From Acinetobacter venetianus RAG-1 = CIP 110063 (lineage in GTDB: Bacteria > Pseudomonadota > Gammaproteobacteria > Pseudomonadales > Moraxellaceae), in assembly GCF_000368585.1 (NCBI RefSeq), contig NZ_KB849558.1, forward strand, positions 186,001-250,000: a stretch of DNA of 64,000 nucleotides. Direction: 5' to 3'. A program made the position numbers and the translations under genes. Under the pieces are notes generated by a model, which was given only the letters and a program-made list of their open reading frames with translations, had not been told where the DNA came from and did not search any database. Below are positions 1 through 64,000 of this stretch, in pieces; position 1 is the stretch's first letter, and each line of letters starts with the position of its first letter.

Positions 1-270
1 AATAAGATTGAGACCTAACCAAGCAAGATAAATTGCTCCAGCCCACTTCAATACATTGAACGCAAGATCAGACGTCATCAACAGCGCACCTAAACCACAG
101 GCCACAATAATACCCCATGCGACACAACCTAAATTTATTCCTAAAGCAGCTTGAAAAGCTTTCGCTCGACCTTCTAGTGTTGCTGTACGAATGATAAGCG
201 TGGTATCAAGGCCAGGCGTGATGGTAAGTACCGTGATTGCAATAAAATATGGAATAAGTATCGTTGACAT
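1..270 (-). CDS. LysE/RhtB-family amino-acid exporter, N-terminal part (cut by window edge)
   Basis: Reading the minus strand from the ATG at 270 gives 90 codons without a stop, running off the window edge. The protein begins MSTILIPYFIAITVLTITPG and continues with a D-T-T-L-I-I segment, the typical first helix and TPG(x)D-type motif of LysE/RhtB translocators, which export amino acids or homoserine lactones. A second hydrophobic segment (GCVAWGIIVACGLGALL) and a third (LKWAGAIYLAWLGLNLI) also fit. Family members are about 205 residues, so more than half is missing. It diverges from xerC, with about 120 bp between the starts. The substrate cannot be predicted. Confidence 0.8.
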   Translation of the reverse strand, partial: MSTILIPYFIAITVLTITPGLDTTLIIRTATLEGRAKAFQAALGINLGCVAWGIIVACGLGALLMTSDLAFNVLKWAGAIYLAWLGLNLI

Positions 271-391
271 TTTGGGGGCGCTCAGTAAAGCTTGAATTCG
301 ATTGTATTACATCAATAATTGTTCGAGGAGTACTATTAGTGCTATTTAGGAAATATTTGTTAAACTTTAATAATTGGTGATTCAGGTCAGA

Positions 392-1324
392 ATGGAGAGC
401 GAATTGGAAGTCCCAGAAAAACTGCTGTCCATGTGGTTAAAAGAACGAATTATTCAAAATCAGTCTGAACATACGATTTCAGCATATCAACGTGATCTAA
501 CTGACTTTTTTAAATTTTGTGAAAATAAGCAATTAAATTTGCAAGATGTTGAAGCTTCAGACTTGAGGGAGTATTTGGCGGCGCGTGTTGAGCGTGACCA
601 ATTGAGTTCAAGCAGTTTACAACGTCATTTAACCTCTATTCGTCAGTTTATGAAGTGGGCAGAGCAAGGTCAGTATTTAGCACAAAATCCATCAGAAGAC
701 TTTAAGTTAAAACGCCAGCCAAGACCTTTACCGGGACTAATTGATATCGAAACGGTTCATCAAATATTAGATCAGGCTTTGCCTGAAAAACCGATAGAGC
801 AGCAACTTTGGGCAAGAGATAAGGCGATATTGGAATTATTGTATTCCAGTGGTCTGCGTTTGGCTGAGTTGCAAGGATTAACCATTAAAGATATTGATTT
901 CAATAGACAGCTTTTACGGATCACAGGTAAAGGAAATAAAACGAGAATAGTTCCCTTCGGTTCCCCAGCAAAACAAAGCTTGATTGATTGGCTGAAGATT
1001 TATCGTATTTGGCAAGGTAACTTCACTGCTGAATCAGCGGTTTTTATTTCTCAACGGGGTCATGCATTAACACCTCGGCAGATTGAAAATCGAGTTAAGC
1101 TGCAAGCGCAACGCGCTGGTGTAAATATCGATTTACATCCACATTTATTAAGACATTGTTTTGCTAGTCATATGCTGTCAGCCAGTGGAGACTTACGTTC
1201 AGTACAAGAAATGCTCGGACATAGCAATTTATCGACCACGCAAATTTATACACATGTCGACTTTGATCAGTTGGCAAAAGTTTATGATCAAGCACATCCA
1301 CGGGCGCAAAAGAATGAACATTGA
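392..1324 (+). CDS. xerC: Tyrosine recombinase XerC
   Basis: A 310-residue site-specific recombinase that with XerD resolves chromosome dimers at dif. The N-terminal SAM-like domain covers about residues 7-95. The catalytic domain shows the full tyrosine-recombinase set: R156 (SSGLRLAEL), K180 (GKGNKTR), H251 and R254 (HPHLLRH), H277 (LGHSNL) and nucleophile Y286 (TQIYTHVD). I chose the ATG at 392; the frame also opens at a TTG at 374 that would add six residues with no better ribosome site. The downstream HD gene starts inside the last codons, so the two are translationally coupled. XerC rather than XerD rests on overall similarity and the YTHVDFD C-terminus. Confidence 0.93.
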   Translation: MESELEVPEKLLSMWLKERIIQNQSEHTISAYQRDLTDFFKFCENKQLNLQDVEASDLREYLAARVERDQLSSSSLQRHLTSIRQFMKWAEQGQYLAQNPSEDFKLKRQPRPLPGLIDIETVHQILDQALPEKPIEQQLWARDKAILELLYSSGLRLAELQGLTIKDIDFNRQLLRITGKGNKTRIVPFGSPAKQSLIDWLKIYRIWQGNFTAESAVFISQRGHALTPRQIENRVKLQAQRAGVNIDLHPHLLRHCFASHMLSASGDLRSVQEMLGHSNLSTTQIYTHVDFDQLAKVYDQAHPRAQKNEH

Positions 1325-1892
1325 AAAATACCCACAACCATTAGATCAAGTCGAATTTAGGCATTGTTGTGAATTAATTGATGAGATTTTGCATGGTTAT
1401 CGAGCAGTTATAAATCAAAGCTATCAAGGTTATTTAAATCACTGTAAGCGTGTGGCGGCATGTTGTTTGATGTTAAGTAAGGATGACAGTAAAGAAACAC
1501 TGCGTAAAATTGCGATTGCTTCGGCTTTTCATGATATTGGTATATGGACTGCACACACTATTGATTATATTAAACCTTCGGTTGAGGAAATGCGGCAATA
1601 TCTTGTATCAAATGAGTTGTTAATGTGGGAAAAAGAAATCACATTAATGATTACTGAGCATCATAAGGTCACTAAGGCTGAATGTTCTCAATATCATTTA
1701 GTTGAAAAATTTCGACGGGCTGATTATGCCGATTTCACACTTGGGTTAGTTCGATCAAATATTCCATTGAGTAAATTTCATAAATTGACAAGAGAATTCC
1801 CAAATAATGGTTTTCATAAGACCTTAATTTATTTGGGAATAAAACGCTTATTGCAAAAACCATGGAGCCCACTACCGATGTTTAAATGGTAG
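1314..1892 (+). CDS. HD-domain protein (putative phosphohydrolase)
   Basis: The ATG at 1314 overlaps the xerC stop by 11 bp and gives a 192-residue protein. It carries a compact HD-domain signature: H43 in NHCKRV, the H73-D74 pair in AFHDIGIWT, and a later HH pair at 116-117 (TEHHK), which together would bind a divalent metal. HD proteins hydrolyse phosphate esters such as nucleotides or cyclic dinucleotides; the substrate here is unknown. No signal peptide or membrane segment is seen. Translational coupling to xerC looks deliberate but need not imply a shared pathway. Confidence 0.75.
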   Translation: MNIEKYPQPLDQVEFRHCCELIDEILHGYRAVINQSYQGYLNHCKRVAACCLMLSKDDSKETLRKIAIASAFHDIGIWTAHTIDYIKPSVEEMRQYLVSNELLMWEKEITLMITEHHKVTKAECSQYHLVEKFRRADYADFTLGLVRSNIPLSKFHKLTREFPNNGFHKTLIYLGIKRLLQKPWSPLPMFKW

Positions 1893-2362
1893 CTAGAATT
1901 TATGATTGTGCTTTAGATAAACTTTGAACGATACATTATGTTTCAAATGCGGTTGATTAATAATCAGCTGTATACACACTTTATCGTTAGAGAATGTTTA
2001 ATTCGTGTTCTTACTTTTTTGCCAAGTTTTAGTAAAATGAAAAATGTGTTAAAGCATAAGTCAAACTGATTAATTTGGGTTTTAAGCATTAAATCAATTT
2101 TGTGTTTTTTAGATCATTGAATTTATTAAAATATTAAATAAATCAAAGCATAATAATTTTAATTTAATTGTTCTGAATTGCATTTATCAAACTCAAATTT
2201 TATTTAGTGAACTGAGCATTTCATCTTTTTTACAGGCATAGCGGAAATTCTGACTTGACCGAAATGCCAAATACATTGCAAGATAGGGCACCTAAAAAGT
2301 TTCAATCGAAGAGTTAGAATACTCTTCACTACATTTACTTGCTTAGAACAGCCGAGGATTAC
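1893..2362. other. 470-bp AT-rich spacer upstream of etfBA
   Basis: No credible gene on either strand. The first 300 bp are very AT-rich with long A and T runs. Near the etfB start there is a short hairpin (GAAGAGT at 2308-2314 pairing with ACTCTTC at 2321-2327) that would sit in the mRNA leader. A TTGACC at 2255-2260 resembles a -35 box, but I cannot match it to a convincing -10 at normal spacing. Confidence 0.5.
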
Positions 2363-3112
2363 ATGAAGGCTCTTGTTGCTGTAAAACGTGTGGTTGATGC
2401 CAACGTTAAAGTTCGTGTTAAGCCGGACAATAGTGGGGTTGACCTTACCAACGTTAAGATGTCAATTAACCCATTCTGTGAAATCGCAGTGGAAGAAGCG
2501 GTTCGCTTAAAAGAAAAAGGAACGGTTTCAGAAATCGTTGTTGTTTCAGTGGGTTCTAAAGACGCGCAAGAACAAATTCGTTCTGCAATGGCTTTAGGTG
2601 CTGACCGTGGTATTTTAGTTGAAACTGCTGATGAAGTTGGCGCTTTAGAAGTTGCTAAGATTCTTAAAGGCGTTGTTGATGCTGAAAAACCAGAACTTAT
2701 TCTTCTTGGTAAACAAGCAATCGATGATGACTCTAACCAAGTAGGTCAAATGCTTGGTGCTTTACTTGGTGCAGGTCAAGGTACTTTCGCATCTGAAGTT
2801 AAAGTTGATGGCGGTAAAGTTCAAGTTACTCGTGAAATCGACGGTGGTTTACAAACTGTTGAGCTTGCACTTCCTGCAATCATCACAACTGACTTACGTT
2901 TGAATGAGCCACGTTATGCTGCTCTTCCAAACATCATGAAAGCTCGTAAGAAGCCTCTTGATACTAAAACTCCAGCTGATTACGGCGTTGCAACAGGCAC
3001 TAAGCTTAAAACTGTTAAAGTTGAAGCACCTGCTGAACGTAAAGCTGGCGTACAAGTGAAGTCTGTAGACGAGCTTGTTGAAAAATTGAAAAATGAAGCG
3101 AAAGTGATCTAA
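2363..3112 (+). CDS. etfB: Electron transfer flavoprotein, beta subunit
   Basis: A 249-residue EtfB, which with EtfA forms the soluble FAD/AMP heterodimer carrying electrons from acyl-CoA and other dehydrogenases to ETF:quinone oxidoreductase. The start [12 protein letters not shown] and the motif [20 protein letters not shown] are characteristic. The ATG at 2363 follows a GAGGA ribosome site; a TTG eight codons upstream is an unlikely start. etfA follows after 12 bp as an operon. Codon use is strongly biased (GCT, GTT, CGT), as expected for a highly expressed gene. Confidence 0.96.
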
Positions 3113-3124
3113 GGGAGTAAAATC

Positions 3125-4060
3125 ATGAGTATTTTAGTTATCGCAGATCACAACAACCAAGCTTTGAATGGTGCAACTTTAAACGTTGTTGCAGCAGCTC
3201 AAAAAATTGGTGGTGACATTACTGTATTAGTTGCTGGTTCTGGCGCTCAAGCAGTTGCTGACGCTGCTGCTAAAGTTGCTGGTGTGAGCAAAGTATTGCT
3301 TGCTGACAATGCTGCTTATGCAAACCAACTTGCTGAAAACGTTGCTGGCTTAGTTGCTGACATCGCGAAAGGTGGTTACAAATACGTATTAGCTGCTTCT
3401 ACAACGACTGGTAAGAACCTTCTTCCACGTGTTGCTGCGCTTCTTGACGTAAGCATGATTACAGACATCATTGCTGTAGAATCTGCAAATACGTTTAAGC
3501 GTCCTATCTATGCAGGTAACGCGATTGCAACTGTTCAATCTGACGAAGCAATTATCGTTGGTACAGTTCGTGGTACTGCATTTGATGCGGTTGCTGCTGA
3601 AGGTGGTTCTGCTGCAGTTGAAGCTGTTGCTGAAGCAAACGATGCTGGTATTTCTAAGTTTGTTAGCGAAGAAATCGTTAAACTTGATCGTCCAGAATTA
3701 ACTGCTGCTCGTATCGTAGTTTCTGGTGGTCGTGGTGTAGGTTCTGGTGAGAACTACCATAAAGTACTTGACCCATTAGCTGATAAGCTTGGTGCAGCAC
3801 AAGGTGCTTCACGTGCTGCGGTTGATGCTGGTTTCGTACCAAACGACTTCCAAGTTGGTCAAACTGGTAAAATCGTTGCGCCTGATCTTTACATGGCGAT
3901 CGGTATCTCTGGTGCGATCCAGCATTTAGCTGGTATGAAAGATTCTAAAGTTATTGTTGCGATCAACAAAGACGAAGAAGCGCCAATCAACAGCGTTGCT
4001 GACTACTGGTTAGTTGGTGATTTGAACACTGTTGTACCAGAATTGGTATCTAAACTTTAA
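3125..4060 (+). CDS. etfA: Electron transfer flavoprotein, alpha subunit
   Basis: A 311-residue EtfA. The N-terminal alpha/beta domain is followed by the C-terminal FAD-binding domain (from about residue 190), recognisable by [53 protein letters not shown] and INKDEEAPI. It pairs with the upstream etfB gene. A strong intrinsic terminator lies just downstream. Codon use matches etfB and is strongly biased, consistent with abundant expression for fatty-acid and amino-acid oxidation. Confidence 0.97.
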
Positions 4061-4078
4061 TTCTTTGAATTAAGTTGA

Positions 4079-4106
4079 AAAACGCTCCGAAAGGAGCGTT
4101 TTTTTA
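4079..4106 (+). terminator. Intrinsic terminator of etfBA
   Basis: Stem AACGCTCC (4081-4088) with GGAGCGTT (4093-4100), GAAA tetraloop, followed by a run of seven T, 20 bp after the etfA stop. Confidence 0.92.
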
Positions 4107-4179
4107 TGATTAAAAAAATCTGAATAATATGTATCGCGTCCTAAATTCTATTATCAAATTAAGTTATTGTTTTAATCTT

Positions 4180-4203
4180 AAAGTGTACTTGTTAGTACAC
4201 TTT
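4180..4203. promoter_or_regulatory. Perfect palindrome upstream of the membrane-protein gene
   Basis: A 10-bp perfect inverted repeat, AAAGTGTACT (4180-4189) and AGTACACTTT (4194-4203), separated by TGTT. It lies 43 bp before the start of the gene at 4247 and just ahead of a TAAAAT sequence at 4207-4212 that could be a -10 box. It could be an operator for a dimeric repressor or a weak hairpin terminator. The sequence alone does not decide. Confidence 0.4.
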
Positions 4204-4246
4204 TGCTAAAATTAGCTTTTATCCAATTTGGATAGGTTATCTCCTG

Positions 4247-4882
4247 ATGAAATTTGATATGCGTTTTGATGCTAAGGCGCTATTTTTGCTTAGCTTAGTA
4301 TTGCTTATTCTCCTGATCTCTATTACAAAAGTTGAGTGGTTATTGACGTGGAATGTACATTTAATCGAGGATGTACAAGCTTTAATCTTACTTCTATGTG
4401 TGCCTTTTACTTGGTTCTATATGAAGCCTAAAAGCCTATCAGATCAAAAGAAATGGTTTTGGATGTGGGCTATCGCATGGTGGTTTATGTTTTTTGGGCG
4501 GAGTATCAGTTGGGGGCGTGACTTTTTCCCTGATGTTGCAAAGATTTACTTTAGAGCCATCTCTGTGGTTGTGATTGCACCAGTCGTATTTATGCTTTTC
4601 TCATCGAAATTACGTGCTGAGATTGCGTATAAAGTACGCTTTGTCAGGTTTCCATTTTGGTATTTAATGATAGCAATCGTATCTTTATTTTTCGCCGACT
4701 GTGTCGAGCATCATCGTCTTATTGGTTCATGGCTATTGACTGATCTAGCGAGCCAAGATGTTGTAGAAGAATTATATGAAACACCATTTATTTTTGCGTT
4801 ATTTTCTGCTGCTCTTTTCTTTATGCAGCAAGATCGACCAGTTGAGGTTGATATGGCAATGGTGTGTACAGAATCTAACTAA
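4247..4882 (+). CDS. Integral membrane protein of unknown function
   Basis: A 211-residue hydrophobic protein I cannot assign to a named family. About six membrane segments can be drawn, at roughly residues 12-27, 41-57, 72-86, 110-126, 142-159 and 185-200. Polar residues lie close to the helices: GRSISWGRDFF (about 84-95), DCVEHHR (about 160) and VVEELYETPF (about 178-188). Such conserved-looking acidic and His clusters in membrane proteins often mark a metal or lipid active site, but this is inference. It is monocistronic between the etfA terminator and the gyrA promoter. Confidence 0.65.
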   Translation: MKFDMRFDAKALFLLSLVLLILLISITKVEWLLTWNVHLIEDVQALILLLCVPFTWFYMKPKSLSDQKKWFWMWAIAWWFMFFGRSISWGRDFFPDVAKIYFRAISVVVIAPVVFMLFSSKLRAEIAYKVRFVRFPFWYLMIAIVSLFFADCVEHHRLIGSWLLTDLASQDVVEELYETPFIFALFSAALFFMQQDRPVEVDMAMVCTESN

Positions 4883-5235
4883 GATTTAAAAAGCCTGCAG
4901 CTATTGTTCTAGATTAGTGGGCTTTAAAATCTATATTGCAATCCTAGGAATCATTATTTTTACAAGCCGTTTTGTTTATATTTTAATCAAATTGGGTCTT
5001 TAATTATTCGTATCTTTTCCAATCCAATTCAATGTTTTTAACTTGTTAATTCTAATAAACTTTTTATTGTAAAAAAATGCTATTTTCCGATTGCTGTACT
5101 CCCCGTTTATATGACCTTTATGCTATAATTTTTCGCTGTATTTTTTATTTTTAGTTCCAATTTCTGGGCTAAATTTTTGCAAGATTGAAGACATAAAAAC
5201 AGATAGAAATTTCTATTTGTACACAAGGAGTATGC
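4883..5235. other. 353-bp spacer carrying the gyrA promoter
   Basis: No gene. The region is AT-rich, holds the extended -10 promoter described separately, and ends with a leader of roughly 100 nt before gyrA with an AAGGAG ribosome site directly before the ATG at 5236. Confidence 0.55.
5120..5129 (+). promoter_or_regulatory. Probable gyrA promoter, extended -10
   Basis: A perfect TATAAT at 5124-5129 is preceded by TGC, forming an extended -10 element (TGCTATAAT). No good -35 hexamer lies at 16-18 bp, which extended -10 promoters tolerate. Transcription would begin about 100 bp before gyrA. Confidence 0.6.
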
Positions 5236-7968
5236 ATGAGCGTATCGGAAATCAGACCGATTGCCATTGAGGACGAACTCAAGCATTCATATTTAGATTA
5301 CGCGATGAGCGTAATTGTTTCTCGTGCATTGCCAGATGTTAGAGACGGTCTAAAACCTGTTCACCGCCGCGTACTATATGCGATGCATGAATTGGGCAAC
5401 GATTATAACAAAGCGTACAAAAAGTCTGCTCGTGTTGTCGGGGACGTGATCGGTAAATATCACCCACACGGTGATAGCGCAGTTTATGAAACGATCGTTC
5501 GTATGGCGCAGGACTTTAGCTTGCGTTATATGCTTGTTGATGGTCAAGGTAACTTCGGTTCTGTCGATGGGGATAGCGCAGCTGCAATGCGTTACACCGA
5601 AGTTCGTATGCAAAAATTAACCCATGAGATTTTAGCTGATCTTGAAAAAGATACGGTTGATTGGGAAGATAACTACGACGGTTCCGAGCGTATTCCTCAA
5701 GTGATGCCGACACGTATCCCTAATCTTTTGATTAATGGTACGACAGGTATTGCGGTGGGTATGGCGACCAATATGGCGCCGCACAATATGACCGAAGTTG
5801 TGAATGCGTGTTTGGCTTATGCAAATAATCCGAATATTTCTGTAGAAGGTTTGATGGAGCATATTACTGGTCCAGATTTTCCTACAGGCGGTATTATTTA
5901 TGGTAAATCAGGTATTGTAGATGCTTACCGTACAGGTAAAGGTCGTTTGCATATTCGCGGTAAATATCACTTTGAAGAAGACCAAAAAACAGGTCGTACC
6001 ACGATTGTCTTTACTGAGATTCCTTATCAAGTCAACAAAGCAAAAACCATTGAGCGTATTGCTGAGTTAGTGAAAGAAAAGAAACTCGAAGGTATTTCTG
6101 AGCTTCGTGATGAATCTGATAAAGAGGGTATGCGTATTGCCATCGACTTGAAGCGTGGCGAAAACGCTGAAGTTGCGGTCAATAATTTATTCTTGCATAC
6201 ACAGCTACAAAACTCATTCAGCATCAACATGGTCTGCCTAGACAATGGTCAGCCAAAGTTGATGAACCTAAAAGATATCATTGCGGCATTTATTCGTCAC
6301 CGCCAAGAAGTTGTGACTCGCCGTACCATGTACGAATTACGTAAGGCTCGTGAACGTGGTCATATCTTAGAAGGTTTAACGGTAGCTTTGGCAAATATCG
6401 ATGCCATTATTGAAACCATTAAAACATCTGCAAACCCAGCTGAAGCACGTGAGCGTTTGCAAGCGGGTGAGTGGGCTGGCGGTGGTGTTGTTGCATTGCT
6501 GGAAAAAGCGGGTGCAATTTCCGTTCGACCTGATGAGATCGAAGGCGAAGATCCTGCACGTCCATTCGGTTTGTCTGGTGATATTTATCGCTTATCACCA
6601 ACTCAAGTTGGCGCAATCTTAGAATTACGTTTACACCGTTTAACTGGCTTAGAACAAGATAAGTTACACGCAGAATATACTGAGATTCTAGGTCAAATCG
6701 CTGAATTAACAGCAATTTTAAATGACTTTAACTTATTGATGAATGTGATTCGTGAAGAACTTGCTTTGATCTTGCAACAATACGGTGATGGTCGTCGTAC
6801 TGAGATTGTGGAGTCTGGTGTTGATTTCTGCCGTGAAGACTTAATTCCTGAAGAGCAAGTTGTATTGACTGTGTCTCAAACAGGTTATGCAAAAACTCAA
6901 CCACTTTCTGATTATCAAGCACAACGTCGCGGTGGTCGTGGTAAGTCTGCAACTGCAATGAAAGATGATGACATTATTCAGCATTTAATTGTGGCTTCAA
7001 ACCATGCAACGGTATTGTGCTTTACCAATGTGGGTAAAGTTTATCGTTTACGTGTGTTTGAAGTACCACAAGCATCTCGTGGTGCGAAAGGTCGTCCAAT
7101 CATCAATTTACTTCCGCTAGAAGCAAATGAAACCGTAACAGCGATCTTACCGTTGACGGAGTTCCCTGAGAATCACTATGTATTCATGGCGACTGCATCA
7201 GGTACGGTAAAACGTGTCGAACTTGCTCAATTCAGTAATGTTCGTTCAAATGGTTTACGTGCGATTGAGCTGAATGAAGAAGATACCCTAATTGGTGTTG
7301 CGATTACTGATGGTAATCAGCAGATTATGTTGTTCTCGAATGAAGGTAAGGCGATTCGTTTTGCTGAAACTGATGTTCGTGCAATGGGACGTACTGCGAA
7401 AGGCGTGCGTGGTATGCGTGTAAGTTTTGCAAGCAATACCATCGAAGCTGAAGATGCGGATGTTGAAAATGATGATAGCGACGACAATGATGATTCATCA
7501 GATTCGAACTTAATCAGCCGTATTGTTTCATTGGTAGTTGTACCAGAAACTGGCGAAGTATTGTGTGCATGTGCTAACGGTTATGGTAAACGTACACCTG
7601 TAGATGACTTCCCAACCAAGAAACGTGGTGGTAAAGGTGTCATTGCAATTAAGACAAGTGAGCGTAATGGTGAGCTTGTTGGTGCAGTATCAATTGATGA
7701 AACCAAAGAACTCATGTTGATTTCTGATGGTGGTACATTGGTACGTACGCGTGCTGCAGAAGTTGCGACAACAGGTCGTAACGCTCAAGGTGTTCGTTTA
7801 ATTCGTTTAAGTGATGCTGAAACACTTGTCGGTGTTGTATCTATTGAAGCTGTAGAAGATGACGAAGAGTTGGATGCTATAGAGGAATCGGTAGAAAATA
7901 CTGAGCTTGATGCAGCAACTTCTGAAGAAGTTGTTGCTGAGCCAAAAGATGATGCGCCTGAAGCGTAA
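5236..7968 (+). CDS. gyrA: DNA gyrase subunit A
   Basis: A 910-residue GyrA, the breakage-reunion subunit of the type II topoisomerase that supercoils DNA with GyrB. Active-site Tyr120 is in AMRYTEVRM. The quinolone region reads [14 protein letters not shown] with Ser81 and Glu85, the sensitive, wild-type state in Acinetobacter numbering. The GyrA box QRRGGRG is at 563-569 and starts the C-terminal beta-pinwheel that wraps DNA. Two acidic stretches stand out: an Asp/Ser/Glu-rich insert at about residues 735-757 within the pinwheel and an acidic tail over the last 45 residues. A shared terminator follows. Confidence 0.97.
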
Positions 7969-7981
7969 TCATTGAGGTAAT

Positions 7982-8011
7982 AAAAAAGGAAGCTAAATAG
8001 CTTCCTTTTTT
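7982..8011. terminator. Bidirectional terminator shared by gyrA and the export operon
   Basis: AAAAAGGAAGCT and AGCTTCCTTTTT flank an AAAT loop, with A and T runs on either side so that it works in both directions. The right arm is also the last sense codons and stop of the convergent permease gene ending at 7993. Confidence 0.88.
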
Positions 8012-9105
8012 ACTGGTTTCATGATGACTAAGCGATAATAAGACAATGCCAAAAAGATTGCGCCCAGAGTTATAAGGTAGATGAGTTTTGGGATCACGAG
8101 CGATGTCGGCACTCCCATTTGATTGAGTTGTACAAACATCTGTACGCCATTCGTGGACGGCAGTGTCCATGCAAACCATTGCATCCATTCTGGCATTGAT
8201 TCATGTGGCCATGCCGTTCCTGTAAGTAGAAATAAGGGAACAGAAGTCACGACTATTAAATGTCCCACGCGTTCTGGCATATCAACTAAGGAGCCGACTA
8301 GCATCCCTAAACCAATAATACAACTAACATAAATCGGTACAGCTAACAGCATGCCCCAGAAATTGCCACCATGTGGATATTCATACAACCAAAATGTAAA
8401 TCCGAATAAATATAAACATCCTAAACAGCCAATGGTAAATATAGCTGTAAAAGTTGCCCAAAATTCGATGGGTTTCGCAGCCCAGCCATTTTCACGATAA
8501 CTGGCGATCAGCATGGCTAAGCCAAGTAAAATTGTTTGGTGAATGATCAAACTTGCGACTGCTGGGAAAATATAGCTTCCATAACCTGAGATTGTGTTGA
8601 ACAGCGGAATCTGATGAATTGAAAGCTCTGGATGAAACTGTGAAGCATTGCCAAATTTCTCTAGATATTCTTGCAAGGTATATTCAATAGAACCTGCTAA
8701 ACCTACGCCGACTTCTTTTGTTCGAATGAAATATGCAGTACTCAGATAAAGGCCAATCCCTCCCATTTCACCGCGTTTGAGACTATTGGTTAGATTCTCG
8801 GGTAAAAGTAAAATGCCTTCCGCTTGTTGATTTTGAACCATTCGCTGAGCTTCAAGAAAATTATCAGTCACAGTCTTGATCTTGATATGAGGGCTGTTAG
8901 ACGCTTGACTAATGATCTTTGACGTTAAAATACTTTGTTCTTCATCGACGATCACAATTGGAATATCTTCGGCTGTTTGTGCTTTATACGCGGTTGGATA
9001 AAAAAAACTATATAACAAGATCGCGGCAATCAATGTCGTAAAAACTGAGCTATTGGCAAAAATATTCTTAAACGTCTGAATGTAATAATCGAAAAATGAT
9101 TTCAT
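7993..9105 (-). CDS. ABC-2 type transporter permease (YhhJ/YbhR type), second of a pair
   Basis: A 370-residue ABC-2 permease. One N-terminal helix (about 18-35) is followed by a large periplasmic domain containing the family pattern IPIVIVDEEQS and then five or six helices in the C-terminal half (VASLIIHQTILLGLAML, FTIGCLGCLYLFGF, GMLLAVPIYVSCIIGLGMLVG, HLIVVTSVPLFLLTG, IYLITLGAIFLALSY). It ends the four-gene operon and overlaps the preceding permease by 4 bp. Such permeases usually act as pairs in tripartite drug or macromolecule exporters of the YbhFSR/YhiI class. No ATPase gene accompanies them here. Confidence 0.88.
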   Translation of the reverse strand: MKSFFDYYIQTFKNIFANSSVFTTLIAAILLYSFFYPTAYKAQTAEDIPIVIVDEEQSILTSKIISQASNSPHIKIKTVTDNFLEAQRMVQNQQAEGILLLPENLTNSLKRGEMGGIGLYLSTAYFIRTKEVGVGLAGSIEYTLQEYLEKFGNASQFHPELSIHQIPLFNTISGYGSYIFPAVASLIIHQTILLGLAMLIASYRENGWAAKPIEFWATFTAIFTIGCLGCLYLFGFTFWLYEYPHGGNFWGMLLAVPIYVSCIIGLGMLVGSLVDMPERVGHLIVVTSVPLFLLTGTAWPHESMPEWMQWFAWTLPSTNGVQMFVQLNQMGVPTSLVIPKLIYLITLGAIFLALSYYRLVIMKPVKKEAI

Positions 9106-10232
9106 GGATGAATCTCCTGAATATTTTTCTTGAGTAGACGAATACTAAGTGCAAAGAACAGGATGGCGAAAATAACTAAAATACTAAAAGGTATAAGTGA
9201 AACATAAAGGTCACTACCGATAATCCATTGTTCCGTTTGTAGCTTGGCATAGGGAGTATAAGGAATAATCATTGACCAAAATTGAGTAAATGCAGGAGCA
9301 TTATTCAAGGGTAAAGTGATTCCTGAAAAACTAGGTGATGATCCACCATAAAGTGCAATAAAACCAAAAGTTTTTGGCAGGTTTTTTGTCGCAAGAACAA
9401 CAGTGCTGCTAATAACAGCATAGGAAAAATAGAATAGAAATTGTGCAGCTAAAATAAGTGTTAATGAACCTGCAATGAAATAACCGCGGACATGCGCTAA
9501 CCAAAACATCCAACATGCTGTCCATGCACAGAAAATGAAAACATAAGGCAATATTTTACCTAGTAAGCTTGAAATCACCTGTTTAGAATTAACCCATTCG
9601 TAAACTGTTTTCCGCTTAAACTCTTGCCCAATGGCGAAAGCCACACAGCAACATAACAAGAGATGTAGCACAGCAGGCACCATAAATGGCTCAAGAAACA
9701 ATTCATAACTCATACTTGGGTTATAAAGGGTCGAGATTTTGATGTGTGGTGTGGGGACATCTAAATATGGAAGAGTATTTGCCAGATAGCTTTGCCCTAA
9801 ATACTCAGCCATACCATTTAAAGTACTGATGAGCATGGCGGAGGAGATGGTATTACCAATACTAAAAAAGGATTGGTTATAGGCAATGCTAATTTGCGCA
9901 TCCTGAGCTTGTACTAATCTTTGTTCTGCACCTTCAGGAATCATCACAAATCCCCAAGCATCAGTTGTATTAATCAGTTTTTCTGCTTCATCTTGGCTAG
10001 AAGTAATCGTTTTGATTTTTAACGTATGATTAATACTGAGCGCATGAATAACCTTACGACTCATTTCACTTTGATCTTGATCTATCACCACAATCGGTAA
10101 ATGTTCGGCTTTACCAGATGAAAACATACTTCCAAACAGCAAAATAACCAGCAAAGGCGCAATCACGGCCATAAAAAGATCAACTTTATGACGTTTGAGA
10201 TAACGCAACTCCCGCAGCATGACTGCAAACAT
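9102..10232 (-). CDS. ABC-2 type transporter permease, first of a pair
   Basis: A 376-residue ABC-2 permease with the same architecture as its neighbour: a cytoplasmic start with MLRELRYLKRHK, one helix (about 20-37), a periplasmic domain with LPIVVIDQDQSEMSRKV, and about five C-terminal helices. The two are diverged paralogues and probably form a heterodimer. Only 3 bp separate it from the adaptor gene, so expression is coupled. The transported substrate is unknown. Confidence 0.88.
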   Translation of the reverse strand: MFAVMLRELRYLKRHKVDLFMAVIAPLLVILLFGSMFSSGKAEHLPIVVIDQDQSEMSRKVIHALSINHTLKIKTITSSQDEAEKLINTTDAWGFVMIPEGAEQRLVQAQDAQISIAYNQSFFSIGNTISSAMLISTLNGMAEYLGQSYLANTLPYLDVPTPHIKISTLYNPSMSYELFLEPFMVPAVLHLLLCCCVAFAIGQEFKRKTVYEWVNSKQVISSLLGKILPYVFIFCAWTACWMFWLAHVRGYFIAGSLTLILAAQFLFYFSYAVISSTVVLATKNLPKTFGFIALYGGSSPSFSGITLPLNNAPAFTQFWSMIIPYTPYAKLQTEQWIIGSDLYVSLIPFSILVIFAILFFALSIRLLKKNIQEIHP

Positions 10233-10235
10233 TGC

Positions 10236-11399
10236 TTATTTTACCTCTTCAATTTTGAATAATACGCTCATACCGACTTTTAGATCAGGAATGGATTGCT
10301 CTGGGACCAAGTGAAATTTAAAACTGCGAATATCGTAACCACCAGTTTGGCGTGTGGTTTTAATCGTCGCAAAGTCACCCTCGGCATCAATGCTCTTAAC
10401 CTTAAATGTTGTTTTACGATCAAGGGCAGGGATGTAACCTTCAAGTGTTTCAGTTTTATAGACTGAGCTATATATATCTTCACGAACGTTCAAGCTGATC
10501 CACAGATCATGGTCTTCAATGATACTGACGACAGGAACTCCTGTTGCAACTAACTCAGTTGGTTTGCCATAAGTTTTTGAGATAGTGCCATCAGTTGGTG
10601 AATAGAGTTTGGTTTCTTCAGTCAGTGCATTTGCTTCTTTCACTGCTGCTTGAGCCATCGCTACTTGAGCATCGGCGGTAGATTTTTGTTGCTCGGTACT
10701 GCCGCGTTTTGCACGAGCATATTGTTGATATGCTGCTTCTGCTGCTTCACGAGCAGAGGTTTTTGCCGCTAACATCTCGTCACGACGCTGACGTGAAATA
10801 ACACCTTGTTGATAAAGATTTTCACCACGTTTATAGGTTGTAGCAGCTAGCTCTGCTTGTGTCTTCATTGCTTGCCAGTTGGCATAGAGAGTATCGATAT
10901 TTTCTTGTTGCGCACCACGATAAATGGTTGAGTGAAAAGCTGTCGCACTTTGTAAGGCTGCTTGGGCTTGTTCTTTCTTGGCTTCTAATTCAGGGCTAAC
11001 AAAACGAACCAGTGCTTGTCCTTTTTTGATACTTTGACCTTCAGTCACATAAAATTCTTCAATACGACTCGGAACTTTAGTACTAATATGTACAGTTTCA
11101 GCTTCGACTCGACCTTGCAATTCAATCAATTGCGGTTGATAGGCTTTCCATAGTCCAAAAGCAATCAAGCCTAGTAATAGAATTAGGACAATTAAACCAA
11201 TAATTTTAGCTTTACTTTTTTTGGGTGGTTCAGTTGGTTGAGTTTCTTGATTTGAAGGTGTATTTGCAGCATCCACTTTTTCGGTATGCTCAATAGGTGA
11301 AACATGTTCTATCTGAGTTTCTGTTGAAGAAGTATCTGTCGTTTGCTTAACTTGATCTGTATCACGTTCAGAATTGGATGATGATTGATTTTGGCTCAT
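10236..11399 (-). CDS. HlyD/EmrA-like periplasmic adaptor (membrane fusion protein)
   Basis: A 387-residue adaptor linking inner-membrane permeases to an outer-membrane channel. Residues 1-66 form an unusually long cytoplasmic head rich in Ser, Thr, Gln and Glu. A single helix follows (about 70-90: IIGLIVLILLLGLIAFGLW), then a biotinyl-lipoyl half-motif (VPSRIEEFYVTEGQSIKKGQ), an alpha-hairpin coiled coil (about 145-260) and a beta-barrel with LYSPTDGTISKTYGKPTELV. The ATG at 11399 is chosen because GGAGAA lies 5 bp upstream; the frame opens at a TTG four codons earlier. Confidence 0.9.
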   Translation of the reverse strand: MSQNQSSSNSERDTDQVKQTTDTSSTETQIEHVSPIEHTEKVDAANTPSNQETQPTEPPKKSKAKIIGLIVLILLLGLIAFGLWKAYQPQLIELQGRVEAETVHISTKVPSRIEEFYVTEGQSIKKGQALVRFVSPELEAKKEQAQAALQSATAFHSTIYRGAQQENIDTLYANWQAMKTQAELAATTYKRGENLYQQGVISRQRRDEMLAAKTSAREAAEAAYQQYARAKRGSTEQQKSTADAQVAMAQAAVKEANALTEETKLYSPTDGTISKTYGKPTELVATGVPVVSIIEDHDLWISLNVREDIYSSVYKTETLEGYIPALDRKTTFKVKSIDAEGDFATIKTTRQTGGYDIRSFKFHLVPEQSIPDLKVGMSVLFKIEEVK

Positions 11400-11411
11400 A
11401 GATTTCTCCAA

Positions 11412-12908
11412 TTAACGGATATAGTCAGTTCGTGGTTGATTCACATAAAGCTTGAACTCGTCAATCGAGCCATAGCTTTGCAATAAAGTCGCGAGCGATA
11501 AAATATATTTATACGCATTGATCGACATTTCGCTTTTTAAAGCACTTAATGCATTTTGTGCATCAATCACTTGGGTTGCTGTTCCCATTCCTTCTTTAAA
11601 AGATAGCTGTTGAATGCGTAAGTTTTCTTGAGCAGCTTTAATATTTTGGGTGAGAAGTTGATGACTAGTCTGTGATGAGTTTAACTCGCTATAAGATTTG
11701 TATATGACATTTTCAACTTCTTGCTTAGTTCGCTCTGTCATGAGTTCAGCAGCATATTTCTTTAGCTCAGCTGCACGGATATTTTTATTATTATCGATTC
11801 CAGAGAAAAGGTTGTACTTTGCCATAACGCCAACAATCCAATTCTCTTTGCTATCTATACCGTATTCCCCAAAGGCAAAAACACTTGGTTTCTTCGCTGA
11901 TTGTTGAATTTTGATATTTTCATTCGCAAGCTCAGTATCCATTTTTAGCTTTTTAATCAAACTTGAGTTTTGGTCATAGTTTGCTAGTAATTTGTCTAAA
12001 GACTGACTTTGCGTATTATTTACAAAAAGTGGTGTTGTCAGGTTGAGATCTTCTTTAGTTTTTAATAGATTTTGAAGACTAAATTCACTGGCGCGAAGAT
12101 TTGATTTCGCATTTTGATAAGTACGTTCTGCATTGTTACGAGCAACTTCAAATTGCATGCGCTGGCCTTTATTAATAAAGCCTTGCTGTTCAAGTTTCAG
12201 AGCATTGTTATAATGTTCTTGCATCGCATTTAGATTAAATAAACTTGCATTCAGCAATTGTTGTTGTAACTGCACATTGAAATAAGATTGGATCATTTCA
12301 AATCTTTGCGAGTCTTGTTGTTGTTTTTCGCTAATGTTAGAGCGTTGTGCTTGAATCGTTGCAATTTGCTTGGCGCTGGTAATTTTTCCACCCGTATAAA
12401 GTGGCATCACCATAGAAATAGAGGTGCGAACATCGTGGTCTTTAATTGTGACGTCAACATTATTCGGTACTTTATTTAAACCATCACTGACAACTTGATC
12501 GAATCCTTGACCAACTTGATCAATTACATCTGGCGGTAATACATTTTCCCATTGCGATAATTTGTCATCAAATCCACGCGTGAGTGAGTTTTCGAGCCTA
12601 CGTTTACTTGATTCGAGTGGGACGCTGGTTTCACTATGAAATGAATAGGCTGTTGCATTTAAATCAATGCGTGGCAGTCCTAAGTATTTAACTGCCTCCA
12701 TTTCGAGTTGTGAAGCTTGTTGTAAAGCTTGCTGCGCTTGAGAGGCGTAGGCATTTTCTACAACATATTGTTCCGCCTCGTTATAACTAAATGTTTGTGC
12801 GAATAAAGATGTTGAAAATAAGGCACTGCTGATTAAGCTAATACTTAAACAAAGTTGCTTTGGAAACCGTTTGACCTGAACATTGGGCCGATTATGTCGT
12901 TTCAACAT
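11412..12908 (-). CDS. TolC-family outer membrane channel
   Basis: A 498-residue outer membrane efflux protein and first gene of the operon. The signal peptide ends near residue 37 (SALFSTSLFAQ). Two OEP repeats form the helical barrel: the first about residues 40-270, the second about 290-480 with EGMGTATQVIDAQNALSALKS-like family residues near the C-terminus. The start is taken at the ATG at 12908; the frame extends five codons to a TTG. It would dock with the HlyD-like adaptor 12 bp downstream to form a trans-envelope conduit. Confidence 0.9.
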   Translation of the reverse strand: MLKRHNRPNVQVKRFPKQLCLSISLISSALFSTSLFAQTFSYNEAEQYVVENAYASQAQQALQQASQLEMEAVKYLGLPRIDLNATAYSFHSETSVPLESSKRRLENSLTRGFDDKLSQWENVLPPDVIDQVGQGFDQVVSDGLNKVPNNVDVTIKDHDVRTSISMVMPLYTGGKITSAKQIATIQAQRSNISEKQQQDSQRFEMIQSYFNVQLQQQLLNASLFNLNAMQEHYNNALKLEQQGFINKGQRMQFEVARNNAERTYQNAKSNLRASEFSLQNLLKTKEDLNLTTPLFVNNTQSQSLDKLLANYDQNSSLIKKLKMDTELANENIKIQQSAKKPSVFAFGEYGIDSKENWIVGVMAKYNLFSGIDNNKNIRAAELKKYAAELMTERTKQEVENVIYKSYSELNSSQTSHQLLTQNIKAAQENLRIQQLSFKEGMGTATQVIDAQNALSALKSEMSINAYKYILSLATLLQSYGSIDEFKLYVNQPRTDYIR

Positions 12909-13256
12909 GATGATATATCGCAATTTAATAATACCTGCGCTAGTCTAAGTTTTTTTTGTAAAATTTAAATATTATGTTTTTAATTAAATAGTTGAATGCA
13001 TAGAATTGGTGTAGTTAATTTGTAAAAAATAGAGCAATTAATCTATATATCAGATTGAAAATTAAAATAATTTATCTTTCATATTTTTTATTAAAAGACA
13101 ATTTGAAAATTTATGGAAATCACAAAAACATCATTGAAAAATTAAACTATTTTTTACAGTCAAATTGAAATATTTACTGGATAAGCTGCTGCAAGCTTCG
13201 CCAATCTATGATTAAATTCCCATCTCAATTTGTTTCACTTTAACAAGGGAAAACTC
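12909..13256. other. 348-bp AT-rich divergent spacer between the export operon and serC
   Basis: No gene seen. It must carry the promoters for the minus-strand export operon and for plus-strand serC. The sequence is extremely AT-rich from 12940 to 13160. I find no convincing -35/-10 pair or operator palindrome. An AAGGGAAA ribosome site precedes the serC ATG. Confidence 0.5.
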
Positions 13257-14336
13257 ATGCGTGCTTATAATTTCTGCGCTGGTCCTGCTGCATTACCTAC
13301 TGCTGTTTTAGAAAAAGCTCAACAAGAGATGTTGGATTGGCAGGGTAAGGGCTTGTCGATCATGGAAATGAGTCATCGTAGCAATGACTATGTTGCTGTC
13401 GCAGAAAAGGCAGAAGCTGATTTACGCAAGCTCATGAATATTCCTGAAAACTATAAAGTGTTGTTCTTACAAGGTGGCGCATCCTTACAATTCTCAGCGA
13501 TTCCGCTTAATTTACTCGGTAAAAATAATAAAGCGGATTATATTCATACGGGTATTTGGTCTGAGAAAGCATTAAAAGAAGCAAAGCGTTATGGCGATAT
13601 TAATATCGTTGAAGCGGGCACCATGATTGATGGTAAACATGCGATTACTGAACAAAGCACTTGGAATCTATCGAATGATGCTGCGTATGTTCATTATGCA
13701 GATAATGAAACGATTGGTGGATTGCAATTCGCGAGTGTACCTGATGTAGCTGCTCCTTTGGTTTGCGATTATTCATCAAGTATTTTGTCTGCGCCAGTAG
13801 ATGTGAATAAGTTTGGACTTATTTATGCGGGTGCCCAAAAGAACATTGGGCCTGCTGGTTTAACCATTGTCATTATTCGTGAAGATTTATTAGATCAAGC
13901 AAAACCTGAGATCCCAAGTATCTTGAAATATGCTGATCAAGCGAAGAACGGTTCTATGGTGAATACACCAGCAACGTATGCTTGGTATTTATCTGGACTG
14001 GTATTTGAGTGGTTACTTGAGCAGGGTGGGGTAGATGCAATCTACAAAATGAACCAAGCGAAAGCAAAATTGCTCTACGGTTATATTGACTCAAGTGATT
14101 TCTACAACAACCCAATCGCTGTACCAAATCGCTCTATGATGAATGTACCATTTACACTTGCAGACGAAGCACTTGAAAAGACATTCTTAAAAGAAGCTGA
14201 GCAAAATCATTTGCTTAACTTGGCAGGTCATCGTTCAGTTGGTGGTATGCGTGCAAGTATTTATAACGCTGTACCATTGGAAGGTGTTCAAGCTCTTGTG
14301 AACTTTATGGATGAATTCGCGAAACGTCACGGATAA
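13257..14336 (+). CDS. serC: Phosphoserine aminotransferase
   Basis: A 359-residue PLP enzyme converting 3-phosphohydroxypyruvate and glutamate to phosphoserine, and acting in the parallel step of pyridoxal phosphate synthesis. The start MRAYNFCAGPAALP is characteristic. The PLP Schiff-base lysine is K195 in GAQKNIGPAG; LQGGASLQF and the C-terminal GHRSVGGMRASIYNA bind phosphate and substrate. The ATG at 13257 follows AAGGGAAA at proper spacing, and an upstream TTG in frame is rejected. The gene appears monocistronic with its own terminator. The length is the family's usual one. Confidence 0.97.
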   Translation: MRAYNFCAGPAALPTAVLEKAQQEMLDWQGKGLSIMEMSHRSNDYVAVAEKAEADLRKLMNIPENYKVLFLQGGASLQFSAIPLNLLGKNNKADYIHTGIWSEKALKEAKRYGDINIVEAGTMIDGKHAITEQSTWNLSNDAAYVHYADNETIGGLQFASVPDVAAPLVCDYSSSILSAPVDVNKFGLIYAGAQKNIGPAGLTIVIIREDLLDQAKPEIPSILKYADQAKNGSMVNTPATYAWYLSGLVFEWLLEQGGVDAIYKMNQAKAKLLYGYIDSSDFYNNPIAVPNRSMMNVPFTLADEALEKTFLKEAEQNHLLNLAGHRSVGGMRASIYNAVPLEGVQALVNFMDEFAKRHG

Positions 14337-14352
14337 GCCATATATTATAGAT

Positions 14353-14388
14353 AAAATAAAAGCCCTCATCATTGAGGGCTTTTATTTG
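14353..14388. terminator. Terminator after serC
   Basis: An 11-bp perfect stem AAAAGCCCTCA (14358-14368) and TGAGGGCTTTT (14373-14383) with a TCAT loop and T-rich tail. The flanking A run makes it usable from the minus strand as well. Confidence 0.9.
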
Positions 14389-14414
14389 AATTAGGTCATG
14401 GTCAAAAATTAGAA

Positions 14415-14558
14415 TTAGAACAAGCCAATTTGATGAAAAATGATTGCTGCTAGAAACATGCCTAGTAAAAAAAAGCAAAAAGCACCAACATCAAGTTTAA
14501 GCCCTTGGTCGCTTGAATGAATAAGACTGGTGGTCGTTTGTTCTGGTATAATTTTCAT
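14415..14558 (-). CDS. Small single-pass membrane protein (47 residues)
   Basis: The frame opens at a GTG at 14597 that overlaps the upstream stop, but the ATG at 14558 with an AGGCG upstream is a better start. It gives 47 residues: a polar N-terminus (MKIIPEQTTTSLIHSSDQG) and one hydrophobic helix (about 25-43, GAFCFFLLGMFLAAIIF). I recognise no family. Its position directly behind the 312-residue gene suggests co-transcription. The ORF is short, so its reality rests on the helix and the coupling. Confidence 0.5.
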   Translation of the reverse strand: MKIIPEQTTTSLIHSSDQGLKLDVGAFCFFLLGMFLAAIIFHQIGLF

Positions 14559-14593
14559 TAGAACGCCTAAAATGCCATTTATGTGATTTTTTG

Positions 14594-15532
14594 TCACTTA
14601 GAAGCAGTTTTAGCATAAATATTCGCCTGAATCCATAGGTTGCCGCGAATATATTCACCAATGTTAAAGTTTTTATACAAAACGTTTTTAGTTGCAATAC
14701 GAATTAAGATTGCAGGTAAATCATCTTCTAAAACTAAAGTGACATCATAAAGGGTATATTCATCCTGCATAAACTGCATCGTTGTTTTACCCACAATATT
14801 ACCTTGAAACCAAGCTTCATCTTCTTGTCCTAATGTCTCACCAAATAAATAGGCAACCATTTTAGAAAAGTCGACTGTTACAGGTTCTTGATCTTCTGGT
14901 GTTTTTGGTTCCCACTCATTAATAAGCTCCTGTAAATTTTCAGGTGCGATACCATTATGTTCAGCCAAAATTGCATTTAAAGCACGGTGATGTTTAATTG
15001 AAGCTGGATCATCAACAACGATTTTCTCATCTTTAGCAACAGGTTCTAATTCATATGCCCAAGCATTAAACTGAACTTGATAGGTTTGGTTTTTATCATA
15101 CTGACAGTTATTTACGCTGAACAAATTATCGAAGGCATAAATAATGGTATTTTTATTTAAATTTAGACGTAATACTGCTTGTGTTGCAGAATCACAGGTA
15201 ATAATACGCTCAATTTTCGCATCATATCTATATGGACTTTCAAAACTTGGAAAAGCAGTTTTTAATGCGCGAGGTTTTTGGTCTTCCACTGCAATAATTT
15301 GATTGATGCAAACCTTTTGTCCACTTGGTCCTTGGATAAGCCAAAATGACTGATCCATATCTTGTTCATCTTCACATAAGCCCATTGGCATTACGGGTGC
15401 ATCTAGCGCCAATCCTAACCATTTGGGTACATCCACTTCGGGTGTATCTGTCAATAAGTTCCAATGCTCGACATGATTACCGAAATTTTGATCTTGAATT
15501 TTAATGGTTTCTGGACTGTTTTGATTTTTCAT
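14594..15532 (-). CDS. Conserved hypothetical protein, 312 residues
   Basis: An acidic, soluble-looking protein with no signal peptide or membrane helix. I do not recognise a domain. Tryptophan- and acidic-rich segments (VEHWNLLTDTPEVDVPKWLG at the start, LINEWEPKTPEDQEPV near 215) and predicted beta-rich stretches in the C-terminal third (TLYDVTLVLEDDLPAILIRI) suggest a mixed alpha/beta fold. It diverges from the TPR gene and its stop overlaps the possible GTG of the small membrane gene. No function is proposed. Confidence 0.75.
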   Translation of the reverse strand: MKNQNSPETIKIQDQNFGNHVEHWNLLTDTPEVDVPKWLGLALDAPVMPMGLCEDEQDMDQSFWLIQGPSGQKVCINQIIAVEDQKPRALKTAFPSFESPYRYDAKIERIITCDSATQAVLRLNLNKNTIIYAFDNLFSVNNCQYDKNQTYQVQFNAWAYELEPVAKDEKIVVDDPASIKHHRALNAILAEHNGIAPENLQELINEWEPKTPEDQEPVTVDFSKMVAYLFGETLGQEDEAWFQGNIVGKTTMQFMQDEYTLYDVTLVLEDDLPAILIRIATKNVLYKNFNIGEYIRGNLWIQANIYAKTASK

Positions 15533-15704
15533 AAAGCGTGATGCTAAAAAGATTGAACTTATTCTATTAAATCGAGGGTAACCTCAATTTTTCAAGTCTG
15601 GATATGTAATTTCACTAGAAATAATTAGTGCTTACCTAGCTTTCTATAAGTTACATGCTATATTTTTGGTATGTAAATTTTAAAATGTATTGGTTATTTA
15701 AGTA

Positions 15705-16133
15705 ATGAGCAAAGAATTACCTAGTAGGATTCATCAAGAAATTCTACAGTTGTGTGAGCAAGGTGATAAGTTATTTGCTCATCAAAAGTTTGTAGAAGCT
15801 AAAGCTTTATATGTTGAAGCGCTGAGACTATTGCCTGATGACCATCAAGAGTGGGAAGCTTCAACTTGGATATATGTTGCAATAGGAGATACGCACTTTT
15901 ATCTAAATAATTATGAAAGAGCATTTAGATGTTTTTACAATGCAGTGCAATGTCCAGATGGTTTAGGTAACCCTTATATACATTTGAGATTAGGACAGCT
16001 TTATTTTGAGCAAAATGATTTAGACAAGGCGGCAGATGAGTTAACAAGAGCATATATGGGCGGTGGACTTGATATTTTTATGGAAGATGATGCTAAGTAT
16101 TTGGAGTTTTTAGAAACAAAAATTAAAGTATAA
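15705..16133 (+). CDS. Tetratricopeptide-repeat protein
   Basis: A 142-residue protein consisting mostly of TPR helices. Repeats are visible at about residues 12-45 (GDKLFAHQKFVEAKALYVEALRLL), 53-85 (IYVAIGDTHFYLNNYERAFRCFYNAVQ) and 92-122 (HLRLGQLYFEQNDLDKAADELTRAYM). TPRs bind partner proteins. It has no signal peptide, so it is probably cytoplasmic. The partner cannot be deduced from the neighbours. Confidence 0.8.
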   Translation: MSKELPSRIHQEILQLCEQGDKLFAHQKFVEAKALYVEALRLLPDDHQEWEASTWIYVAIGDTHFYLNNYERAFRCFYNAVQCPDGLGNPYIHLRLGQLYFEQNDLDKAADELTRAYMGGGLDIFMEDDAKYLEFLETKIKV

Positions 16134-16228
16134 GTTTTTTGATATAAAAAAGTGTCATGGATAAATAAACAAAGCTTTATATCTTAATCTGCTAAACTAT
16201 ATTTTTATTCAATTAGGCTTGTGCAAAC

Positions 16229-16699
16229 GTGCTGCCATTTAAGTTATGGGTAGATGCTGATGCTTTACCTAAGATTTTACGTGAAGTGATTTTACGTGCT
16301 TCTGATCGCTATCAACTCGAAGTCACTTTTGTTGCCAATCAAAACGTTGGAATTACGCCTTCTGTCAGAATTAAATCTATTCAGGTGATGAGTGGCGCTG
16401 ATCGTGCCGATCAAGAAATTGTGGAACGTATGCAAGAGAATGACATTGTCATTACGCAAGATATTCCCTTAGCAGCTCAAGTGATTGAAAAAGGTGGAAT
16501 TGCTATCCATCCTCGCGGTGAAATTTATACCACAGCGAATGTAAAAGCCCGTCTTCATTTGCGTGATTTTATGGATACATTGCGTGGTGCTGGCGTACAG
16601 ACAGGTGGCCCACCACCGATTTCTGAGAGAGATAAACGTGAATTCTCTAGCTCATTAGATCAAACGATTTTAAAACAAAAACGTAAAACTGCTTGCTGA
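16229..16699 (+). CDS. YaiI/YqxD-family protein (UPF0178, DUF188)
   Basis: A 156-residue member of the UPF0178 family, which resembles PIN/NYN-type nuclease folds but lacks a proven activity. The family signature [15 protein letters not shown] is at residues 7-21, and acidic motifs [11 protein letters not shown] (about 55-65) and [15 protein letters not shown] (about 70-84) follow. The C-terminal [14 protein letters not shown] is also typical. The start is a GTG at 16229. It precedes the DMT transporter by 7 bp and is probably co-transcribed with it. Confidence 0.9.
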
Positions 16700-16706
16700 G
16701 CACGCT

Positions 16707-17600
16707 ATGCCATCACGTCTTAACTTAATGTTCACTTATGGATTGCTTGTATTTATTTGGGCGACAACGCCTTTAGCAATTGTCTGGAGCGTTTCAGATT
16801 TACATCCAATGTGGGCATTGGTTATTCGGTTCTTTATTGCATTACCGTTGGCAATGACGGTTCTACTATTTTTAAAAATTAAGTTTCCAGTTCATAAACT
16901 TGCCTTGCTAAGTTATGTTGCAGGTTCATTTAGTTTGATCGGATCACAGATTTTTACTTATGCAGCAACAGCTTATCTCAGTTCGGGTTTGATTGCGCTG
17001 ATGTTTGGGCTTGCGCCAATTATGGCGGGTTTGATAGGGCGATTTGGCTTTCAACAGAAGTTAGCTGGGCTGCAATGGCTTGGTATGGGAACATCGATTG
17101 TTGGGCTGGCCATGATTTGTTTGAGTGGAAGTCAAAAGCATGTACAGCCAATTGGCATTATCTTAATGTTGATCAGTGTTTTTTCATACTCACTATCTAT
17201 TTTCTTGGTTAAAAAGATTAATGCTGATGTGCAGGCGATGGCACAAGCAACAGGATCAATCCTTTTTTCGACGATCATTGCAGTTATGATCTTGCCTTGG
17301 ATTTGGCAATATGCACCTACACACATTCCTTCGGTTAAGTCACTTTTAGCATTGGTTTATACCGTGATTATGGCTTCATTGATTGCAATGTTCTGCTATT
17401 TCAAATTGGTGCAAAATTTAAAAGCAACAACACTTTCACTTACAACAGTGATGACACCAATGTTAGCAATTTTAGTCGGTGCTTATCTCAATAATGAACA
17501 GCTATCAATCCGCGTGTTTGTTGGTGCTGTCATCATCTTATTTGGTTTGCTACTTTATTTCTATAAAGATTTAAAAATGTACCGTCGTTTAAAAATTTAA
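16707..17600 (+). CDS. EamA/DMT-superfamily transporter
   Basis: A 297-residue inner-membrane protein with ten predicted helices in two EamA repeats (about 5-140 and 148-290), the drug/metabolite transporter fold. FIWATTPLAIVWSV at the start and VMTPMLAILVGAYLNNEQLS in the second repeat are typical. DMT proteins export or import small metabolites; the substrate is not predictable. Its end overlaps the convergent PilZ gene by 4 bp. Confidence 0.88.
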   Translation: MPSRLNLMFTYGLLVFIWATTPLAIVWSVSDLHPMWALVIRFFIALPLAMTVLLFLKIKFPVHKLALLSYVAGSFSLIGSQIFTYAATAYLSSGLIALMFGLAPIMAGLIGRFGFQQKLAGLQWLGMGTSIVGLAMICLSGSQKHVQPIGIILMLISVFSYSLSIFLVKKINADVQAMAQATGSILFSTIIAVMILPWIWQYAPTHIPSVKSLLALVYTVIMASLIAMFCYFKLVQNLKATTLSLTTVMTPMLAILVGAYLNNEQLSIRVFVGAVIILFGLLLYFYKDLKMYRRLKI

Positions 17601-18175
17601 CTTTGATTGTTGTCACTCAGCTGAATACTGTCAGCAAGCTTTGCACGATCTTGAGGGTTAATCGTAATAAAGTAAGCCCCGATTCTAAATTTTCCGTGCT
17701 CTTCGGCTGTACTATATGCCACTTGCGCAGTTGCTGCTATGTGAAAGAAGTTTTCAGGGTGGCTTAACGTAATATGAATATAGGTGCCTTCATTAAGATC
17801 TTGGGTACTGAAGAAACTTAAGCCATTTTCAGAGAAGTTAACTTGCTCAGGCACTGGCAATAAAGATTGCACAATATTGTCATAGAAAGACCCTGTGATA
17901 AGGTTCAACTTTTGATTAAATAGGGATAAGATGCGAGCAATTTGTTGATCTTTTTCATTTAATTGTTCTAATTCGTAGCGAAATGCATGATCAAATTGAT
18001 CTAATTCTGCAAGTAGTAGAAAATAGCGTGGCAATACAAAATGAGAGTCATATGGGTCATTCAGTGCAACATCATCTGGAATGACTTGATAGTTGATTCT
18101 CAACACGGCATCAATACGAGACATCACACGACGTTCTGTGTTGTCGTCAACAAGATGATGTTGTGAACTTTCCAT
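17597..18175 (-). CDS. Atypical (tPilZ-like) PilZ-domain protein
   Basis: A 192-residue protein with both PilZ motifs: R16-x3-R20 (RRVMSR) and N113-x-S-x2-G118 (NFSENG). They are separated by about 90 residues, mostly helical with Leu/Gln/Glu heptad-like spacing (residues 50-105), where a canonical PilZ has about 25. This matches the tetramerising PilZ type described in Xanthomonas, in which two long helices interrupt the barrel. It may sense c-di-GMP or only mediate assembly. The ribosome site GAGGTGA precedes the ATG at 18175. It diverges from the Lol permease gene across 25 bp. Confidence 0.75.
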   Translation of the reverse strand: MESSQHHLVDDNTERRVMSRIDAVLRINYQVIPDDVALNDPYDSHFVLPRYFLLLAELDQFDHAFRYELEQLNEKDQQIARILSLFNQKLNLITGSFYDNIVQSLLPVPEQVNFSENGLSFFSTQDLNEGTYIHITLSHPENFFHIAATAQVAYSTAEEHGKFRIGAYFITINPQDRAKLADSIQLSDNNQS

Positions 18176-18200
18176 AATAAATCACCTCGGACTAGATGGT

Positions 18201-19436
18201 ATGTTTAAGCCAATTTCGCTGTATATAGGGTTGAGATACACTCGTGCTCGGCGGAGTAATCATTTTATTTCTTTTATTGCCTTGGTTTCCATGATTGGTT
18301 TAACTCTCGGCGTTGCAGTCCTCATTACAGTATTATCTGTGATGAATGGTTTTGATCGTGAGCTTAAAAACCGTGTCCTTGGAATGGTTCCTCAAGCTAC
18401 TGTTTCTTCTACTCAAATTCTAACAGATTGGCCTGAGCTTGTAAAAAAGGTTGAACAACATTCGCATGTGACGGGTGCTGCACCTTTTACCCAATTACAA
18501 GGCATGTTGACCGCTCAAGGGCAGGTCGCAGGCATCATGGTGACAGGGATTGAACCTGAATACGAAAAGAAAGTATCTATCATCCAGAACCATATGGTGG
18601 CAGGTGATTTAAATTCACTTAAAAAAGGTGAGTTTGGGATCGTGCTTGGTAAGGATATGACAGATGCATTAGGCTTGGGGCTTAATGATAATGTCACTTT
18701 GGTTTTACCAGAAGCAACGCCGTCACCAGCTGGTGTAGTACCTCGTTTTAAAAGATTTAAAATCGTGGGTATTTTTAGTGTAGGCGCTGAAGTTGATTCG
18801 ATGGTGGGTTATATTGCCTTGAATGATGCATCGACATTATTACGTCTACCTGATGGGGCTCAAGGTGTACGTTTAAAACTTGATAATATTTTCGCAGCAC
18901 CCAAAGTAGCCGACGAAATCGTGAGCCAATTACCAAGTAATTTCTACGCATCGAACTGGACATATACCCACGGTAATTTGTTCAATGCGATTCAAATGGA
19001 AAAAACACTTGTTGGATTATTATTATTCCTTATCATCGTGGTTGCCGCGTTTAACATCGTTTCATCACTGGTGATGGTCGTAACAGATAAAAAGTCAGAT
19101 ATTGCAATCTTACGTACTTTAGGTGCTTCACCATCGATGATTACTAAAATTTTCATGGTGCAAGGAACTGTGATTGGGGTAATCGGTACAATTGCGGGTA
19201 CGATTTTAGGGGTAACGTTGGCTTTAACCATCAGTGATATTATTTCTTGGTTTAATACTGCCTTAGGTTTGAATCTGTTTGATGCCTATTTTGTACATTA
19301 CTTACCTTCGTATTTAAGATGGCAAGATGTTGTTATTATTGTCATTGTTTCATTATTGCTGAGTTTCTTGGCGACAATTTATCCTGCATTGCGTGCAGCC
19401 AAAGTTCAACCTGCTGAGGCATTACGTTATGAGTAA
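18201..19436 (+). CDS. Lipoprotein-releasing ABC transporter permease (LolC/E; LolF type)
   Basis: A 411-residue MacB-type permease: helix 1 about 25-50 (FISFIALVSMIGLTLGVAVLI), a periplasmic domain (about 50-265), then three C-terminal helices (about 270-300, 320-350, 375-400) ending PALRAAKVQPAEALRYE. Together with LolD it extracts outer-membrane lipoproteins from the inner membrane and hands them to LolA. E. coli has separate LolC and LolE; only one permease gene lies beside lolD here, as in bacteria using a LolF homodimer. The stop overlaps the lolD start by 8 bp. Confidence 0.92.
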   Translation: MFKPISLYIGLRYTRARRSNHFISFIALVSMIGLTLGVAVLITVLSVMNGFDRELKNRVLGMVPQATVSSTQILTDWPELVKKVEQHSHVTGAAPFTQLQGMLTAQGQVAGIMVTGIEPEYEKKVSIIQNHMVAGDLNSLKKGEFGIVLGKDMTDALGLGLNDNVTLVLPEATPSPAGVVPRFKRFKIVGIFSVGAEVDSMVGYIALNDASTLLRLPDGAQGVRLKLDNIFAAPKVADEIVSQLPSNFYASNWTYTHGNLFNAIQMEKTLVGLLLFLIIVVAAFNIVSSLVMVVTDKKSDIAILRTLGASPSMITKIFMVQGTVIGVIGTIAGTILGVTLALTISDIISWFNTALGLNLFDAYFVHYLPSYLRWQDVVIIVIVSLLLSFLATIYPALRAAKVQPAEALRYE

Positions 19437-20115
19437 AATTGTATTAGAAGCCAAAGATATTTTTAAACATTTTGATGATGGTAAAACTAAAGTTGAAGTG
19501 ATTAAAGGTCTATCTTTACAAGTTAATGCGGGTGAATTTGTTTCAATCGTTGGTTCAAGCGGTTCAGGTAAAAGTACCTTATTGCATGTGTTGGGTGGTT
19601 TAGAGCAGCCAACACAAGGACAGGTTTTTTTACACGGCCAACGTTTTGATAATTTAGGCGAAGCAGAACGTGGTTACAAGCGTAACCAGCATTTAGGTTT
19701 CGTTTATCAGTTCCATCATTTGTTACCTGAATTTTCAGCGCTTGAAAATGTTGCAATGCCTTTGATGTTGCGTCGTGAAAGCAATTTTAAAGATGTGAAA
19801 AGACAAGCTGAGTATTTACTTGATCGTGTAGGTCTATCGCATCGTATGGAGCATAAACCTGGTGAGCTGTCTGGTGGTGAGCGTCAGCGTGTTGCATTGG
19901 CGCGTGCATTAGTAACGAAACCTGCAGTTGTACTTGCTGATGAACCAACAGGAAACCTTGATCGTAAAACGGCACTCAGTATTTTTGAGCTGCTGACTGA
20001 TCTGAAAAAAGAGCTGAATATGGCGATGCTGATCGTGACACACGACGAGCAATTGGCACAATCTGCTGATTCAATTTTGCATATGCAAGATGGTTTATGG
20101 ATTGATCAGCCATAA
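19429..20115 (+). CDS. lolD: Lipoprotein-releasing ABC transporter ATPase LolD
   Basis: A 228-residue ATP-binding subunit that powers lipoprotein release. Walker A GSSGSGKST is at residues 42-50, followed by the Q-loop region (YQFHHLLPEFSALENV), the signature LSGGERQRVALARAL, Walker B VVLADEPTGNLD and the switch His in VTHDEQ. The ATG at 19429 lies inside the last codons of the permease gene (ATGAGTAA), giving translational coupling. A terminator follows at 20136. Confidence 0.96.
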   Translation: MSKIVLEAKDIFKHFDDGKTKVEVIKGLSLQVNAGEFVSIVGSSGSGKSTLLHVLGGLEQPTQGQVFLHGQRFDNLGEAERGYKRNQHLGFVYQFHHLLPEFSALENVAMPLMLRRESNFKDVKRQAEYLLDRVGLSHRMEHKPGELSGGERQRVALARALVTKPAVVLADEPTGNLDRKTALSIFELLTDLKKELNMAMLIVTHDEQLAQSADSILHMQDGLWIDQP

Positions 20116-20135
20116 TTTTTTAGTTTGTACTCTTG

Positions 20136-20164
20136 TTAAAGCCCTGAAAAAGGGCTTTAATTTT
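20136..20164 (+). terminator. Terminator after lolD
   Basis: TAAAGCCCT (20137-20145) and AGGGCTTTA (20151-20159) with a GAAAA loop, followed by ATTTT. It separates the lol operon from comEC. Confidence 0.85.
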
Positions 20165-20201
20165 GCCCTTAGAAAAATCAAAAACTTAATTAAAAAATTA
20201 A

Positions 20202-22631
20202 ATGTTAAAACTTATTCTTATAGGGTGGATTGCGGGTATTGCTTTGATGGGGCACAACCTTGCTTTTATCAATGCAACATGGTGGATATGGCTTGTATTG
20301 GCAATCCTTATATTTGCTATAGGATTTTATAAAAAACGACAGTCAGCCGTTCGTCAGCCTTTATCTATTTTTCTCATTTTAATAAGTTCAAGTTGGGCAT
20401 TGTTTTGTGCTGGATATCATTTTGCTGATCAGGCATTGCAGCAACGCCTACAGTTCAGAGAAACTCAAACGCAGCCATTTGAAGCCATTATTTATATCAA
20501 GAAAATAGATGAGCTTAGCGACAATGGGCACAAGCAAATTGCAGAAGTTTTAAATCGCTATGATCAGCCTGTAAATTGGTTTCTGTATTTAAAGAAAAAT
20601 AAAGATCAGTTTGACTTATCTTCTCCCTTAAAACTCGGTAGCTATTACAAAGTTTATGGCACGATCAAGCCAGCGCATAGTTATGCTGTTTCTGGTGCAT
20701 TTGATCAAGAAAAATGGTTTCTGCAACAAAACGTCATGTCTGCATTTTCTGTAAAGCAGATCGAACTTCTGAGTGATGATGAGGTTTATAGACTCGGTTA
20801 TCAACAACATTTAAAACAACAACAAAGTATCACTGCAAAATTTCTTTTGAATGTCGAAATGATGCGATTGTCATTTCGATTAAAGTTACAGACCTCAAAT
20901 TATCAGAATAAAGGACTGATGTTAGCATTGTTGACTGGCGATGAAAGTTTACTTTCTGATGAAATCAAACAACAGTTTCAATTGCTTGGTATCTCACATT
21001 TATTGGCAATTTCAGGACCTCATGTACTGATATTTGCTTTGATGCTGACGTGGTTATTGCAGAAAGTGATACAACGTTATTGCCCACAACTTTATCTATG
21101 GCAGCCTCGACAAATTGTGCTGCTATTTCCTTTTATAGGTTGCGTATTACTCTATGTCGCATTTGTCGGGTTTGAAATCCCTGCACTTAGAACGTTACTC
21201 ACGGTTTGTATTGTTGGCTTTTTTCTTCTTGTTCGACAGTCGATTCGACCTTTTGCTTTGTTGGTATATAGCGCAAGTCTATTACTGATTTTTGATCCTT
21301 TTAGTATTTTATCAGCGGCATTTTGGTTGTCTTATGGTGCATGTTTTATTCTATTGAGAATTTATCAAACCATAGCGAAATTACCACAAGATCAACCGAT
21401 GACTTATGTGCAAAAGGGATATTTTGCGATTAAGCTCTTAGTAGAATCACAATGGAAAATTTTTGTGGCTTTACTGCCGTTAGTACTCATTTTCTTTCAG
21501 CAAATTTCCTTATTCGCACCTTTGACTAATTTAATCGCCATACCATTTTTAAGTATGATTGTCATCCCATTGGATATTCTTGCTGCTTGCCTAAGTTCCA
21601 TTATTCCAATATTAGGAACGCTTTTATTTTATATAAATGATGTCTGTTTATCCATTTTGTTGTGGATTTTAAGCTTTTTACAGCAAGCTTCACCTGCGTT
21701 ATATGGTGTCAGTTGTACTCCACTCATGATGGTGAGTTTAATTGTCGGACTTATCATACTTTTTTTGCCACATGGAACATTTCCAAAAGCTTGGTCGTTG
21801 ATTGGTTTTTTGCCCATTCTGTTAGGTTTCAAAGCACAACCAACCGTCTTAAATATTTTAGATGTTGGACAAGGGCAGGCGATTTTCCTGCAACATCCTG
21901 AGCAAACTTTGATGATTGATACTGGTGGTTCATATGATGAAACAAAATTTAGTATAGGCGAGCGCGTTGTTATTCCCTTCTTACGTCAACAGGGTATAAG
22001 GGAACTTAATCATGTGATGTTATCGCATCTGGATCAAGACCACAGTGGCGCATTTCCTAAGATTCAAAATGCTTTCGCTATTGAGCAAGTTCAGTCAAAT
22101 GAATATCGTAGCACTATGCAATTTAAAGATAATTTCTCATTGTGTCAGCAGGGACAGCAGTGGACTTATACTAATCTTAAAATTGAAGTGCTATCACCAC
22201 GTACTGAAGATTTAGCACTTGCGAGCAGTCAGCAAAATGAACAATCCTGTGTCATTTATTTAACTTTTTCCAATGCCCAGCCTTATCAGCACTTTTTAAT
22301 TATGGGCGATGCGGGATGGGAAACTGAATATAAGCTTTTGCAGCAGTATCCTGATTTAAAAGTTGATGTGTTGGTACTTGGTCATCATGGCAGTAAACAT
22401 AGTTCTGCTTATGATTTTTTAGCAATATTAAGACCAAAGCTAGCGATTGCCTCAGCAGGTTTCGACAATCGTTATGGTCATCCGAGTTTAGAATTGCAAC
22501 AGCGATTGAAAGCCTTGAATATCCCATTGTTTACAACTGTAAATGCTGGAACGATCAGCTTTATCTTTGATCAGGGGCAGGTTCAGCTCAAACAACAACG
22601 GCAACAAGTGAAATGGTTGCAGCGGAAATAG
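20202..22631 (+). CDS. comEC: DNA internalisation competence protein ComEC/Rec2
   Basis: An 809-residue inner-membrane channel that passes single-stranded transforming DNA into the cytoplasm. An N-terminal OB-like soluble domain (about 60-200) is followed by a competence domain with many helices; the signature LLGISHLLAISGPHVLIFAL is at about 262-281. A C-terminal metallo-beta-lactamase-like domain (about 545-800) carries MLSHLDQDHSGAFPKI and VLVLGHHGSKHSS, the metal-binding motifs thought to degrade the non-transported strand. No clear ribosome site precedes the ATG at 20202. Acinetobacter is well known for natural transformation, and this gene appears intact. Confidence 0.94.
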   Translation: MLKLILIGWIAGIALMGHNLAFINATWWIWLVLAILIFAIGFYKKRQSAVRQPLSIFLILISSSWALFCAGYHFADQALQQRLQFRETQTQPFEAIIYIKKIDELSDNGHKQIAEVLNRYDQPVNWFLYLKKNKDQFDLSSPLKLGSYYKVYGTIKPAHSYAVSGAFDQEKWFLQQNVMSAFSVKQIELLSDDEVYRLGYQQHLKQQQSITAKFLLNVEMMRLSFRLKLQTSNYQNKGLMLALLTGDESLLSDEIKQQFQLLGISHLLAISGPHVLIFALMLTWLLQKVIQRYCPQLYLWQPRQIVLLFPFIGCVLLYVAFVGFEIPALRTLLTVCIVGFFLLVRQSIRPFALLVYSASLLLIFDPFSILSAAFWLSYGACFILLRIYQTIAKLPQDQPMTYVQKGYFAIKLLVESQWKIFVALLPLVLIFFQQISLFAPLTNLIAIPFLSMIVIPLDILAACLSSIIPILGTLLFYINDVCLSILLWILSFLQQASPALYGVSCTPLMMVSLIVGLIILFLPHGTFPKAWSLIGFLPILLGFKAQPTVLNILDVGQGQAIFLQHPEQTLMIDTGGSYDETKFSIGERVVIPFLRQQGIRELNHVMLSHLDQDHSGAFPKIQNAFAIEQVQSNEYRSTMQFKDNFSLCQQGQQWTYTNLKIEVLSPRTEDLALASSQQNEQSCVIYLTFSNAQPYQHFLIMGDAGWETEYKLLQQYPDLKVDVLVLGHHGSKHSSAYDFLAILRPKLAIASAGFDNRYGHPSLELQQRLKALNIPLFTTVNAGTISFIFDQGQVQLKQQRQQVKWLQRK

Positions 22632-22632
22632 C

Positions 22633-23589
22633 TTAGATATTTTGCTGCTGCATTGCTTGATTGCGAACTTCATCAACTTTTTCTAATGCCTCTTTCTCAT
22701 CAATGTCATAAATTTTTTTCAATGCCTTATTGGCACTAAAACGTTTATAACTCCAATGATAATGTTCAGGATAACGTCGAATCAGTTGTTCTAAGCTTTG
22801 ATGAATGATCAGCGTACCATCCTCGGCAGTTCCTTGATAGATTTGAGGATTAATAGGTTCAATCACCATATCAAATCCATCTTGATCATTACGTTTAGTG
22901 TAGAGCAATAATGCAGCAGCTTTAGTTTTTTGAATCATTTTTGCACTCAAGCTGCTTGAAGCTAGAGGAATACCAAAATAATTGACCATCTCACCACCAT
23001 GATCAGGGGTATGGTCAGGCAAAATAGCTGTGGTTCCACCTTGTTTTAAAGCTTTAAAAATTTGACGCACGCCACTTTCATCCGTTGGAACAAGGTTTGC
23101 TTGTTCTCGGCTTCTCGCATCACGGACAAAACGATCAGCGTCAGGGTTTTTAACGGGCTTATACAAAATAGTCATTTGTGTATGTTGAGATAACCATGCA
23201 TTCATTACTTCCCAGGTGCCAAAGTGTGGAAGAATCAAGACAACCCCTTTTTTTGCGGCGAGAGCTTCATGGAAATAATGTTCACCACTCACATGAAGAA
23301 TACGTTGAATATTTTTTTTGTTTGATGTTCCCCAAATGCTCAAAAACTCAAAATAGGACGTAATTTCATTTTGAATGGCTTGTTTTTTGAGTCGTTGATG
23401 TTCTTGTTCAGATAAATGTGGAAAAGCAATTCGGAGATTTAAACCAATAATTTTAGAAATTTTAGAGAGTTGAAATGTATTAAATAGTGCAGCCAGCAGT
23501 TTCGCAAAGAAACGCCCGAGTTGAATCGGCTGGCGGCTAATCAATTTTATAAGACGATAGGAAGTACTTGTCGATGTATGTTGGGTCAT
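22633..23589 (-). CDS. LpxL/HtrB-type lipid A acyltransferase
   Basis: A 318-residue membrane-anchored acyltransferase that adds a secondary acyl chain (laurate or similar) to lipid A precursors. The catalytic H-x4-E motif is in LPHFGTWEV (about residues 120-128). The family block for acceptor binding, GGTTAILPDHTPDHGG, lies at about 185-200. An N-terminal amphipathic or membrane segment anchors it on the inner face. It ends 2 bp from comEC in convergent orientation. Whether it corresponds to LpxL, LpxM or LpxP cannot be told from sequence alone. Confidence 0.87.
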   Translation of the reverse strand: MTQHTSTSTSYRLIKLISRQPIQLGRFFAKLLAALFNTFQLSKISKIIGLNLRIAFPHLSEQEHQRLKKQAIQNEITSYFEFLSIWGTSNKKNIQRILHVSGEHYFHEALAAKKGVVLILPHFGTWEVMNAWLSQHTQMTILYKPVKNPDADRFVRDARSREQANLVPTDESGVRQIFKALKQGGTTAILPDHTPDHGGEMVNYFGIPLASSSLSAKMIQKTKAAALLLYTKRNDQDGFDMVIEPINPQIYQGTAEDGTLIIHQSLEQLIRRYPEHYHWSYKRFSANKALKKIYDIDEKEALEKVDEVRNQAMQQQNI

Positions 23590-23727
23590 TTATCAGAAGG
23601 TATTGAGAATTACAAAGGAAAGTATAATGCAAAAAATAATTATAAGTTAAGACAAGTTATTTAAACAGTTTTATGCAAATCCGCGTATATAATAAAACCA
23701 CTTTACAATATATTGGATTGGAATCTT

Positions 23728-24750
23728 ATGTCCGATTGGCCACCGAAACCACAAAACGAACCAACAAATAGTAATAATGTCACAGGCAAAGAATGGCAAA
23801 TTTTAGAAAAGGCTGTTTTAGCTTCCGTAGAGGAACAACGTCGTAGCCGTCGTTGGAGTATCTTCTTTAAATGTTTAGGTTTTGCTTATTTACTGATTGT
23901 ACTTATAGCGATGACTAAAGGATGTTCAACATCAGCAGAAAAATCAACAACAAATATCAGTAGCGACCACCTAGCAGTGGTGGATATTATTGGTACGATT
24001 GATTCTTCTAGCAGTCAATCGACTGTCAATAGTGAAGATACCAATAAAGCATTAAAACGTGCTTTTGAAGCGAGCGGTAGCAAAGCGATTGCTTTAAATA
24101 TTAATTCACCTGGTGGTTCTCCTGTTCAATCAGATGAAATTTGGCAAGAAATTCGTTATTTAAAAAAACAACATCCAGATAAAAAAGTCTATGCTGTGAT
24201 TGGTGATATGGGTGCATCAGGTGCTTATTATATTGCTTCAGCAGCGGATGAAATTATCGTGAATCCTTCAAGCTTGGTGGGTTCAATTGGTGTGATTATG
24301 CCAAATTATGGATTAAGTGGCTTAGCACAAAAGCTTGGTATTGAAGATCGCACACTCACATCGGGTAACAACAAAGATATTTTGAGTATGACGAAACCGA
24401 TTAATCCTGCTCAACAAGCGCATGTACAATCTGTCTTAGACAATGTGCACACACATTTTATCAATGCGGTTAAAGAAGGTCGTGGTAAGCGTTTGAAATC
24501 AACTGATCCTGCGGTGTTCTCAGGTCTATTTTGGACGGGTGAACAAGCGATTGCTTTGGGTGTTGCTGACCGTAGTGGTAGTCTTACAACGCTAATGCGT
24601 GAGCTGAAAGTTGAGCAAAAAGTTGATTACACAGTACAGCGTAATCCTTTAGAGTCAATTTTGGGACGTATGGGCGCGAAGATTGGTGAAGGGATTAGTA
24701 GTTCATTAGCTGCTCAATTAGAAACTCAGCAAAGTGCAAAAATTCAATAA
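23728..24750 (+). CDS. Signal peptide peptidase SppA-like, S49 family (single-domain form)
   Basis: A 340-residue membrane-anchored serine protease that degrades cleaved signal peptides. One helix at about 44-62 anchors it; the catalytic domain is periplasmic. The nucleophile is Ser164 in DMGASGAYY and the general base is Lys216 in SGNNKD. The length fits the short SppA form that oligomerises to complete its sites, not the 600-residue E. coli form. The ATG at 23728 is used; the frame opens at a TTG five codons before. It is an isolated gene. Confidence 0.9.
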   Translation: MSDWPPKPQNEPTNSNNVTGKEWQILEKAVLASVEEQRRSRRWSIFFKCLGFAYLLIVLIAMTKGCSTSAEKSTTNISSDHLAVVDIIGTIDSSSSQSTVNSEDTNKALKRAFEASGSKAIALNINSPGGSPVQSDEIWQEIRYLKKQHPDKKVYAVIGDMGASGAYYIASAADEIIVNPSSLVGSIGVIMPNYGLSGLAQKLGIEDRTLTSGNNKDILSMTKPINPAQQAHVQSVLDNVHTHFINAVKEGRGKRLKSTDPAVFSGLFWTGEQAIALGVADRSGSLTTLMRELKVEQKVDYTVQRNPLESILGRMGAKIGEGISSSLAAQLETQQSAKIQ

Positions 24751-24763
24751 TTTTAGTTTTTAA

Positions 24764-24800
24764 AATTTGGTTTCCTCTTATTCGTAAGGGGAAACTAAGC
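24764..24800. terminator. Hairpin after sppA
   Basis: TTTCCTCTTA and TAAGGGGAAA pair over ten positions (one G-T) with a stable TTCG tetraloop, directly behind the S49 gene. There is no T run after it on the plus strand, so it is a weak terminator or an mRNA 3' stabiliser. Confidence 0.45.
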
Positions 24801-24919
24801 AAATCAATTAACGCATCAAATTTCCCTCTTTAAAAATTACTCCATAGTTCTTTCTTTTAATTTGCATTAAAGTGACATAGCGGGATAATTGACCAATCAA
24901 TAAATTTATAGACAAACTT

Positions 24920-25717
24920 ATGAAACCTTTAATCCATTTCGCGCATGCGAACGGTGTCCCTTCAAAAGTTTATCAAAAACTTTTTGATCAACTCAAAGAT
25001 GATTATGATGTCATTTATGTATCAGAAATTGGTGCTGATCAACGTTATCCAATTACGCATGGTTGGAAATATTTAGTAGACCAAGTGATTGATAGTATCG
25101 TTCAGCAATCGCATGGACGTAAGGTGATTGGATTAGGGCACTCTTTGGGTTCTGTTTTGACCTTAATGGCAGCATATCGTCGTCCTGAATTATTTTCTCA
25201 AGTGATCATGCTTGATCCACCTTTTATTATTGGTAAAGCATCTTTCGCTTTTCATTTGGCAAAGTTATTTAAGCCAAAACTTGTTGATCAGATTACACCA
25301 GCAGGTTTATCTGCCCGACGCAGAGATCGCTGGGAGTCGCGAGAGCAGGCTGCTGAATTGTTGAGACCAAAAGGTTTTTATCAATACTTCGATGAAGATT
25401 GTTTTCAAGCCTATATCGATCATGCCTTAACAAACGATCCGCAAAATAATGGCGTCATGTTAACCATACCTAAACAGGCGGAAGTTAAGATATTTAGAAC
25501 AACACCATCAATGTGGTGGTTGCCGATGCCTAAGCCAAAAGTTCCTGTTGATTTGGTTGTCGGTCAAGACAGCGTATTTTTAAAGCAGAAGCTTCCTCAA
25601 GTGGCACAAAAGAAATTGGATATTCCATTTTCAGTTGTTGACGGAGGGCATATGTTCCCATTGGAACATCCACTGGATACGGTGAAAAAGATTAGAAGTT
25701 TGATTAAATCAAAATAA
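24920..25717 (+). CDS. Alpha/beta-fold hydrolase
   Basis: A 265-residue cytoplasmic alpha/beta hydrolase. The oxyanion segment FAHANGVP (about 7-14) and the nucleophile elbow GLGHSLGSV with Ser75 are clear. The catalytic His is in the C-terminal VDGGHMFPLEHP motif. Conserved RRRDRWESREQAAE in the cap region is typical of a widespread proteobacterial hydrolase group without known substrate. It is convergent with purN, with a shared terminator between them. Confidence 0.85.
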   Translation: MKPLIHFAHANGVPSKVYQKLFDQLKDDYDVIYVSEIGADQRYPITHGWKYLVDQVIDSIVQQSHGRKVIGLGHSLGSVLTLMAAYRRPELFSQVIMLDPPFIIGKASFAFHLAKLFKPKLVDQITPAGLSARRRDRWESREQAAELLRPKGFYQYFDEDCFQAYIDHALTNDPQNNGVMLTIPKQAEVKIFRTTPSMWWLPMPKPKVPVDLVVGQDSVFLKQKLPQVAQKKLDIPFSVVDGGHMFPLEHPLDTVKKIRSLIKSK

Positions 25718-25728
25718 AAAAGATGAGA

Positions 25729-25758
25729 AGAATCAGCAAATCTAAATTTGCTGATTCA
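25729..25758. terminator. Bidirectional terminator between the hydrolase gene and purN
   Basis: A 12-bp perfect stem GAATCAGCAAAT (25730-25741) and ATTTGCTGATTC (25746-25757) with loop CTAA, between two convergent genes. The U run is weak on both sides. Confidence 0.7.
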
Positions 25759-25762
25759 TTAG

Positions 25763-26401
25763 CTACAATTGAGCAAATTGAATAGGGCGCTCTAAAGGTT
25801 TTTGGTTGAAATAGGCTTTGCCATTTTCCCAAGATAGCTGACCATTACATATCCATTGTGCAACTTGAGGATAAATGAAATGCTCAAGTTTATGTATGCG
25901 TTGCGCTAAGCTTTCCGCTGTATCATTCAAACTAACTTCAATAACTGACTGAGCAATACTTTGGCCAGCGTCGAGTTCAGCTGTTACAAAATGAACCGTA
26001 CAACCATGCAGGCGATCCCCTGTATTTAATACGCGTTGATGCGTATTAACACCTTTATAGAAAGGTAAGAGAGAAGGGTGAATATTTAACATTTTTCCTT
26101 GCCATTTACTGACAAAGTTTGGTGTTAATATGCGCATAAAACCTGCAAGAATGACTAAATCAATCTGCCAATTCAGTAGTTGTTGATGCATTGCTTCATC
26201 GAAGCTTTCTCTATTTGGAAAGTCTTTATGCGAAATGACAGCAGTTGCAATATTGGCGTTCTCAGCACGTTGTAACGCATAAGCATCAGCTTTGTTTGAA
26301 AGAACACCAATGATTTGCCCTGATAGTTGTTTGCCTTGTTGGGCATCTATCAGGGCTTGTAAGTTGCTACCATTGCCAGAGACAAGTACAGCAATTTTCA
26401 T
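25763..26401 (-). CDS. purN: Phosphoribosylglycinamide formyltransferase (PurN)
   Basis: A 212-residue GAR transformylase that uses 10-formyl-tetrahydrofolate to formylate GAR in step 3 of purine synthesis. The start [19 protein letters not shown] binds the phosphoribosyl group. The catalytic Asn-His-Asp set lies in the block with LAGFMRIL, NIHPSLLPFYKG and the later GCTVHFVTAELDAG. Its ATG overlaps the purM stop by one base (TAATG), so the two are translationally coupled. Confidence 0.96.
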   Translation of the reverse strand: MKIAVLVSGNGSNLQALIDAQQGKQLSGQIIGVLSNKADAYALQRAENANIATAVISHKDFPNRESFDEAMHQQLLNWQIDLVILAGFMRILTPNFVSKWQGKMLNIHPSLLPFYKGVNTHQRVLNTGDRLHGCTVHFVTAELDAGQSIAQSVIEVSLNDTAESLAQRIHKLEHFIYPQVAQWICNGQLSWENGKAYFNQKPLERPIQFAQL

Positions 26402-27471
26402 TATGCAAAGATCACACGAATTTTTTCGTCTGCGCCTTCAACTGATTCAGCATTTTCTTGGATATGACCAATTTTCCAAGCTTTTTCACCTTGAGCGTTC
26501 AATACCTCAACGGCTTTATCCGCTTCGCTTGGATCAACAGCAATCACCATACCAACACCACAGTTGAATGTGCGATACATTTCAAAGCGTTCTACATTGC
26601 CTTCGCGTTGTAAAAGTTGGAATAATTCAGACCATTCCCAGCTTGATTCATCAATAACGGCTTGAGCGCCATTTGGAAGAACACGCGGAAGGTTACCCGG
26701 CAAACCACCACCAGTGATATGTGCCATTGCATGGACATCAACTTGTTTGCAAAGTTCTAAAACAGGTTTTACATAAATGCGAGTCGGTTCCATTGCAACA
26801 TCTGCAAGTGGACGACCATCAACGATTTGAGTTAAATCAACATTTTTAACATCTAAAATTTTACGTAGTAAAGAATAGCCATTTGAATGTGCGCCGCTAG
26901 AGGCAACACCAATCAATACATCACCAGCTTTTACTTTAGAGCCATCAATAATTTTACTTTGCTCAACAACACCGACAGCAAAACCAGCAAGATCGTAATC
27001 TTCACCTTCATACATACCAGGCATTTCAGCAGTTTCACCACCGACTAATGCACAACCTGCAAGCTCACAACCTTTACCAATACCAGTGACTACATTCGCA
27101 GCAACATCAACATTCAAATGACCTGTTGCATAGTAATCCAAGAAGAATAATGGTTCAGCACCGCATACAAGTAAGTCATTTACACACATTGCCACAAGGT
27201 CTTGACCGATTGTGTCATGGCGGTTCAGATTAAGTGCTAAACGTAGCTTAGTACCTACACCATCAGTTCCTGAAACCAATACAGGCTCTTCATAGCCTTT
27301 AGGAATTTTGCATAGTGCACCAAAGCCACCTAGACCGCCCATAACTTCAGGACGAGTGGTACGTTTAGCGACAGATTTGATACGATCGACCAGTGCGTCG
27401 CCCGCTTCAATGTCGACCCCCGCATCTTTGTAGCTTAAACCAGTGTTTGGGGTAGAAGTTGAGTTGCTCAT
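26401..27471 (-). CDS. purM: Phosphoribosylformylglycinamidine cyclo-ligase (PurM)
   Basis: A 356-residue AIR synthetase for step 5 of purine synthesis. It starts with [19 protein letters not shown] and shows the ATP-grasp-like PurM motifs [44 protein letters not shown] and [12 protein letters not shown]. The purMN order as a coupled pair is common in proteobacteria. Its start at 27471 diverges from the AI-2E permease gene across 134 bp, where I cannot see a clear PurR-type operator. Confidence 0.97.
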
Positions 27472-27605
27472 AATGAAGTCTCCGCATTGGCGGCAGATTA
27501 TAACCCGAATATACGAAACTCTTATGTTATTTATGCTCGAAAATGCTATCTTTATTTAAATTTTTTTTTCATTTATAACGATTACACGAAAAAAGGCTAG
27601 ATTTT

Positions 27606-28799
27606 ATGCAAGATCAGGTACTGCGCCGTATCTTTATCATCGCTGGACTCGCATTGCTTCTCTGGGTCTTATACTTATTGAAACCTGTTGTACTGCCATT
27701 TGTCGGCGCATTTTTTATTGCCTACCTGTTTAGTCCGCTTGTTGATGTTCTTGTAAAAATTAAATTACCCCGTTGGTTAGCCATCAGTATCGTATTTGTT
27801 GGTATTGGCGTAGGTCTGACAGTTGTTTTGTGGTTCCTTGTACCGTTGGTATGGAAACAGTTAATGTACGCTAGAGACAGTATTCCTGCGGGTATTCACT
27901 GGATCAACGCGACGTTCTTGCCTTGGGTTTCACATACGTTCAATGTGGTACCAATGGAAATCGATACTGAGCAAATTTCTAAGACTGTAATGGATTATAT
28001 CCAAACCAATTATAGTGCAGATAGTATTCAAACGATGGCGTTACGGCTTGCTCAGTCTGGTTTGAATTTTATTCAAATTGGTGGCGTGGTTATTCTTATT
28101 CCGATTATTTCTTTCTATTTCTTACTTGATTGGGAAAGAATGTTACAAAGCCTTCGACGTTTAATTCCTCGTCCTTATGAGGCGTCGACATTAACAATCG
28201 TTCGTGAGTGCCACAGTGTATTAGGTGCGTTTGTAAAAGGGCAGTTCTTGGTAATGCTTTTACTTGGAATTGTTTATGCGGTAGGTCTACAACTTATCGG
28301 TTTAGAGGTTGGCTTAATTATTGGAATGATTGCGGGTTTGGCGAGTATTATTCCTTATTTAGGTTTTGGTGTTGGTATTATTGCAGCTGTGATTGCTTCA
28401 TTATTCCAATTCGGACTTGATTGGATGCAGCTATTGTTAGTTGGCATTGTATTTATGATTGGTCAAATGGTTGAAGGTTATATTCTGCAACCGTTCCTGT
28501 TAGGTGATAAAATTGGTTTATCTCCTGTCGCTGTTGTCTTTGCTGTTTTAGCAGGTGCGCAATTAGGTGGTTTTCTTGGAATGTTGATTGCTTTACCTGT
28601 CGCTGCGGTCATCGTTGTTTTGCTTAAACATGCAAGAAATAACTATGAAAAAAGTCGTCTCTATGGATTACCTACCGAAATTATTGTTGCAGAAGGCAGC
28701 ACTCAGCACATTAGTATCGAAACGAATGAAATAGATATTGATATTGATGTGAAAAACTCTCAAGATACAGAGACTTCAGATACAAACACTTCCAAGTAA
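27606..28799 (+). CDS. AI-2E family transporter (PerM-like permease)
   Basis: A 397-residue inner-membrane protein with about eight helices and a central soluble stretch. It opens with a hydrophobic pair (IFIIAGLALLLWVLYLLK, VVLPFVGAFFIAYLFSPLVD), and a glycine-rich helical region at about 205-340 includes PYLGFGVGIIAAVIASLFQFG. The family includes AI-2 exporter TqsA and permeases of unknown role such as PerM. The C-terminal tail (about 360-397) is acidic and polar. It lies 20 bp upstream of hda, as in many gammaproteobacteria. Confidence 0.9.
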   Translation: MQDQVLRRIFIIAGLALLLWVLYLLKPVVLPFVGAFFIAYLFSPLVDVLVKIKLPRWLAISIVFVGIGVGLTVVLWFLVPLVWKQLMYARDSIPAGIHWINATFLPWVSHTFNVVPMEIDTEQISKTVMDYIQTNYSADSIQTMALRLAQSGLNFIQIGGVVILIPIISFYFLLDWERMLQSLRRLIPRPYEASTLTIVRECHSVLGAFVKGQFLVMLLLGIVYAVGLQLIGLEVGLIIGMIAGLASIIPYLGFGVGIIAAVIASLFQFGLDWMQLLLVGIVFMIGQMVEGYILQPFLLGDKIGLSPVAVVFAVLAGAQLGGFLGMLIALPVAAVIVVLLKHARNNYEKSRLYGLPTEIIVAEGSTQHISIETNEIDIDIDVKNSQDTETSDTNTSK

Positions 28800-28819
28800 T
28801 TGAGGAAAATACGACATAT

Positions 28820-29518
28820 ATGCGTCAACTCCAACTGGATATTGAACCCCAACTGGATGCTCGAATCAGTGATTTTTCGGGGCCAGGTTGGGGGCCTGTA
28901 GTTGATGCAATTAGACAGTTACATGCGGGTCTAGTGAGTCGTTTTTATATTTATGGTGGGGCTGGTACTGGAAAGAGTCATTTACTATCAGCAATTTGTG
29001 ATTCTTATCTTGAATTGGGGCGCCCAGCAATCAAGGTATCTTTATTAGAATTATTAGATGCTCCTATTGAAGCGATTACCTCATTAGAGTTTTATGATTT
29101 AGTTGCTTTAGATGACATTGATGCAATCAGTGGTGTTCCACATTGGCAAAAAGCTGTATTTCATTTAATGAATAATCACGAGGGGCAGCTTGTTTTTTCT
29201 TCTCGTGTTGCTCCTATTGAATTAAAACTAGAATTACCAGATTTACAGTCAAGGTTAACGCAGGCTGTAAGTGTGAAAGTGCCAAATGGGAGTTCTTTTT
29301 CTGATCGACAAGCATTACTTCAATCTGTGATGATCCGTCGAGGCATACATTTTGATCAACAAATTGTAGATTATTTATTATTAAATGGCCCACACCAAGC
29401 CTCTATTTTATTACAAACTCTTGCGCAGCTCGAAAAAATGTTGAAGGGCGAAAAAACAAAGCTTTCAAATACAACACTTAAGCAAATTTATGCATTAATT
29501 GATGAATATCGCCAATAG
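28820..29518 (+). CDS. hda: DnaA regulatory inactivator Hda
   Basis: A 232-residue AAA+ protein homologous to DnaA domain III. With the DNA-loaded beta clamp it stimulates DnaA-ATP hydrolysis and so prevents over-initiation. The extreme N-terminus MRQLQLDI contains a QLxL clamp-binding motif (residues 3-6). Walker A GGAGTGKS is at 46-53, Walker B is LVALDDIDAI (about 94-103), and sensor 1 lies in LVFSSRVAP. There is no DNA-binding domain IV, which separates it from DnaA. It is likely co-transcribed with the upstream permease. Confidence 0.94.
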   Translation: MRQLQLDIEPQLDARISDFSGPGWGPVVDAIRQLHAGLVSRFYIYGGAGTGKSHLLSAICDSYLELGRPAIKVSLLELLDAPIEAITSLEFYDLVALDDIDAISGVPHWQKAVFHLMNNHEGQLVFSSRVAPIELKLELPDLQSRLTQAVSVKVPNGSSFSDRQALLQSVMIRRGIHFDQQIVDYLLLNGPHQASILLQTLAQLEKMLKGEKTKLSNTTLKQIYALIDEYRQ

Positions 29519-29631
29519 CACAAAATTTCTTGAGTAATTTCGAGAGCTGTGACAAAGTACGCACAAAGGAATGTGGTTGCAAATGATTAGTTTGCAATAC
29601 GAAGAAAAATGAAAAATAGAAGGAGATCGGT

Positions 29632-31515
29632 ATGCTCAAGCGGACGCTTGCCTGTGCTTTATTTGCGATTACTGGACATGTATATTCTGCAGATATTCAA
29701 GTTACAACATTAGTTGATGAAGATAAAGATGATACTGTTTGTTCATTACGTGAAGCCGTATTCTTTTTAAATAATAGAGCTGAGACTAAGTACGAAAATG
29801 GATATCATGGTTGTGGAGATAAAGATGCAACTTCTACAATCATTTTGCAACGTGATAAAGAATATACTTTAAATAGCTCATTACAGCTTAAAGCAGCAAT
29901 GACTATTACTGTGGCAAGTAGTGGTGAGTTTAATGATAATAAAAAAGGATTAAATAATGCTACATTGAAAATGGTTGGTAATGATCGATTGTTCTTTATT
30001 GATGATGGCAGTGTAGAAAAAGACCTTATTTTAGTTACATTTAATGAGTTAAATCTTAAGGGTTCATCAAGTAAGTTAAACGATGGTGGATTGATTTATA
30101 ATCGTGAGGCATTAAATATTGTATATTCAAGATTATCTTCTGGCTACGCTGCACGAGGTGGGGCTGTTTATAATGCTGGTATTTTGTCAGATGAACGAAA
30201 AACAGCAGGATACGTAAGTTTTAATAATAGTATTATAGAAAAAAATAAGGCTGATCAAGGTGCTGTGATTTATAGTGAAATGCCTCGTTATTTAATTTCG
30301 CAATCAGTCATTAGAGATAACGAAGGCACTGCTACAACACCAGATGGTGCTTTATTATATTCACAAACAGGATTTACTGATACTACGACTGGAACAGCAC
30401 TCGCTACACGTATTGCGGGTTTGCGAAACACAACAATTTTTCATAATAAGGGTGGATATGTTGCAAATGTACGAGAGGGCATGATTCTTAATAATATTAC
30501 TATGATTAAGAATGCTGCTGGTCTCTATTTGCAAGCACCTAAGTGGACATATACATCTACAACCAATGGTGAAACAACTACAGAGAAATTACCAAGTGCT
30601 AATATTTCAAATAGTGTTTTAGTGGATAATGATGGTAAAAACTGCGTAGCTTCAGCAAATGATGAATCGATAGTACAGAGTAATTTAACCGAATTAGATT
30701 GTAATCGTAATGCCCCAACGGAAAGACCAAATATTATTTGGGATAAGAGTAAACCCGAACATAAATTAATAGCTGGTGGTGTAGACGATGAGGGAACTTG
30801 TGATGCCCCACCAGCAAATGGTCTATTATGTCCATACTACACTCCTAAAGATCAAATGCTTGGATACTTTAAACCCCGACTATTAATGTCATATATTCGA
30901 CTATCTGACTCACTTATTGTGAATAAAGGTCGAATTTACAGTGATGGTAGTTCAATAGGATTGGCAAGTTGTGAGGCAAGTGATCAACGTGGGAAAACTC
31001 GAAGCGGTTATGATGAACTTTGTGATCTAGGAGCTATTGAGCTAGTTATTAATCGTAGTGAAATACCTGTTGCTGGACAAGATATTTTATACGGAGAAAC
31101 AGCTAAATTTAATATTGCAGATAGCTTTTTAGATGGGGAGTTATTAGATATTGCTTCATGTGAGAAAATTTTGGGGAAACGCTCAGATGGCCAATCTTGG
31201 CAACCAGGTTGTTTAGAGATTCAGCAGACTCAAACTGTATCAAAAGGTAAATTAACGCTTGATCAAGAGGGTAATGTTATTTATACACCGAATAGCAATT
31301 GGCATGGTGCTGATAAATTCAATTTGCGTATTATAACAACTACAACTCGTTTCAATGATGTTTCAAATTATTACATCACGATCCCTACAACGATTGTTCA
31401 AGACCCGCCAAATAATTTCGAAAGTAAAACAGTCAATGTTGGTGGAGGAAGTTTTGGTTTTCCAGCAATTTTAATGTTGTTTGGGTTAATTGGTTTACGC
31501 CGTTTCAGAGCTTGA
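29632..31515 (+). CDS. rbtA: Rhombotarget A-like protein (CSLREA domain, GlyGly-CTERM)
   Basis: A 627-residue exported protein. The signal peptide ends at about residue 20 (GHVYSA), followed by the CSLREA N-terminal motif (residues 37-42) and a long stretch resembling a right-handed beta-helix with many Asn turns (about 45-330). The C-terminus (about 604-627) is a tripartite GlyGly-CTERM signal: GGGS, a hydrophobic helix FPAILMLFGLIGL and RRFRA. Such tails are cut by rhombosortase, a rhomboid protease. The ribosome site GGAGAT precedes the ATG. It is followed 18 bp later by a similar protein, as expected for the Acinetobacter rhombotarget A locus. Confidence 0.85.
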   Translation: MLKRTLACALFAITGHVYSADIQVTTLVDEDKDDTVCSLREAVFFLNNRAETKYENGYHGCGDKDATSTIILQRDKEYTLNSSLQLKAAMTITVASSGEFNDNKKGLNNATLKMVGNDRLFFIDDGSVEKDLILVTFNELNLKGSSSKLNDGGLIYNREALNIVYSRLSSGYAARGGAVYNAGILSDERKTAGYVSFNNSIIEKNKADQGAVIYSEMPRYLISQSVIRDNEGTATTPDGALLYSQTGFTDTTTGTALATRIAGLRNTTIFHNKGGYVANVREGMILNNITMIKNAAGLYLQAPKWTYTSTTNGETTTEKLPSANISNSVLVDNDGKNCVASANDESIVQSNLTELDCNRNAPTERPNIIWDKSKPEHKLIAGGVDDEGTCDAPPANGLLCPYYTPKDQMLGYFKPRLLMSYIRLSDSLIVNKGRIYSDGSSIGLASCEASDQRGKTRSGYDELCDLGAIELVINRSEIPVAGQDILYGETAKFNIADSFLDGELLDIASCEKILGKRSDGQSWQPGCLEIQQTQTVSKGKLTLDQEGNVIYTPNSNWHGADKFNLRIITTTTRFNDVSNYYITIPTTIVQDPPNNFESKTVNVGGGSFGFPAILMLFGLIGLRRFRA

Positions 31516-31533
31516 ACAAGGATGAGTTTAAAG

Positions 31534-33984
31534 ATGAAAAATTATAAAAAAGGAATTTTGGCTACGATGGTTGTTGCATCAATGCCATTAATTGCTGCAA
31601 CAAGCACCGATATTATTAAGGTTACTACTTTTGCTGATGAAGATGGAGAAAATACGAATGCTTGCTCATTACGAGAAGCACTAAAAGCTGCCGAAATAAG
31701 AAAGTCCTATGGTGGCTGTAGTATTAGTGATATTTCTTCTAGTACAACAAAACAAATTCAACTTGAGGCAGGTACATATACATTAAAAAGTGAGCTGGTT
31801 CCTAATGTTACTGTTACTGTTTATGGTGCTAGTCCTTTGGATTGGGAGAAAAAAAGTGCAATTACTAATCGTTACCCAGCTCAAACTGCAATTAAAACAG
31901 TGATTGATGGGAATAATAATTCTCGTATTTTCAATACAACGATTGGTGGAAGAGGATTGTTTTTAAATAACCTTACCCTTAAAGGTGGCAAAACCTCTGA
32001 TCGTGGTGGGGCAATTTATGCAGGGGCAGATATAAGTCTGAATAATGTACAAATTCTTTCTTCTCAGGCCGCGGTTGCTGGGGGGGCAATTTTTCTTGCT
32101 GGCCCAACAGCGGGGTTATCTGTCGCAAACTCTGTAATTAAGGCGAATCAATCTCCACTTGGAAGTGTTTTGGGTATGAGTTGTTTCAATGACAACGTGT
32201 ACTCAAAGCGTGAGATTACTTTCTCTGCAAGTAGCATTATTGCAAATGGTTCAACATCATCAGGTAGCGTGTTCGATTTTTGTGGGGAACCAACAGTTAA
32301 TTTAACTACAAATACTATAGCTCAAAACAAGGCAAATAGTGCAACTGGAACAATAATTAAGTTTAGTGGTGATACTAAGGCTGGAAGTGCTACAGATAAT
32401 TCTTCAAGTATTCTGAGTGGTAATAGTAGCTTAGTGATGACGAGTAATACGGTCGTTGAGAACCAAGCGAACACAGTTTTTCTCTATGATAAATTAGGCT
32501 TAAAAGCATTAGGTTTCAATGTCTTATCTTTTAATAATAGTAGTTATGCGTGTCGTTATTTGCTAGGTGCTGCTGAGGATCAAGAAAATGTTAATATGTT
32601 ACTTGCTTATAATGCTTTTGCTTTAAGCGCAAGTAATAATAAATGTGATTTACCAAAAGAAGCACTTCCTGAAGACCATACTAATCTTGATATTAGTACA
32701 CAAAGTATGGGAACTTTATTAAGTGCTCTACAGCCCGAAACAGAAAATACTTCTTTCTTACCACTGTACTATCCAAAGAATAATAAAACTGAAACAGATT
32801 TAGTTGATGTGAGCACAGTAGGTGCGGATGGTTGTAGTACAAATGATCAACGAGGGATAGCACGTATTGCAGATGGTACTCTTTATTATGATCCAGATGC
32901 CCGAAATAGTTGTGATATTGGTTCAGTAGAGTTAATGAAGTTTACAGCTGGTGATCTAGAAGATCTGTCGAATGTATCTATTAAAGGTTTGGTTGATGGT
33001 TATAAACAGCAAATTGAAAACTATGAATATCTAATAGAAAATCCAGACGATCCATTGCTTACAACATCGGATAAAGATAATTTAGAAATCAATAAAAATC
33101 TCTATGACAGTACAAAGAATAACCTGCATTATCGTGCAATTTATGTTGATTTAAAGAAATATCAGTTACCTCTACCGGAAGAGTTAATACAATCAGATGG
33201 TACGCATAAGATCCAATTTTTTGATAAAACTTTGTATAATGTTACGACTGAGGCATTAGGGGTTGGTCAAATTAATGATGCCGTTACTAGCGTACAGCCA
33301 GATGAAAATTTAGTTTGTTCTTGGAATCAAGATCTTGGGCAAATCATTATTTATCGTAAAGATGACACAATTACTCAAGCTGGCGATAAAGTGTTTTGTA
33401 AGTATACTATTCAGTCAATAGCTAATCCAACAGTAAAATCATCGGGGTTAATTAAAGCCGCATTTACTAATATTGCGCCTGAAGTAGAAGATACCTCGGT
33501 AACTTTAAAGTATCAACAAAATCAAAAAATTGCTTTGAATTTATTGAAATATGCTAACGATGATGGTGATACGGGGGAGGGTGGAAATGGTCCAGATAAT
33601 AATCCAAATAAATCAGCTTTTTGGATAAATGAAGAGGGTATTGAATTACCAATTCGTTTAACAAATGTACCGAGTAAGAATATTATTGTTACTGCAGATC
33701 GTCAGGGTGCTTGTCCTGCTCCAGATGATAAAGAAACCTGTTATGGCGGTAATATTTATATTCAAGAGTCAAATAACTTTAACCCGTTCAATTACTCATT
33801 TAATTACCAAGTTTACGATAATGATAGTACACCTGCTATTTCTAATGTTGGCACTGTAAATATCATTAGTACAGCAACAACAACAGATGATACTCGTAAT
33901 GCAAGTAGTGGCGGGGGAAGTATGGGGTGGCTTTCTTTACTTGGACTGTTTGGGATGTTGGGCTATCGCCGTATGAAGAAATAA
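31534..33984 (+). CDS. CSLREA-domain GlyGly-CTERM protein, companion of rhombotarget A
   Basis: An 816-residue exported protein, paralogous in design to its upstream neighbour. The signal peptide ends near residue 21 (MPLIAA), CSLREA is at 44-49, and a repetitive Asn/Ser/Gly-rich beta-helix-like region runs from about 60 to 400. Later Ig-like or cadherin-like segments lie at about 620-780, ahead of a C-terminal GGGSMGWLSLLGLFGMLGYRRMKK-type tail (described here by its parts: glycine run, helix, basic end). AAGGATGAG sits 7 bp before the ATG at 31534, so I prefer it to the ATG at 31522. Probably a surface or secreted protein. Confidence 0.83.
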   Translation: MKNYKKGILATMVVASMPLIAATSTDIIKVTTFADEDGENTNACSLREALKAAEIRKSYGGCSISDISSSTTKQIQLEAGTYTLKSELVPNVTVTVYGASPLDWEKKSAITNRYPAQTAIKTVIDGNNNSRIFNTTIGGRGLFLNNLTLKGGKTSDRGGAIYAGADISLNNVQILSSQAAVAGGAIFLAGPTAGLSVANSVIKANQSPLGSVLGMSCFNDNVYSKREITFSASSIIANGSTSSGSVFDFCGEPTVNLTTNTIAQNKANSATGTIIKFSGDTKAGSATDNSSSILSGNSSLVMTSNTVVENQANTVFLYDKLGLKALGFNVLSFNNSSYACRYLLGAAEDQENVNMLLAYNAFALSASNNKCDLPKEALPEDHTNLDISTQSMGTLLSALQPETENTSFLPLYYPKNNKTETDLVDVSTVGADGCSTNDQRGIARIADGTLYYDPDARNSCDIGSVELMKFTAGDLEDLSNVSIKGLVDGYKQQIENYEYLIENPDDPLLTTSDKDNLEINKNLYDSTKNNLHYRAIYVDLKKYQLPLPEELIQSDGTHKIQFFDKTLYNVTTEALGVGQINDAVTSVQPDENLVCSWNQDLGQIIIYRKDDTITQAGDKVFCKYTIQSIANPTVKSSGLIKAAFTNIAPEVEDTSVTLKYQQNQKIALNLLKYANDDGDTGEGGNGPDNNPNKSAFWINEEGIELPIRLTNVPSKNIIVTADRQGACPAPDDKETCYGGNIYIQESNNFNPFNYSFNYQVYDNDSTPAISNVGTVNIISTATTTDDTRNASSGGGSMGWLSLLGLFGMLGYRRMKK

Positions 33985-33997
33985 AATTTGATTCAAT

Positions 33998-34025
33998 AAA
34001 AATAGCGCCTTTAGGCGCTATTTTT
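33998..34025. terminator. Bidirectional terminator between the GlyGly-CTERM pair and the sigma operon
   Basis: AAAAATAGCGCC and GGCGCTATTTTT form a 12-bp perfect stem around CTTTA/TTTA, with A and T runs built into the arms. It serves both convergent operons. Confidence 0.9.
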
Positions 34026-34047
34026 ATGCATAGTTTAATTTTTGAAA

Positions 34048-34437
34048 TCAATGTTCAGAATATTTACTTAAGTATTCTTCTCGGATGTTTAATCTTTCTT
34101 CAACACTGGCATTCTGCATTCTTTTACGCAATGTATTACGTTCTTGGGTGCTCATTTTTTGCCAAACATCACGCATTTTTTGTTTTTCATTTTCTGGCAG
34201 TTGAGTAAACCACTCCATTCTTTGTTGGAGTTGAGTGCTTTGATTTGTCGGAATTTCTTTTAGTGTTTGATAGCGTTGAATCAATACACGTTGTTCTTCA
34301 GGCGAGAGATCATCCCAAGCTTCTTCAGTTGTTGGTTTATTAGGTTTAGAAAAAACCCAAAAACGCTCTGAACTAGCAAAACTGGTTTGTAGCAGGCTGA
34401 GTGTGCATACAACAAGAGCAATTCTTTTAGCTGCCAT
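34048..34437 (-). CDS. DUF3106-domain exported protein
   Basis: A 129-residue protein with a signal peptide ending near residue 22 (LLQTSFAS). The mature part is a helical DUF3106 domain with repeated patterns W-x2-L-x-P-E-E/Q-x-R (EAWDDLSPEEQRVL, EWFTQLPENEKQKM, WQKMSTQERNTL). It is the last gene of the operon; its ATG lies within the end of the preceding gene (CATGGCAGCTAA), an 11-bp overlap. In betaproteobacteria the same trio of sigma factor, DUF3619 and DUF3106 occurs. The function is unknown; a periplasmic sensory or chaperone-like role is possible by analogy with CpxP-like helical proteins. Confidence 0.8.
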   Translation of the reverse strand: MAAKRIALVVCTLSLLQTSFASSERFWVFSKPNKPTTEEAWDDLSPEEQRVLIQRYQTLKEIPTNQSTQLQQRMEWFTQLPENEKQKMRDVWQKMSTQERNTLRKRMQNASVEERLNIREEYLSKYSEH

Positions 34438-34750
34438 GAGGAACTCTATCTTCACCAAAGGCCATTAACATTTCCATATCTTCAACCATTTGTGGTGAAA
34501 GTTTTGGATTTACGATCACTTGATTTTGCTGTTTGTCTGCAAGTTGCAATGAACTAGGTAATACAACAATACCCATAAGTGCTGCTGCAAAAGCAAAGCC
34601 CGTCATTTTCCAAATACTGTAGTAAGACGTTGGTTTCTTTTGAACAGTATCAAGAACATGATTCATCACTAACATTTTGTTGTGATATTGCTCTTTCTCA
34701 AGTTGATCGAGCTTGGAAGTCACTTTTTTTGTGAACTCATCTTTATTCAT
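34427..34750 (-). CDS. DUF3619-like single-pass membrane protein, possible anti-sigma factor
   Basis: A 107-residue protein with a polar, charged N-terminal half (MNKDEFTKKVTSKLDQLEKE), one membrane helix at about 47-64 (FAFAAALMGIVVLPSS) and a short periplasmic end. The ATG at 34750 is chosen because GGAGG lies 8 bp upstream inside the sigma gene; the two genes overlap by 8 bp (ATGAATAA). The position immediately behind a sigma gene and the one-helix layout are those of an anti-sigma factor, but no zinc-binding motif (HxxxCxxC) is present. The DUF3619 assignment is by layout and context. Confidence 0.7.
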   Translation of the reverse strand: MNKDEFTKKVTSKLDQLEKEQYHNKMLVMNHVLDTVQKKPTSYYSIWKMTGFAFAAALMGIVVLPSSLQLADKQQNQVIVNPKLSPQMVEDMEMLMAFGEDRVPHGS

Positions 34751-35372
34751 CTGATGATCCTCCATGTGGATTTAAATGCTCTAAAGCGATTCTGAGTCCT
34801 TGAATTGCACGATGATAGTGTGTTTTTACACTGCCTTCACTACAATCCATGATTTGAGCTGTGGTAGATGTATCAAAACCTTCCCAAGCTCTCAACATAA
34901 AAGCTTGCTGTTGTCTTACTGGTAGCTGGTTAATCGCTACCTGAATTTCTTCCATTGTTACTTCTTGATTGAGAAATTCAAATGGATTTGGAGTGGATTC
35001 ATCGACGACATCAATAATTTCATTGTCGTCATCTAGACTCACTTTTTTGAATAGAGAAAATGGGCTTGCTCGACGCGCTTCTTTACGTCGCCAATCCTGT
35101 AATTTGTTATTAAGGATGGTATAGAAAAGAGGATACCATTCTTCTGTACTTTTATCAGAATATGATTTGTGTAAGGAAATAAAGGCTTCTTGGACTAAAT
35201 CCATTGCAATACCTTGTTGTCCTTGCGTCGCACTTTCCATCATCACTAGGGCACGACCAGTAACATCTTGCATAAAAAAACGCAGACGTTGTTCAACAGT
35301 ACTGTGATCAGTACTGCTATCTGTTCGAGCCTGTTTCGGTGCTAAATCCATAGAGATGGAAAATCCTGTCAT
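34743..35372 (-). CDS. RNA polymerase sigma-70 family (ECF-like) factor
   Basis: A 209-residue sigma factor with region 2 (about 40-105, including MDLVQEAFISLHKSY and FYTILNNKLQDWRRKEARR) and region 4 (about 140-200, including INQLPVRQQQAFMLRAWEGF and the helix-turn-helix CSEGSVKTHYHRAI). An acidic linker lies between. Three in-frame starts exist: GTG 35378, ATG 35372 (behind GGTGGG) and ATG 35351. I use 35372. It heads a coupled three-gene operon with membrane and periplasmic proteins, which suggests envelope-signal control. The target genes are unknown. Confidence 0.87.
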   Translation of the reverse strand: MTGFSISMDLAPKQARTDSSTDHSTVEQRLRFFMQDVTGRALVMMESATQGQQGIAMDLVQEAFISLHKSYSDKSTEEWYPLFYTILNNKLQDWRRKEARRASPFSLFKKVSLDDDNEIIDVVDESTPNPFEFLNQEVTMEEIQVAINQLPVRQQQAFMLRAWEGFDTSTTAQIMDCSEGSVKTHYHRAIQGLRIALEHLNPHGGSSDE

Positions 35373-35509
35373 GGACACCCACCATTATTTCCAATTCATT
35401 AACCATATAACGTTGAAAATGGTGGATTCGTTGACAACTTAAGCAATTATTTTTAGTAGTGTAATTGATTTTCTCAGTAAAAAAATCGTATTTAAAATAA
35501 ATTAACGTT

Positions 35510-36286
35510 TTACTGACGTTGGCGAACCATTTCAAAAAAGCAAATTGATCCAGCAATTGCAACATTCAGAGATTCTTGTCCGCCTGGTTGTGGAATCGCA
35601 ACCGCCTCAGCATGTTCGAGGGCATAATTACTTGCACCTTGTCCTTCATTTCCTAAAATCCATACGCAAGCTTGTGTTAAGTCCTTACTATATAAGCTTG
35701 TTGAACGATGGGAACTCGTAACAAAAACTGGAATTTTAAATTGCGGAAGAATGTCTTTAAGTTGAATATTTTCAAAGCAGACTAAGCTAAAGTGTGCGCC
35801 CATTCCTGCGCGTAATACACGCGGTGACCAAAGTGATGCAGATCCTTGTGTGCAAATAATTTGTTTGATATTTGCTGCTGCGGCTGAGCGTAAAAGCGTA
35901 CCTACGTTGCCTGGATCTTGGACATTTTCAAGAATTAAAGTGTCTTGAGTGAAATCAATTTGTACAGGATTCTGTGGTAAATCAATGATTGCCAAACACG
36001 GTAATGTTGTACCGAGTGTACTTAAATCTTTATATAAAACTTCACTGATAACGAAAATATGCCCTTGATGAAGCTTAAAGACTTGTTGTAACTCGGGATT
36101 TTCTAATGCTTGTTCAGTGGTAAATAGTGAAAAGATTTTCTTTTGTTGTTGTAACCATGCTAGGCATAGGTGAGTACCCTCTAGAACGGTTTGCTGATGT
36201 TTCTTTCGGGCACTATTCAGCTCGATCAGCCCACGCAAATGTTTGATTTTTGCATTGTCTTTTGATTCTAGGAAAATAATGGCCAT
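35510..36286 (-). CDS. TrmH/SpoU-family RNA 2'-O-methyltransferase
   Basis: A 258-residue SPOUT methyltransferase. The N-terminal substrate-binding domain (about 1-95) has the RlmB/TrmH-like start KDNAKIKHLRGLIE. The knot domain carries motif 1 ILENVQDPGNVGTLLRSA, motif 2 WILGNEGQG and motif 3 IPQPGGQESLNVAIAGSI, which form the deep trefoil knot and the AdoMet site. It modifies 2'-OH groups in rRNA or tRNA; the exact site cannot be assigned. It lies 131 bp behind the sigma-operon start region and is transcribed in the same direction. Confidence 0.88.
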   Translation of the reverse strand: MAIIFLESKDNAKIKHLRGLIELNSARKKHQQTVLEGTHLCLAWLQQQKKIFSLFTTEQALENPELQQVFKLHQGHIFVISEVLYKDLSTLGTTLPCLAIIDLPQNPVQIDFTQDTLILENVQDPGNVGTLLRSAAAANIKQIICTQGSASLWSPRVLRAGMGAHFSLVCFENIQLKDILPQFKIPVFVTSSHRSTSLYSKDLTQACVWILGNEGQGASNYALEHAEAVAIPQPGGQESLNVAIAGSICFFEMVRQRQ

Positions 36287-36339
36287 AAGAGTTTGTCTAA
36301 TAAATTTAGGCTCAATGAATAGGATGGTTTAGCAGTATC

Positions 36340-36510
36340 AGGCTAAGTTCTCATCTTATTTAAGGGTTAGCCTTCGGTTAAACCTACTTTTCTTGAGAGA
36401 AAAGTAGGTAAACCATAGTCATCCACAAAACCTATCGATTTTATTCATTTAAATATCCCATTAAATCTATGAAATATTTAATTTTTTGATACATCGTAGG
36501 TTGTGGATGA
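36340..36510. repeat. Composite inverted-repeat spacer upstream of the methyltransferase gene
   Basis: Three inverted repeats in a gene-free spacer: AGGCTAA (36340-36346) with TTAGCCT (36367-36373); a perfect 11-bp hairpin CCTACTTTTCT (36383-36393) with AGAAAAGTAGG (36398-36408), loop TGAG; and imperfect outer arms TCATCCACAAAACCT (36419-36433) with AGGTTGTGGATGA (36498-36510). No U tract follows the central hairpin, so it is not a classical terminator. It may be a dispersed intergenic palindromic element. Confidence 0.6.
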
Positions 36511-36538
36511 TGTTTCCGAGTATCAAATTTTGATTGGA

Positions 36539-37510
36539 TTAGTGATAGCTTGTCACACGTTCAACTTCATTTTTAGAACCAATAATGACAGGAACGCGTT
36601 GGTGTAATTCTGTCGGTTGGATTTCCATAATACGAGCACGACCTGTTGTTGAAGCACCACCAGCTTGTTCGATTAACATACTCATTGGGTTTGCTTCATA
36701 CATTAAACGTAAACGACCTGCTTTTTTAGGGTCTTTTAAATCGTAAGGATAGAGGAAGATACCACCACGGCACAAAATACGGTGAATATCGCCAACCATA
36801 CATGCAACCCAACGCATATTAAAGTCTTTTTCACGAACTGAAGTTTTACCTGCTAAAAGTTCATCAATATAACGTTTTACAGGATTTTCCCAATGGCGTT
36901 GATTCGATGCATTAATCGCAAATTCTTGCGTATCAGCTGACACCTGAACTTGTTCGGTGGTTAGTAGATAGGTTTGTGTTACTGGATCTAATGTAAAGAA
37001 CACTACGCCAGCACCAACAGTAAGTGCCAACATTGTTGATGGACCGTATAATACGTAACCTGCAGCAACTTGTTCTATGCCAGCTTGCATGAAGTCATTA
37101 GATTGAGTTATGGCATTTTTTGCTGGCAAGATTGAGAAGATTGTGCCTACACACATATTAATGTCGATGTTGCTTGAACCATCTAATGGATCAAATAACA
37201 CGAGGTATTTACCATTTTCTTGTGCAGGTGTGAAATCATCTAATTCTTCAGACGCTAAACCGCCAACTTGAGGATGTACCTTTAAAGCATCAATTAAATA
37301 ATCATTAGAAATAACATCTAATTTCTTTTGAGTTTCGCCTTGAACATTTTCATTACCAGCACTGCCCAAAATACCTGCTAAGGCACCTTTTTGTAATGCC
37401 TGATCAATTGTCTTACAAGTGTCTGCAATTGTTTCGATGACTTGTGCCAACTCTGGTGTCAAATTCCCATTTTGTTGTTCTAGATATTGGGACAAGGTAA
37501 GGTTTGACAT
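36539..37510 (-). CDS. fbp: Class I fructose-1,6-bisphosphatase
   Basis: A 323-residue gluconeogenic enzyme that dephosphorylates fructose-1,6-bisphosphate. The lithium-sensitive phosphatase motif [10 protein letters not shown] begins at residue 107 and provides metal ligands with upstream ASEELDD. The substrate region [19 protein letters not shown] and [19 protein letters not shown] are characteristic. I use the ATG at 37510 ([10 protein letters not shown]); the frame opens ten codons earlier. Acinetobacter lacks a classical upper glycolysis, so this enzyme is central for growth on organic acids. Monocistronic. Confidence 0.96.
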
Positions 37511-37687
37511 AATTGAATAGCTCCGATTTAGCCGCGTCAAAAAATTGATAAAACAATGCGGCTATTTTAGATGAGAACGCTCGAAAATAAAAATTATCTT
37601 ACTTTATTTATGTTGCTTTTATGATTACAAGCGACAGATTACATGCTATGTTGATCGCATACTAGACAGGAAGTTTGGAGAGCACAG

Positions 37688-37882
37688 ATGTCGACTAAGA
37701 ATTTTGACGCTACCCCAACGCCAAGTGAGCCAATTAGCTTAGAAAAGATTTCTAAAGAAAATGTGCAAGAGGCGTGGAAAGAGTACGAATCAAAGCCTGA
37801 ATATAAAGAGTTTAATAAACACGATATGATTGAGTCGATGCAGCCATCTGATAAAAAAGATGATGAAGAATCTCAAACATAA
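37688..37882 (+). CDS. Small acidic conserved protein (64 residues)
   Basis: A 64-residue polar protein rich in Glu, Lys, Ser and Pro, with no hydrophobic segment. A good GGAGAG ribosome site lies 6 bp before the ATG and a strong terminator follows at once, so it is a stand-alone transcription unit. The central EAWKEYESKPEYKEFNKHDM is probably helical and the ends look disordered. I do not recognise a family. Confidence 0.7.
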   Translation: MSTKNFDATPTPSEPISLEKISKENVQEAWKEYESKPEYKEFNKHDMIESMQPSDKKDDEESQT

Positions 37883-37911
37883 AAAATGCTCACGATATGT
37901 GAGCATTTTTA
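37881..37911. terminator. Bidirectional terminator between the small acidic gene and pal
   Basis: AAAAATGCTCAC (37882-37893) and GTGAGCATTTTT (37899-37910) form a 12-bp perfect stem around GATAT with built-in A/T runs. Confidence 0.92.
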
Positions 37912-37929
37912 TTTGAAGCTAAATCATTA

Positions 37930-38496
37930 TTATTTTAATAATGGTGGTACTGCTTCGTAGTTGATTTCCACACGACGGTTTTCTTTCCAAGCTGCTTCAT
38001 TGTGACCTGTATTAACAGGTGCTTCTTTACCATAGCTCACAGCTTCAAGTTGCTGTGGATTTACACCATTGGTAATCAAGAAGCTTTCTACAGCTTTTGC
38101 ACGACGCTCACCAAGTGCCATATTGTATTCACGAGTACCACGTTCATCAGTGTGGCCTGTTAAAGCAACTTTTGAGTTGGCATTTGCAACTAAGAATTGA
38201 GCATGTGCTTGTAGTGTTTGATAGTCTTCATTTGATAAATCACTACTGTCATAGTCGAAATGAACAACACGTTTAGCTAAAAATGCTTTATTTGCAGCAG
38301 TAACACCTTTAGAAGATGCACCAGCTAGATTTTGTGCATTTAATGCAGCATCTTCGCTTAAACCTTCTGTGCTTACAGTAGTTGAACCATTTGGTGTATT
38401 ACCAGTTGTGATTTCAGCAGCTGGTTTACGGCTTGCACATCCTGTAAATACAAGCGTTGCAGCAATAAGTGGAAGTGTTAAATATTTAATATTCAT
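37930..38496 (-). CDS. pal: Peptidoglycan-associated lipoprotein Pal
   Basis: A 188-residue outer-membrane lipoprotein. Lipobox LVFTGC with the lipidated Cys at residue 20 is followed by a disordered linker and an OmpA-like peptidoglycan-binding domain (about 75-185) with HFDYDSSDLS and the diaminopimelate-binding TGHTDERGTREYNMALGERRA. It ties the outer membrane to the cell wall and binds TolB. Start at 38496 behind GGAGA. It is the last gene of the tol-pal cluster, 22 bp after tolB. Confidence 0.96.
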   Translation of the reverse strand: MNIKYLTLPLIAATLVFTGCASRKPAAEITTGNTPNGSTTVSTEGLSEDAALNAQNLAGASSKGVTAANKAFLAKRVVHFDYDSSDLSNEDYQTLQAHAQFLVANANSKVALTGHTDERGTREYNMALGERRAKAVESFLITNGVNPQQLEAVSYGKEAPVNTGHNEAAWKENRRVEINYEAVPPLLK

Positions 38497-38518
38497 TTGA
38501 ATCTCCAATCGATTGAAT

Positions 38519-39805
38519 TTATTTTGGTGCCCAAGCTGGTTCTCGAACTTCGCCTTGTTCGCTTGGCAAGTTCATACGGAAACGACCATCTGTTGACATG
38601 ATTGATAACAGGCCACGATTACCTTCACGCGTTGCATAAACCACCATTTGTCCATTTGGTGAGAAGCTTGGTGATTCGTCTAGACTTGTTGGGGTTAAGA
38701 TATTTGTGATGCCTGTATTAATATCTTGAATCGCAACTTTGTAATTGCTGCCGCTAGGTCGATGAACAAGTGCAATTTTTTTGCCATCAGCACTCAATGT
38801 ACCTCGTGCATTGAACGCACCTTTGAATGTAAGTCGTTTAACTGATCCATCATCAAAACTATAACGATAAATTTGTGGAGAGCCACCACGGTCAGAGGTA
38901 AAAATAAATGATTTTCCATCTGGTGCGTAACGTGCTTCAGTATCAATCGCTGAGTCCGTAGTCATTCGTTTTACTTGGCGAGTTCCTAAATCCATTTGAT
39001 AGATTTCTGGGTTTCCATGCATAGATGCTGTGAAGAGCATAGACTTGCCATCTGGAGAGAAACTTGGTGCGCCGTTCAAACCACGGAAACTCGCTAAAAC
39101 CTCTCTTTCACCCGTTGCTAAATCTTGCATATAAATTGCAGGGCGTTTGGTTTCAAATGAGACATAAGCAATTTTCTTGGCATCAGGTGACCATGTCGGT
39201 GACAGAATAGGATCGCGTGATGAAAGTACAGTTTTCGGCTGTTCGCCATCTGTATCAGCAATTTGTAATGTATAGCGTTGAGCTGGAGTCGCTTGATTTC
39301 TTAATACATAAGCAATACGACCGCTGAAGTCGCCTGCAATGCCAGTTAATGCTTGATAAATTGCATCACTGATCATGTGACCCGCTTGGCGTACTCTTGA
39401 GTTTGGAACTGTTAACACTTCGTTGAGTAAGTATTGACGTTTTTGTACATCGTATAACTGGTAATGGACTTCAAAAGAGTTTCCAGTAATTGGCTTAAGT
39501 TGACCAACGACAACATAAGGAACGCCAGCACTTTGCCAATTTTCCGCTTGAATTTGATTGAGTTGTGCAGTCGCAGGAAGATTTTGTGATGCACTTGTAA
39601 AACGACCTGAACGATTTAAGTCGTTTTCAATGATGGGGTAGAGCGCATTATTGTCATTACCAAAAGGAACGATTGCAATCTTTGGTGCTTGTTCGGGTGC
39701 CTTAGCAATTTCTAGGTGTAATTGTGCAAAGGTCGTGGCTGGTACAGTTAAGCTAAGCGCTGTAAGAACTGCCAAAGAAATAAGATGTCTACGCGTATTT
39801 TCCAT
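38519..39805 (-). CDS. tolB: Tol-Pal system periplasmic protein TolB
   Basis: A 428-residue periplasmic protein. The signal peptide is cleaved near residue 27 (VPATTFA), then an N-terminal domain that contacts TolA (about 30-165) and a six-bladed beta-propeller (about 170-425) with repeated S-P-x-W-S-P-D-G/A-K blades (SPTWSPDAKKIAYVS, APSFSPDGKSMLFT, EARYAPDGKSFIFT, SPSFSPNGQMVVYA). It cycles between Pal and TolA during division. It is separated from tolA by a 99-bp spacer with a hairpin. Confidence 0.96.
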   Translation of the reverse strand: MENTRRHLISLAVLTALSLTVPATTFAQLHLEIAKAPEQAPKIAIVPFGNDNNALYPIIENDLNRSGRFTSASQNLPATAQLNQIQAENWQSAGVPYVVVGQLKPITGNSFEVHYQLYDVQKRQYLLNEVLTVPNSRVRQAGHMISDAIYQALTGIAGDFSGRIAYVLRNQATPAQRYTLQIADTDGEQPKTVLSSRDPILSPTWSPDAKKIAYVSFETKRPAIYMQDLATGEREVLASFRGLNGAPSFSPDGKSMLFTASMHGNPEIYQMDLGTRQVKRMTTDSAIDTEARYAPDGKSFIFTSDRGGSPQIYRYSFDDGSVKRLTFKGAFNARGTLSADGKKIALVHRPSGSNYKVAIQDINTGITNILTPTSLDESPSFSPNGQMVVYATREGNRGLLSIMSTDGRFRMNLPSEQGEVREPAWAPK

Positions 39806-39856
39806 AATTACAATTACTTGAGCTGGTGTTTTGAGACAGTTGATTATTTAACATAC

Positions 39857-39894
39857 TTAACATGCTTTCGGCTATTAAAAACGAAGCATGTTAA
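39857..39894 (-). promoter_or_regulatory. Hairpin between tolA and tolB
   Basis: TTAACATGCTTTCG (39857-39870) pairs with CGAAGCATGTTAA (39882-39894) over 13 bp with one bulged base; loop of 11 nt. No U run follows on the minus strand, so it is more likely an mRNA processing or stability element than a terminator. It could set different levels of TolQRA and TolB-Pal. Confidence 0.5.
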
Positions 39895-39904
39895 CTATTC
39901 ATTA

Positions 39905-41197
39905 CTATTTTGCTGTGAAACTTGAAGTAAAGCTTCTTGCCTCACGACGAGCATCTGGATCTTGAGGCATCGGATATGGAGCAGCGGCTCGAACGGCAGC
40001 TTCAATACTAGCTTTCATGTCTGGATCTGATGAATTTACAATAACAGACATAACAGCACCGCTATCATTAAGAGTTACACGAGCTGTAGCTTTCTGACCA
40101 GATGAGCTCATTGGAATATTCCAAGTACGATAGATTTTCTTTTCAAAATCTTGCTTTGCTGTCGATGCAATTCGTTTAGCTTCCGCTTTTTTCTGTGCAG
40201 CATCTTGTTCAGCTTTTTTCGCAGCAGCAGCTTTTTCTTCTGCATCAGCTTTAGCTTTGGTCTCTGCATCGGCTTTACGTTTAGCTTCTGCATCGGCTTT
40301 ACGTTTAGCTTCTGCATCAGCCTTAGCTTTGGCATCCGCATCAGCTTTGCGTTTAGCGTCTGCATTAGCCTTAGCTTTGGCATCCGCATCAGCTTTTCGT
40401 TTAGCATCAGCATCGGCTTTACGTTTAGCTTCTGCTTCAGCTTTGCGTTTAGCGTCTGCATTAGCCTTAGCTTTGGCATCAGCATCGGCTTTACGTTTAG
40501 CCTCTGCGTCAGCTTTTCGTTTGGCATCTGCATCGGCTTTTCGTTTGGCATCTGCATCGGCTTTTCGTTTAGCTTCCGCATCAGCTTTGCGCTTGGCATC
40601 TTGCTGAGCTTGTAACTTTGCATTTTCTGCAGCTTTCTGTTGCTGCTTCAATTTGGCATCTTGTTCAGCTTTTTGGCGTGCTTTAGCATCAGCTTCCGCT
40701 TTTTGATCAGCTCTGCGTTTAGCATCTGCATCCGATTTAGCTTTAGCATCTGCCTTTTGTTTGGCTTCTGATTCATCACGTTGCTTTTGTGCCTGAGCTT
40801 CAGCAAGTTTGCGTTGCTCTTCAATTTTTTTAGCACGAGCAGCTTCATCAGCATTACTTTTTTGTTCGGCTAACTTTTCTTGCTCAGCTTTTTGTTGTTC
40901 CAAATTTGGTTGTTGAGTCGTTGGTTTAGGCGGTACGACAGGAATATTTTCTGGCAAGGTTTGATCGACAATCTGACTTTGCACTTCATTTGCTTGGTTT
41001 TCTGCAGAAGCTTGTTCATCATTAATTTGAGGAAGATCTTCGGGTTTTACTAAAACTGTTGTCAGTTTTTTTGGCTGCTCAGGTGGTTTGCTCAAGCCTA
41101 AAAAAAGCAAGCCAACAATCGCGATTGCATGAACACCGAGTGTGAAACCCAGTGCAATCGCATTTTGCTTAAATGGAGGCTCTTGAATTTTTTTCAT
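39905..41197 (-). CDS. tolA: Tol-Pal system protein TolA
   Basis: A 430-residue protein linking the inner-membrane TolQR motor to TolB and Pal. One N-terminal helix (about 14-34, LGFTLGVHAIAIVGLLFLGL) is followed by a Pro/Gln-rich stretch and a very long helical domain II (about 100-335) of Ala/Lys/Asp/Glu tandem units of the kind AEAKRKADADAK. Domain III (about 345-430) is the compact TolA C-terminal fold (YRTWNIPMSSSGQKATARVT). It forms an operon with tolR, 3 bp upstream. Confidence 0.93.
   Translation of the reverse strand: MKKIQEPPFKQNAIALGFTLGVHAIAIVGLLFLGLSKPPEQPKKLTTVLVKPEDLPQINDEQASAENQANEVQSQIVDQTLPENIPVVPPKPTTQQPNLEQQKAEQEKLAEQKSNADEAARAKKIEEQRKLAEAQAQKQRDESEAKQKADAKAKSDADAKRRADQKAEADAKARQKAEQDAKLKQQQKAAENAKLQAQQDAKRKADAEAKRKADADAKRKADADAKRKADAEAKRKADADAKAKANADAKRKAEAEAKRKADADAKRKADADAKAKANADAKRKADADAKAKADAEAKRKADAEAKRKADAETKAKADAEEKAAAAKKAEQDAAQKKAEAKRIASTAKQDFEKKIYRTWNIPMSSSGQKATARVTLNDSGAVMSVIVNSSDPDMKASIEAAVRAAAPYPMPQDPDARREARSFTSSFTAK
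40250..40610. repeat. Tandem repeats encoding TolA domain II
   Basis: Degenerate tandem units of 24-36 bp encode (A-E/D-A-K-R/A-K-A-D/N)n. Synonymous changes (GCATCGGCTTTACGTTTAGC and close variants) show that the protein pattern, not the DNA, is maintained. Such repeats can expand or shrink by recombination or slippage. Confidence 0.8.
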
Positions 41198-41200
41198 AGC

Positions 41201-41653
41201 TTATTTTAATGGCTCTGTAAGTAAACCAACTTGTGTTAAACCTGCTTCTTGCAAACTTGCCATGAGCGATACAACTTCGCCGTAAGGGCGTGTCTTATCA
41301 CCATTTACCAATACAGTTAGTTGTTTGTTGTCTTGTTCAGCTTGCTTTTGAGCATCGCTTAGGACTGTTTCAAGTTGTTCTAGCGATAGGGGTTCACTAT
41401 CCTTGTATTCTTGATACTGTAGATAAATATTTCCATCTTTTCCAATCGTTACCATTGCAGGCATATCTTTTGATTCGATTGGATGATTATTTGCTTGCGG
41501 CAAATCTACTTTAATTCCACTGGTGATCATTGGTGCCGTAACCATGAAAATGACAAGGAGCACCAACATGACGTCAATATAAGGAACGACGTTCATATCA
41601 CTTTTAAGTGGTTTTTTGATACGTTCAAAACGTCCTGAGCGCTGAATTGCCAT
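41201..41653 (-). CDS. tolR: Tol-Pal system protein TolR
   Basis: A 150-residue ExbD/TolR protein with one inner-membrane helix (about 25-43, YIDVMLVLLVIFMVTAPMI); the first Asp of this helix (D27 in YIDVML) is the proton-carrying residue of the motor. The periplasmic domain follows and resembles ExbD. Its ATG overlaps the tolQ stop by one base. It works with TolQ to convert proton motive force into movement of TolA. Confidence 0.95.
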   Translation of the reverse strand: MAIQRSGRFERIKKPLKSDMNVVPYIDVMLVLLVIFMVTAPMITSGIKVDLPQANNHPIESKDMPAMVTIGKDGNIYLQYQEYKDSEPLSLEQLETVLSDAQKQAEQDNKQLTVLVNGDKTRPYGEVVSLMASLQEAGLTQVGLLTEPLK

Positions 41654-42351
41654 TATGCATCTTCCTGTGTCGTTCCAATTGACTGACGTTGTAGAAGAGC
41701 AACCATTTCTTCTGCAAATAATGCGCGATCAGAATAGATAGATTCGCCTTTTGCAGTGCAATGGTTAAATGCAAGTACTGCTGGAATTGCTGCAAAAAGA
41801 CCAATTGCGGTTGCGATTAAAGCTTCTGCAATACCAGGGGCAACAGTGGCTAAAGTCACTTGATCAACGGCTGCCAGACCGATAAAGGCATTCATAATGC
41901 CCCAAACTGTTCCAAACAAACCGATATAAGGGGCAACTGAACCGATACTTGCGAGAGCACCCAAGCCTTGTTCTAAACCACCTTGATCGCGGCTTAAACC
42001 AACACGAAGGATGCGTTCAGTACCTTCAATGGTTTGGTTAGTATCAGCTTTACGTTTTTGAAGTTTGAAAAACTCACCTAAACCTTGATAGAAGATATCT
42101 TCTAAACCACGACGTTTAGAGTTGAGTTGAGCATTGTTATATAACGTATTTAATTCGGCACCTGACCAGAACATTTTTTGAAAATGTTCATCCTCTTGGC
42201 CTGCTTTCTTGAAACCCATATGCAATTTGGCAATTAAATACCAGCTATAAATCGATGCGAGTAATAAGATCAGCATAACCAGTTGTACAACAGGGCTTGC
42301 TTGTAAAATCAAATCAGAAATATGCAGGGAAGATTCTAGGTTAGTTGCCAT
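41653..42351 (-). CDS. tolQ: Tol-Pal system protein TolQ
   Basis: A 232-residue MotA/TolQ/ExbB channel protein with three membrane helices: about 18-38 (VVQLVMLILLLASIYSWYLI), 135-160 (VAPYIGLFGTVWGIMNAFIG) and 170-192 (GIAEALIATAIGLFAAIPAV). The family signature GLFGTVWGIM and the LIATAIGLFAAIPAVL helix are intact. It forms the proton-driven motor with TolR. The gene follows ybgC by 25 bp on the minus strand. Confidence 0.96.
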   Translation of the reverse strand: MATNLESSLHISDLILQASPVVQLVMLILLLASIYSWYLIAKLHMGFKKAGQEDEHFQKMFWSGAELNTLYNNAQLNSKRRGLEDIFYQGLGEFFKLQKRKADTNQTIEGTERILRVGLSRDQGGLEQGLGALASIGSVAPYIGLFGTVWGIMNAFIGLAAVDQVTLATVAPGIAEALIATAIGLFAAIPAVLAFNHCTAKGESIYSDRALFAEEMVALLQRQSIGTTQEDA

Positions 42352-42376
42352 AAGTTGCTGTGCCGAAAGTTTATTT

Positions 42377-42784
42377 TTAGTCCTGTGCTAATTCTTTTTG
42401 AATCAGATCACGAATTTCCTCAGGTAGTCTACGTGGCATTAATTCTTTATTCAAACATGCCAACGTTACCTCACCTGAAGCCAGCAAGATTTCACCACGA
42501 TAAATATTTTGTTGCAACACAAATGATGCTGCTTTACACGAAATAACACGTGCTGTAACGGTAATTAAATCATCCATTAATATTGGGCGTACATATTTGA
42601 CTTGAATTTGATGAACAACGAAGTTGTAGTCTTGTTGATGCCAGTAGTGATCAACACCCGCTGCGCGTAGCCATTCAGTACGTGCACGCTCCATAAAGCG
42701 GATATGATTGGCATGGTAAACAATACCGCCTGCATCAGTGTCTTCGATATAAACGCGAATATTGAACTCAAAATGATTTGCCAT
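42377..42784 (-). CDS. ybgC: Tol-Pal-associated acyl-CoA thioesterase YbgC
   Basis: A 135-residue hot-dog-fold 4-hydroxybenzoyl-CoA thioesterase family member. The active-site region YIEDTDAGGIVYHANHIRFMERARTEWL-type is seen as its parts: the catalytic Asp in EDTDAGG (about 13-19) and YHANH (about 23-27). It heads the ybgC-tolQRAB-pal operon as in E. coli, where it hydrolyses short-chain acyl-CoA and may link lipid metabolism to the Tol system. Confidence 0.94.
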   Translation of the reverse strand: MANHFEFNIRVYIEDTDAGGIVYHANHIRFMERARTEWLRAAGVDHYWHQQDYNFVVHQIQVKYVRPILMDDLITVTARVISCKAASFVLQQNIYRGEILLASGEVTLACLNKELMPRRLPEEIRDLIQKELAQD

Positions 42785-42883
42785 CTCTTTTACCTATTGG
42801 TTTCGTACTGGGAGCAATGAGGGAATGATAAGATCTCGATGAGACTAAAGAAATAGTAATAAATAACATATTCTTGGTGCTGA

Positions 42884-42912
42884 TAAAAAAAGCCCTAACA
42901 AGTTGAGGGCTT
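42884..42912 (-). terminator. Terminator of the lipoprotein gene at 42936-43829
   Basis: On the minus strand AAGCCCT and AGGGCTT (42890-42896 and 42906-42912) flank a 9-nt loop, followed by seven T. It separates this gene from the ybgC-tol operon. Confidence 0.85.
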
Positions 42913-42935
42913 CTTCAAAAAGAAATAAATAATCT

Positions 42936-43829
42936 TTATTCTAAGTCAGACCATTCAATCGTTTTAGGATATCCAGCCACTGTGATTCCATCGGCATAAG
43001 CTCGAATGAGCGCTTTGTAATTGCTCGTATTCGAAATCTTAATTGAATTTTTCACATTATTCGTATCTTCAATTACGATATCTGCTGAATTAGGGTAGAA
43101 AGCAATTTTATCATTAATGTTTTCAAATCTAATATCACTTTTGAAATTCACAGAGAAGATTTTGTTGTCTGGATCTCCTTCGACATTTCCTTGACTAGTT
43201 ACTGTCAGATTGTTTACGTTGAGTTGATAGTTGTTAGCAATTAGTTGGTTCGATTCCTTTGTTTCGTTATCAAAAACATTAAAAGTCATTTTTTTAATTT
43301 GGTATTGAGCATTGTTATAACTGTATTTGCTGATAATACTGCCATTATAAGTAATAGTATCATTATTTGAAGGCGTGATTTTGAAGTTTTTTAGCGTAGT
43401 CTCATAACGGCCTGAATCTGTATAAAGTGTTTCTTTACTGTTTACTGATCCAGAAATAGTTATAACTCGTAACTGTGTAATGATGCTGTCGTCATTGGCA
43501 TAATCTAGAAATGAGCATTTATTAAATGTAATGCTCTTATCGCTATTTTTTGTATACGATCCATCCGAACATTTAAAGTTATTATTAGCATAAATACCGT
43601 AATAGAGACTTTCAGCAAACTCAGTACCAATTAATAAGATGTTGTTTTGATCTTGAGATAAATTTGTTATTGGTTCATAAATTGATTCAATTGTCTCTGC
43701 TTTGGTGTAGTCTACTTTTTCTTTGCTTTGAAAAGAGTTTTCATTATTGTTGCTATCACTCCCACCACCGCAAGCTGTTAATAATACAATGCTACTATAA
43801 AATGTTGTTGTTAATAACTTATTTTTCAT
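42936..43829 (-). CDS. Lipoprotein of unknown function (297 residues)
   Basis: Signal peptide with lipobox VLLTAC; Cys20 would be lipidated and is followed by GGGSDSNNN, a flexible linker typical of outer-membrane lipoproteins. The rest is Asn/Ser/Thr-rich with alternating beta-strand patterns (about 90-290). I recognise no family. The base composition is more AT-rich than the neighbours and it sits alone between the tol and ruvAB operons, each side closed by hairpins, so a strain-variable accessory gene is possible. Confidence 0.75.
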   Translation of the reverse strand: MKNKLLTTTFYSSIVLLTACGGGSDSNNNENSFQSKEKVDYTKAETIESIYEPITNLSQDQNNILLIGTEFAESLYYGIYANNNFKCSDGSYTKNSDKSITFNKCSFLDYANDDSIITQLRVITISGSVNSKETLYTDSGRYETTLKNFKITPSNNDTITYNGSIISKYSYNNAQYQIKKMTFNVFDNETKESNQLIANNYQLNVNNLTVTSQGNVEGDPDNKIFSVNFKSDIRFENINDKIAFYPNSADIVIEDTNNVKNSIKISNTSNYKALIRAYADGITVAGYPKTIEWSDLE

Positions 43830-43847
43830 TTCGACCCTTAATAAAAT

Positions 43848-43893
43848 AATGAAGCAATTAGAATAATCTGTATATTATTTTAATTGCTTCATT
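43848..43893 (-). terminator. Long palindrome after ruvB
   Basis: AATGAAGCAATTAGAATAAT and its near-perfect complement (43848-43867 and 43874-43893) pair over 20 positions with one mismatch around CTGTAT. On the minus strand it follows the ruvB stop and ends in ATTTTATT. Probable terminator of the dgt-ruvAB operon; it also precedes the lipoprotein start by only 18 bp, so it may double as an operator. Confidence 0.65.
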
Positions 43894-43925
43894 ATAGAAA
43901 GTATTTTATTAAGAATGTTTTTATA

Positions 43926-44921
43926 TTATTCAGGGGGAGTCATACCAAATTGTAAATAAGCTATATTAGTAGCAATACGACCACGGGCCGTACGCATCAC
44001 ATAACCTTGTTGAATGAGATAAGGTTCGATGACATCTTCTAATGTACCGCTATCTTCAGCCATCGCTGCTGCTAAAGCTTCAACACCTGTCGGGCGACCC
44101 TCAAAACGCTCAAGTAACATACTCAGATAGCGTCGATCTAAGGTATCTAAACCCATTTTGTCAACATTGAGCATATCTAAAGCGCGTTGAGCCATGTCTT
44201 GTGTCACTTCACCAGTGCCTTTAACTTGGGCATAGTCGCGGACACGACGGAGTAGACGATTTGCAATACGTGGTGTACCGCGTGAGCGACGTGCAATTTC
44301 CATTGAACCATCATGAGTAATAGGTACATCCATGAGGTTTGCCGAACGTGTGACAATGTGAGTTAAATCTTCGACAGAATAAAACTCTAAACGTTGTACG
44401 ATCCCAAAACGATCACGTAAAGGTGAGGTGAGTAGACCTGCACGAGTCGTTGCCGCAACGAGTGTAAATGGCGGTAAATCGAGCTTAATTGAGCGAGCCG
44501 CTGGACCTTCGCCGATCATGATGTCGAGCTGATAGTCTTCCATTGCGGGATAGAGAATTTCTTCAATCACAGGTGAAAGACGATGAATTTCATCAATAAA
44601 TAAAACATCACCTTCTTCTAAATTGGTCAGCATGGCTGCTAAATCACCAGCACGCTCTAAGACAGGGCCAGAAGTTGATTTAAGATTTCCACCCATTTCA
44701 CGTGCGATAATATTTGCGAGTGTCGTTTTACCTAAACCTGGTGGGCCAAAGATCAATGTATGGTCTAGCGCTTCGCCACGACCACGAGCTGCACCGATGA
44801 AGATTTCCATTTGCTCACGAACCACAGGTTGACCAATATAATCAGCCAATGACGTCGGGCGAATGGCGCGATCAAAATGATCTTCGGGTTTTTCTGTTCC
44901 ACTAATAAGACGATCTTGCAT
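43926..44921 (-). CDS. ruvB: Holliday junction branch migration ATPase RuvB
   Basis: A 331-residue AAA+ motor that drives branch migration of Holliday junctions with RuvA. Walker [10 protein letters not shown] is at residues 59-67, Walker [11 protein letters not shown] at about 106-115, sensor 1 LVAATTRAG at about 153, and the arginine finger in SPLRDRFG. The C-terminal winged helix (about 255-331) ends with [15 protein letters not shown]. It follows ruvA by 4 bp. Confidence 0.97.
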
Positions 44922-44925
44922 AAAG

Positions 44926-45531
44926 TTACTTCATCATTGATTTAAGCGCAGCACGAATAATATCGGCAGATTCAGTATGATCTGCTTTTACGGCAGCAAC
45001 CGCTTTTTGTGCTTCCGCAGGTTTATAGCCTAAAGATTGTAAAGCGGCTTCAGCTTCAGCAACAGGTGAATTTGCCATAAATTGTATTTGAGTTGCAGTG
45101 GTATTTGTTGTGCTGCTTGTGGTTTGAGCCAATGCTTTGAAACGATCTCGTAGCTCAATCATTAAACGTTCAGCTGTTTTTTTACCAACACCCGGAACTT
45201 TAACGAGTGTATTAAGATCATCGTGCTCAATCGTATGGATGAGTAGTTCTACACTTAATGTTGATAGAATTCCTAATGCCATTTTTGGCCCAACACCATT
45301 CACTTTGAGTAGTGTACGGAAAATAGTTTTCTCTTGCGAATCAATAAAACCGTAAAGTTGTTGAGCATCTTCCCGAACAACTAAATGCGTCCATAGCGTG
45401 ACTTTCTGTCCTTTTTGTAATTGGCAAAATGTCGAAAGAGGTGTGTCGATTTCATAACCCACACCATTTACATTGAGTAATACTGTTGGGGCTTCTAAGG
45501 CAAACACTTCGCCAATTAAACATCCGATCAT
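44926..45531 (-). CDS. ruvA: Holliday junction branch migration protein RuvA
   Basis: A 201-residue tetrameric junction-binding protein. The N-terminal OB domain ([22 protein letters not shown]) is followed by two helix-hairpin-helix motifs ([16 protein letters not shown] and [16 protein letters not shown]), and domain III (about 155-200) contacts RuvB. I use the ATG at 45531, which matches other RuvA proteins; a GTG four codons earlier overlaps the upstream stop (GTGA) and could support coupled initiation. No LexA-type box is expected or seen. Confidence 0.95.
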
Positions 45532-45539
45532 CGAGTCTT

Positions 45540-46241
45540 TCACTTATTTGTTAATGGTTGAATAGTAGATGCCATTTGTTCTAAACGCAAAATGGCTTTT
45601 AGAATTTCTTTTCGATTTCGACTAGATTTTACCCAAGCAGGTAGGCGTGAGAAATAACTGCGATTGTAGTTAGGAAGTTTACGTTCTCTTAGCCCAGCTT
45701 GTATAAAACTTTTTAATATTCCTAAATGTGTTGGGTTATAAGCACAGATTTGACCCTGCCGAACAGCAATATTTAAAAATAATGAATATGAATAATAGGG
45801 ATCAAAGCCAACTTTAGAATAACTGACCTTCCTTAAAATATAGACAGAGTCATCAAACTTATTTTCTCGTAGGCAAAAATTACAACTTACAGTTATTTGT
45901 CTTGGAATAAGTGATTTACGAGCATATTGCTGAAGGTATTTGTATTTTCCTTGCTTGCATATTGTACATTTTGTATTGATTTCGACTTCACATGCACCAC
46001 TCCATTCAGTCATATTTTGATTCAAATTAAAGTGATAACTCATGTAGTCATAACTTTGGATACGAATATGCTGTAACGCTTTGCGATAGGTACACTGAGT
46101 ACAAAAGACTTTTACAGTTTCTGATTCTCGATCTCTTGTTTCGATAATTTTTGCAAGCTTCTGACAAGATGGGCAATGTACCCAGATTTCAGGTTTGAGA
46201 AGAGATAGGCTATAAACTCCTTGATCAACAAATCTATTCAT
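45540..46241 (-). CDS. Four-CxxC (double zinc-ribbon-like) protein of unknown function
   Basis: A 233-residue protein with four CxxC pairs at C23/C26 (HCPSC), C47/C50 (FCTQC), C92/C95 (KCTIC) and C120/C123 (SCNFC), spaced as two zinc ribbons in tandem (about 20-55 and 90-128). The C-terminal part (about 140-230) is helical and basic. It has no signal peptide. Its start overlaps the dgt stop by one base and its stop overlaps a possible ruvA start, so it is locked into the dgt-ruvAB operon. A nucleic-acid-binding role is plausible but not shown; I know no named family. Confidence 0.75.
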   Translation of the reverse strand: MNRFVDQGVYSLSLLKPEIWVHCPSCQKLAKIIETRDRESETVKVFCTQCTYRKALQHIRIQSYDYMSYHFNLNQNMTEWSGACEVEINTKCTICKQGKYKYLQQYARKSLIPRQITVSCNFCLRENKFDDSVYILRKVSYSKVGFDPYYSYSLFLNIAVRQGQICAYNPTHLGILKSFIQAGLRERKLPNYNRSYFSRLPAWVKSSRNRKEILKAILRLEQMASTIQPLTNK

Positions 46242-47581
46242 TAGAAGAATCCAACTTTATTGCCTTGTAGCTCTTGTGCCAAACTATACGCTTGATGGTC
46301 AGAAAACTTACTAATAATATCTAAGACTTGCATAATATTATTATAATGGTTGTTTTGCAGATTTACGCCCGAATGTTGCAAAATTGACATTAATCGCTGT
46401 TCTTTAAAGCTTAATGTCTTATGTGGCATCGTTAATGGCACAAAAGCATCTAAAATTGTTTGCAAACTTTGATGAGCAATAATCTCCAAACCAGATTTTT
46501 GTGGATGCTCAAAAATTCGATCACGCGCAAGATTCTTTGCTGTTTGAATACCTGCTTCAATATCAGGCGAGCAATATTGTAAAAGGCTGCCTTTAAGCTG
46601 ACCTGTGATGATCTCATAATGATGCTTTGCAAAAGCAGTTGTGACTTCATCGACTAAGCGTTTCATTACACGCCCACGTAAAGCTGCGATTTTTTGTTGC
46701 CATGTGGTATGCGGTAAATGCAGTTCTTCAGGTGTTCCATAATCTGCAATTAGATTAAGAAAAATTGGTTCAACTTCTGCATAATTCAACATATTCAGAA
46801 TGATGCCATCTTCTAAATCAATCAGTGCATAGCAAATATCATCAGCTGCTTCTAATAGATAGGTGAGTGGATGACGACAATAATGATAGTCACCAAGCTG
46901 AATCAAACCGAGTTGTTCCGCAAGCTGTTTTAAGATTTCTTTTTCAGATTGGTAACATCCAAACTTTGCACGTTGATGGGATGGCGTATCACCTTGTTCA
47001 TCAATCGTTTTTGAAAGCCATGGATATTTTAAATAAGCGCCAAGTGTCGCACAAGTCAGTCGCATCCCACCATCATCGGGGTGATAGTCAATTCGACTGA
47101 GTAAACGAAGACCTTGTGCATTGCCTTCAAACTGACGCACGTCGGCTTCTTCTTCTGGCGTAAGTTTTGTTAAAAAATCTCGATGTGACGCATCATCAAA
47201 CCATTCACGGATGGCATATTCGCCAGCGTGACCAAAGGGAGGATTGCCAATATCATGTGCTAAGCAAGCCGCTTGGATAATCGCGCCAACATCAGCAGGT
47301 GAAATCCACATTGGTAATTCATCTTTGATTTTTTCGGCTGCGAGCATACCCAATGAGCGTCCAATACAAGAGACTTCAAGCGAATGGGTAAGGCGAGTAT
47401 GAATACCATCATGCTGTGTAAGCGGGTGAACCTGTGTTTTTCTATTCAGTTGTCGAAAGCTTTGGGAAAAAATAATTCTGTCATAATCTTTATGGAAAGG
47501 GCTTCGAGCCAATTCTGTACTGCTTTTTTTACTACCTAAACGAATTGCAGAAAGCAACTCTAACCAACGCATTTGTTCCAT
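46241..47581 (-). CDS. dgt: Deoxyguanosinetriphosphate triphosphohydrolase (dGTPase)
   Basis: A 446-residue HD-domain dNTPase that releases tripolyphosphate from dGTP or other dNTPs. Near the N-terminus are FSQSFRQLNRKTQVHPL and the metal His in TRLTHSLEVS; the HD pair lies in CLAHDIGNPPFGHAGE (about 107-122). A second conserved Asp is in LEAADDICYALIDLEDG. It is longer than the type-2 short dGTPases and close to the subfamily annotated as Dgt-2 or anti-phage dGTPases. It heads the operon with the zinc-ribbon gene and ruvAB. Confidence 0.92.
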   Translation of the reverse strand: MEQMRWLELLSAIRLGSKKSSTELARSPFHKDYDRIIFSQSFRQLNRKTQVHPLTQHDGIHTRLTHSLEVSCIGRSLGMLAAEKIKDELPMWISPADVGAIIQAACLAHDIGNPPFGHAGEYAIREWFDDASHRDFLTKLTPEEEADVRQFEGNAQGLRLLSRIDYHPDDGGMRLTCATLGAYLKYPWLSKTIDEQGDTPSHQRAKFGCYQSEKEILKQLAEQLGLIQLGDYHYCRHPLTYLLEAADDICYALIDLEDGIILNMLNYAEVEPIFLNLIADYGTPEELHLPHTTWQQKIAALRGRVMKRLVDEVTTAFAKHHYEIITGQLKGSLLQYCSPDIEAGIQTAKNLARDRIFEHPQKSGLEIIAHQSLQTILDAFVPLTMPHKTLSFKEQRLMSILQHSGVNLQNNHYNNIMQVLDIISKFSDHQAYSLAQELQGNKVGFF

Positions 47582-47791
47582 TTATCATTATTCAAACTAA
47601 GTTCAATGCATCATGCCAAAAAAAAGATTAAAGCACTAGAGTAGGGCGACATAAGTTGTCTTAATAAGGTAAATAGTGGAGTTTAAAGGTTTTGACTTAT
47701 CTCTTCTGACAATTACAGCTGGATATGCAGCGATATAGCTATTCAGATCGATGTGTTAATTTGTGGTTTACTGAATATATTTAGACCTAAG

Positions 47792-48304
47792 ATGAAAAAT
47801 TCAATTGACTACCTTAGCCATAAATTAAAAAAGCATACGAAAGTTCAACCAAATACTGTATTGATTGCCTATCAGGTATTACGAAAAATCCCAGGTGGTT
47901 TAACTGTACTTTCGAAAACTATTAGTCGAGTTGCGCCTTACTTTCGCACAGTTAACCCCGTAATTACAAAGCTAGAAGTCGGTTTTTGTGAAGCCTCGAT
48001 GTCTAAAAGTCGCAGTGTAGAAAATCATATTGGAACGGTGCATGTGATTGCGATTTGTAATGGTTTGGAGTTTGTGATGGGTGTTGCTATGGAGGCATCT
48101 ATTCCCTCGCATCTCAGGTGGTTACCAAAAGGAATGCAGGTGGATTATGTGGCTAAAGCCAATTCGGATATTCAATTGACAGCAAAGATTAATGACGATT
48201 GGAGAGTGGGTGATATGCAAGTGGAAGTAGTCGCTAAAAGGGAGGATGGGCAGTCCGTTGTACAAGGTTATATAACAATTTGGGTTACTGAAAAGAAATC
48301 GTAA
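47792..48304 (+). CDS. DUF4442 (hot-dog thioesterase-like) protein
   Basis: A 170-residue protein with the DUF4442 layout: an N-terminal helix (LSHKLKKHTKVQPNT), then hot-dog-type strands with LEVGFCEASMSKSRSVENHIGTVH and AICNGLEFVMGVAMEAS. The family is related to acyl-CoA thioesterases such as PaaI; the substrate is unknown. I use the ATG at 47792; the frame opens upstream at a TTG. It diverges from dgt across about 210 bp with no further feature seen. Confidence 0.82.
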   Translation: MKNSIDYLSHKLKKHTKVQPNTVLIAYQVLRKIPGGLTVLSKTISRVAPYFRTVNPVITKLEVGFCEASMSKSRSVENHIGTVHVIAICNGLEFVMGVAMEASIPSHLRWLPKGMQVDYVAKANSDIQLTAKINDDWRVGDMQVEVVAKREDGQSVVQGYITIWVTEKKS

Positions 48305-48542
48305 AACAGAAGGGAAAAGCCCTCAAATTTGAAATACAGCTTATTCAGATCAAGTAAATGAATTGTTACGAATAAAGTAAAACAGATAAAGCTAATAGAA
48401 ATTAGACCATTTGGGGTAGAAAACTCTGATTTTTAAGATGGATATGGCTAGCTGAAATGAGGCTTTCACAGTAGAATATGCGCTCTCTCATAAGTCACAT
48501 TGTGGTAGGTTCGTCAGACCCGCCCGTGGAGCCAAAGTCAAC

Positions 48543-51500
48543 ATGTTTATCGTGGCCGGTGCAGCAGCACATTCTTCTTTTAAGAAAACTCAACTCTTAA
48601 ACCGTTTAGCGTCAATGAGTTCTGTTCAATCTTTTGACAGCCAGTGGGTTTATTTGTTTGATCAAGCGCTCAACGAGCAGCAACATCAATCGGCATTACA
48701 ACTTTTAAACGATGGTCAATCTTTCGAACTTCGCCAAGCTGCAAGTGATGAAATCCAGATTTTAGTCACCCCGCGTGTAGGAACAATTTCTCCGTGGTCG
48801 TCTAAAGCAACGGATATTTTCCAAAACTGTAATACGCCAATTCACCGTTTAGAGCGTGGTCTGTTATTTACACTGAAAGGTGTGAAAGAGATTTCGAATG
48901 AAGTGAAATTGGCATTACATGACCGTATGACAGAGAGTGTTTTTGCTCAAATCGAAGATGCAAAAGCTTTGTTCTCAGAAACAGCGCCGAAGCCATTAAA
49001 CTCAATTGATATCTTGGGTCAAGGTAAAGAAGCGTTAGTTAAAGCCAACAATGAGTTTGGTTTTGCTTTATCTGAGCAAGAAATTGATTACTTAACTGAA
49101 GCATTTACCAAGCTGGGTCGTAATCCAAATGACATCGAGTTGATGATGTTTGCACAAGCAAACTCTGAACACTGTCGTCATAAAATCTTTGGTTCAGAAT
49201 GGACAATTGATGGTGAAAAACAACCATTGTCATTGTTCCAAATGATTAAAAATACGTATAAAGAGTCTCCAACAGATGTATTGTCAGCATATAAAGACAA
49301 TGCGTCTGTGATCGTGGGTTATGACACGATGCGTTTTTATCCGAAAGCGGATGAAAATGGTCACTTTGTTTATAAATATAAGAGCCAAGCTGCTCACATT
49401 TTAATGAAGGTTGAAACACATAACCACCCAACAGCAATTGCTCCATTTGCTGGTGCTGCAACAGGTTCGGGCGGTGAAATCCGTGATGAAGGTGCAACGG
49501 GTCGTGGTGGTAAACCAAAAGCAGGTTTAACGGGCTTTACTGTTTCGAACTTAAATATTCCTGGTTTTGAACAACCTTGGGAAGAAAACTACGGCAAACC
49601 TTCACGTATGGCTTCGCCATTACAAATCATGATTGAAGGTCCATTGGGTGGCGCTGCGTTTAACAACGAATTTGGTCGTCCAGCATTAAATGGTTACTTC
49701 CGTACTTTCGAACAAAATGTAAATGGTGAAGTCAAAGGCTTCCATAAGCCAATCATGATTGCTGGTGGTTACGGGAACATTCGTCCTGACCATGTAGAAA
49801 AAGATGCGATCCAACCAGGTGACTTGCTTATTGTATTGGGCGGCCCTGCAATGTTGATCGGTCTTGGCGGTGGCGCAGCATCTTCTGTAGACAGCGGTAC
49901 GATGGGCGAGAGCTTGGACTTTGCTTCAGTACAACGTGAAAACCCAGAAATGGAACGTCGTTGCCAAGAAGTGATCGACACGTGCTGGCGTTTAGAAGAC
50001 TTCAACCCAATCGTATCTGTACATGATGTAGGTGCGGGTGGTCTATCCAATGCCATGCCTGAACTTGTGAATGATCATGAATTAGGTGCAGTTCTTAACC
50101 TTCGTAAGATTCCATCGTTAGAACCGGGTATGAGTCCGATGGAAATCTGGTCAAACGAAGCACAAGAACGTTATGTGTTAGCGATTCGTCCAGAATCTTT
50201 AGAACAGTTTGAAGAAATTTGTGCGCGTGAACGTTGTCCATTTGCCGTGTTAGGTGAAGCGACAGAAGCACGTCATTTAACAGTTGAAGACCCATTGTTT
50301 GAAAACAATGCAGTCGATATCCCAATGCAAGTCATGTTGGGCGGTACGCCACGTATGCAACGTTCATATGAAACGATTGAGCGTACAGGTAATGACTTTG
50401 ACGTAGCAAAAGTTGATTTGAAAGATGCGATTTTCCGCGTATTGAAGAATCCAACCGTGGCTTCTAAATCATTCTTGATCACCATTGGTGACCGTTCGAT
50501 TACGGGAATGGTTGCGCGTGATCAAATGGTTGGTCGTTGGCAGGTGCCTGTTGCTGATGCAGCAGTAACCACCACAAGTTTGCAAGGCTTCACGGGTGAA
50601 GCAATGGCAATGGGCGAACGTCCACCAGTAGCTTTATTGAATCCTGCCGCTTCTGCACGTTTAGCGGTTGCTGAAGCAATTACTAACATTGCCTGTGCCA
50701 ACATCGAGCAAATCAGTGATATCAAACTTTCTGCAAACTGGATGGCTGCTGCTGGTCAAAAAGGTGAAGACCAAGCCTTGTTTGAAGGTGTGAAAGCGAT
50801 TGGTATGGAAATGTGTCCTGCATTAGGCATCGCAATTCCAGTCGGTAAAGACTCACTTTCAATGCGTACAACTTGGAATGATGGCGAAGACAAAGCCGTG
50901 ACCTCACCAATGACAGGTGTGATCACTGCATTTGCACCTGTTTTAGATGTACGTAAAACCTTAACGCCTGAATTGAAAAACTTGGAAGACTCTGTACTTG
51001 TACGTATTGATTTGTCAAAAGGGCAGTTCCGTTTAGGTGGTTCAATCCTTGCACAAGTGTATAAAGCGATTGGTTCGGTGACACCTGATGTCGATAGTTT
51101 TGATGACTTCAGAGCATTCTTTGCCTTGATTCAAGACTGGAACAATCGTGGCATGATCAAGGCTTACCATGACATCGGTGATGGTGGTTTATTGGCGACT
51201 GTTGCTGAAATGATGTTTGCTTCACGCTTAGGTGTTGCATTAGAAAATCAAACAACTGAAAGCTTGTTTGCTGAAGAAATTGGTGCCGTACTGCAAATTA
51301 CTGCTGCTGATTGGGCGCAGTTAGAAGTTGAAGTTGCAGCATCAAGCCTGAAAGATGCAATTGCTGTTGTTGGTCGTGTAAATACCACGGATCAATTGGT
51401 TGTAAATGGTTTAACTTTGGAGCGTGCTGAATTACAACAAGCTTGGGCTGAAGTATCGCATCAAATCCAACGTTTACGTGACAATGCTGAAACAGCGGAT

Positions 51501-52373
51501 CAAGAGTTTGCTTTGATTGCAGATAAAAACCATAAAGGTTTAATTGCACAAGCAACTTATGACTTGAATGAGCCAGTTGAAGCACCGTTTATTAATACAC
51601 GTCGTCCAAACATGGCAATCTTGCGCGAGCAGGGTGTTAATGGTCATGTGGAAATGGCGGCTGCATTTGACAAAGTGGGCTTCAATACCATCGACGTACA
51701 CATGAGTGACTTGCTTGCAGGTCGTGTCAGCTTGAGCGACTTTGAAGGTTTAGTCGCTTGTGGTGGCTTCTCATACGGTGACGTAATGGGTGCTGGCGGT
51801 GGTTGGGCGAAATCTGTATTGTTCAATGCAAAATTGCGTGATCAGTTCGAACAATTCTTCCATCGTGAAAATACATTCAGCTTAGGCGTATGTAATGGCT
51901 GTCAAATGATGTCTCAACTTGCACCACTGATTCCAGGTGCAGAGCATTGGGGACGTTTCCATCGTAACATGTCAGAAGTTTTTGAAGCGCGTGCAGTGAA
52001 CGTTCGCGTAGAAAAATCAGTTTCTGTATTGCTTGAAGATATGCAAGGTTCGATTTTACCAATCGCGGTTGCGCATGGTGAAGGTCGTTTGGTTGCAACT
52101 GAACAGCAAATTGCTGCTTTAAATGCAGAGAATCAAGTGATCTTGCGTTATGTGGATAGCTTGGGTAATCCAACTCAGCACTATCCATTGAACCCGAATG
52201 GTTCACCTGAGGCGATTACAGGTCAAACTTCTAAAGATGGTCGTGCAACAGTGATGATGCCGCATCCAGAGCGTAACTTTCGTGCCTTACAACATTCATG
52301 GAAGCCTGAAGATTGGGCTGAAGATGGTGCATGGTTACGTATGTTCCGCAACGCACGTAAATTTATTGGTTAA
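48543..52373 (+). CDS. purL: Phosphoribosylformylglycinamidine synthase (PurL, large type)
   Basis: A 1276-residue single-chain FGAM synthase for step 4 of purine synthesis: FGAR plus glutamine and ATP to FGAM. Domains in order are the N-terminal PurS-like domain (about 1-150), a linker with [15 protein letters not shown] (about 207-221), two PurM-like ATP-binding halves ([39 protein letters not shown]) and a C-terminal glutaminase (about 1020-1276) with the nucleophile in GVCNGCQMM and HPERN. It is monocistronic, with a terminator behind. purM and purN lie elsewhere in this window. Confidence 0.97.
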
Positions 52374-52390
52374 TTAAACAACCGATGATT

Positions 52391-52423
52391 GAAAATGCCA
52401 CTTTTTTAGTGGCATTTTTTTTG
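52391..52423 (+). terminator. Terminator of purL
   Basis: AAAATGCCAC and GTGGCATTTT form a stem with a TTTTTTA-type loop, followed by a run of eight T. Confidence 0.92.
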
Positions 52424-52553
52424 GCAAGTTGTCGATTTTGCAGAAGAATAAACTATATAAGTGTATTAAATTTAAATTATTGATAATAAAAGTTATTTTA
52501 TTTAAATTGGTTTTGTTGTGGTATTCTTCTGTACGTGAGAGGGGAACCACACT

Positions 52554-53027
52554 ATGAAAAAAATATTAATATTATCTGTACTATTAACTGGATGTTCAAC
52601 GACCTATCAACCACATTCATTGATTGGGCAAAATGGCTTTGCTGAAACTGAATTATCTCAGAATCATTATAAAGTAACGTTTAAAGGCAATGAGAAGACT
52701 TCACAAAAACAAGCCAATGATTTTGCAATGTTACGAGCTTCTGAGTTGATGATTGCGAAAGGTTGTTTGAATTTTAAAGTGCTTAATTCTTCAAACGAAA
52801 TGATCAGCAGTGTGGTATTTCCACAAACAAATGCGATTAACCCTTTTTCAAGTGCAATCGAAAATCGTATTCATGGTAATACAAATACTTTTGGACAATA
52901 TCACGAGCCAAAATCTACTGTAGAAGTGAGTTGTTCTGCTGCAAGTGGCAATCAGCAAAGTGAGATATATGTCTCAGCTGCGATCAATCAAGAGATTAAG
53001 AAAAAGTATGACATTGTTGGGCAATAG
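52554..53027 (+). CDS. Lipoprotein, CC0125/CC1285-like family
   Basis: A 157-residue lipoprotein with a short signal peptide and lipobox LLTGC (Cys14). The mature start YQPHSLIGQNGFAETELSQN and the segment YKVTFKGNEKTSQKQANDFAMLRASELMI match a widespread proteobacterial family of small lipoproteins (CC0125/CC1285 type) whose role is unknown. The C-terminal third is variable. AGGGG lies 11 bp before the ATG. It is a single gene between purL and the Nudix gene. Confidence 0.78.
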   Translation: MKKILILSVLLTGCSTTYQPHSLIGQNGFAETELSQNHYKVTFKGNEKTSQKQANDFAMLRASELMIAKGCLNFKVLNSSNEMISSVVFPQTNAINPFSSAIENRIHGNTNTFGQYHEPKSTVEVSCSAASGNQQSEIYVSAAINQEIKKKYDIVGQ

Positions 53028-53132
53028 ATCAGCACTAAACTATCTAAAAATTTAAACTTTGATTTGTTTGAATCATCTATGTAACCAATTTAATCTAATC
53101 AGTTAAATTGGCTTATTTTGTTGATATGAATT

Positions 53133-53543
53133 ATGAAAAAAATTGTTCCTATTGTTTTAAGACGTCAGAAACAACAGTTGGATATATTGGTTTTTAAACA
53201 TCCACTTGCAGGTATTCAACTTGTTAAAGGGACAATTGAAAGAGATGAACATCATCAAAATGCAGCTATTCGTGAATTATTTGAGGAATCGGGACTGATC
53301 GCTGAGCCGAATCCAAAGTTTATTGGAAACTTTCAAATTAAATTTAACCAGCAAAATTGGTATTTCTATTTATGTAAGGTAAGCGCAGATTTAGCTGAAA
53401 CTTGGACACATCATTGTCAGGATGGTGGCGGTTTAGATTTTGAGTTTTTTTGGTTTCCTTTATATCAACAGCCAACTGATAATTGGCATGTAATGTTTCA
53501 AGAGGCCCTAGGTTTTATTAAGGAACAACAAGATTTATTCTAA
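53133..53543 (+). CDS. Nudix hydrolase
   Basis: A 136-residue protein with a perfect Nudix box from G33 to L55 (G-x5-E39-x7-R47-E48-L-F-E51-E52-x-G54-L), which binds Mg2+ and cuts nucleoside diphosphates linked to another moiety. KHPLAGIQLVKGTIE just before it is typical of small MutT-like enzymes that accept sugar nucleotides or dNTPs. The substrate is not predictable. It is convergent with the DUF3885 gene, 4 bp apart. Confidence 0.88.
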   Translation: MKKIVPIVLRRQKQQLDILVFKHPLAGIQLVKGTIERDEHHQNAAIRELFEESGLIAEPNPKFIGNFQIKFNQQNWYFYLCKVSADLAETWTHHCQDGGGLDFEFFWFPLYQQPTDNWHVMFQEALGFIKEQQDLF

Positions 53544-53547
53544 TATC

Positions 53548-54141
53548 CTATAGTCCATCTTCTCTTGGTGAAAGCCAATCTTTATATTTATCCCTTAAAG
53601 CTTGCCTTTTTTTATCGTCAAAGATAATAAAATCAATACCACCATCATAGGGAGCAACAATGATATTTTGTTCAAAAGAAATCATAAAAGCCCTTACTTC
53701 ATCGTCAGCGATTTTTTTCAATAAGTCATTATGTTCATTAGCTTGCCAAGTTACTTTTACAGAGCATGGTCTAAAGTAGTGATCTTCATTTTCTCCATCA
53801 TAATATTCAGGATTAGCTTGGGTTAAGTTGATTTTCTGCTCTAAATGAAATTTGTAGGGGAGTATAAAGGCTGGATCATAAGCTTTAATGTTTCTGCCAA
53901 ATGTAAAGTAATGACCCGAAACGATGAATATAGAAGCATCATTTCCCAAGCAGTCTGTAATGATGTCATTATGTCGATTTAGTAGTAATTCATATTCGGC
54001 AGGCGTATCTGCATACCTTTTTGATTCGGGCAGGCTATGGATTCTAAACCAAGACTGTTGAAAGTATTGAACTAGATAATGAGAAATTGGGAGTTTGTTG
54101 GGATAGAACTGATCCCATTGAGATTGAAATGAGTTGCTCAT
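53548..54141 (-). CDS. DUF3885-like protein
   Basis: A 197-residue soluble protein without signal peptide. The N-terminal part with FRIHSLPESKRYADTPAEYELLLNRHNDI and the C-terminal YDGGIDFIIFDDKKRQALRDKYKDWLSPRE resemble DUF3885 proteins, in which an aromatic-Asp-Gly-Asp segment is conserved. Many relatives are scattered and sit near polymorphic-toxin immunity genes, but no toxin gene is seen here. The function is unknown. Confidence 0.65.
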   Translation of the reverse strand: MSNSFQSQWDQFYPNKLPISHYLVQYFQQSWFRIHSLPESKRYADTPAEYELLLNRHNDIITDCLGNDASIFIVSGHYFTFGRNIKAYDPAFILPYKFHLEQKINLTQANPEYYDGENEDHYFRPCSVKVTWQANEHNDLLKKIADDEVRAFMISFEQNIIVAPYDGGIDFIIFDDKKRQALRDKYKDWLSPREDGL

Positions 54142-54287
54142 ATTTTGAAATCGAAGAATTTAGTAATATATTATGAATATAACTTGGCATAACTGATTTA
54201 AGAAGTATGGCTTCAGATCAATTTTGCTTTTAAAAACTGGTTCAATTTTTGCTTTCTCAATAATGATTATAAAACTCGGAGAACAAT

Positions 54288-54413
54288 ATGATGAAACATG
54301 AGAATCATATAAGGACAGCGTATACCAAAGATAAAGGCTGGTTCTGGTTTAGCTTAACAGTCATAATCCAAGTGATGTTTATCGTGGTAAGTTACCTTGT
54401 GATGAATATTTAA
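54288..54413 (+). CDS. Small single-pass membrane protein (41 residues)
   Basis: A 41-codon frame read from ATG 54288 (a second ATG follows at 54291) to TAA 54411-54413, preceded by GGAGAAC at 5-8 bp, a good ribosome site. The N-terminal half is charged (MMKHENHIRTAYTKDKG) and the C-terminal half is one helix (WFWFSLTVIIQVMFIVVSYL, about 18-37). The K-G-W-F-W-F junction at the membrane is typical of real short membrane proteins. Unknown function. It is easily missed by length cut-offs. Confidence 0.6.
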   Translation: MMKHENHIRTAYTKDKGWFWFSLTVIIQVMFIVVSYLVMNI

Positions 54414-54480
54414 CTTTGATTTTTCGTCATTTTTGAGCTTATGATTGGATGATCATATAAAGATTAACATCATTAAAACT

Positions 54481-54795
54481 ATGCTTAAGCTTATTTATTA
54501 CGTACCTGAATCACATTTAGAGTCAACTAAACTTACTATTTTTGAAGCGGGTGCAGGTGGTATTGGCAATTATGAACACTGTGCTTGGCAAGTGAAAGGA
54601 ATAGGGCAATTTAAGCCTATTAAAGGTGCAAAGCCTTTTCTTGGGCAATTAGATGAACTCGAACAACTAGAAGAATGGCGGGTTGAAACCATTGTCCCAA
54701 AAGATAAAGCCAGTACTGTCGCCAAGGCATTAAAGGCAAGCCATCCTTATGAAGAGCCTGCCTTTGAATTTATCCAAATATTAGATATTGAATAA
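54481..54795 (+). CDS. Stand-alone NIF3/YqfO C-terminal-like (CutA-fold) protein
   Basis: A 104-residue protein equal to the insertion domain of NIF3/YqfO proteins. LIYYVPESHLESTKLTIFEAGAGGIGNYEHC and the end ASHPYEEPAFEF are the family marks, the latter close to the H-P-Y-E-E-P motif. The fold is CutA/PII-like and forms trimers; the role is unknown, and metal or ligand sensing is proposed for the domain in larger proteins. I use the ATG at 54481. The frame opens upstream at a TTG. Confidence 0.82.
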   Translation: MLKLIYYVPESHLESTKLTIFEAGAGGIGNYEHCAWQVKGIGQFKPIKGAKPFLGQLDELEQLEEWRVETIVPKDKASTVAKALKASHPYEEPAFEFIQILDIE

Positions 54796-55557
54796 TTATA
54801 CTTTTTGAATGAATAAATCACGATCAAAACGATATTGTGGGAAGAATACGCCATCTTTAGCACGTTCACCCGCACCAATCACCATCACAGGGTATTGTTG
54901 ATCATTCAATTTTAAAATTTTACGAACCAAAGGCTCATCAAAACCTTCCATCATACAGCTATCAAAACCATAAGCACGTAGAGCCAATACCAAATTTTCA
55001 CAAGCGAGCGCAGTAGTTTTAGTTGCCCATAGTTTCGCATCAGCAGCATTAAAAGCTGTAACAGGAAGCTGTTTATCCAGTGTCCTCACAACTTTGAAAG
55101 CCACTTTTTTGAAGTTACCTAGGGCATTGAAATAGCCTGTCTTATAATTATATGGAATAAAACGATAATATTTTTGAACAGCAGGTGGCGCTTCAGGAAA
55201 AGGGAACTCGCTGATATTACGTTTTGCCATTTCATCCAGACGATCTGTACGAGCAACACAGACAATCAATTCAGAGGCAGTTTTCGCAGCAAGTTGGTTT
55301 AGACACGCTTTAACAAGTTGCTTTTTCTTACTCGGGTTTTGAACGACATAAAATGTCCAAGGTTGTAAGTTGGATGAGTTTGGTGCAAGTAGCGCCAAAT
55401 CTAAACATTCATCTAAAACTTCATTTGGAATCGGTTTATCTGTAAATTTACGCACAGAGCGTCTGCTTTCAACAACCTTGCGGAAGTTGGCAATATCGAT
55501 GTCTTGTGGGGCAGGTTCATAATAACGCTTTTTTTCAGTTTGATTTTGATCTGACAT
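54796..55557 (-). CDS. Nitroreductase-family protein
   Basis: A 253-residue FMN-dependent oxidoreductase. The N-terminal ESRRSVRKFTDKPIPNEVLDE and the FMN phosphate contacts in LLAPNSSNLQPWTFYVV are clear, and GYGFDSCMMEGFDE-like residues (RAYGFDSCMMEGFD) line the active site. Family members reduce nitro compounds, quinones or flavins with NAD(P)H. It has a 70-residue insertion relative to NfsB-type enzymes (about 90-170), so the substrate is uncertain. A terminator separates it from the enoyl-CoA hydratase gene. Confidence 0.88.
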   Translation of the reverse strand: MSDQNQTEKKRYYEPAPQDIDIANFRKVVESRRSVRKFTDKPIPNEVLDECLDLALLAPNSSNLQPWTFYVVQNPSKKKQLVKACLNQLAAKTASELIVCVARTDRLDEMAKRNISEFPFPEAPPAVQKYYRFIPYNYKTGYFNALGNFKKVAFKVVRTLDKQLPVTAFNAADAKLWATKTTALACENLVLALRAYGFDSCMMEGFDEPLVRKILKLNDQQYPVMVIGAGERAKDGVFFPQYRFDRDLFIQKV

Positions 55558-55605
55558 GAGTTTGATATTTTCCTAAAACTTTTATATTCATATTGGGACG
55601 TTCAA

Positions 55606-55642
55606 TAAAAAAACCACCTCGATTTTGCAATGAAGTGGTTTC
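55606..55642 (-). terminator. Terminator of the enoyl-CoA hydratase gene
   Basis: On the minus strand AAACCAC and GTGGTTT (55635-55641 and 55611-55617) flank a 17-nt loop and are followed by seven T, 26 bp after the stop at 55668. Confidence 0.82.
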
Positions 55643-55667
55643 GTTTTATTAATGAGTTATTGTCTCA

Positions 55668-56468
55668 TTAATTGAACTGAGAAAAGTCAGGTTTACGTTT
55701 TTGCATAAATGCTTGCACAGCTTCCATCATTTCAGGTGAGCGAACACGTTGCATAAAGATTTCTGCTTCGTCATCTACACAAGCGATGATTTCAACCAAG
55801 TCTTTTTTCATGAGTGCTTTGCTTTGTTTTAATGATGCTAAAGGTAATGCCGCTAGATGTTGTGCAGTTTGTTGAGCAGTTGCATAAACGTCTTCAACTA
55901 CGTCATTGACAAGATTTGCCTTAACCGCTGTTGCAGCATCAAATTTTTTCGCTGTGAATAGTAATTCGGCCGCTTTTTGATAACCAGCTTGCTTCACTAA
56001 TAAACGGCTTGCTGCGCCTTCAGGAGAAAGACCAAGACTGACAAATGGAATTTGGAATAGGGCAGTATTGTCTGCAAAGACGATATCAGCATGTAATAAA
56101 ATCGTTACTCCAATACCAATTGCAACACCTTTCACTGCAATAATGAGAGGTTTAGAGAAACGAGCTGCTGCTTTTAATAGGACAAATGGAGGTTGATCAC
56201 CTGCTTTGCCTTCGTATGGTTTTTGCATGAAGCCCATAAAGTCTTTCATGTCATTACCCGCGGTAAAGTCTTGTTCTGCACCACGGAAAATTACGACACG
56301 AACTTCTTTGTTTGCATCAGCTTCATCTAATGCTTGGGCGATCCAAAGATACAATTCGCCGTAAAGCGCATTCTTTGCTTCTGAACGGTTAATGGCTAAG
56401 GTGAGTACGCCATCTTCTAAATTTGCTTGCAAATGTTGATGAGGTTGTTGAATACAGCTAAGTGTCAT
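55668..56468 (-). CDS. Enoyl-CoA hydratase/isomerase family protein
   Basis: A 266-residue crotonase-fold protein. The oxyanion-hole regions are seen at NRSEAKNALYGELY (about 24-37), GAEQDFTAGNDMKDF (about 65-79) and KGVAIGIGVTILLHADIVFA (about 114-133). The hydratase Glu pair is only partly matched: FVSLGLSPEGAAS has the second Glu (about 153), while the first is replaced within GIGVTI, so isomerase-type or other crotonase chemistry is possible. Fatty-acid degradation or CoA-thioester metabolism is the likely field. Confidence 0.85.
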   Translation of the reverse strand: MTLSCIQQPHQHLQANLEDGVLTLAINRSEAKNALYGELYLWIAQALDEADANKEVRVVIFRGAEQDFTAGNDMKDFMGFMQKPYEGKAGDQPPFVLLKAAARFSKPLIIAVKGVAIGIGVTILLHADIVFADNTALFQIPFVSLGLSPEGAASRLLVKQAGYQKAAELLFTAKKFDAATAVKANLVNDVVEDVYATAQQTAQHLAALPLASLKQSKALMKKDLVEIIACVDDEAEIFMQRVRSPEMMEAVQAFMQKRKPDFSQFN

Positions 56469-56577
56469 CGTACTATCCTTGCTTTAATCCAGATTGATTT
56501 TTTAAGTGCCCTCATTATGTCGCATATTTACTGAATATAGTGCAACTGATGAGTTCACAAAAAGTGAAATTAAGCCT

Positions 56578-57144
56578 ATGTACACATTTGACTATCTTGT
56601 TTTTATTGGACGCTTTCAGCCATTTCATTTGGCACATCTGCAAACCATTGAAATTGCGCTACAACAAAGTCAATCTGTGATTTTAGCTCTCGGTTCAGCA
56701 CAGCCCGAGAGAAATATTAAGAATCCATTTTTAGCGATAGAACGTGAGCAAATGATTCTTTCCAACTTTTCTGAGCATGATCAAAAAAGGATTATTTTTG
56801 TGCATGTTATTGATGTTTATAATGATCAAAAGTGGGTGAAGCAAGTTAAAGATTTGGTTAATAGCGTTATTCAGCCCGATGCAAAAGTAGGTTTGATTGG
56901 TCATTTTAAAGATGAATCATCTTATTACCTGAGTCTATTCCCTGAATGGGAAATGGTGGAGTTGGATAGCTTAAAAGGTGCAATCTCGGCGACACCGATG
57001 CGAGAGGCGTATTATCGTGGTGATATTCAAAAGGAATATTTTCCTCAAGGAACGATTAAATTCCTGAGTGAATTTAAAAAGACGAATGTCTATGCGGAAT
57101 TGCAACGAAAATATTTTGCTGAAGATAAAAGCAATTTAACTTAA
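56578..57144 (+). CDS. NadM-type nicotinamide-nucleotide adenylyltransferase
   Basis: A 188-residue nucleotidyltransferase with the phosphate-binding GRFQPFHLAH (residues 11-20) and the second signature ISATPMREAYYRG (about 142-154). It joins ATP and NMN to make NAD. Only the adenylyltransferase domain is present; many bacterial NadM proteins carry a C-terminal Nudix domain that is absent here. The frame opens 24 codons upstream, but the conserved block starts with the ATG at 56578. Acinetobacter has an NMN-based NAD route in which NadM is known to take part. Confidence 0.87.
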   Translation: MYTFDYLVFIGRFQPFHLAHLQTIEIALQQSQSVILALGSAQPERNIKNPFLAIEREQMILSNFSEHDQKRIIFVHVIDVYNDQKWVKQVKDLVNSVIQPDAKVGLIGHFKDESSYYLSLFPEWEMVELDSLKGAISATPMREAYYRGDIQKEYFPQGTIKFLSEFKKTNVYAELQRKYFAEDKSNLT

Positions 57145-57149
57145 TCATT

Positions 57150-58058
57150 TTACGGCTTTAACGCTTCGATTAGGAAATCAATGAAAACACGGATATGAAA
57201 AGACTCGTGTTTTTTTGATGGATAAAGCAAAGAAAATGGGCGAGATGCGCCAGAAAAATCAGTTAATACTTCTATTAGCGCACCACTTTCGAGTTCTTTT
57301 TCCACTATAAATCGATAAGTTTGTAATAGGCCTGCATTGTGCTTAGCTAATGTCACCGTGCCTAAAATATCATCTAAACAACGAAGTTTAGCGTTGGTCA
57401 TATATTCGATGGTCTGATGGTTGATGTTGAAAAGCCACGGTACATTTTTACCCGTGCTTGGTAGCACAAACTGAATGCATTGATGATGTTGTAAATCTTC
57501 AAGCTGTTGTGGTGTACCGAATCGTTTTAAATATGTTGGTGATGCAACCACGATAAGCTCTGCTTGTTCTAGCTTACGTGCAATCAAATTTGAATCGGCA
57601 AATTGTCTACCGCGAATCGCCAAGTCAAAACCTTCTGCAATGAAATCTACATTCTTATTGGTCAGTTGAATATCAATTTCAATCGATGGGTATTGCTGTG
57701 TAAATTTTGCCAATAAGGGCAAGATTCGATAATGCCCATAAGGTGTTGGCACACTGATGCGAATCAGTCCTGTAGGTTGTTGATTTTGGATTTTGAGATG
57801 CTGTTCTGCTTCTAAAATTTGATTTAGTGCTTGTTTACATTCCTCAAAATAGGTTTTTCCTTGTGTGGTCAATCGGACTTGACGTGTAGTTCGAATAAAA
57901 AGTGGCGTGGTTAAACGTTTTTCTAATCGGGAGATTGAACGACTCACGGCCGCGGGGCTAACGCCGGCATGTAATGCGGCTTTGGAAAAACTTTCATATT
58001 CAGCAACTAAGCAAAAAAGTTCGACACTGCTGAACATCATTCTTTTGAGTTGTGTCAT
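57150..58058 (-). CDS. LysR-family transcriptional regulator
   Basis: A 302-residue LTTR. The N-terminal winged helix (about 8-65) reads FCLVAEYESFSKAALHAGVSPAAVSRSISRLEKRL, given here as its parts: A-L-H-A-G-V-S-P-A-A-V-S-R-S is the recognition helix. The co-inducer domain follows (about 92-300) with GLIRISVPTPYGHYRILPLLA and FDLAIRG. It is divergent from the GST/tautomerase/NTF2 cluster across 97 bp and probably controls it. The inducer is unknown. It belongs to the CrgA/PA-type group with the IRGRQFADSNLIARKL stretch. Confidence 0.92.
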   Translation of the reverse strand: MTQLKRMMFSSVELFCLVAEYESFSKAALHAGVSPAAVSRSISRLEKRLTTPLFIRTTRQVRLTTQGKTYFEECKQALNQILEAEQHLKIQNQQPTGLIRISVPTPYGHYRILPLLAKFTQQYPSIEIDIQLTNKNVDFIAEGFDLAIRGRQFADSNLIARKLEQAELIVVASPTYLKRFGTPQQLEDLQHHQCIQFVLPSTGKNVPWLFNINHQTIEYMTNAKLRCLDDILGTVTLAKHNAGLLQTYRFIVEKELESGALIEVLTDFSGASRPFSLLYPSKKHESFHIRVFIDFLIEALKP

Positions 58059-58155
58059 TGATTACACCATGTAAAAAATGATTTGATTTGTATGCTATTT
58101 AAGCACATTAATGTAAATAATAAGATGGCTTTATCTCAAATGATGGAGTGATTTT

Positions 58156-58758
58156 ATGAAACTTTTCTATTCACCAAATGCATGTTCTTTAGCGCCTCAT
58201 ATTGTTTTAAGAGAAATTGGTATCCCTTTTGAATTGGTCAAAGTCGACTTACAGCAACACCTGACTACATCCGGCGAAGATTTTTATGAGTTAAATTCTA
58301 AAGGGCAAGTTCCACTCTTACAGCTTGATGATGGTCAGTTGTTAACTGAAGGGGCGATCATTAGTCAATTTTTGGTTGATCAAGCAAAGCGTGATGATTT
58401 ACTACCAAAAATCAATACATTGCCACGCTATCAAGTCTTGGCATGGATGAACTTTATTGCCTCTGAAATTCATAAAGCGTATTCACCATTTTTCCATGAA
58501 TCTTATGGTGAGCAGACAAAAGCAGTATTTACTGAAATTCTAAACCAACATTATGCATGGATCGATCAACAACTCACTGGGCGGCTTTATCTAACAGGAA
58601 ATTACTTGAGCATTGCAGATATTTATCTATTTGTGGTGACAAGATGGGCTGGATTTATTGGTTTAGAGCTTACGCATTTGAAGTATTTAACCAGTTTTAT
58701 GCAGCGTGTTGCTAACCGAAAAACTGTTCAAGATGCAATCATGGCGGAAACTGAATAA
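58156..58758 (+). CDS. Glutathione S-transferase family protein
   Basis: A 200-residue GST with an N-terminal thioredoxin-fold domain: MKLFYSPNACSLAPHIVLRE with the bacterial-type Ser/Cys active-site region (SPNACS, residues 6-11), VPLLQLDDGQLLTEGAIISQFL binding glutathione. The helical C-terminal domain starts at about 85 and carries the N-capping motif SIADIYLFVVTRW. It resembles beta/PmGST-class enzymes. The ribosome site GGAGTGA lies before the ATG. It is the first gene of the cluster controlled by the divergent LysR gene. Confidence 0.9.
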   Translation: MKLFYSPNACSLAPHIVLREIGIPFELVKVDLQQHLTTSGEDFYELNSKGQVPLLQLDDGQLLTEGAIISQFLVDQAKRDDLLPKINTLPRYQVLAWMNFIASEIHKAYSPFFHESYGEQTKAVFTEILNQHYAWIDQQLTGRLYLTGNYLSIADIYLFVVTRWAGFIGLELTHLKYLTSFMQRVANRKTVQDAIMAETE

Positions 58759-58784
58759 TAAAAAATCATCACAAGGGAAATGAA

Positions 58785-59012
58785 ATGCCTTATATTTTAA
58801 TTCAAATCACTAAAGAAAATGTTTCACAACAGCAAAAGCAGCAGTTGATTCAAGAAGCAACAGAGTTGGTTGTTCGTGTACTCGATAAAGATCCTGCCAC
58901 TACCTTTGTCCTGATCGATGAGGTTGATACAGATAATTGGGGGGTTGCAGGGGAGTCTGTTACGACCTTACGGCAGAAACAAGCAAAAAGTACAGTTCAT
59001 CAAGTTGAGTAA
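58785..59012 (+). CDS. 4-Oxalocrotonate tautomerase-family protein
   Basis: A 75-residue tautomerase. Pro2, directly after the initiator Met (MPYILIQITKEN), becomes the N-terminal catalytic base. The family pattern continues with the helix VSQQQKQQLIQEATELVVRVL and the strand TTFVLIDEVDTDNWGVAG. Such enzymes interconvert enol and keto forms in aromatic degradation or detoxification. It lies 26 bp after the GST gene, behind AAGGGAA. Confidence 0.88.
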   Translation: MPYILIQITKENVSQQQKQQLIQEATELVVRVLDKDPATTFVLIDEVDTDNWGVAGESVTTLRQKQAKSTVHQVE

Positions 59013-59016
59013 GAAT

Positions 59017-59397
59017 ATGAGTCAGCAAGCAATAGTTGAAATCCATTCACAACTACAAAAATATTTTGATGCTTTGTATTTTTGTGATGTGAGCAAGTTG
59101 AATGATGTGTTTCACCCTGACGCGATTTATATCAATGCCACGGATAAACCCATTTTAAAGTTGGATATGCAAACCTATTTTGCAATGGTATCACAGCGCA
59201 TTTCACCTGCATCTAAACATGAAGCAAGGCAGGATAAAATTATGTCAATTCATTTACTCAATGATCAGCTGGCAGTCGCACATGTAGAGTGTGCGATTTC
59301 ACCTAAATATTTTTATGATGCGCTAACCTTCGTTTTTGATCATGGTGAATGGAAAATTATGGCGAAAGTTTTTCAATATCAATTACAGACTGACTAA
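59017..59397 (+). CDS. NTF2/SnoaL-like protein
   Basis: A 126-residue NTF2-fold protein: an N-terminal helix (IVEIHSQLQKYFDALYFCD), the pattern LNDVFHPDAIYINATDKPILKLD and a C-terminal beta sheet (AVAHVECAISPKYFYDALTFVFDHGEWKIMAKVFQYQL, seen as its strands). It is a probable lumazine-type or SnoaL-like enzyme or carrier. The ATG at 59017 follows the tautomerase stop by 4 bp. Co-transcription with the GST and tautomerase suggests one small detoxification pathway. Confidence 0.82.
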   Translation: MSQQAIVEIHSQLQKYFDALYFCDVSKLNDVFHPDAIYINATDKPILKLDMQTYFAMVSQRISPASKHEARQDKIMSIHLLNDQLAVAHVECAISPKYFYDALTFVFDHGEWKIMAKVFQYQLQTD

Positions 59398-59957
59398 AGA
59401 ACACCAAACTGTTGAGTCCAGTAAGCCTTTTGTTTTGCAGATCGGTCGGATGTGCAAGCAAGTGCATAATCCGTGAATTTAGGATGCATCAGATTTGCAC
59501 AATGCACTGGACTCGCAAGCCATGTTGCCATGACTTCATTTAAGTTTTTCTGACCGCGCGCAACATTTTCACCACCGCCACGACCTTTGAAGTGGTAAAG
59601 TTTTAATCTCGCCTTCAAGTCTAAGCCCGCAGTGCTGATATGACCGAGAAAATTGTATTTTGCCATGTCTTCTGACTGAGCAAATGCACTGTTGTATAAA
59701 TGACTATTCCAAACTAGAGGCGCTACAGCTGGATAGAGTTTTTGGCCGCAGTGACGTGGATGTTGTCGTATTTCGTTAATCGCATTTAAAATTGATTGTT
59801 GATAAGCTGGGTTTCGTAAATCTTGGCAACTAATTTCTATCGCAGATTTTGAGATTTGATCCACACTAGGAGAGACTGGTGTTGAGCTATCTGGTGCATT
59901 TGCACTACATGCGGAGATAAAAAAAGTAAAAATAAGAAGAAGTTTGAGCTTGTCCAT
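59394..59957 (-). CDS. CAP-domain (SCP/PR1-like) lipoprotein
   Basis: A 187-residue lipoprotein with lipobox FISAC (Cys17) and a bacterial CAP domain (about 42-187). Conserved elements are ILNAINEIRQHPRHCG, WNSHLYNSAFAQSEDMAKYNFLGHIS, GGGENVARGQKNLNEVMATWLASPVHCANLM and the end AYWTQQFG. Four Cys residues (about 44, 64, 147, 164) may pair. CAP proteins include secreted lipid- or cell-wall-related factors; the function is unknown. It overlaps the convergent NTF2 gene by 4 bp. Confidence 0.87.
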   Translation of the reverse strand: MDKLKLLLIFTFFISACSANAPDSSTPVSPSVDQISKSAIEISCQDLRNPAYQQSILNAINEIRQHPRHCGQKLYPAVAPLVWNSHLYNSAFAQSEDMAKYNFLGHISTAGLDLKARLKLYHFKGRGGGENVARGQKNLNEVMATWLASPVHCANLMHPKFTDYALACTSDRSAKQKAYWTQQFGVL

Positions 59958-60032
59958 GGCGATGTCTTAAATGTAATTTTTTTAGTTTTTTTATCATACG
60001 TGAAGAATAAAGCGCTGATCAATTTACTTCAG

Positions 60033-60058
60033 TAAAAAAGCGAGTTTAAAACTCGCCT
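60033..60058 (-). terminator. Terminator of the peroxiredoxin gene
   Basis: On the minus strand GCGAGTTT and AAACTCGC pair (60040-60047 and 60049-60056), with six T following, 20 bp after the stop at 60078. Confidence 0.85.
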
Positions 60059-60077
60059 TTAGTACTTAAATATCAAT

Positions 60078-60539
60078 TTATCCAGCTTGTAATGCTTTTA
60101 AATCTTCTAATACCTGTTCAGCATGACCAGCAGCTTTAACCTTTCTATAAGATTTCACCAGTTGTTTATTATGGAAAATAAAGGTTGATCGCTCGATTCC
60201 CATCACTTGTTTGCCGTACATGTTTTTTTCTTTAATTACATCAAAATGTTTGCACAGCACTTCTTCTTTATCACTGATGAGATCAATGGTTAGTGATTGC
60301 TTTTCAGTGAAGTTTTGGTGGGCTTTTACTGAGTCACGAGATACACCAATAATTTGACAACCTAAAGCGTCAAATTGATCTTTCAAGTATGAAAAACCAA
60401 CCGCTTGGGTTGTACATCCAGGTGTTGAATCTTTGGGATAAAAGTATAACACCAACCATTCACTTGTTATCTCAGCTAGATTAATTTCGCCTTGTGTTGT
60501 TGGGAAAACGTGATTTGGTAATTCAATATTCTCAGACAT
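60078..60539 (-). CDS. bcp: Thioredoxin-dependent peroxiredoxin, BCP/PrxQ type
   Basis: A 153-residue peroxiredoxin. The peroxidatic Cys42 lies in FYPKDSTPGCTTQAVGF. The usual PrxQ resolving Cys five residues later is replaced (C-T-T-Q-A-V), so resolution must use another Cys such as C61 (LGCQIIG) or an external thiol. The rest, including GVSRDSVKAHQNFTEK and GIERSTFIFHN, matches the family. It reduces peroxides at the cost of thioredoxin or glutathione. Single gene. Confidence 0.92.
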   Translation of the reverse strand: MSENIELPNHVFPTTQGEINLAEITSEWLVLYFYPKDSTPGCTTQAVGFSYLKDQFDALGCQIIGVSRDSVKAHQNFTEKQSLTIDLISDKEEVLCKHFDVIKEKNMYGKQVMGIERSTFIFHNKQLVKSYRKVKAAGHAEQVLEDLKALQAG

Positions 60540-60558
60540 TGTGCATCCTTTTAATCAA

Positions 60559-61245
60559 TTAAATTTGATCTAATTCAAATGGTAGAAAAGCATATTCTTC
60601 ATGATAAACAATATTGCACTGACGTATAGGTATAGCTTTGTTAAAAATTGGCCCATCAATAACCGTAGTATGGAATTCGCCGCCTTCACCACATGGATCG
60701 ATGTCACGGCTTTCAAGTTCTTGGATATATTCTAAGGTCAGGATTTTGCCAAGGTCTTCGACTTTCATACCGAGCTTTAAATTTACAGTGACGACGACAC
60801 TTCGGAAACCTAAAGTGATGAACTCTTCCACGACTTCACGATGTGGGCGCAACCAAAGGGGCATTCCCAATTTAAGACCAACTTGCTGGGTCACGCGATC
60901 GTGCCAACAACCGTGTTGAGGCATATCCAGATCACCTGTCACTAAAACTTCAGCACCTTTTTGCTTTGCTTGATTCATTAAATCTATGAACTTATCTTCG
61001 TAATCAGCCCAACTCGAAGATGTCATAAAAACAGGTAAACTAATTGCATCTGCTTGTGCTTGAATAATATCAAGAGGCATAGCATGTGAACGTGATCGTT
61101 GTCCTTGCTCTTCCAGCATGACAATCAAACCAATTACTGTGCCTGATTGTAGCGCATGATATAACGCGAGAGAGCTATCTTTACCGCCACTGAATGACAC
61201 GATAGATCGCCTATGATTGGCGTTAGTTTTCCATTGATCTTGCAT
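60559..61245 (-). CDS. PP-loop ATP-pyrophosphatase (diphthine-ammonia ligase-like, DUF71)
   Basis: A 228-residue N-type ATP pyrophosphatase with the P-loop SFSGGKDSSLALYHAL at about residues 17-32. GAEVLVTGDLDMPQHGCWHDRV and GEGGEFHTTVIDGPIF are the DUF71/MJ0570 marks, the second also seen in eukaryotic diphthine-ammonia ligase. Bacteria have no diphthamide, so the bacterial reaction is open; an amidation or adenylation is likely. It follows no clear partner and lies 19 bp ahead of the peroxiredoxin gene, possibly co-transcribed. Confidence 0.83.
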   Translation of the reverse strand: MQDQWKTNANHRRSIVSFSGGKDSSLALYHALQSGTVIGLIVMLEEQGQRSRSHAMPLDIIQAQADAISLPVFMTSSSWADYEDKFIDLMNQAKQKGAEVLVTGDLDMPQHGCWHDRVTQQVGLKLGMPLWLRPHREVVEEFITLGFRSVVVTVNLKLGMKVEDLGKILTLEYIQELESRDIDPCGEGGEFHTTVIDGPIFNKAIPIRQCNIVYHEEYAFLPFELDQI

Positions 61246-61285
61246 GCGAATTCAACTGAATTAAGATCAATAGAGTCTAACAGAA

Positions 61286-61316
61286 AAGAAAAAAAGCCTG
61301 CAAAATGCAGGCTTTC
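61286..61316 (-). terminator. Terminator of the secreted Cys protein gene
   Basis: AAGCCTGC (61294-61301) and GCAGGCTT (61307-61314) with loop AAAAT; the minus strand continues with seven T. Confidence 0.9.
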
Positions 61317-61333
61317 TTTAGAACAACAAAGGC

Positions 61334-61747
61334 TTATTTTTTCTGCGCTTGTTGAGCTGCTTTCATTGCTTCTTCAGTTAGCTTTTCTAGCTTAGAAACG
61401 AGTGGTGCGCCTAAGCAAGCTTGTAAGTCTTTATTTTGCTTTTGTACAAAAGCTAAAGAACTAGGGCTTTTCTTGGCATTGATCGCGCTTTGGATTTCCC
61501 ATTTTTGTGCTTCGGTTACTTTACCTTGAGCATCAATTTGGCAACCACAAAATTTACTGACTTCAGCAGAAGTGAGTTTACCGCCTTTCGCAGTTTGATC
61601 TTTACATACGTTGATCAATGCTGCTTTAACATTGGTACTTTTATACGCAGTTTGTAAAGGATTATCAGCTGCGTGAGCCCCTGTTGCCAGTAATGCAGCA
61701 GCTGACATCATTGTAGAAAGAATAAGATTTGATTTGAAAAACTTCAT
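61334..61747 (-). CDS. Secreted four-Cys protein of unknown function
   Basis: A 137-residue exported protein with a signal peptide cut after residue 26 (TGAHA-A). The mature part has Cys at 48, 67, 69 and 111; C67-G-C69 could form a redox pair or two disulfides with the others. The C-terminus is a Lys/Ala/Gln-rich amphipathic helix. I recognise no family. It has its own terminator and probably its own promoter between it and queC. Confidence 0.75.
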   Translation of the reverse strand: MKFFKSNLILSTMMSAAALLATGAHAADNPLQTAYKSTNVKAALINVCKDQTAKGGKLTSAEVSKFCGCQIDAQGKVTEAQKWEIQSAINAKKSPSSLAFVQKQNKDLQACLGAPLVSKLEKLTEEAMKAAQQAQKK

Positions 61748-61777
61748 ATATTGTACCTAATTATTACCCTATATCGT

Positions 61778-62446
61778 CTATTCAGTATAACGTGTAGGAT
61801 CCGCAATACCTGCTTCGATAAAACCTTGTTGACGTAAACGGCAACTGTCGCATTTGCCACATGCACGTCCTTGAGCATCTGCTTGGTAGCAGGATACCGT
61901 TTGACTATAGTCTACGCCATGTTCGATCCCTAAGCGTATAATATTCGCTTTGGATAAATGTAACAGAGGTGTTTCAATTTTAAGTGGTTTTCCTTCAACA
62001 CCTGCTTTTGTTGCAAGACGAGCAAGATTTGCAAAAGCATCAATAAATTCAGGGCGGCAATCTGGATATCCTGAATAATCAACAGCATTTACCCCAATTA
62101 CAATCGCTTCAGCATCAAAAACCTCTGCTGCTGCTAGGGCATAAGAGAGAAAAATTGTGTTACGAGCTGGAACATAAGTTACAGGAATGCCTTCTTGTAG
62201 TTGCTCTGGAACATCAATGTTATGATCTGTAAGTGCTGAGCCACCTAAGTTACCCAAATCAATATTAATTACACGATGTTCAACACCTGCACGTTTCGCA
62301 AGTGCTTTAGCTGCATCAAGTTCTGTTGTTGAACGTTGACCGTACATAAAACTTAAAGCTATACACTCATAGTTTGCTTGTGCCCAAGCAAGACAAGTTG
62401 TCGAGTCTAAGCCACCAGACAATAATACGATGGCACGAGAACGCAT
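61778..62446 (-). CDS. queC: 7-Cyano-7-deazaguanine synthase QueC
   Basis: A 222-residue ATP-dependent enzyme converting 7-carboxy-7-deazaguanine to preQ0 in queuosine synthesis. The PP-loop [15 protein letters not shown] is at about 7-21. A C-terminal zinc site is formed by Cys residues in [21 protein letters not shown] (about 185-205; Cys at four positions). I use the ATG at 62446 (MRSRAIVLL), because the extra four codons of the ATG at 62458 are not conserved. It follows queE in the same operon, 75 bp downstream. Confidence 0.95.
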
Positions 62447-62521
62447 ATTATTTTCCATGATTCAACCTAAAATAAATTTGAAAAAAGCTGATCTATTTTG
62501 AGAACGAACTTTTAAAGTTTT

Positions 62522-63232
62522 CTAACGACCAGATTCATCGTTCCACAACAGTTTATGTAACTGTAGTTGGAACCGAACGGGGAGATGGTCTTCTAAAATC
62601 CATTGTGCCAAATCACGTGCTAAAGCAGGTAAGGCAACGGCACCTTTTTCAACAGCAAAGGCTGGTGAGAACCACACTGTACTCACTTTTTCCTGTAATT
62701 GAAATTGTTCAAGTTGCAGTTTAGACCATTCATAGTCTTCTCGATTACAAATGACGAATTTGATTTGATCGTGCCGCGTGAGGTGATCAATATTACTCAA
62801 TAAATTACGATGATCTTCTTTTGAAGTTGGTGTTTTCAAATCAAGCACTTTAGAAACGCGTGAATCAACTTTTGATACATCTAAAGCACCACTGGTTTCG
62901 AGAGAAACTTGAAAACCTAGATCGCAAAGACGTTGCAACAAAATCAAGCAATTCGGTTGTGCCAGAGGTTCTCCACCTGTGACACAGATATAAGGTGTTT
63001 TATATTGGCTTGCTGTTTCGATGATATGTTCAAGTGAAAAACGCTCACCACCTTCAAAGGAGTAAGTCGTATCACAATAACTGCAGCGTAGTGGGCAACC
63101 TGTTAAGCGGATAAATACGGTAGGTAAACCAAAGGTATTCGCTTCGCCTTGCAAAGAATAAAAAATCTCAGTAATACGCAGCCCAGCCGCAGGATCAGAG
63201 ACAGGAATTGCAGAAGAACGTAAGGAAGCCAT
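62522..63232 (-). CDS. queE: 7-Carboxy-7-deazaguanine synthase QueE
   Basis: A 236-residue radical SAM enzyme that contracts the ring of 6-carboxytetrahydropterin to 7-carboxy-7-deazaguanine. The iron-sulfur motif C-x3-C-x2-C is in TGCPLRCSYCDTTYSFEGG. A glycine-rich segment CVTGGEPLAQPN and the substrate-binding residues around SLETSGALDVS follow. The start region MASLRSSAIPVSDPAAGLRI is longer than in short QueE proteins. It pairs with queC. Confidence 0.95.
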   Translation of the reverse strand: MASLRSSAIPVSDPAAGLRITEIFYSLQGEANTFGLPTVFIRLTGCPLRCSYCDTTYSFEGGERFSLEHIIETASQYKTPYICVTGGEPLAQPNCLILLQRLCDLGFQVSLETSGALDVSKVDSRVSKVLDLKTPTSKEDHRNLLSNIDHLTRHDQIKFVICNREDYEWSKLQLEQFQLQEKVSTVWFSPAFAVEKGAVALPALARDLAQWILEDHLPVRFQLQLHKLLWNDESGR

Positions 63233-63280
63233 AAAGAGTTACCACAAACAGTTATAACAAAAGCAGCATGCTATATAAAA

Positions 63281-63352
63281 ACAAAATCTCTACGACCATG
63301 TCTGATCGTAGAGACGAGGAGCGACTGAAGCTCCAAGGAACGGTTAAGTTCC
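63281..63352 (-). terminator. Multi-hairpin terminator region after dapD
   Basis: On the minus strand three hairpins follow the dapD stop in series: GGAAC/GTTCC (63337-63341 and 63348-63352), GGAGC/GCTCC (63318-63322 and 63330-63334), and TCTCTACGA/TCGTAGAGA (63287-63295 and 63306-63314), the last followed by TTTTGTTTTT, an intrinsic terminator. Confidence 0.8.
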
Positions 63353-63368
63353 TTAAATAAATGACAGA

Positions 63369-64000
63369 TTAGTCTGCACGTAATAAGTCGTTCAAGCTCG
63401 TTTTAGCACGAGTTTTAGCATCAACTTTTTTCACGATGATTGCAGCATATAAGCTGTATGTGCCACATTTAGAAGGAAGGTTACCTGCAACAACAACAGA
63501 ACCAGCAGGTACACGACCGTAGTGAATTTCACCTGTTTCACGATCAAAGATCTTAGTTGATTGACCGATGAAAACGCCCATTGAAATCACAGAGCCTTCT
63601 TCAACGATTACACCCTCAACGATTTCAGAACGTGCGCCGATGAAGCAGTTGTCTTCAATAATTGTTGGGTTTGCTTGTAATGGTTCTAAAACACCACCAA
63701 TACCAACGCCACCAGACAAGTGAACATTTTTACCAATTTGTGCACATGAACCTACAGTTGCCCATGTATCAACCATTGTTCCTTCATCAACATACGCACC
63801 GATGTTGACATATGATGGCATTAATACAACATTTTTCGCTTGGAAACTTCCACGACGAGCAACAGCAGGCGGTACAACACGCACACCAGCTGCTTTAAAT
63901 TGTTCTTCAGTCCAACCTGCGTGTTTTGTATCAACTTTGTCATAGAAACGAAGATCACAAGACTCGATTGGTTTATTGTCATTAAGTTTGAATGATAATA
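63369..64000 (-). CDS. dapD: 2,3,4,5-Tetrahydropyridine-2,6-dicarboxylate N-succinyltransferase (DapD), 5' end outside the window
   Basis: A left-handed beta-helix acyltransferase of lysine and diaminopimelate synthesis. The visible 210 residues include [18 protein letters not shown], the hexapeptide repeats ([42 protein letters not shown], seen as their parts) and the end LNDLLRAD. The frame stays open through 64000, and the last bases still read in frame as [15 protein letters not shown], so the true start is beyond the window (family length about 273 residues). It adds a succinyl group from succinyl-CoA to tetrahydrodipicolinate. Confidence 0.94.

Follow-up and report, generated by a model that had tools for sequence, protein, structure and literature searches.

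Two adjacent genes of Acinetobacter venetianus RAG-1 encode large exported proteins of the same unusual design, and where the enzyme that processes them is encoded is the question raised by the window analyzed here, a stretch of 64,000 nucleotides. The first gene, rbtA (rhombotarget A, 627 aa; 29632..31515, + strand), is preceded by a likely ribosome-binding site read by eye (AAGGAG, 29620..29625, + strand). The second encodes a CSLREA/GlyGly-CTERM protein of 820 aa (31522..33984, + strand), recognized from its open reading frame, its profile matches and its paralogy with RbtA, and named RbtB in this analysis. The ATG at 31534 (MKNYKK...) is a possible alternative start of rbtB, as 16 of 28 relatives lack an in-frame Met upstream of this motif. 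The genes are 6 bases apart, and the operon structure is judged from this gap only, because promoter-like patterns (11 in 29350-34200 vs. a shuffle mean of 21.4) and terminator-like patterns (4 vs. 2.5) were unremarkable. The data suggest, with a probability of about 85%, that the two genes are a unit whose products, paralogous surface proteins, are sorted via the rhombosortase/GlyGly-CTERM route.

The gene 1 product is a full-length member of the RbtA family, scoring above the curated equivalog cut-off of TIGR04212 over the full profile (1-605 of 605; 995.4 bits, cut-off 295). Its CSLREA segment (residues 21-47, 29692..29772) scored 37.5 bits against TIGR04214 (cut-off 25), with the match itself spanning residues 22-47, and contains a model helix (39-47) at the start of the β-helix domain (residues about 48-472, 29773..31047; AlphaFold model, mean pLDDT 84.3). 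An Ig/cadherin-like domain follows (residues about 480-592, 31069..31407), recognized from model strands and from PF17892 and PF17963 matches that both fall slightly below their cut-offs, and the protein ends with a GlyGly-CTERM tail (residues 604-625 of 627, 31441..31506; TIGR03501 17.1 bits, cut-off 15.5). The β-helix domain of A. baumannii RbtA has crystal structures (9CDU/9CDV); RbtA residues 19-472 matched 9cdu/9cdv with an E value of 1.7e-142, the model matched 9cdv_A in Foldseek (E 1.2e-40, TMt 0.91), and the Foldseek alignments gave 52-54% identity to the crystallized chains. The same combination of β-helix, Ig-like domain and tail is described for the family in an excerpt of PMC12643943. 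In an alignment of the window RbtA with 36 of 44 RbtA ORFs (the others were omitted by hand to reduce near-duplication), Cys37 and Cys61 were kept at at least 95%.

RbtB showed the same plan with additions. Its CSLREA segment (residues 32-57, 31615..31692; TIGR04214 41.9 bits, cut-off 25) and β-helix domain (residues about 58-470, 31693..32931; mean model pLDDT 87.7) are followed by a helical hairpin (residues about 484-533, 32971..33120; model helices 487-506 and 511-532), two Ig/cadherin-like domains seen in the model (residues about 538-648 and 650-783, 33133..33870) and a GlyGly-CTERM tail (residues 797-817 of 820, 33910..33972; TIGR03501 19.0 bits, cut-off 15.5). The hairpin was present in the RbtB model and not in that of RbtA and, with a mean identity of 0.30, was the least conserved of the segments measured. 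When the window RbtB was aligned with 41 of 54 RbtB ORFs (again with others omitted by hand to reduce near-duplication), the CSLREA segment was present in all 42 members and Cadherin_4 matches in eight, while residues 650-786 gave a middling VIA-align Z of 8.6 against Intimin D00-D0. A smaller alignment joined the window RbtB to 19 of 20 RbtB references, the twentieth being the window's own gene; the reference ORFs, taken from the + strand only, comprised 14 RbtA and 20 RbtB (21 and 29 in the fuller set). The common design of two neighboring exported proteins, as originally noted, was borne out by CSLREA and GlyGly-CTERM scores above the profile cut-offs in both, and the AlphaFold models of both contain strand-rich β-helix bodies and C-terminal tail helices. 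The Choice-of-anchor Q domain (NF041518, cut-off 25 bits) was not reached by either protein (RbtA 18.0, RbtB 16.7).

RbtB is a diverged paralogue of RbtA, a relation established by profile-profile comparison (hhalign 99.7%, E 8e-27) and by the model, of which residues 29-472 superposed on RbtA 9cdu_C with Z 35.5 and rmsd 2.6 over 365 aligned residues. In the profile search, gene 2 gave no TIGR04212 match at E ≤ 1; at E ≤ 0.01, 24 of the 42 RbtB members matched TIGR04212 and 31 matched NF041518. Solved structures searched with the RbtB sequence alone returned no match at E ≤ 1, and with the RbtB profile just four rows (E 0.48-0.92). A Foldseek ranking of the whole RbtB model yielded mostly cadherin matches with query TM-scores of 0.09-0.14 and was replaced by VIA-align.

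The structural neighbors of RbtB bear on what the β-helix does at the surface. After RbtA itself, the best match was pectate lyase Pel9A (1ru4; Z 23.9, rmsd 3.4 over 335 residues), followed by PL6 alginate lyases (Z 22.4 and 22.2), a rhamnogalacturonan lyase (Z 20.0) and VexL (Z 19.5), which would fit surface-anchored polysaccharide lyases or hydrolases with a catalytic β-helix. The RbtB β-helix also keeps E91, R135, E313 and D323 at at least 95% and K328 at at least 90%, and four other genomes carry the same tag type on enzyme-like proteins (nuclease-like, trypsin-like). However, the fold shared by Pel9A, the PL6 lyases and the RbtB N-terminal domain (Z 20-24) is a likeness and not a membership, and a common β-helix fold does not show function. 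β-Helix polysaccharide lyases use a catalytic lysine base and an acidic metal site, whereas no lysine was kept at at least 95% within the β-helix of RbtA or RbtB, and the charged residues kept at 95% in the RbtA β-helix were confined to the CSLREA segment, R416 and a DQRG...CD.G..E segment. An enzymatic role is improbable in our judgment. A long β-helix serving as adhesin or scaffold, and so binding a glycan or some other surface instead of cleaving it, is a tentative preference with chances slightly short of even, weakened because the best RbtB matches other than RbtA are carbohydrate-active enzymes and Lys328 is kept at at least 90%.

Both tails are hydrophobic with a basic end and carry the Gly motif GGGS. 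The model tail helices (RbtA 610-626, RbtB 803-819) were of low confidence, with block means of about 48-61, whereas the strand-rich bodies before them were mostly above 80; in RbtB, pLDDT fell below 50 at 788-802, just before the helix. A GG within the last 40 residues was kept in 42 of 42 RbtB and 33 of 37 RbtA sequences aligned; the other four RbtA sequences have a single Gly-Ser in its place, so conservation of the strict motif is incomplete. When the entire RAG-1 genome was scanned in six frames with the 22-position TIGR03501 model at E ≤ 10, exactly two sites appeared, RbtA and RbtB, both above the cut-off; the search for further tails that had been proposed thus turned up none, and the idea of unnoticed companions in this genome was rejected. 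In 14 control genomes, the same model matched 11 at E ≤ 10, one of them above the cut-off, and none at E ≤ 0.05. That the genus has no other clients was also rejected, for other genomes contained five tails outside the pair. Lamin-tail/endonuclease-like proteins and trypsin-like proteins each accounted for two of these, and a VWA protein for the fifth, whose KSGS motif is doubtful.

The processing enzyme had been expected outside the window, with a genome devoid of rhombosortase counting against the whole idea. One rhombosortase gene was found on a different contig of the same genome (G000:C2:428982-429431; TIGR03902 149.1 bits, cut-off 84), which settles the question of where the enzyme is encoded; two other rhomboids in the genome gave weaker matches. 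Because TIGR03902 matched all 14 control genomes at E ≤ 0.001 and none above the cut-off, only matches above the cut-off were counted. The type II secretion system (T2SS) gene searched, the GspD secretin, was likewise present (557.2 bits vs. a cut-off of 351.35).

A rhombosortase/GlyGly-CTERM system with two Acinetobacter clients is already established. RAG-1, with tripartite tails, a rhombosortase in the genome and two clients, shows no difference of kind from the system described by Haft and Varghese (2011), and two GlyGly-CTERM proteins were tabulated in each of five Acinetobacter genomes in 2011 (PMC3237569, in excerpt). VesB/RssP of Vibrio cholerae likewise pairs a T2SS client bearing the same tail type with a dedicated rhombosortase beside other rhomboids (excerpts of PMC6219818, PMC11389362 and PMC13393428); VesB, however, exports a protease domain, whereas RbtA and RbtB export a β-helix with Ig-like domains. 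What is added here is a genus-wide record of co-loss and of the empty site.

Among 119 Acinetobacter genomes, rhombosortase was scored as present in the 100 above the cut-off; at E ≤ 0.001 the profile matched 118, because other rhomboids match it. The pair, rhombosortase and GspD were all present in 97 genomes and all absent in 12. GspD was present with pair and rhombosortase absent in five, rhombosortase and GspD were present with no intact pair in two, and one lacked GspD but had rhombosortase and the genes of the pair, with RbtA in pieces. Two incomplete genomes with no rhombosortase found were left as unknown, G110 having both proteins and G030 only part of RbtA. Rhombosortase was kept with neither RbtA nor RbtB in G093, and with RbtB but not GspD in G115. 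Pair intactness was checked for part of the set; within the 97, G068 has one stop inside RbtA. RbtA of G019 was matched in two pieces, and in G086 a short open frame of its own encodes the RbtB tail. A GlyGly-CTERM match at E ≤ 0.05 was obtained in 88 genomes, which include none of the 17 rhombosortase-less genomes and not G093; 13 genomes with at least partial RbtA had no tail reaching E ≤ 0.05 with the 22-position model. On a gyrA tree, from which G113 is absent with no gyrA match at E ≤ 1e-200, 10 losses of the pair and eight of rhombosortase were inferred, all eight falling within the 10; these counts are approximate because several deep nodes of this single-gene tree are poorly supported.

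This distribution might also arise if, instead of repeated loss of an ancestral unit, the pair had been acquired several times at one site as a mobile cassette, and the flanking genes do lie tidily side by side, without the pair, in 14 of 18 pair-less genomes. Yet the pair sat between the same flanks in 55 of 57 named loci, 10 of the 40 RbtA matches above the cut-off in the family scan belonged to four other genera, and the unlinked rhombosortase was missing from the same lineages in eight of 10 cases, which makes repeated gain very unlikely. A more specific and rather doubtful idea is that RbtA and RbtB work together as the halves of a single surface structure, each with its own C-terminal lipid anchor, and are the sole reason for rhombosortase retention in most Acinetobacter; if so, this would account for the joint disappearance of the pair and of the unlinked gene for the enzyme. 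Acinetobacter is convenient for studying rhombosortase: the RAG-1 genome has only two clients, side by side, and the genus allows comparison of natural losses affecting client, enzyme and secretion system.

In the proposed route, RbtA and RbtB would be exported by Sec and would fold in the periplasm into a disulfide-bearing β-helix, with a single Ig-like domain behind it in RbtA and two in RbtB. The β-helix has been seen by crystallography for A. baumannii RbtA and the rest of this step is predicted, the disulfides from the conserved Cys residues. The predicted C-terminal helix would sit in the inner membrane before cutting. By analogy with VesB, the Gly-rich motif would be the site cut by the unlinked rhombosortase, and a glycerophosphoethanolamine lipid would probably be joined to the C-terminus so exposed; cutting and lipid attachment were shown for Vibrio VesB (PMC6219818, in excerpt), and no report of either for Acinetobacter was found in the literature searched. 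Transport to the cell surface would then be by the T2SS; there, as reported for homologues, the protein might stay anchored or leave in vesicles, and the β-helix could bind a glycan or other surface, more likely as adhesin or scaffold than as lyase.

Evidence from homologues bears on the last part of this route. A GlyGly-CTERM-labeled pair was among the secreted proteins differing most between wild-type A. nosocomialis and its gspD mutant (excerpt of PMC4713064), deletion or mutation of gspD in A. baumannii went with lower levels of a CSLREA protein (excerpt of PMC9245377), and RbtA and the next locus tag were listed in outer membrane vesicles (excerpt of PMC11395390). That RbtA and RbtB are ordinary C-terminal inner-membrane-anchored proteins while rhombosortase serves other clients is hardly credible, for although a hydrophobic tail with a basic end would alone anchor a protein, no other GlyGly-CTERM protein was found in the RAG-1 genome, every inferred rhombosortase loss lies on a pair-less lineage, and the homologues occur in those T2SS-dependent secreted fractions and vesicles.

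A literature search for A1S_2602 together with T2SS and secretome found no paper. In the excerpt of PMC4713064, the secreted neighbors M215_02250/M215_02255 are labeled "GlyGly-CTERM and rhombosortase", and rhombosortase itself appears among the T2SS substrates given in a review (excerpt of PMC5861075). Set against that label, the A. nosocomialis genome in our set (G008) has rbtB adjoining rbtA and its rhombosortase gene about 474 kb away; the rhombosortase label on the pair is likely a slip in print.

Both genes of the pair were found to encode the CSLREA segment and the GlyGly-CTERM tail, as the original prediction had described: rbtA (gene 1) at 29632-31515 (+ strand, 627 aa) and rbtB (gene 2) at 31522-33984 (+ strand, 820 aa), in a window occupying G000:C3:186001-250000 of a 3.46-Mb assembly. 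In a profile search, the first protein scored 995.4 bits with TIGR04212 (cut-off 295), by which it is RbtA (rhombotarget A). A solved-structure search matched its residues 19-472 to PDB entries 9CDU and 9CDV from an A. baumannii relative (E 1.7e-142), of which the crystals were described as the beta-helix domain and the Ig-like domain as a prediction (PMC12643943). The CSLREA and GlyGly-CTERM domains of the second protein, named RbtB here, were both over their cut-offs; for the protein as a whole, no NCBIfam family passed its cut-off, and Pfam gave no match at E ≤ 1. All 57 loci matched by the RbtB profile carried Acinetobacter names.

RbtA and RbtB are paralogues according to both profile-profile comparison and modeling. 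RbtB residues 3-474 aligned with a near-equal span of RbtA (99.7% probability, E 8.2e-27, 26% identity), and the RbtB model (mean pLDDT 87.7, pTM 0.82, built from 42 sequences) matched 9CDU over 365 residues with Z 35.5 and rmsd 2.6. Unlike RbtA, the RbtB model has two Ig-like domains and a helical hairpin (residues about 484-533); the tail helices were of low confidence in both models. The CSLREA segment, which in the models includes the helix where the beta-helix begins, was the most conserved segment measured in both proteins (mean identity to the window protein 0.77 and 0.71), and many of the kept positions in the two alignments were Asn, Gly or Cys. The CSLREA Cys and one further Cys were both kept (37 and 61 in RbtA, 48 and 66 in RbtB), and another Cys pair flanked a DQRG segment at the other end of the beta-helix (447 and 464; 438 and 464); these pairs may form disulfide-locked caps. 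A partial second copy, in which an RbtB-like N-terminus comes after an RbtA-like tail, was seen on a short contig of genome G042 (L273).

The processing enzyme had been expected outside the window, and the top match in the genome to TIGR03902 (rhombosortase) was indeed located on contig C2 (149.1 bits, cut-off 84). Two other rhomboids scored 41.2 and 22.7 bits against this profile; searched as proteins, the best model was rhombosortase for one and GlpG for the other, with all cut-offs missed. All 14 control genomes matched TIGR03902 at E ≤ 0.001, none over cut-off. GspD, the secretin standing for the type II secretion system (T2SS), scored 557 bits. The search for further tails proposed with the original prediction, a six-frame scan of the whole genome, returned rbtA and rbtB only, at a lax threshold (E ≤ 10) that 11 of the 14 controls matched, one over cut-off. 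Within L001 1459-3207 (-), the gene upstream of the rhombosortase, on the same strand, encodes a lipoprotein-like protein of 360 aa with no match in Pfam at E ≤ 0.01 or NCBIfam at E ≤ 0.001.

RbtA, RbtB, rhombosortase and GspD were compared across 119 Acinetobacter genomes. RbtA and rhombosortase were each over cut-off in 100 genomes and GspD in 106, and RbtB was matched in 100, fragments in G117 included; rhombosortase status was left as unknown in two incomplete genomes, G110 (64% complete, RbtA and RbtB both present) and G030 (65% complete, RbtA in part only). The pair, rhombosortase and GspD occurred together in 97 genomes, counted by matches whether or not each pair is intact, and were all missing from 12. 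GspD was found without the pair or rhombosortase in five genomes, rhombosortase and GspD without an intact pair in two (G093 and G117), and rhombosortase and RbtB without GspD in one (G115), where RbtA was matched in pieces only. By parsimony on a 118-genome gyrA tree, the pair was lost 10 times, rhombosortase 8 times and GspD 6 times, counts that are approximate because several deep nodes have low support; all 8 rhombosortase losses sat on pair-less lineages. GlyGly-CTERM hits at E ≤ 0.05 were obtained in 88 genomes, none of them among the 17 lacking rhombosortase; the sensitivity of the tail model is incomplete, since 13 genomes keeping RbtA at least in part missed this threshold. The co-loss, together with the enzyme and GspD in the RAG-1 genome, supports the interpretation of the pair as rhombosortase substrates.

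RbtA and RbtB were both unmatched in the G093 genome search; its orphan rhombosortase (L189 3835-4623, +, 126 bits) was accompanied by no RbtA, RbtB or GlyGly-CTERM hit. In G117 (L190 3946-5242), rbtA breaks off after its first part and a transposase-like ORF comes next, with just the end of rbtB left; the loss looks recent, and this genome keeps its rhombosortase though most of the pair is gone. GyrA (window 5236-7968, +) came in two sizes across the genus, with open frames of either about 880-940 aa (the window's class) or about 980-1010 aa, the longer aligning with the window GyrA only to residue 646-678 or so.

The order perM, hda, rbtA, rbtB, followed on the opposite strand by genes for a DUF3106 protein, a small protein, an ECF sigma factor and a protein resembling an RNA methyltransferase, was found at 55 of 57 named loci, the other two matching its upstream half only. 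The DUF3106, small-protein and sigma-factor module (window 34048-35378, -) is convergent with rbtB. In 14 of 18 pair-less genomes, the DUF3106 match began about 30-95 bases after the hda match end, followed by the small gene and sigma factor; in G050 the methyltransferase-like gene directly followed hda, G076 and G093 had no downstream marker within 1.5 kb, and G032 gave no hda match. The pair is thus mostly absent as one block, with the sigma module left in place. RbtA relatives beyond Acinetobacter accounted for 10 of 40 over-cut-off matches (149 genomes scanned), in four other genera of the same family, which favors an ancestral pair that was lost over one gained repeatedly.

VesB of Vibrio cholerae offers the best sorting model for the pair. 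Rhombosortase cleavage of VesB leaves the second Gly exposed, after which the protein receives a group containing glycerophosphoethanolamine and is brought to the surface by the T2SS (PMC6219818); according to a 2026 paper, the tail and RssP are enough for membrane association, and outer membrane passage needs a second signal (PMC13393428). By analogy, RbtA and RbtB would be cut by rhombosortase, receive a lipid group, the attachment of which is presumed in Acinetobacter, and reach the surface through the T2SS. A GlyGly-CTERM-labelled pair was reported among the largest secreted-fraction changes between A. nosocomialis wild type and a gspD mutant (PMC4713064), and an A. baumannii gspD mutant had less of a CSLREA protein (PMC9245377). 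RbtA and the locus tag after it, annotated 'Gammaproteobacterial enzyme transmembrane domain protein', were both listed as under-represented in the vesicles of a strain deficient in lipooligosaccharide (-3.99 and -3.36; PMC11395390); we take the second protein to be RbtB. The rbtA neighbor is likely mislabelled in the secretome literature, because in A. nosocomialis genome G008, compared in place of strain M2, the neighbor of rbtA (1042794-1044635) is rbtB (1040334-1042772) and the rhombosortase lies elsewhere (1518364-1518810). The system, the RbtA family and the occurrence of two of these proteins in Acinetobacter genomes are already in print; the present analysis adds the enzyme's location, RbtB paralogy and model, the co-loss and empty-site record, and this likely mislabel.

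For the mature proteins, a glycan-binding or adhesive role is tentatively favored (probability about 0.45) over an enzymatic one, which we consider unlikely. The nearest fold neighbors of the RbtB model after RbtA were pectate lyase Pel9A, PL6 alginate lyases, rhamnogalacturonan lyase and VexL. No Lys was kept at 95% within the beta-helix of either family; in RbtB, Lys328 was kept at 90% or more, and E91, R135, E313 and D323 at 95% or more. Four other Acinetobacter genomes carried the GlyGly-CTERM tail on other proteins (L268, L269, L271, L272), two Lamin-tail/endonuclease-like and two trypsin-like, resembling in kind the nuclease and serine protease clients described in V. cholerae (PMC13393428).
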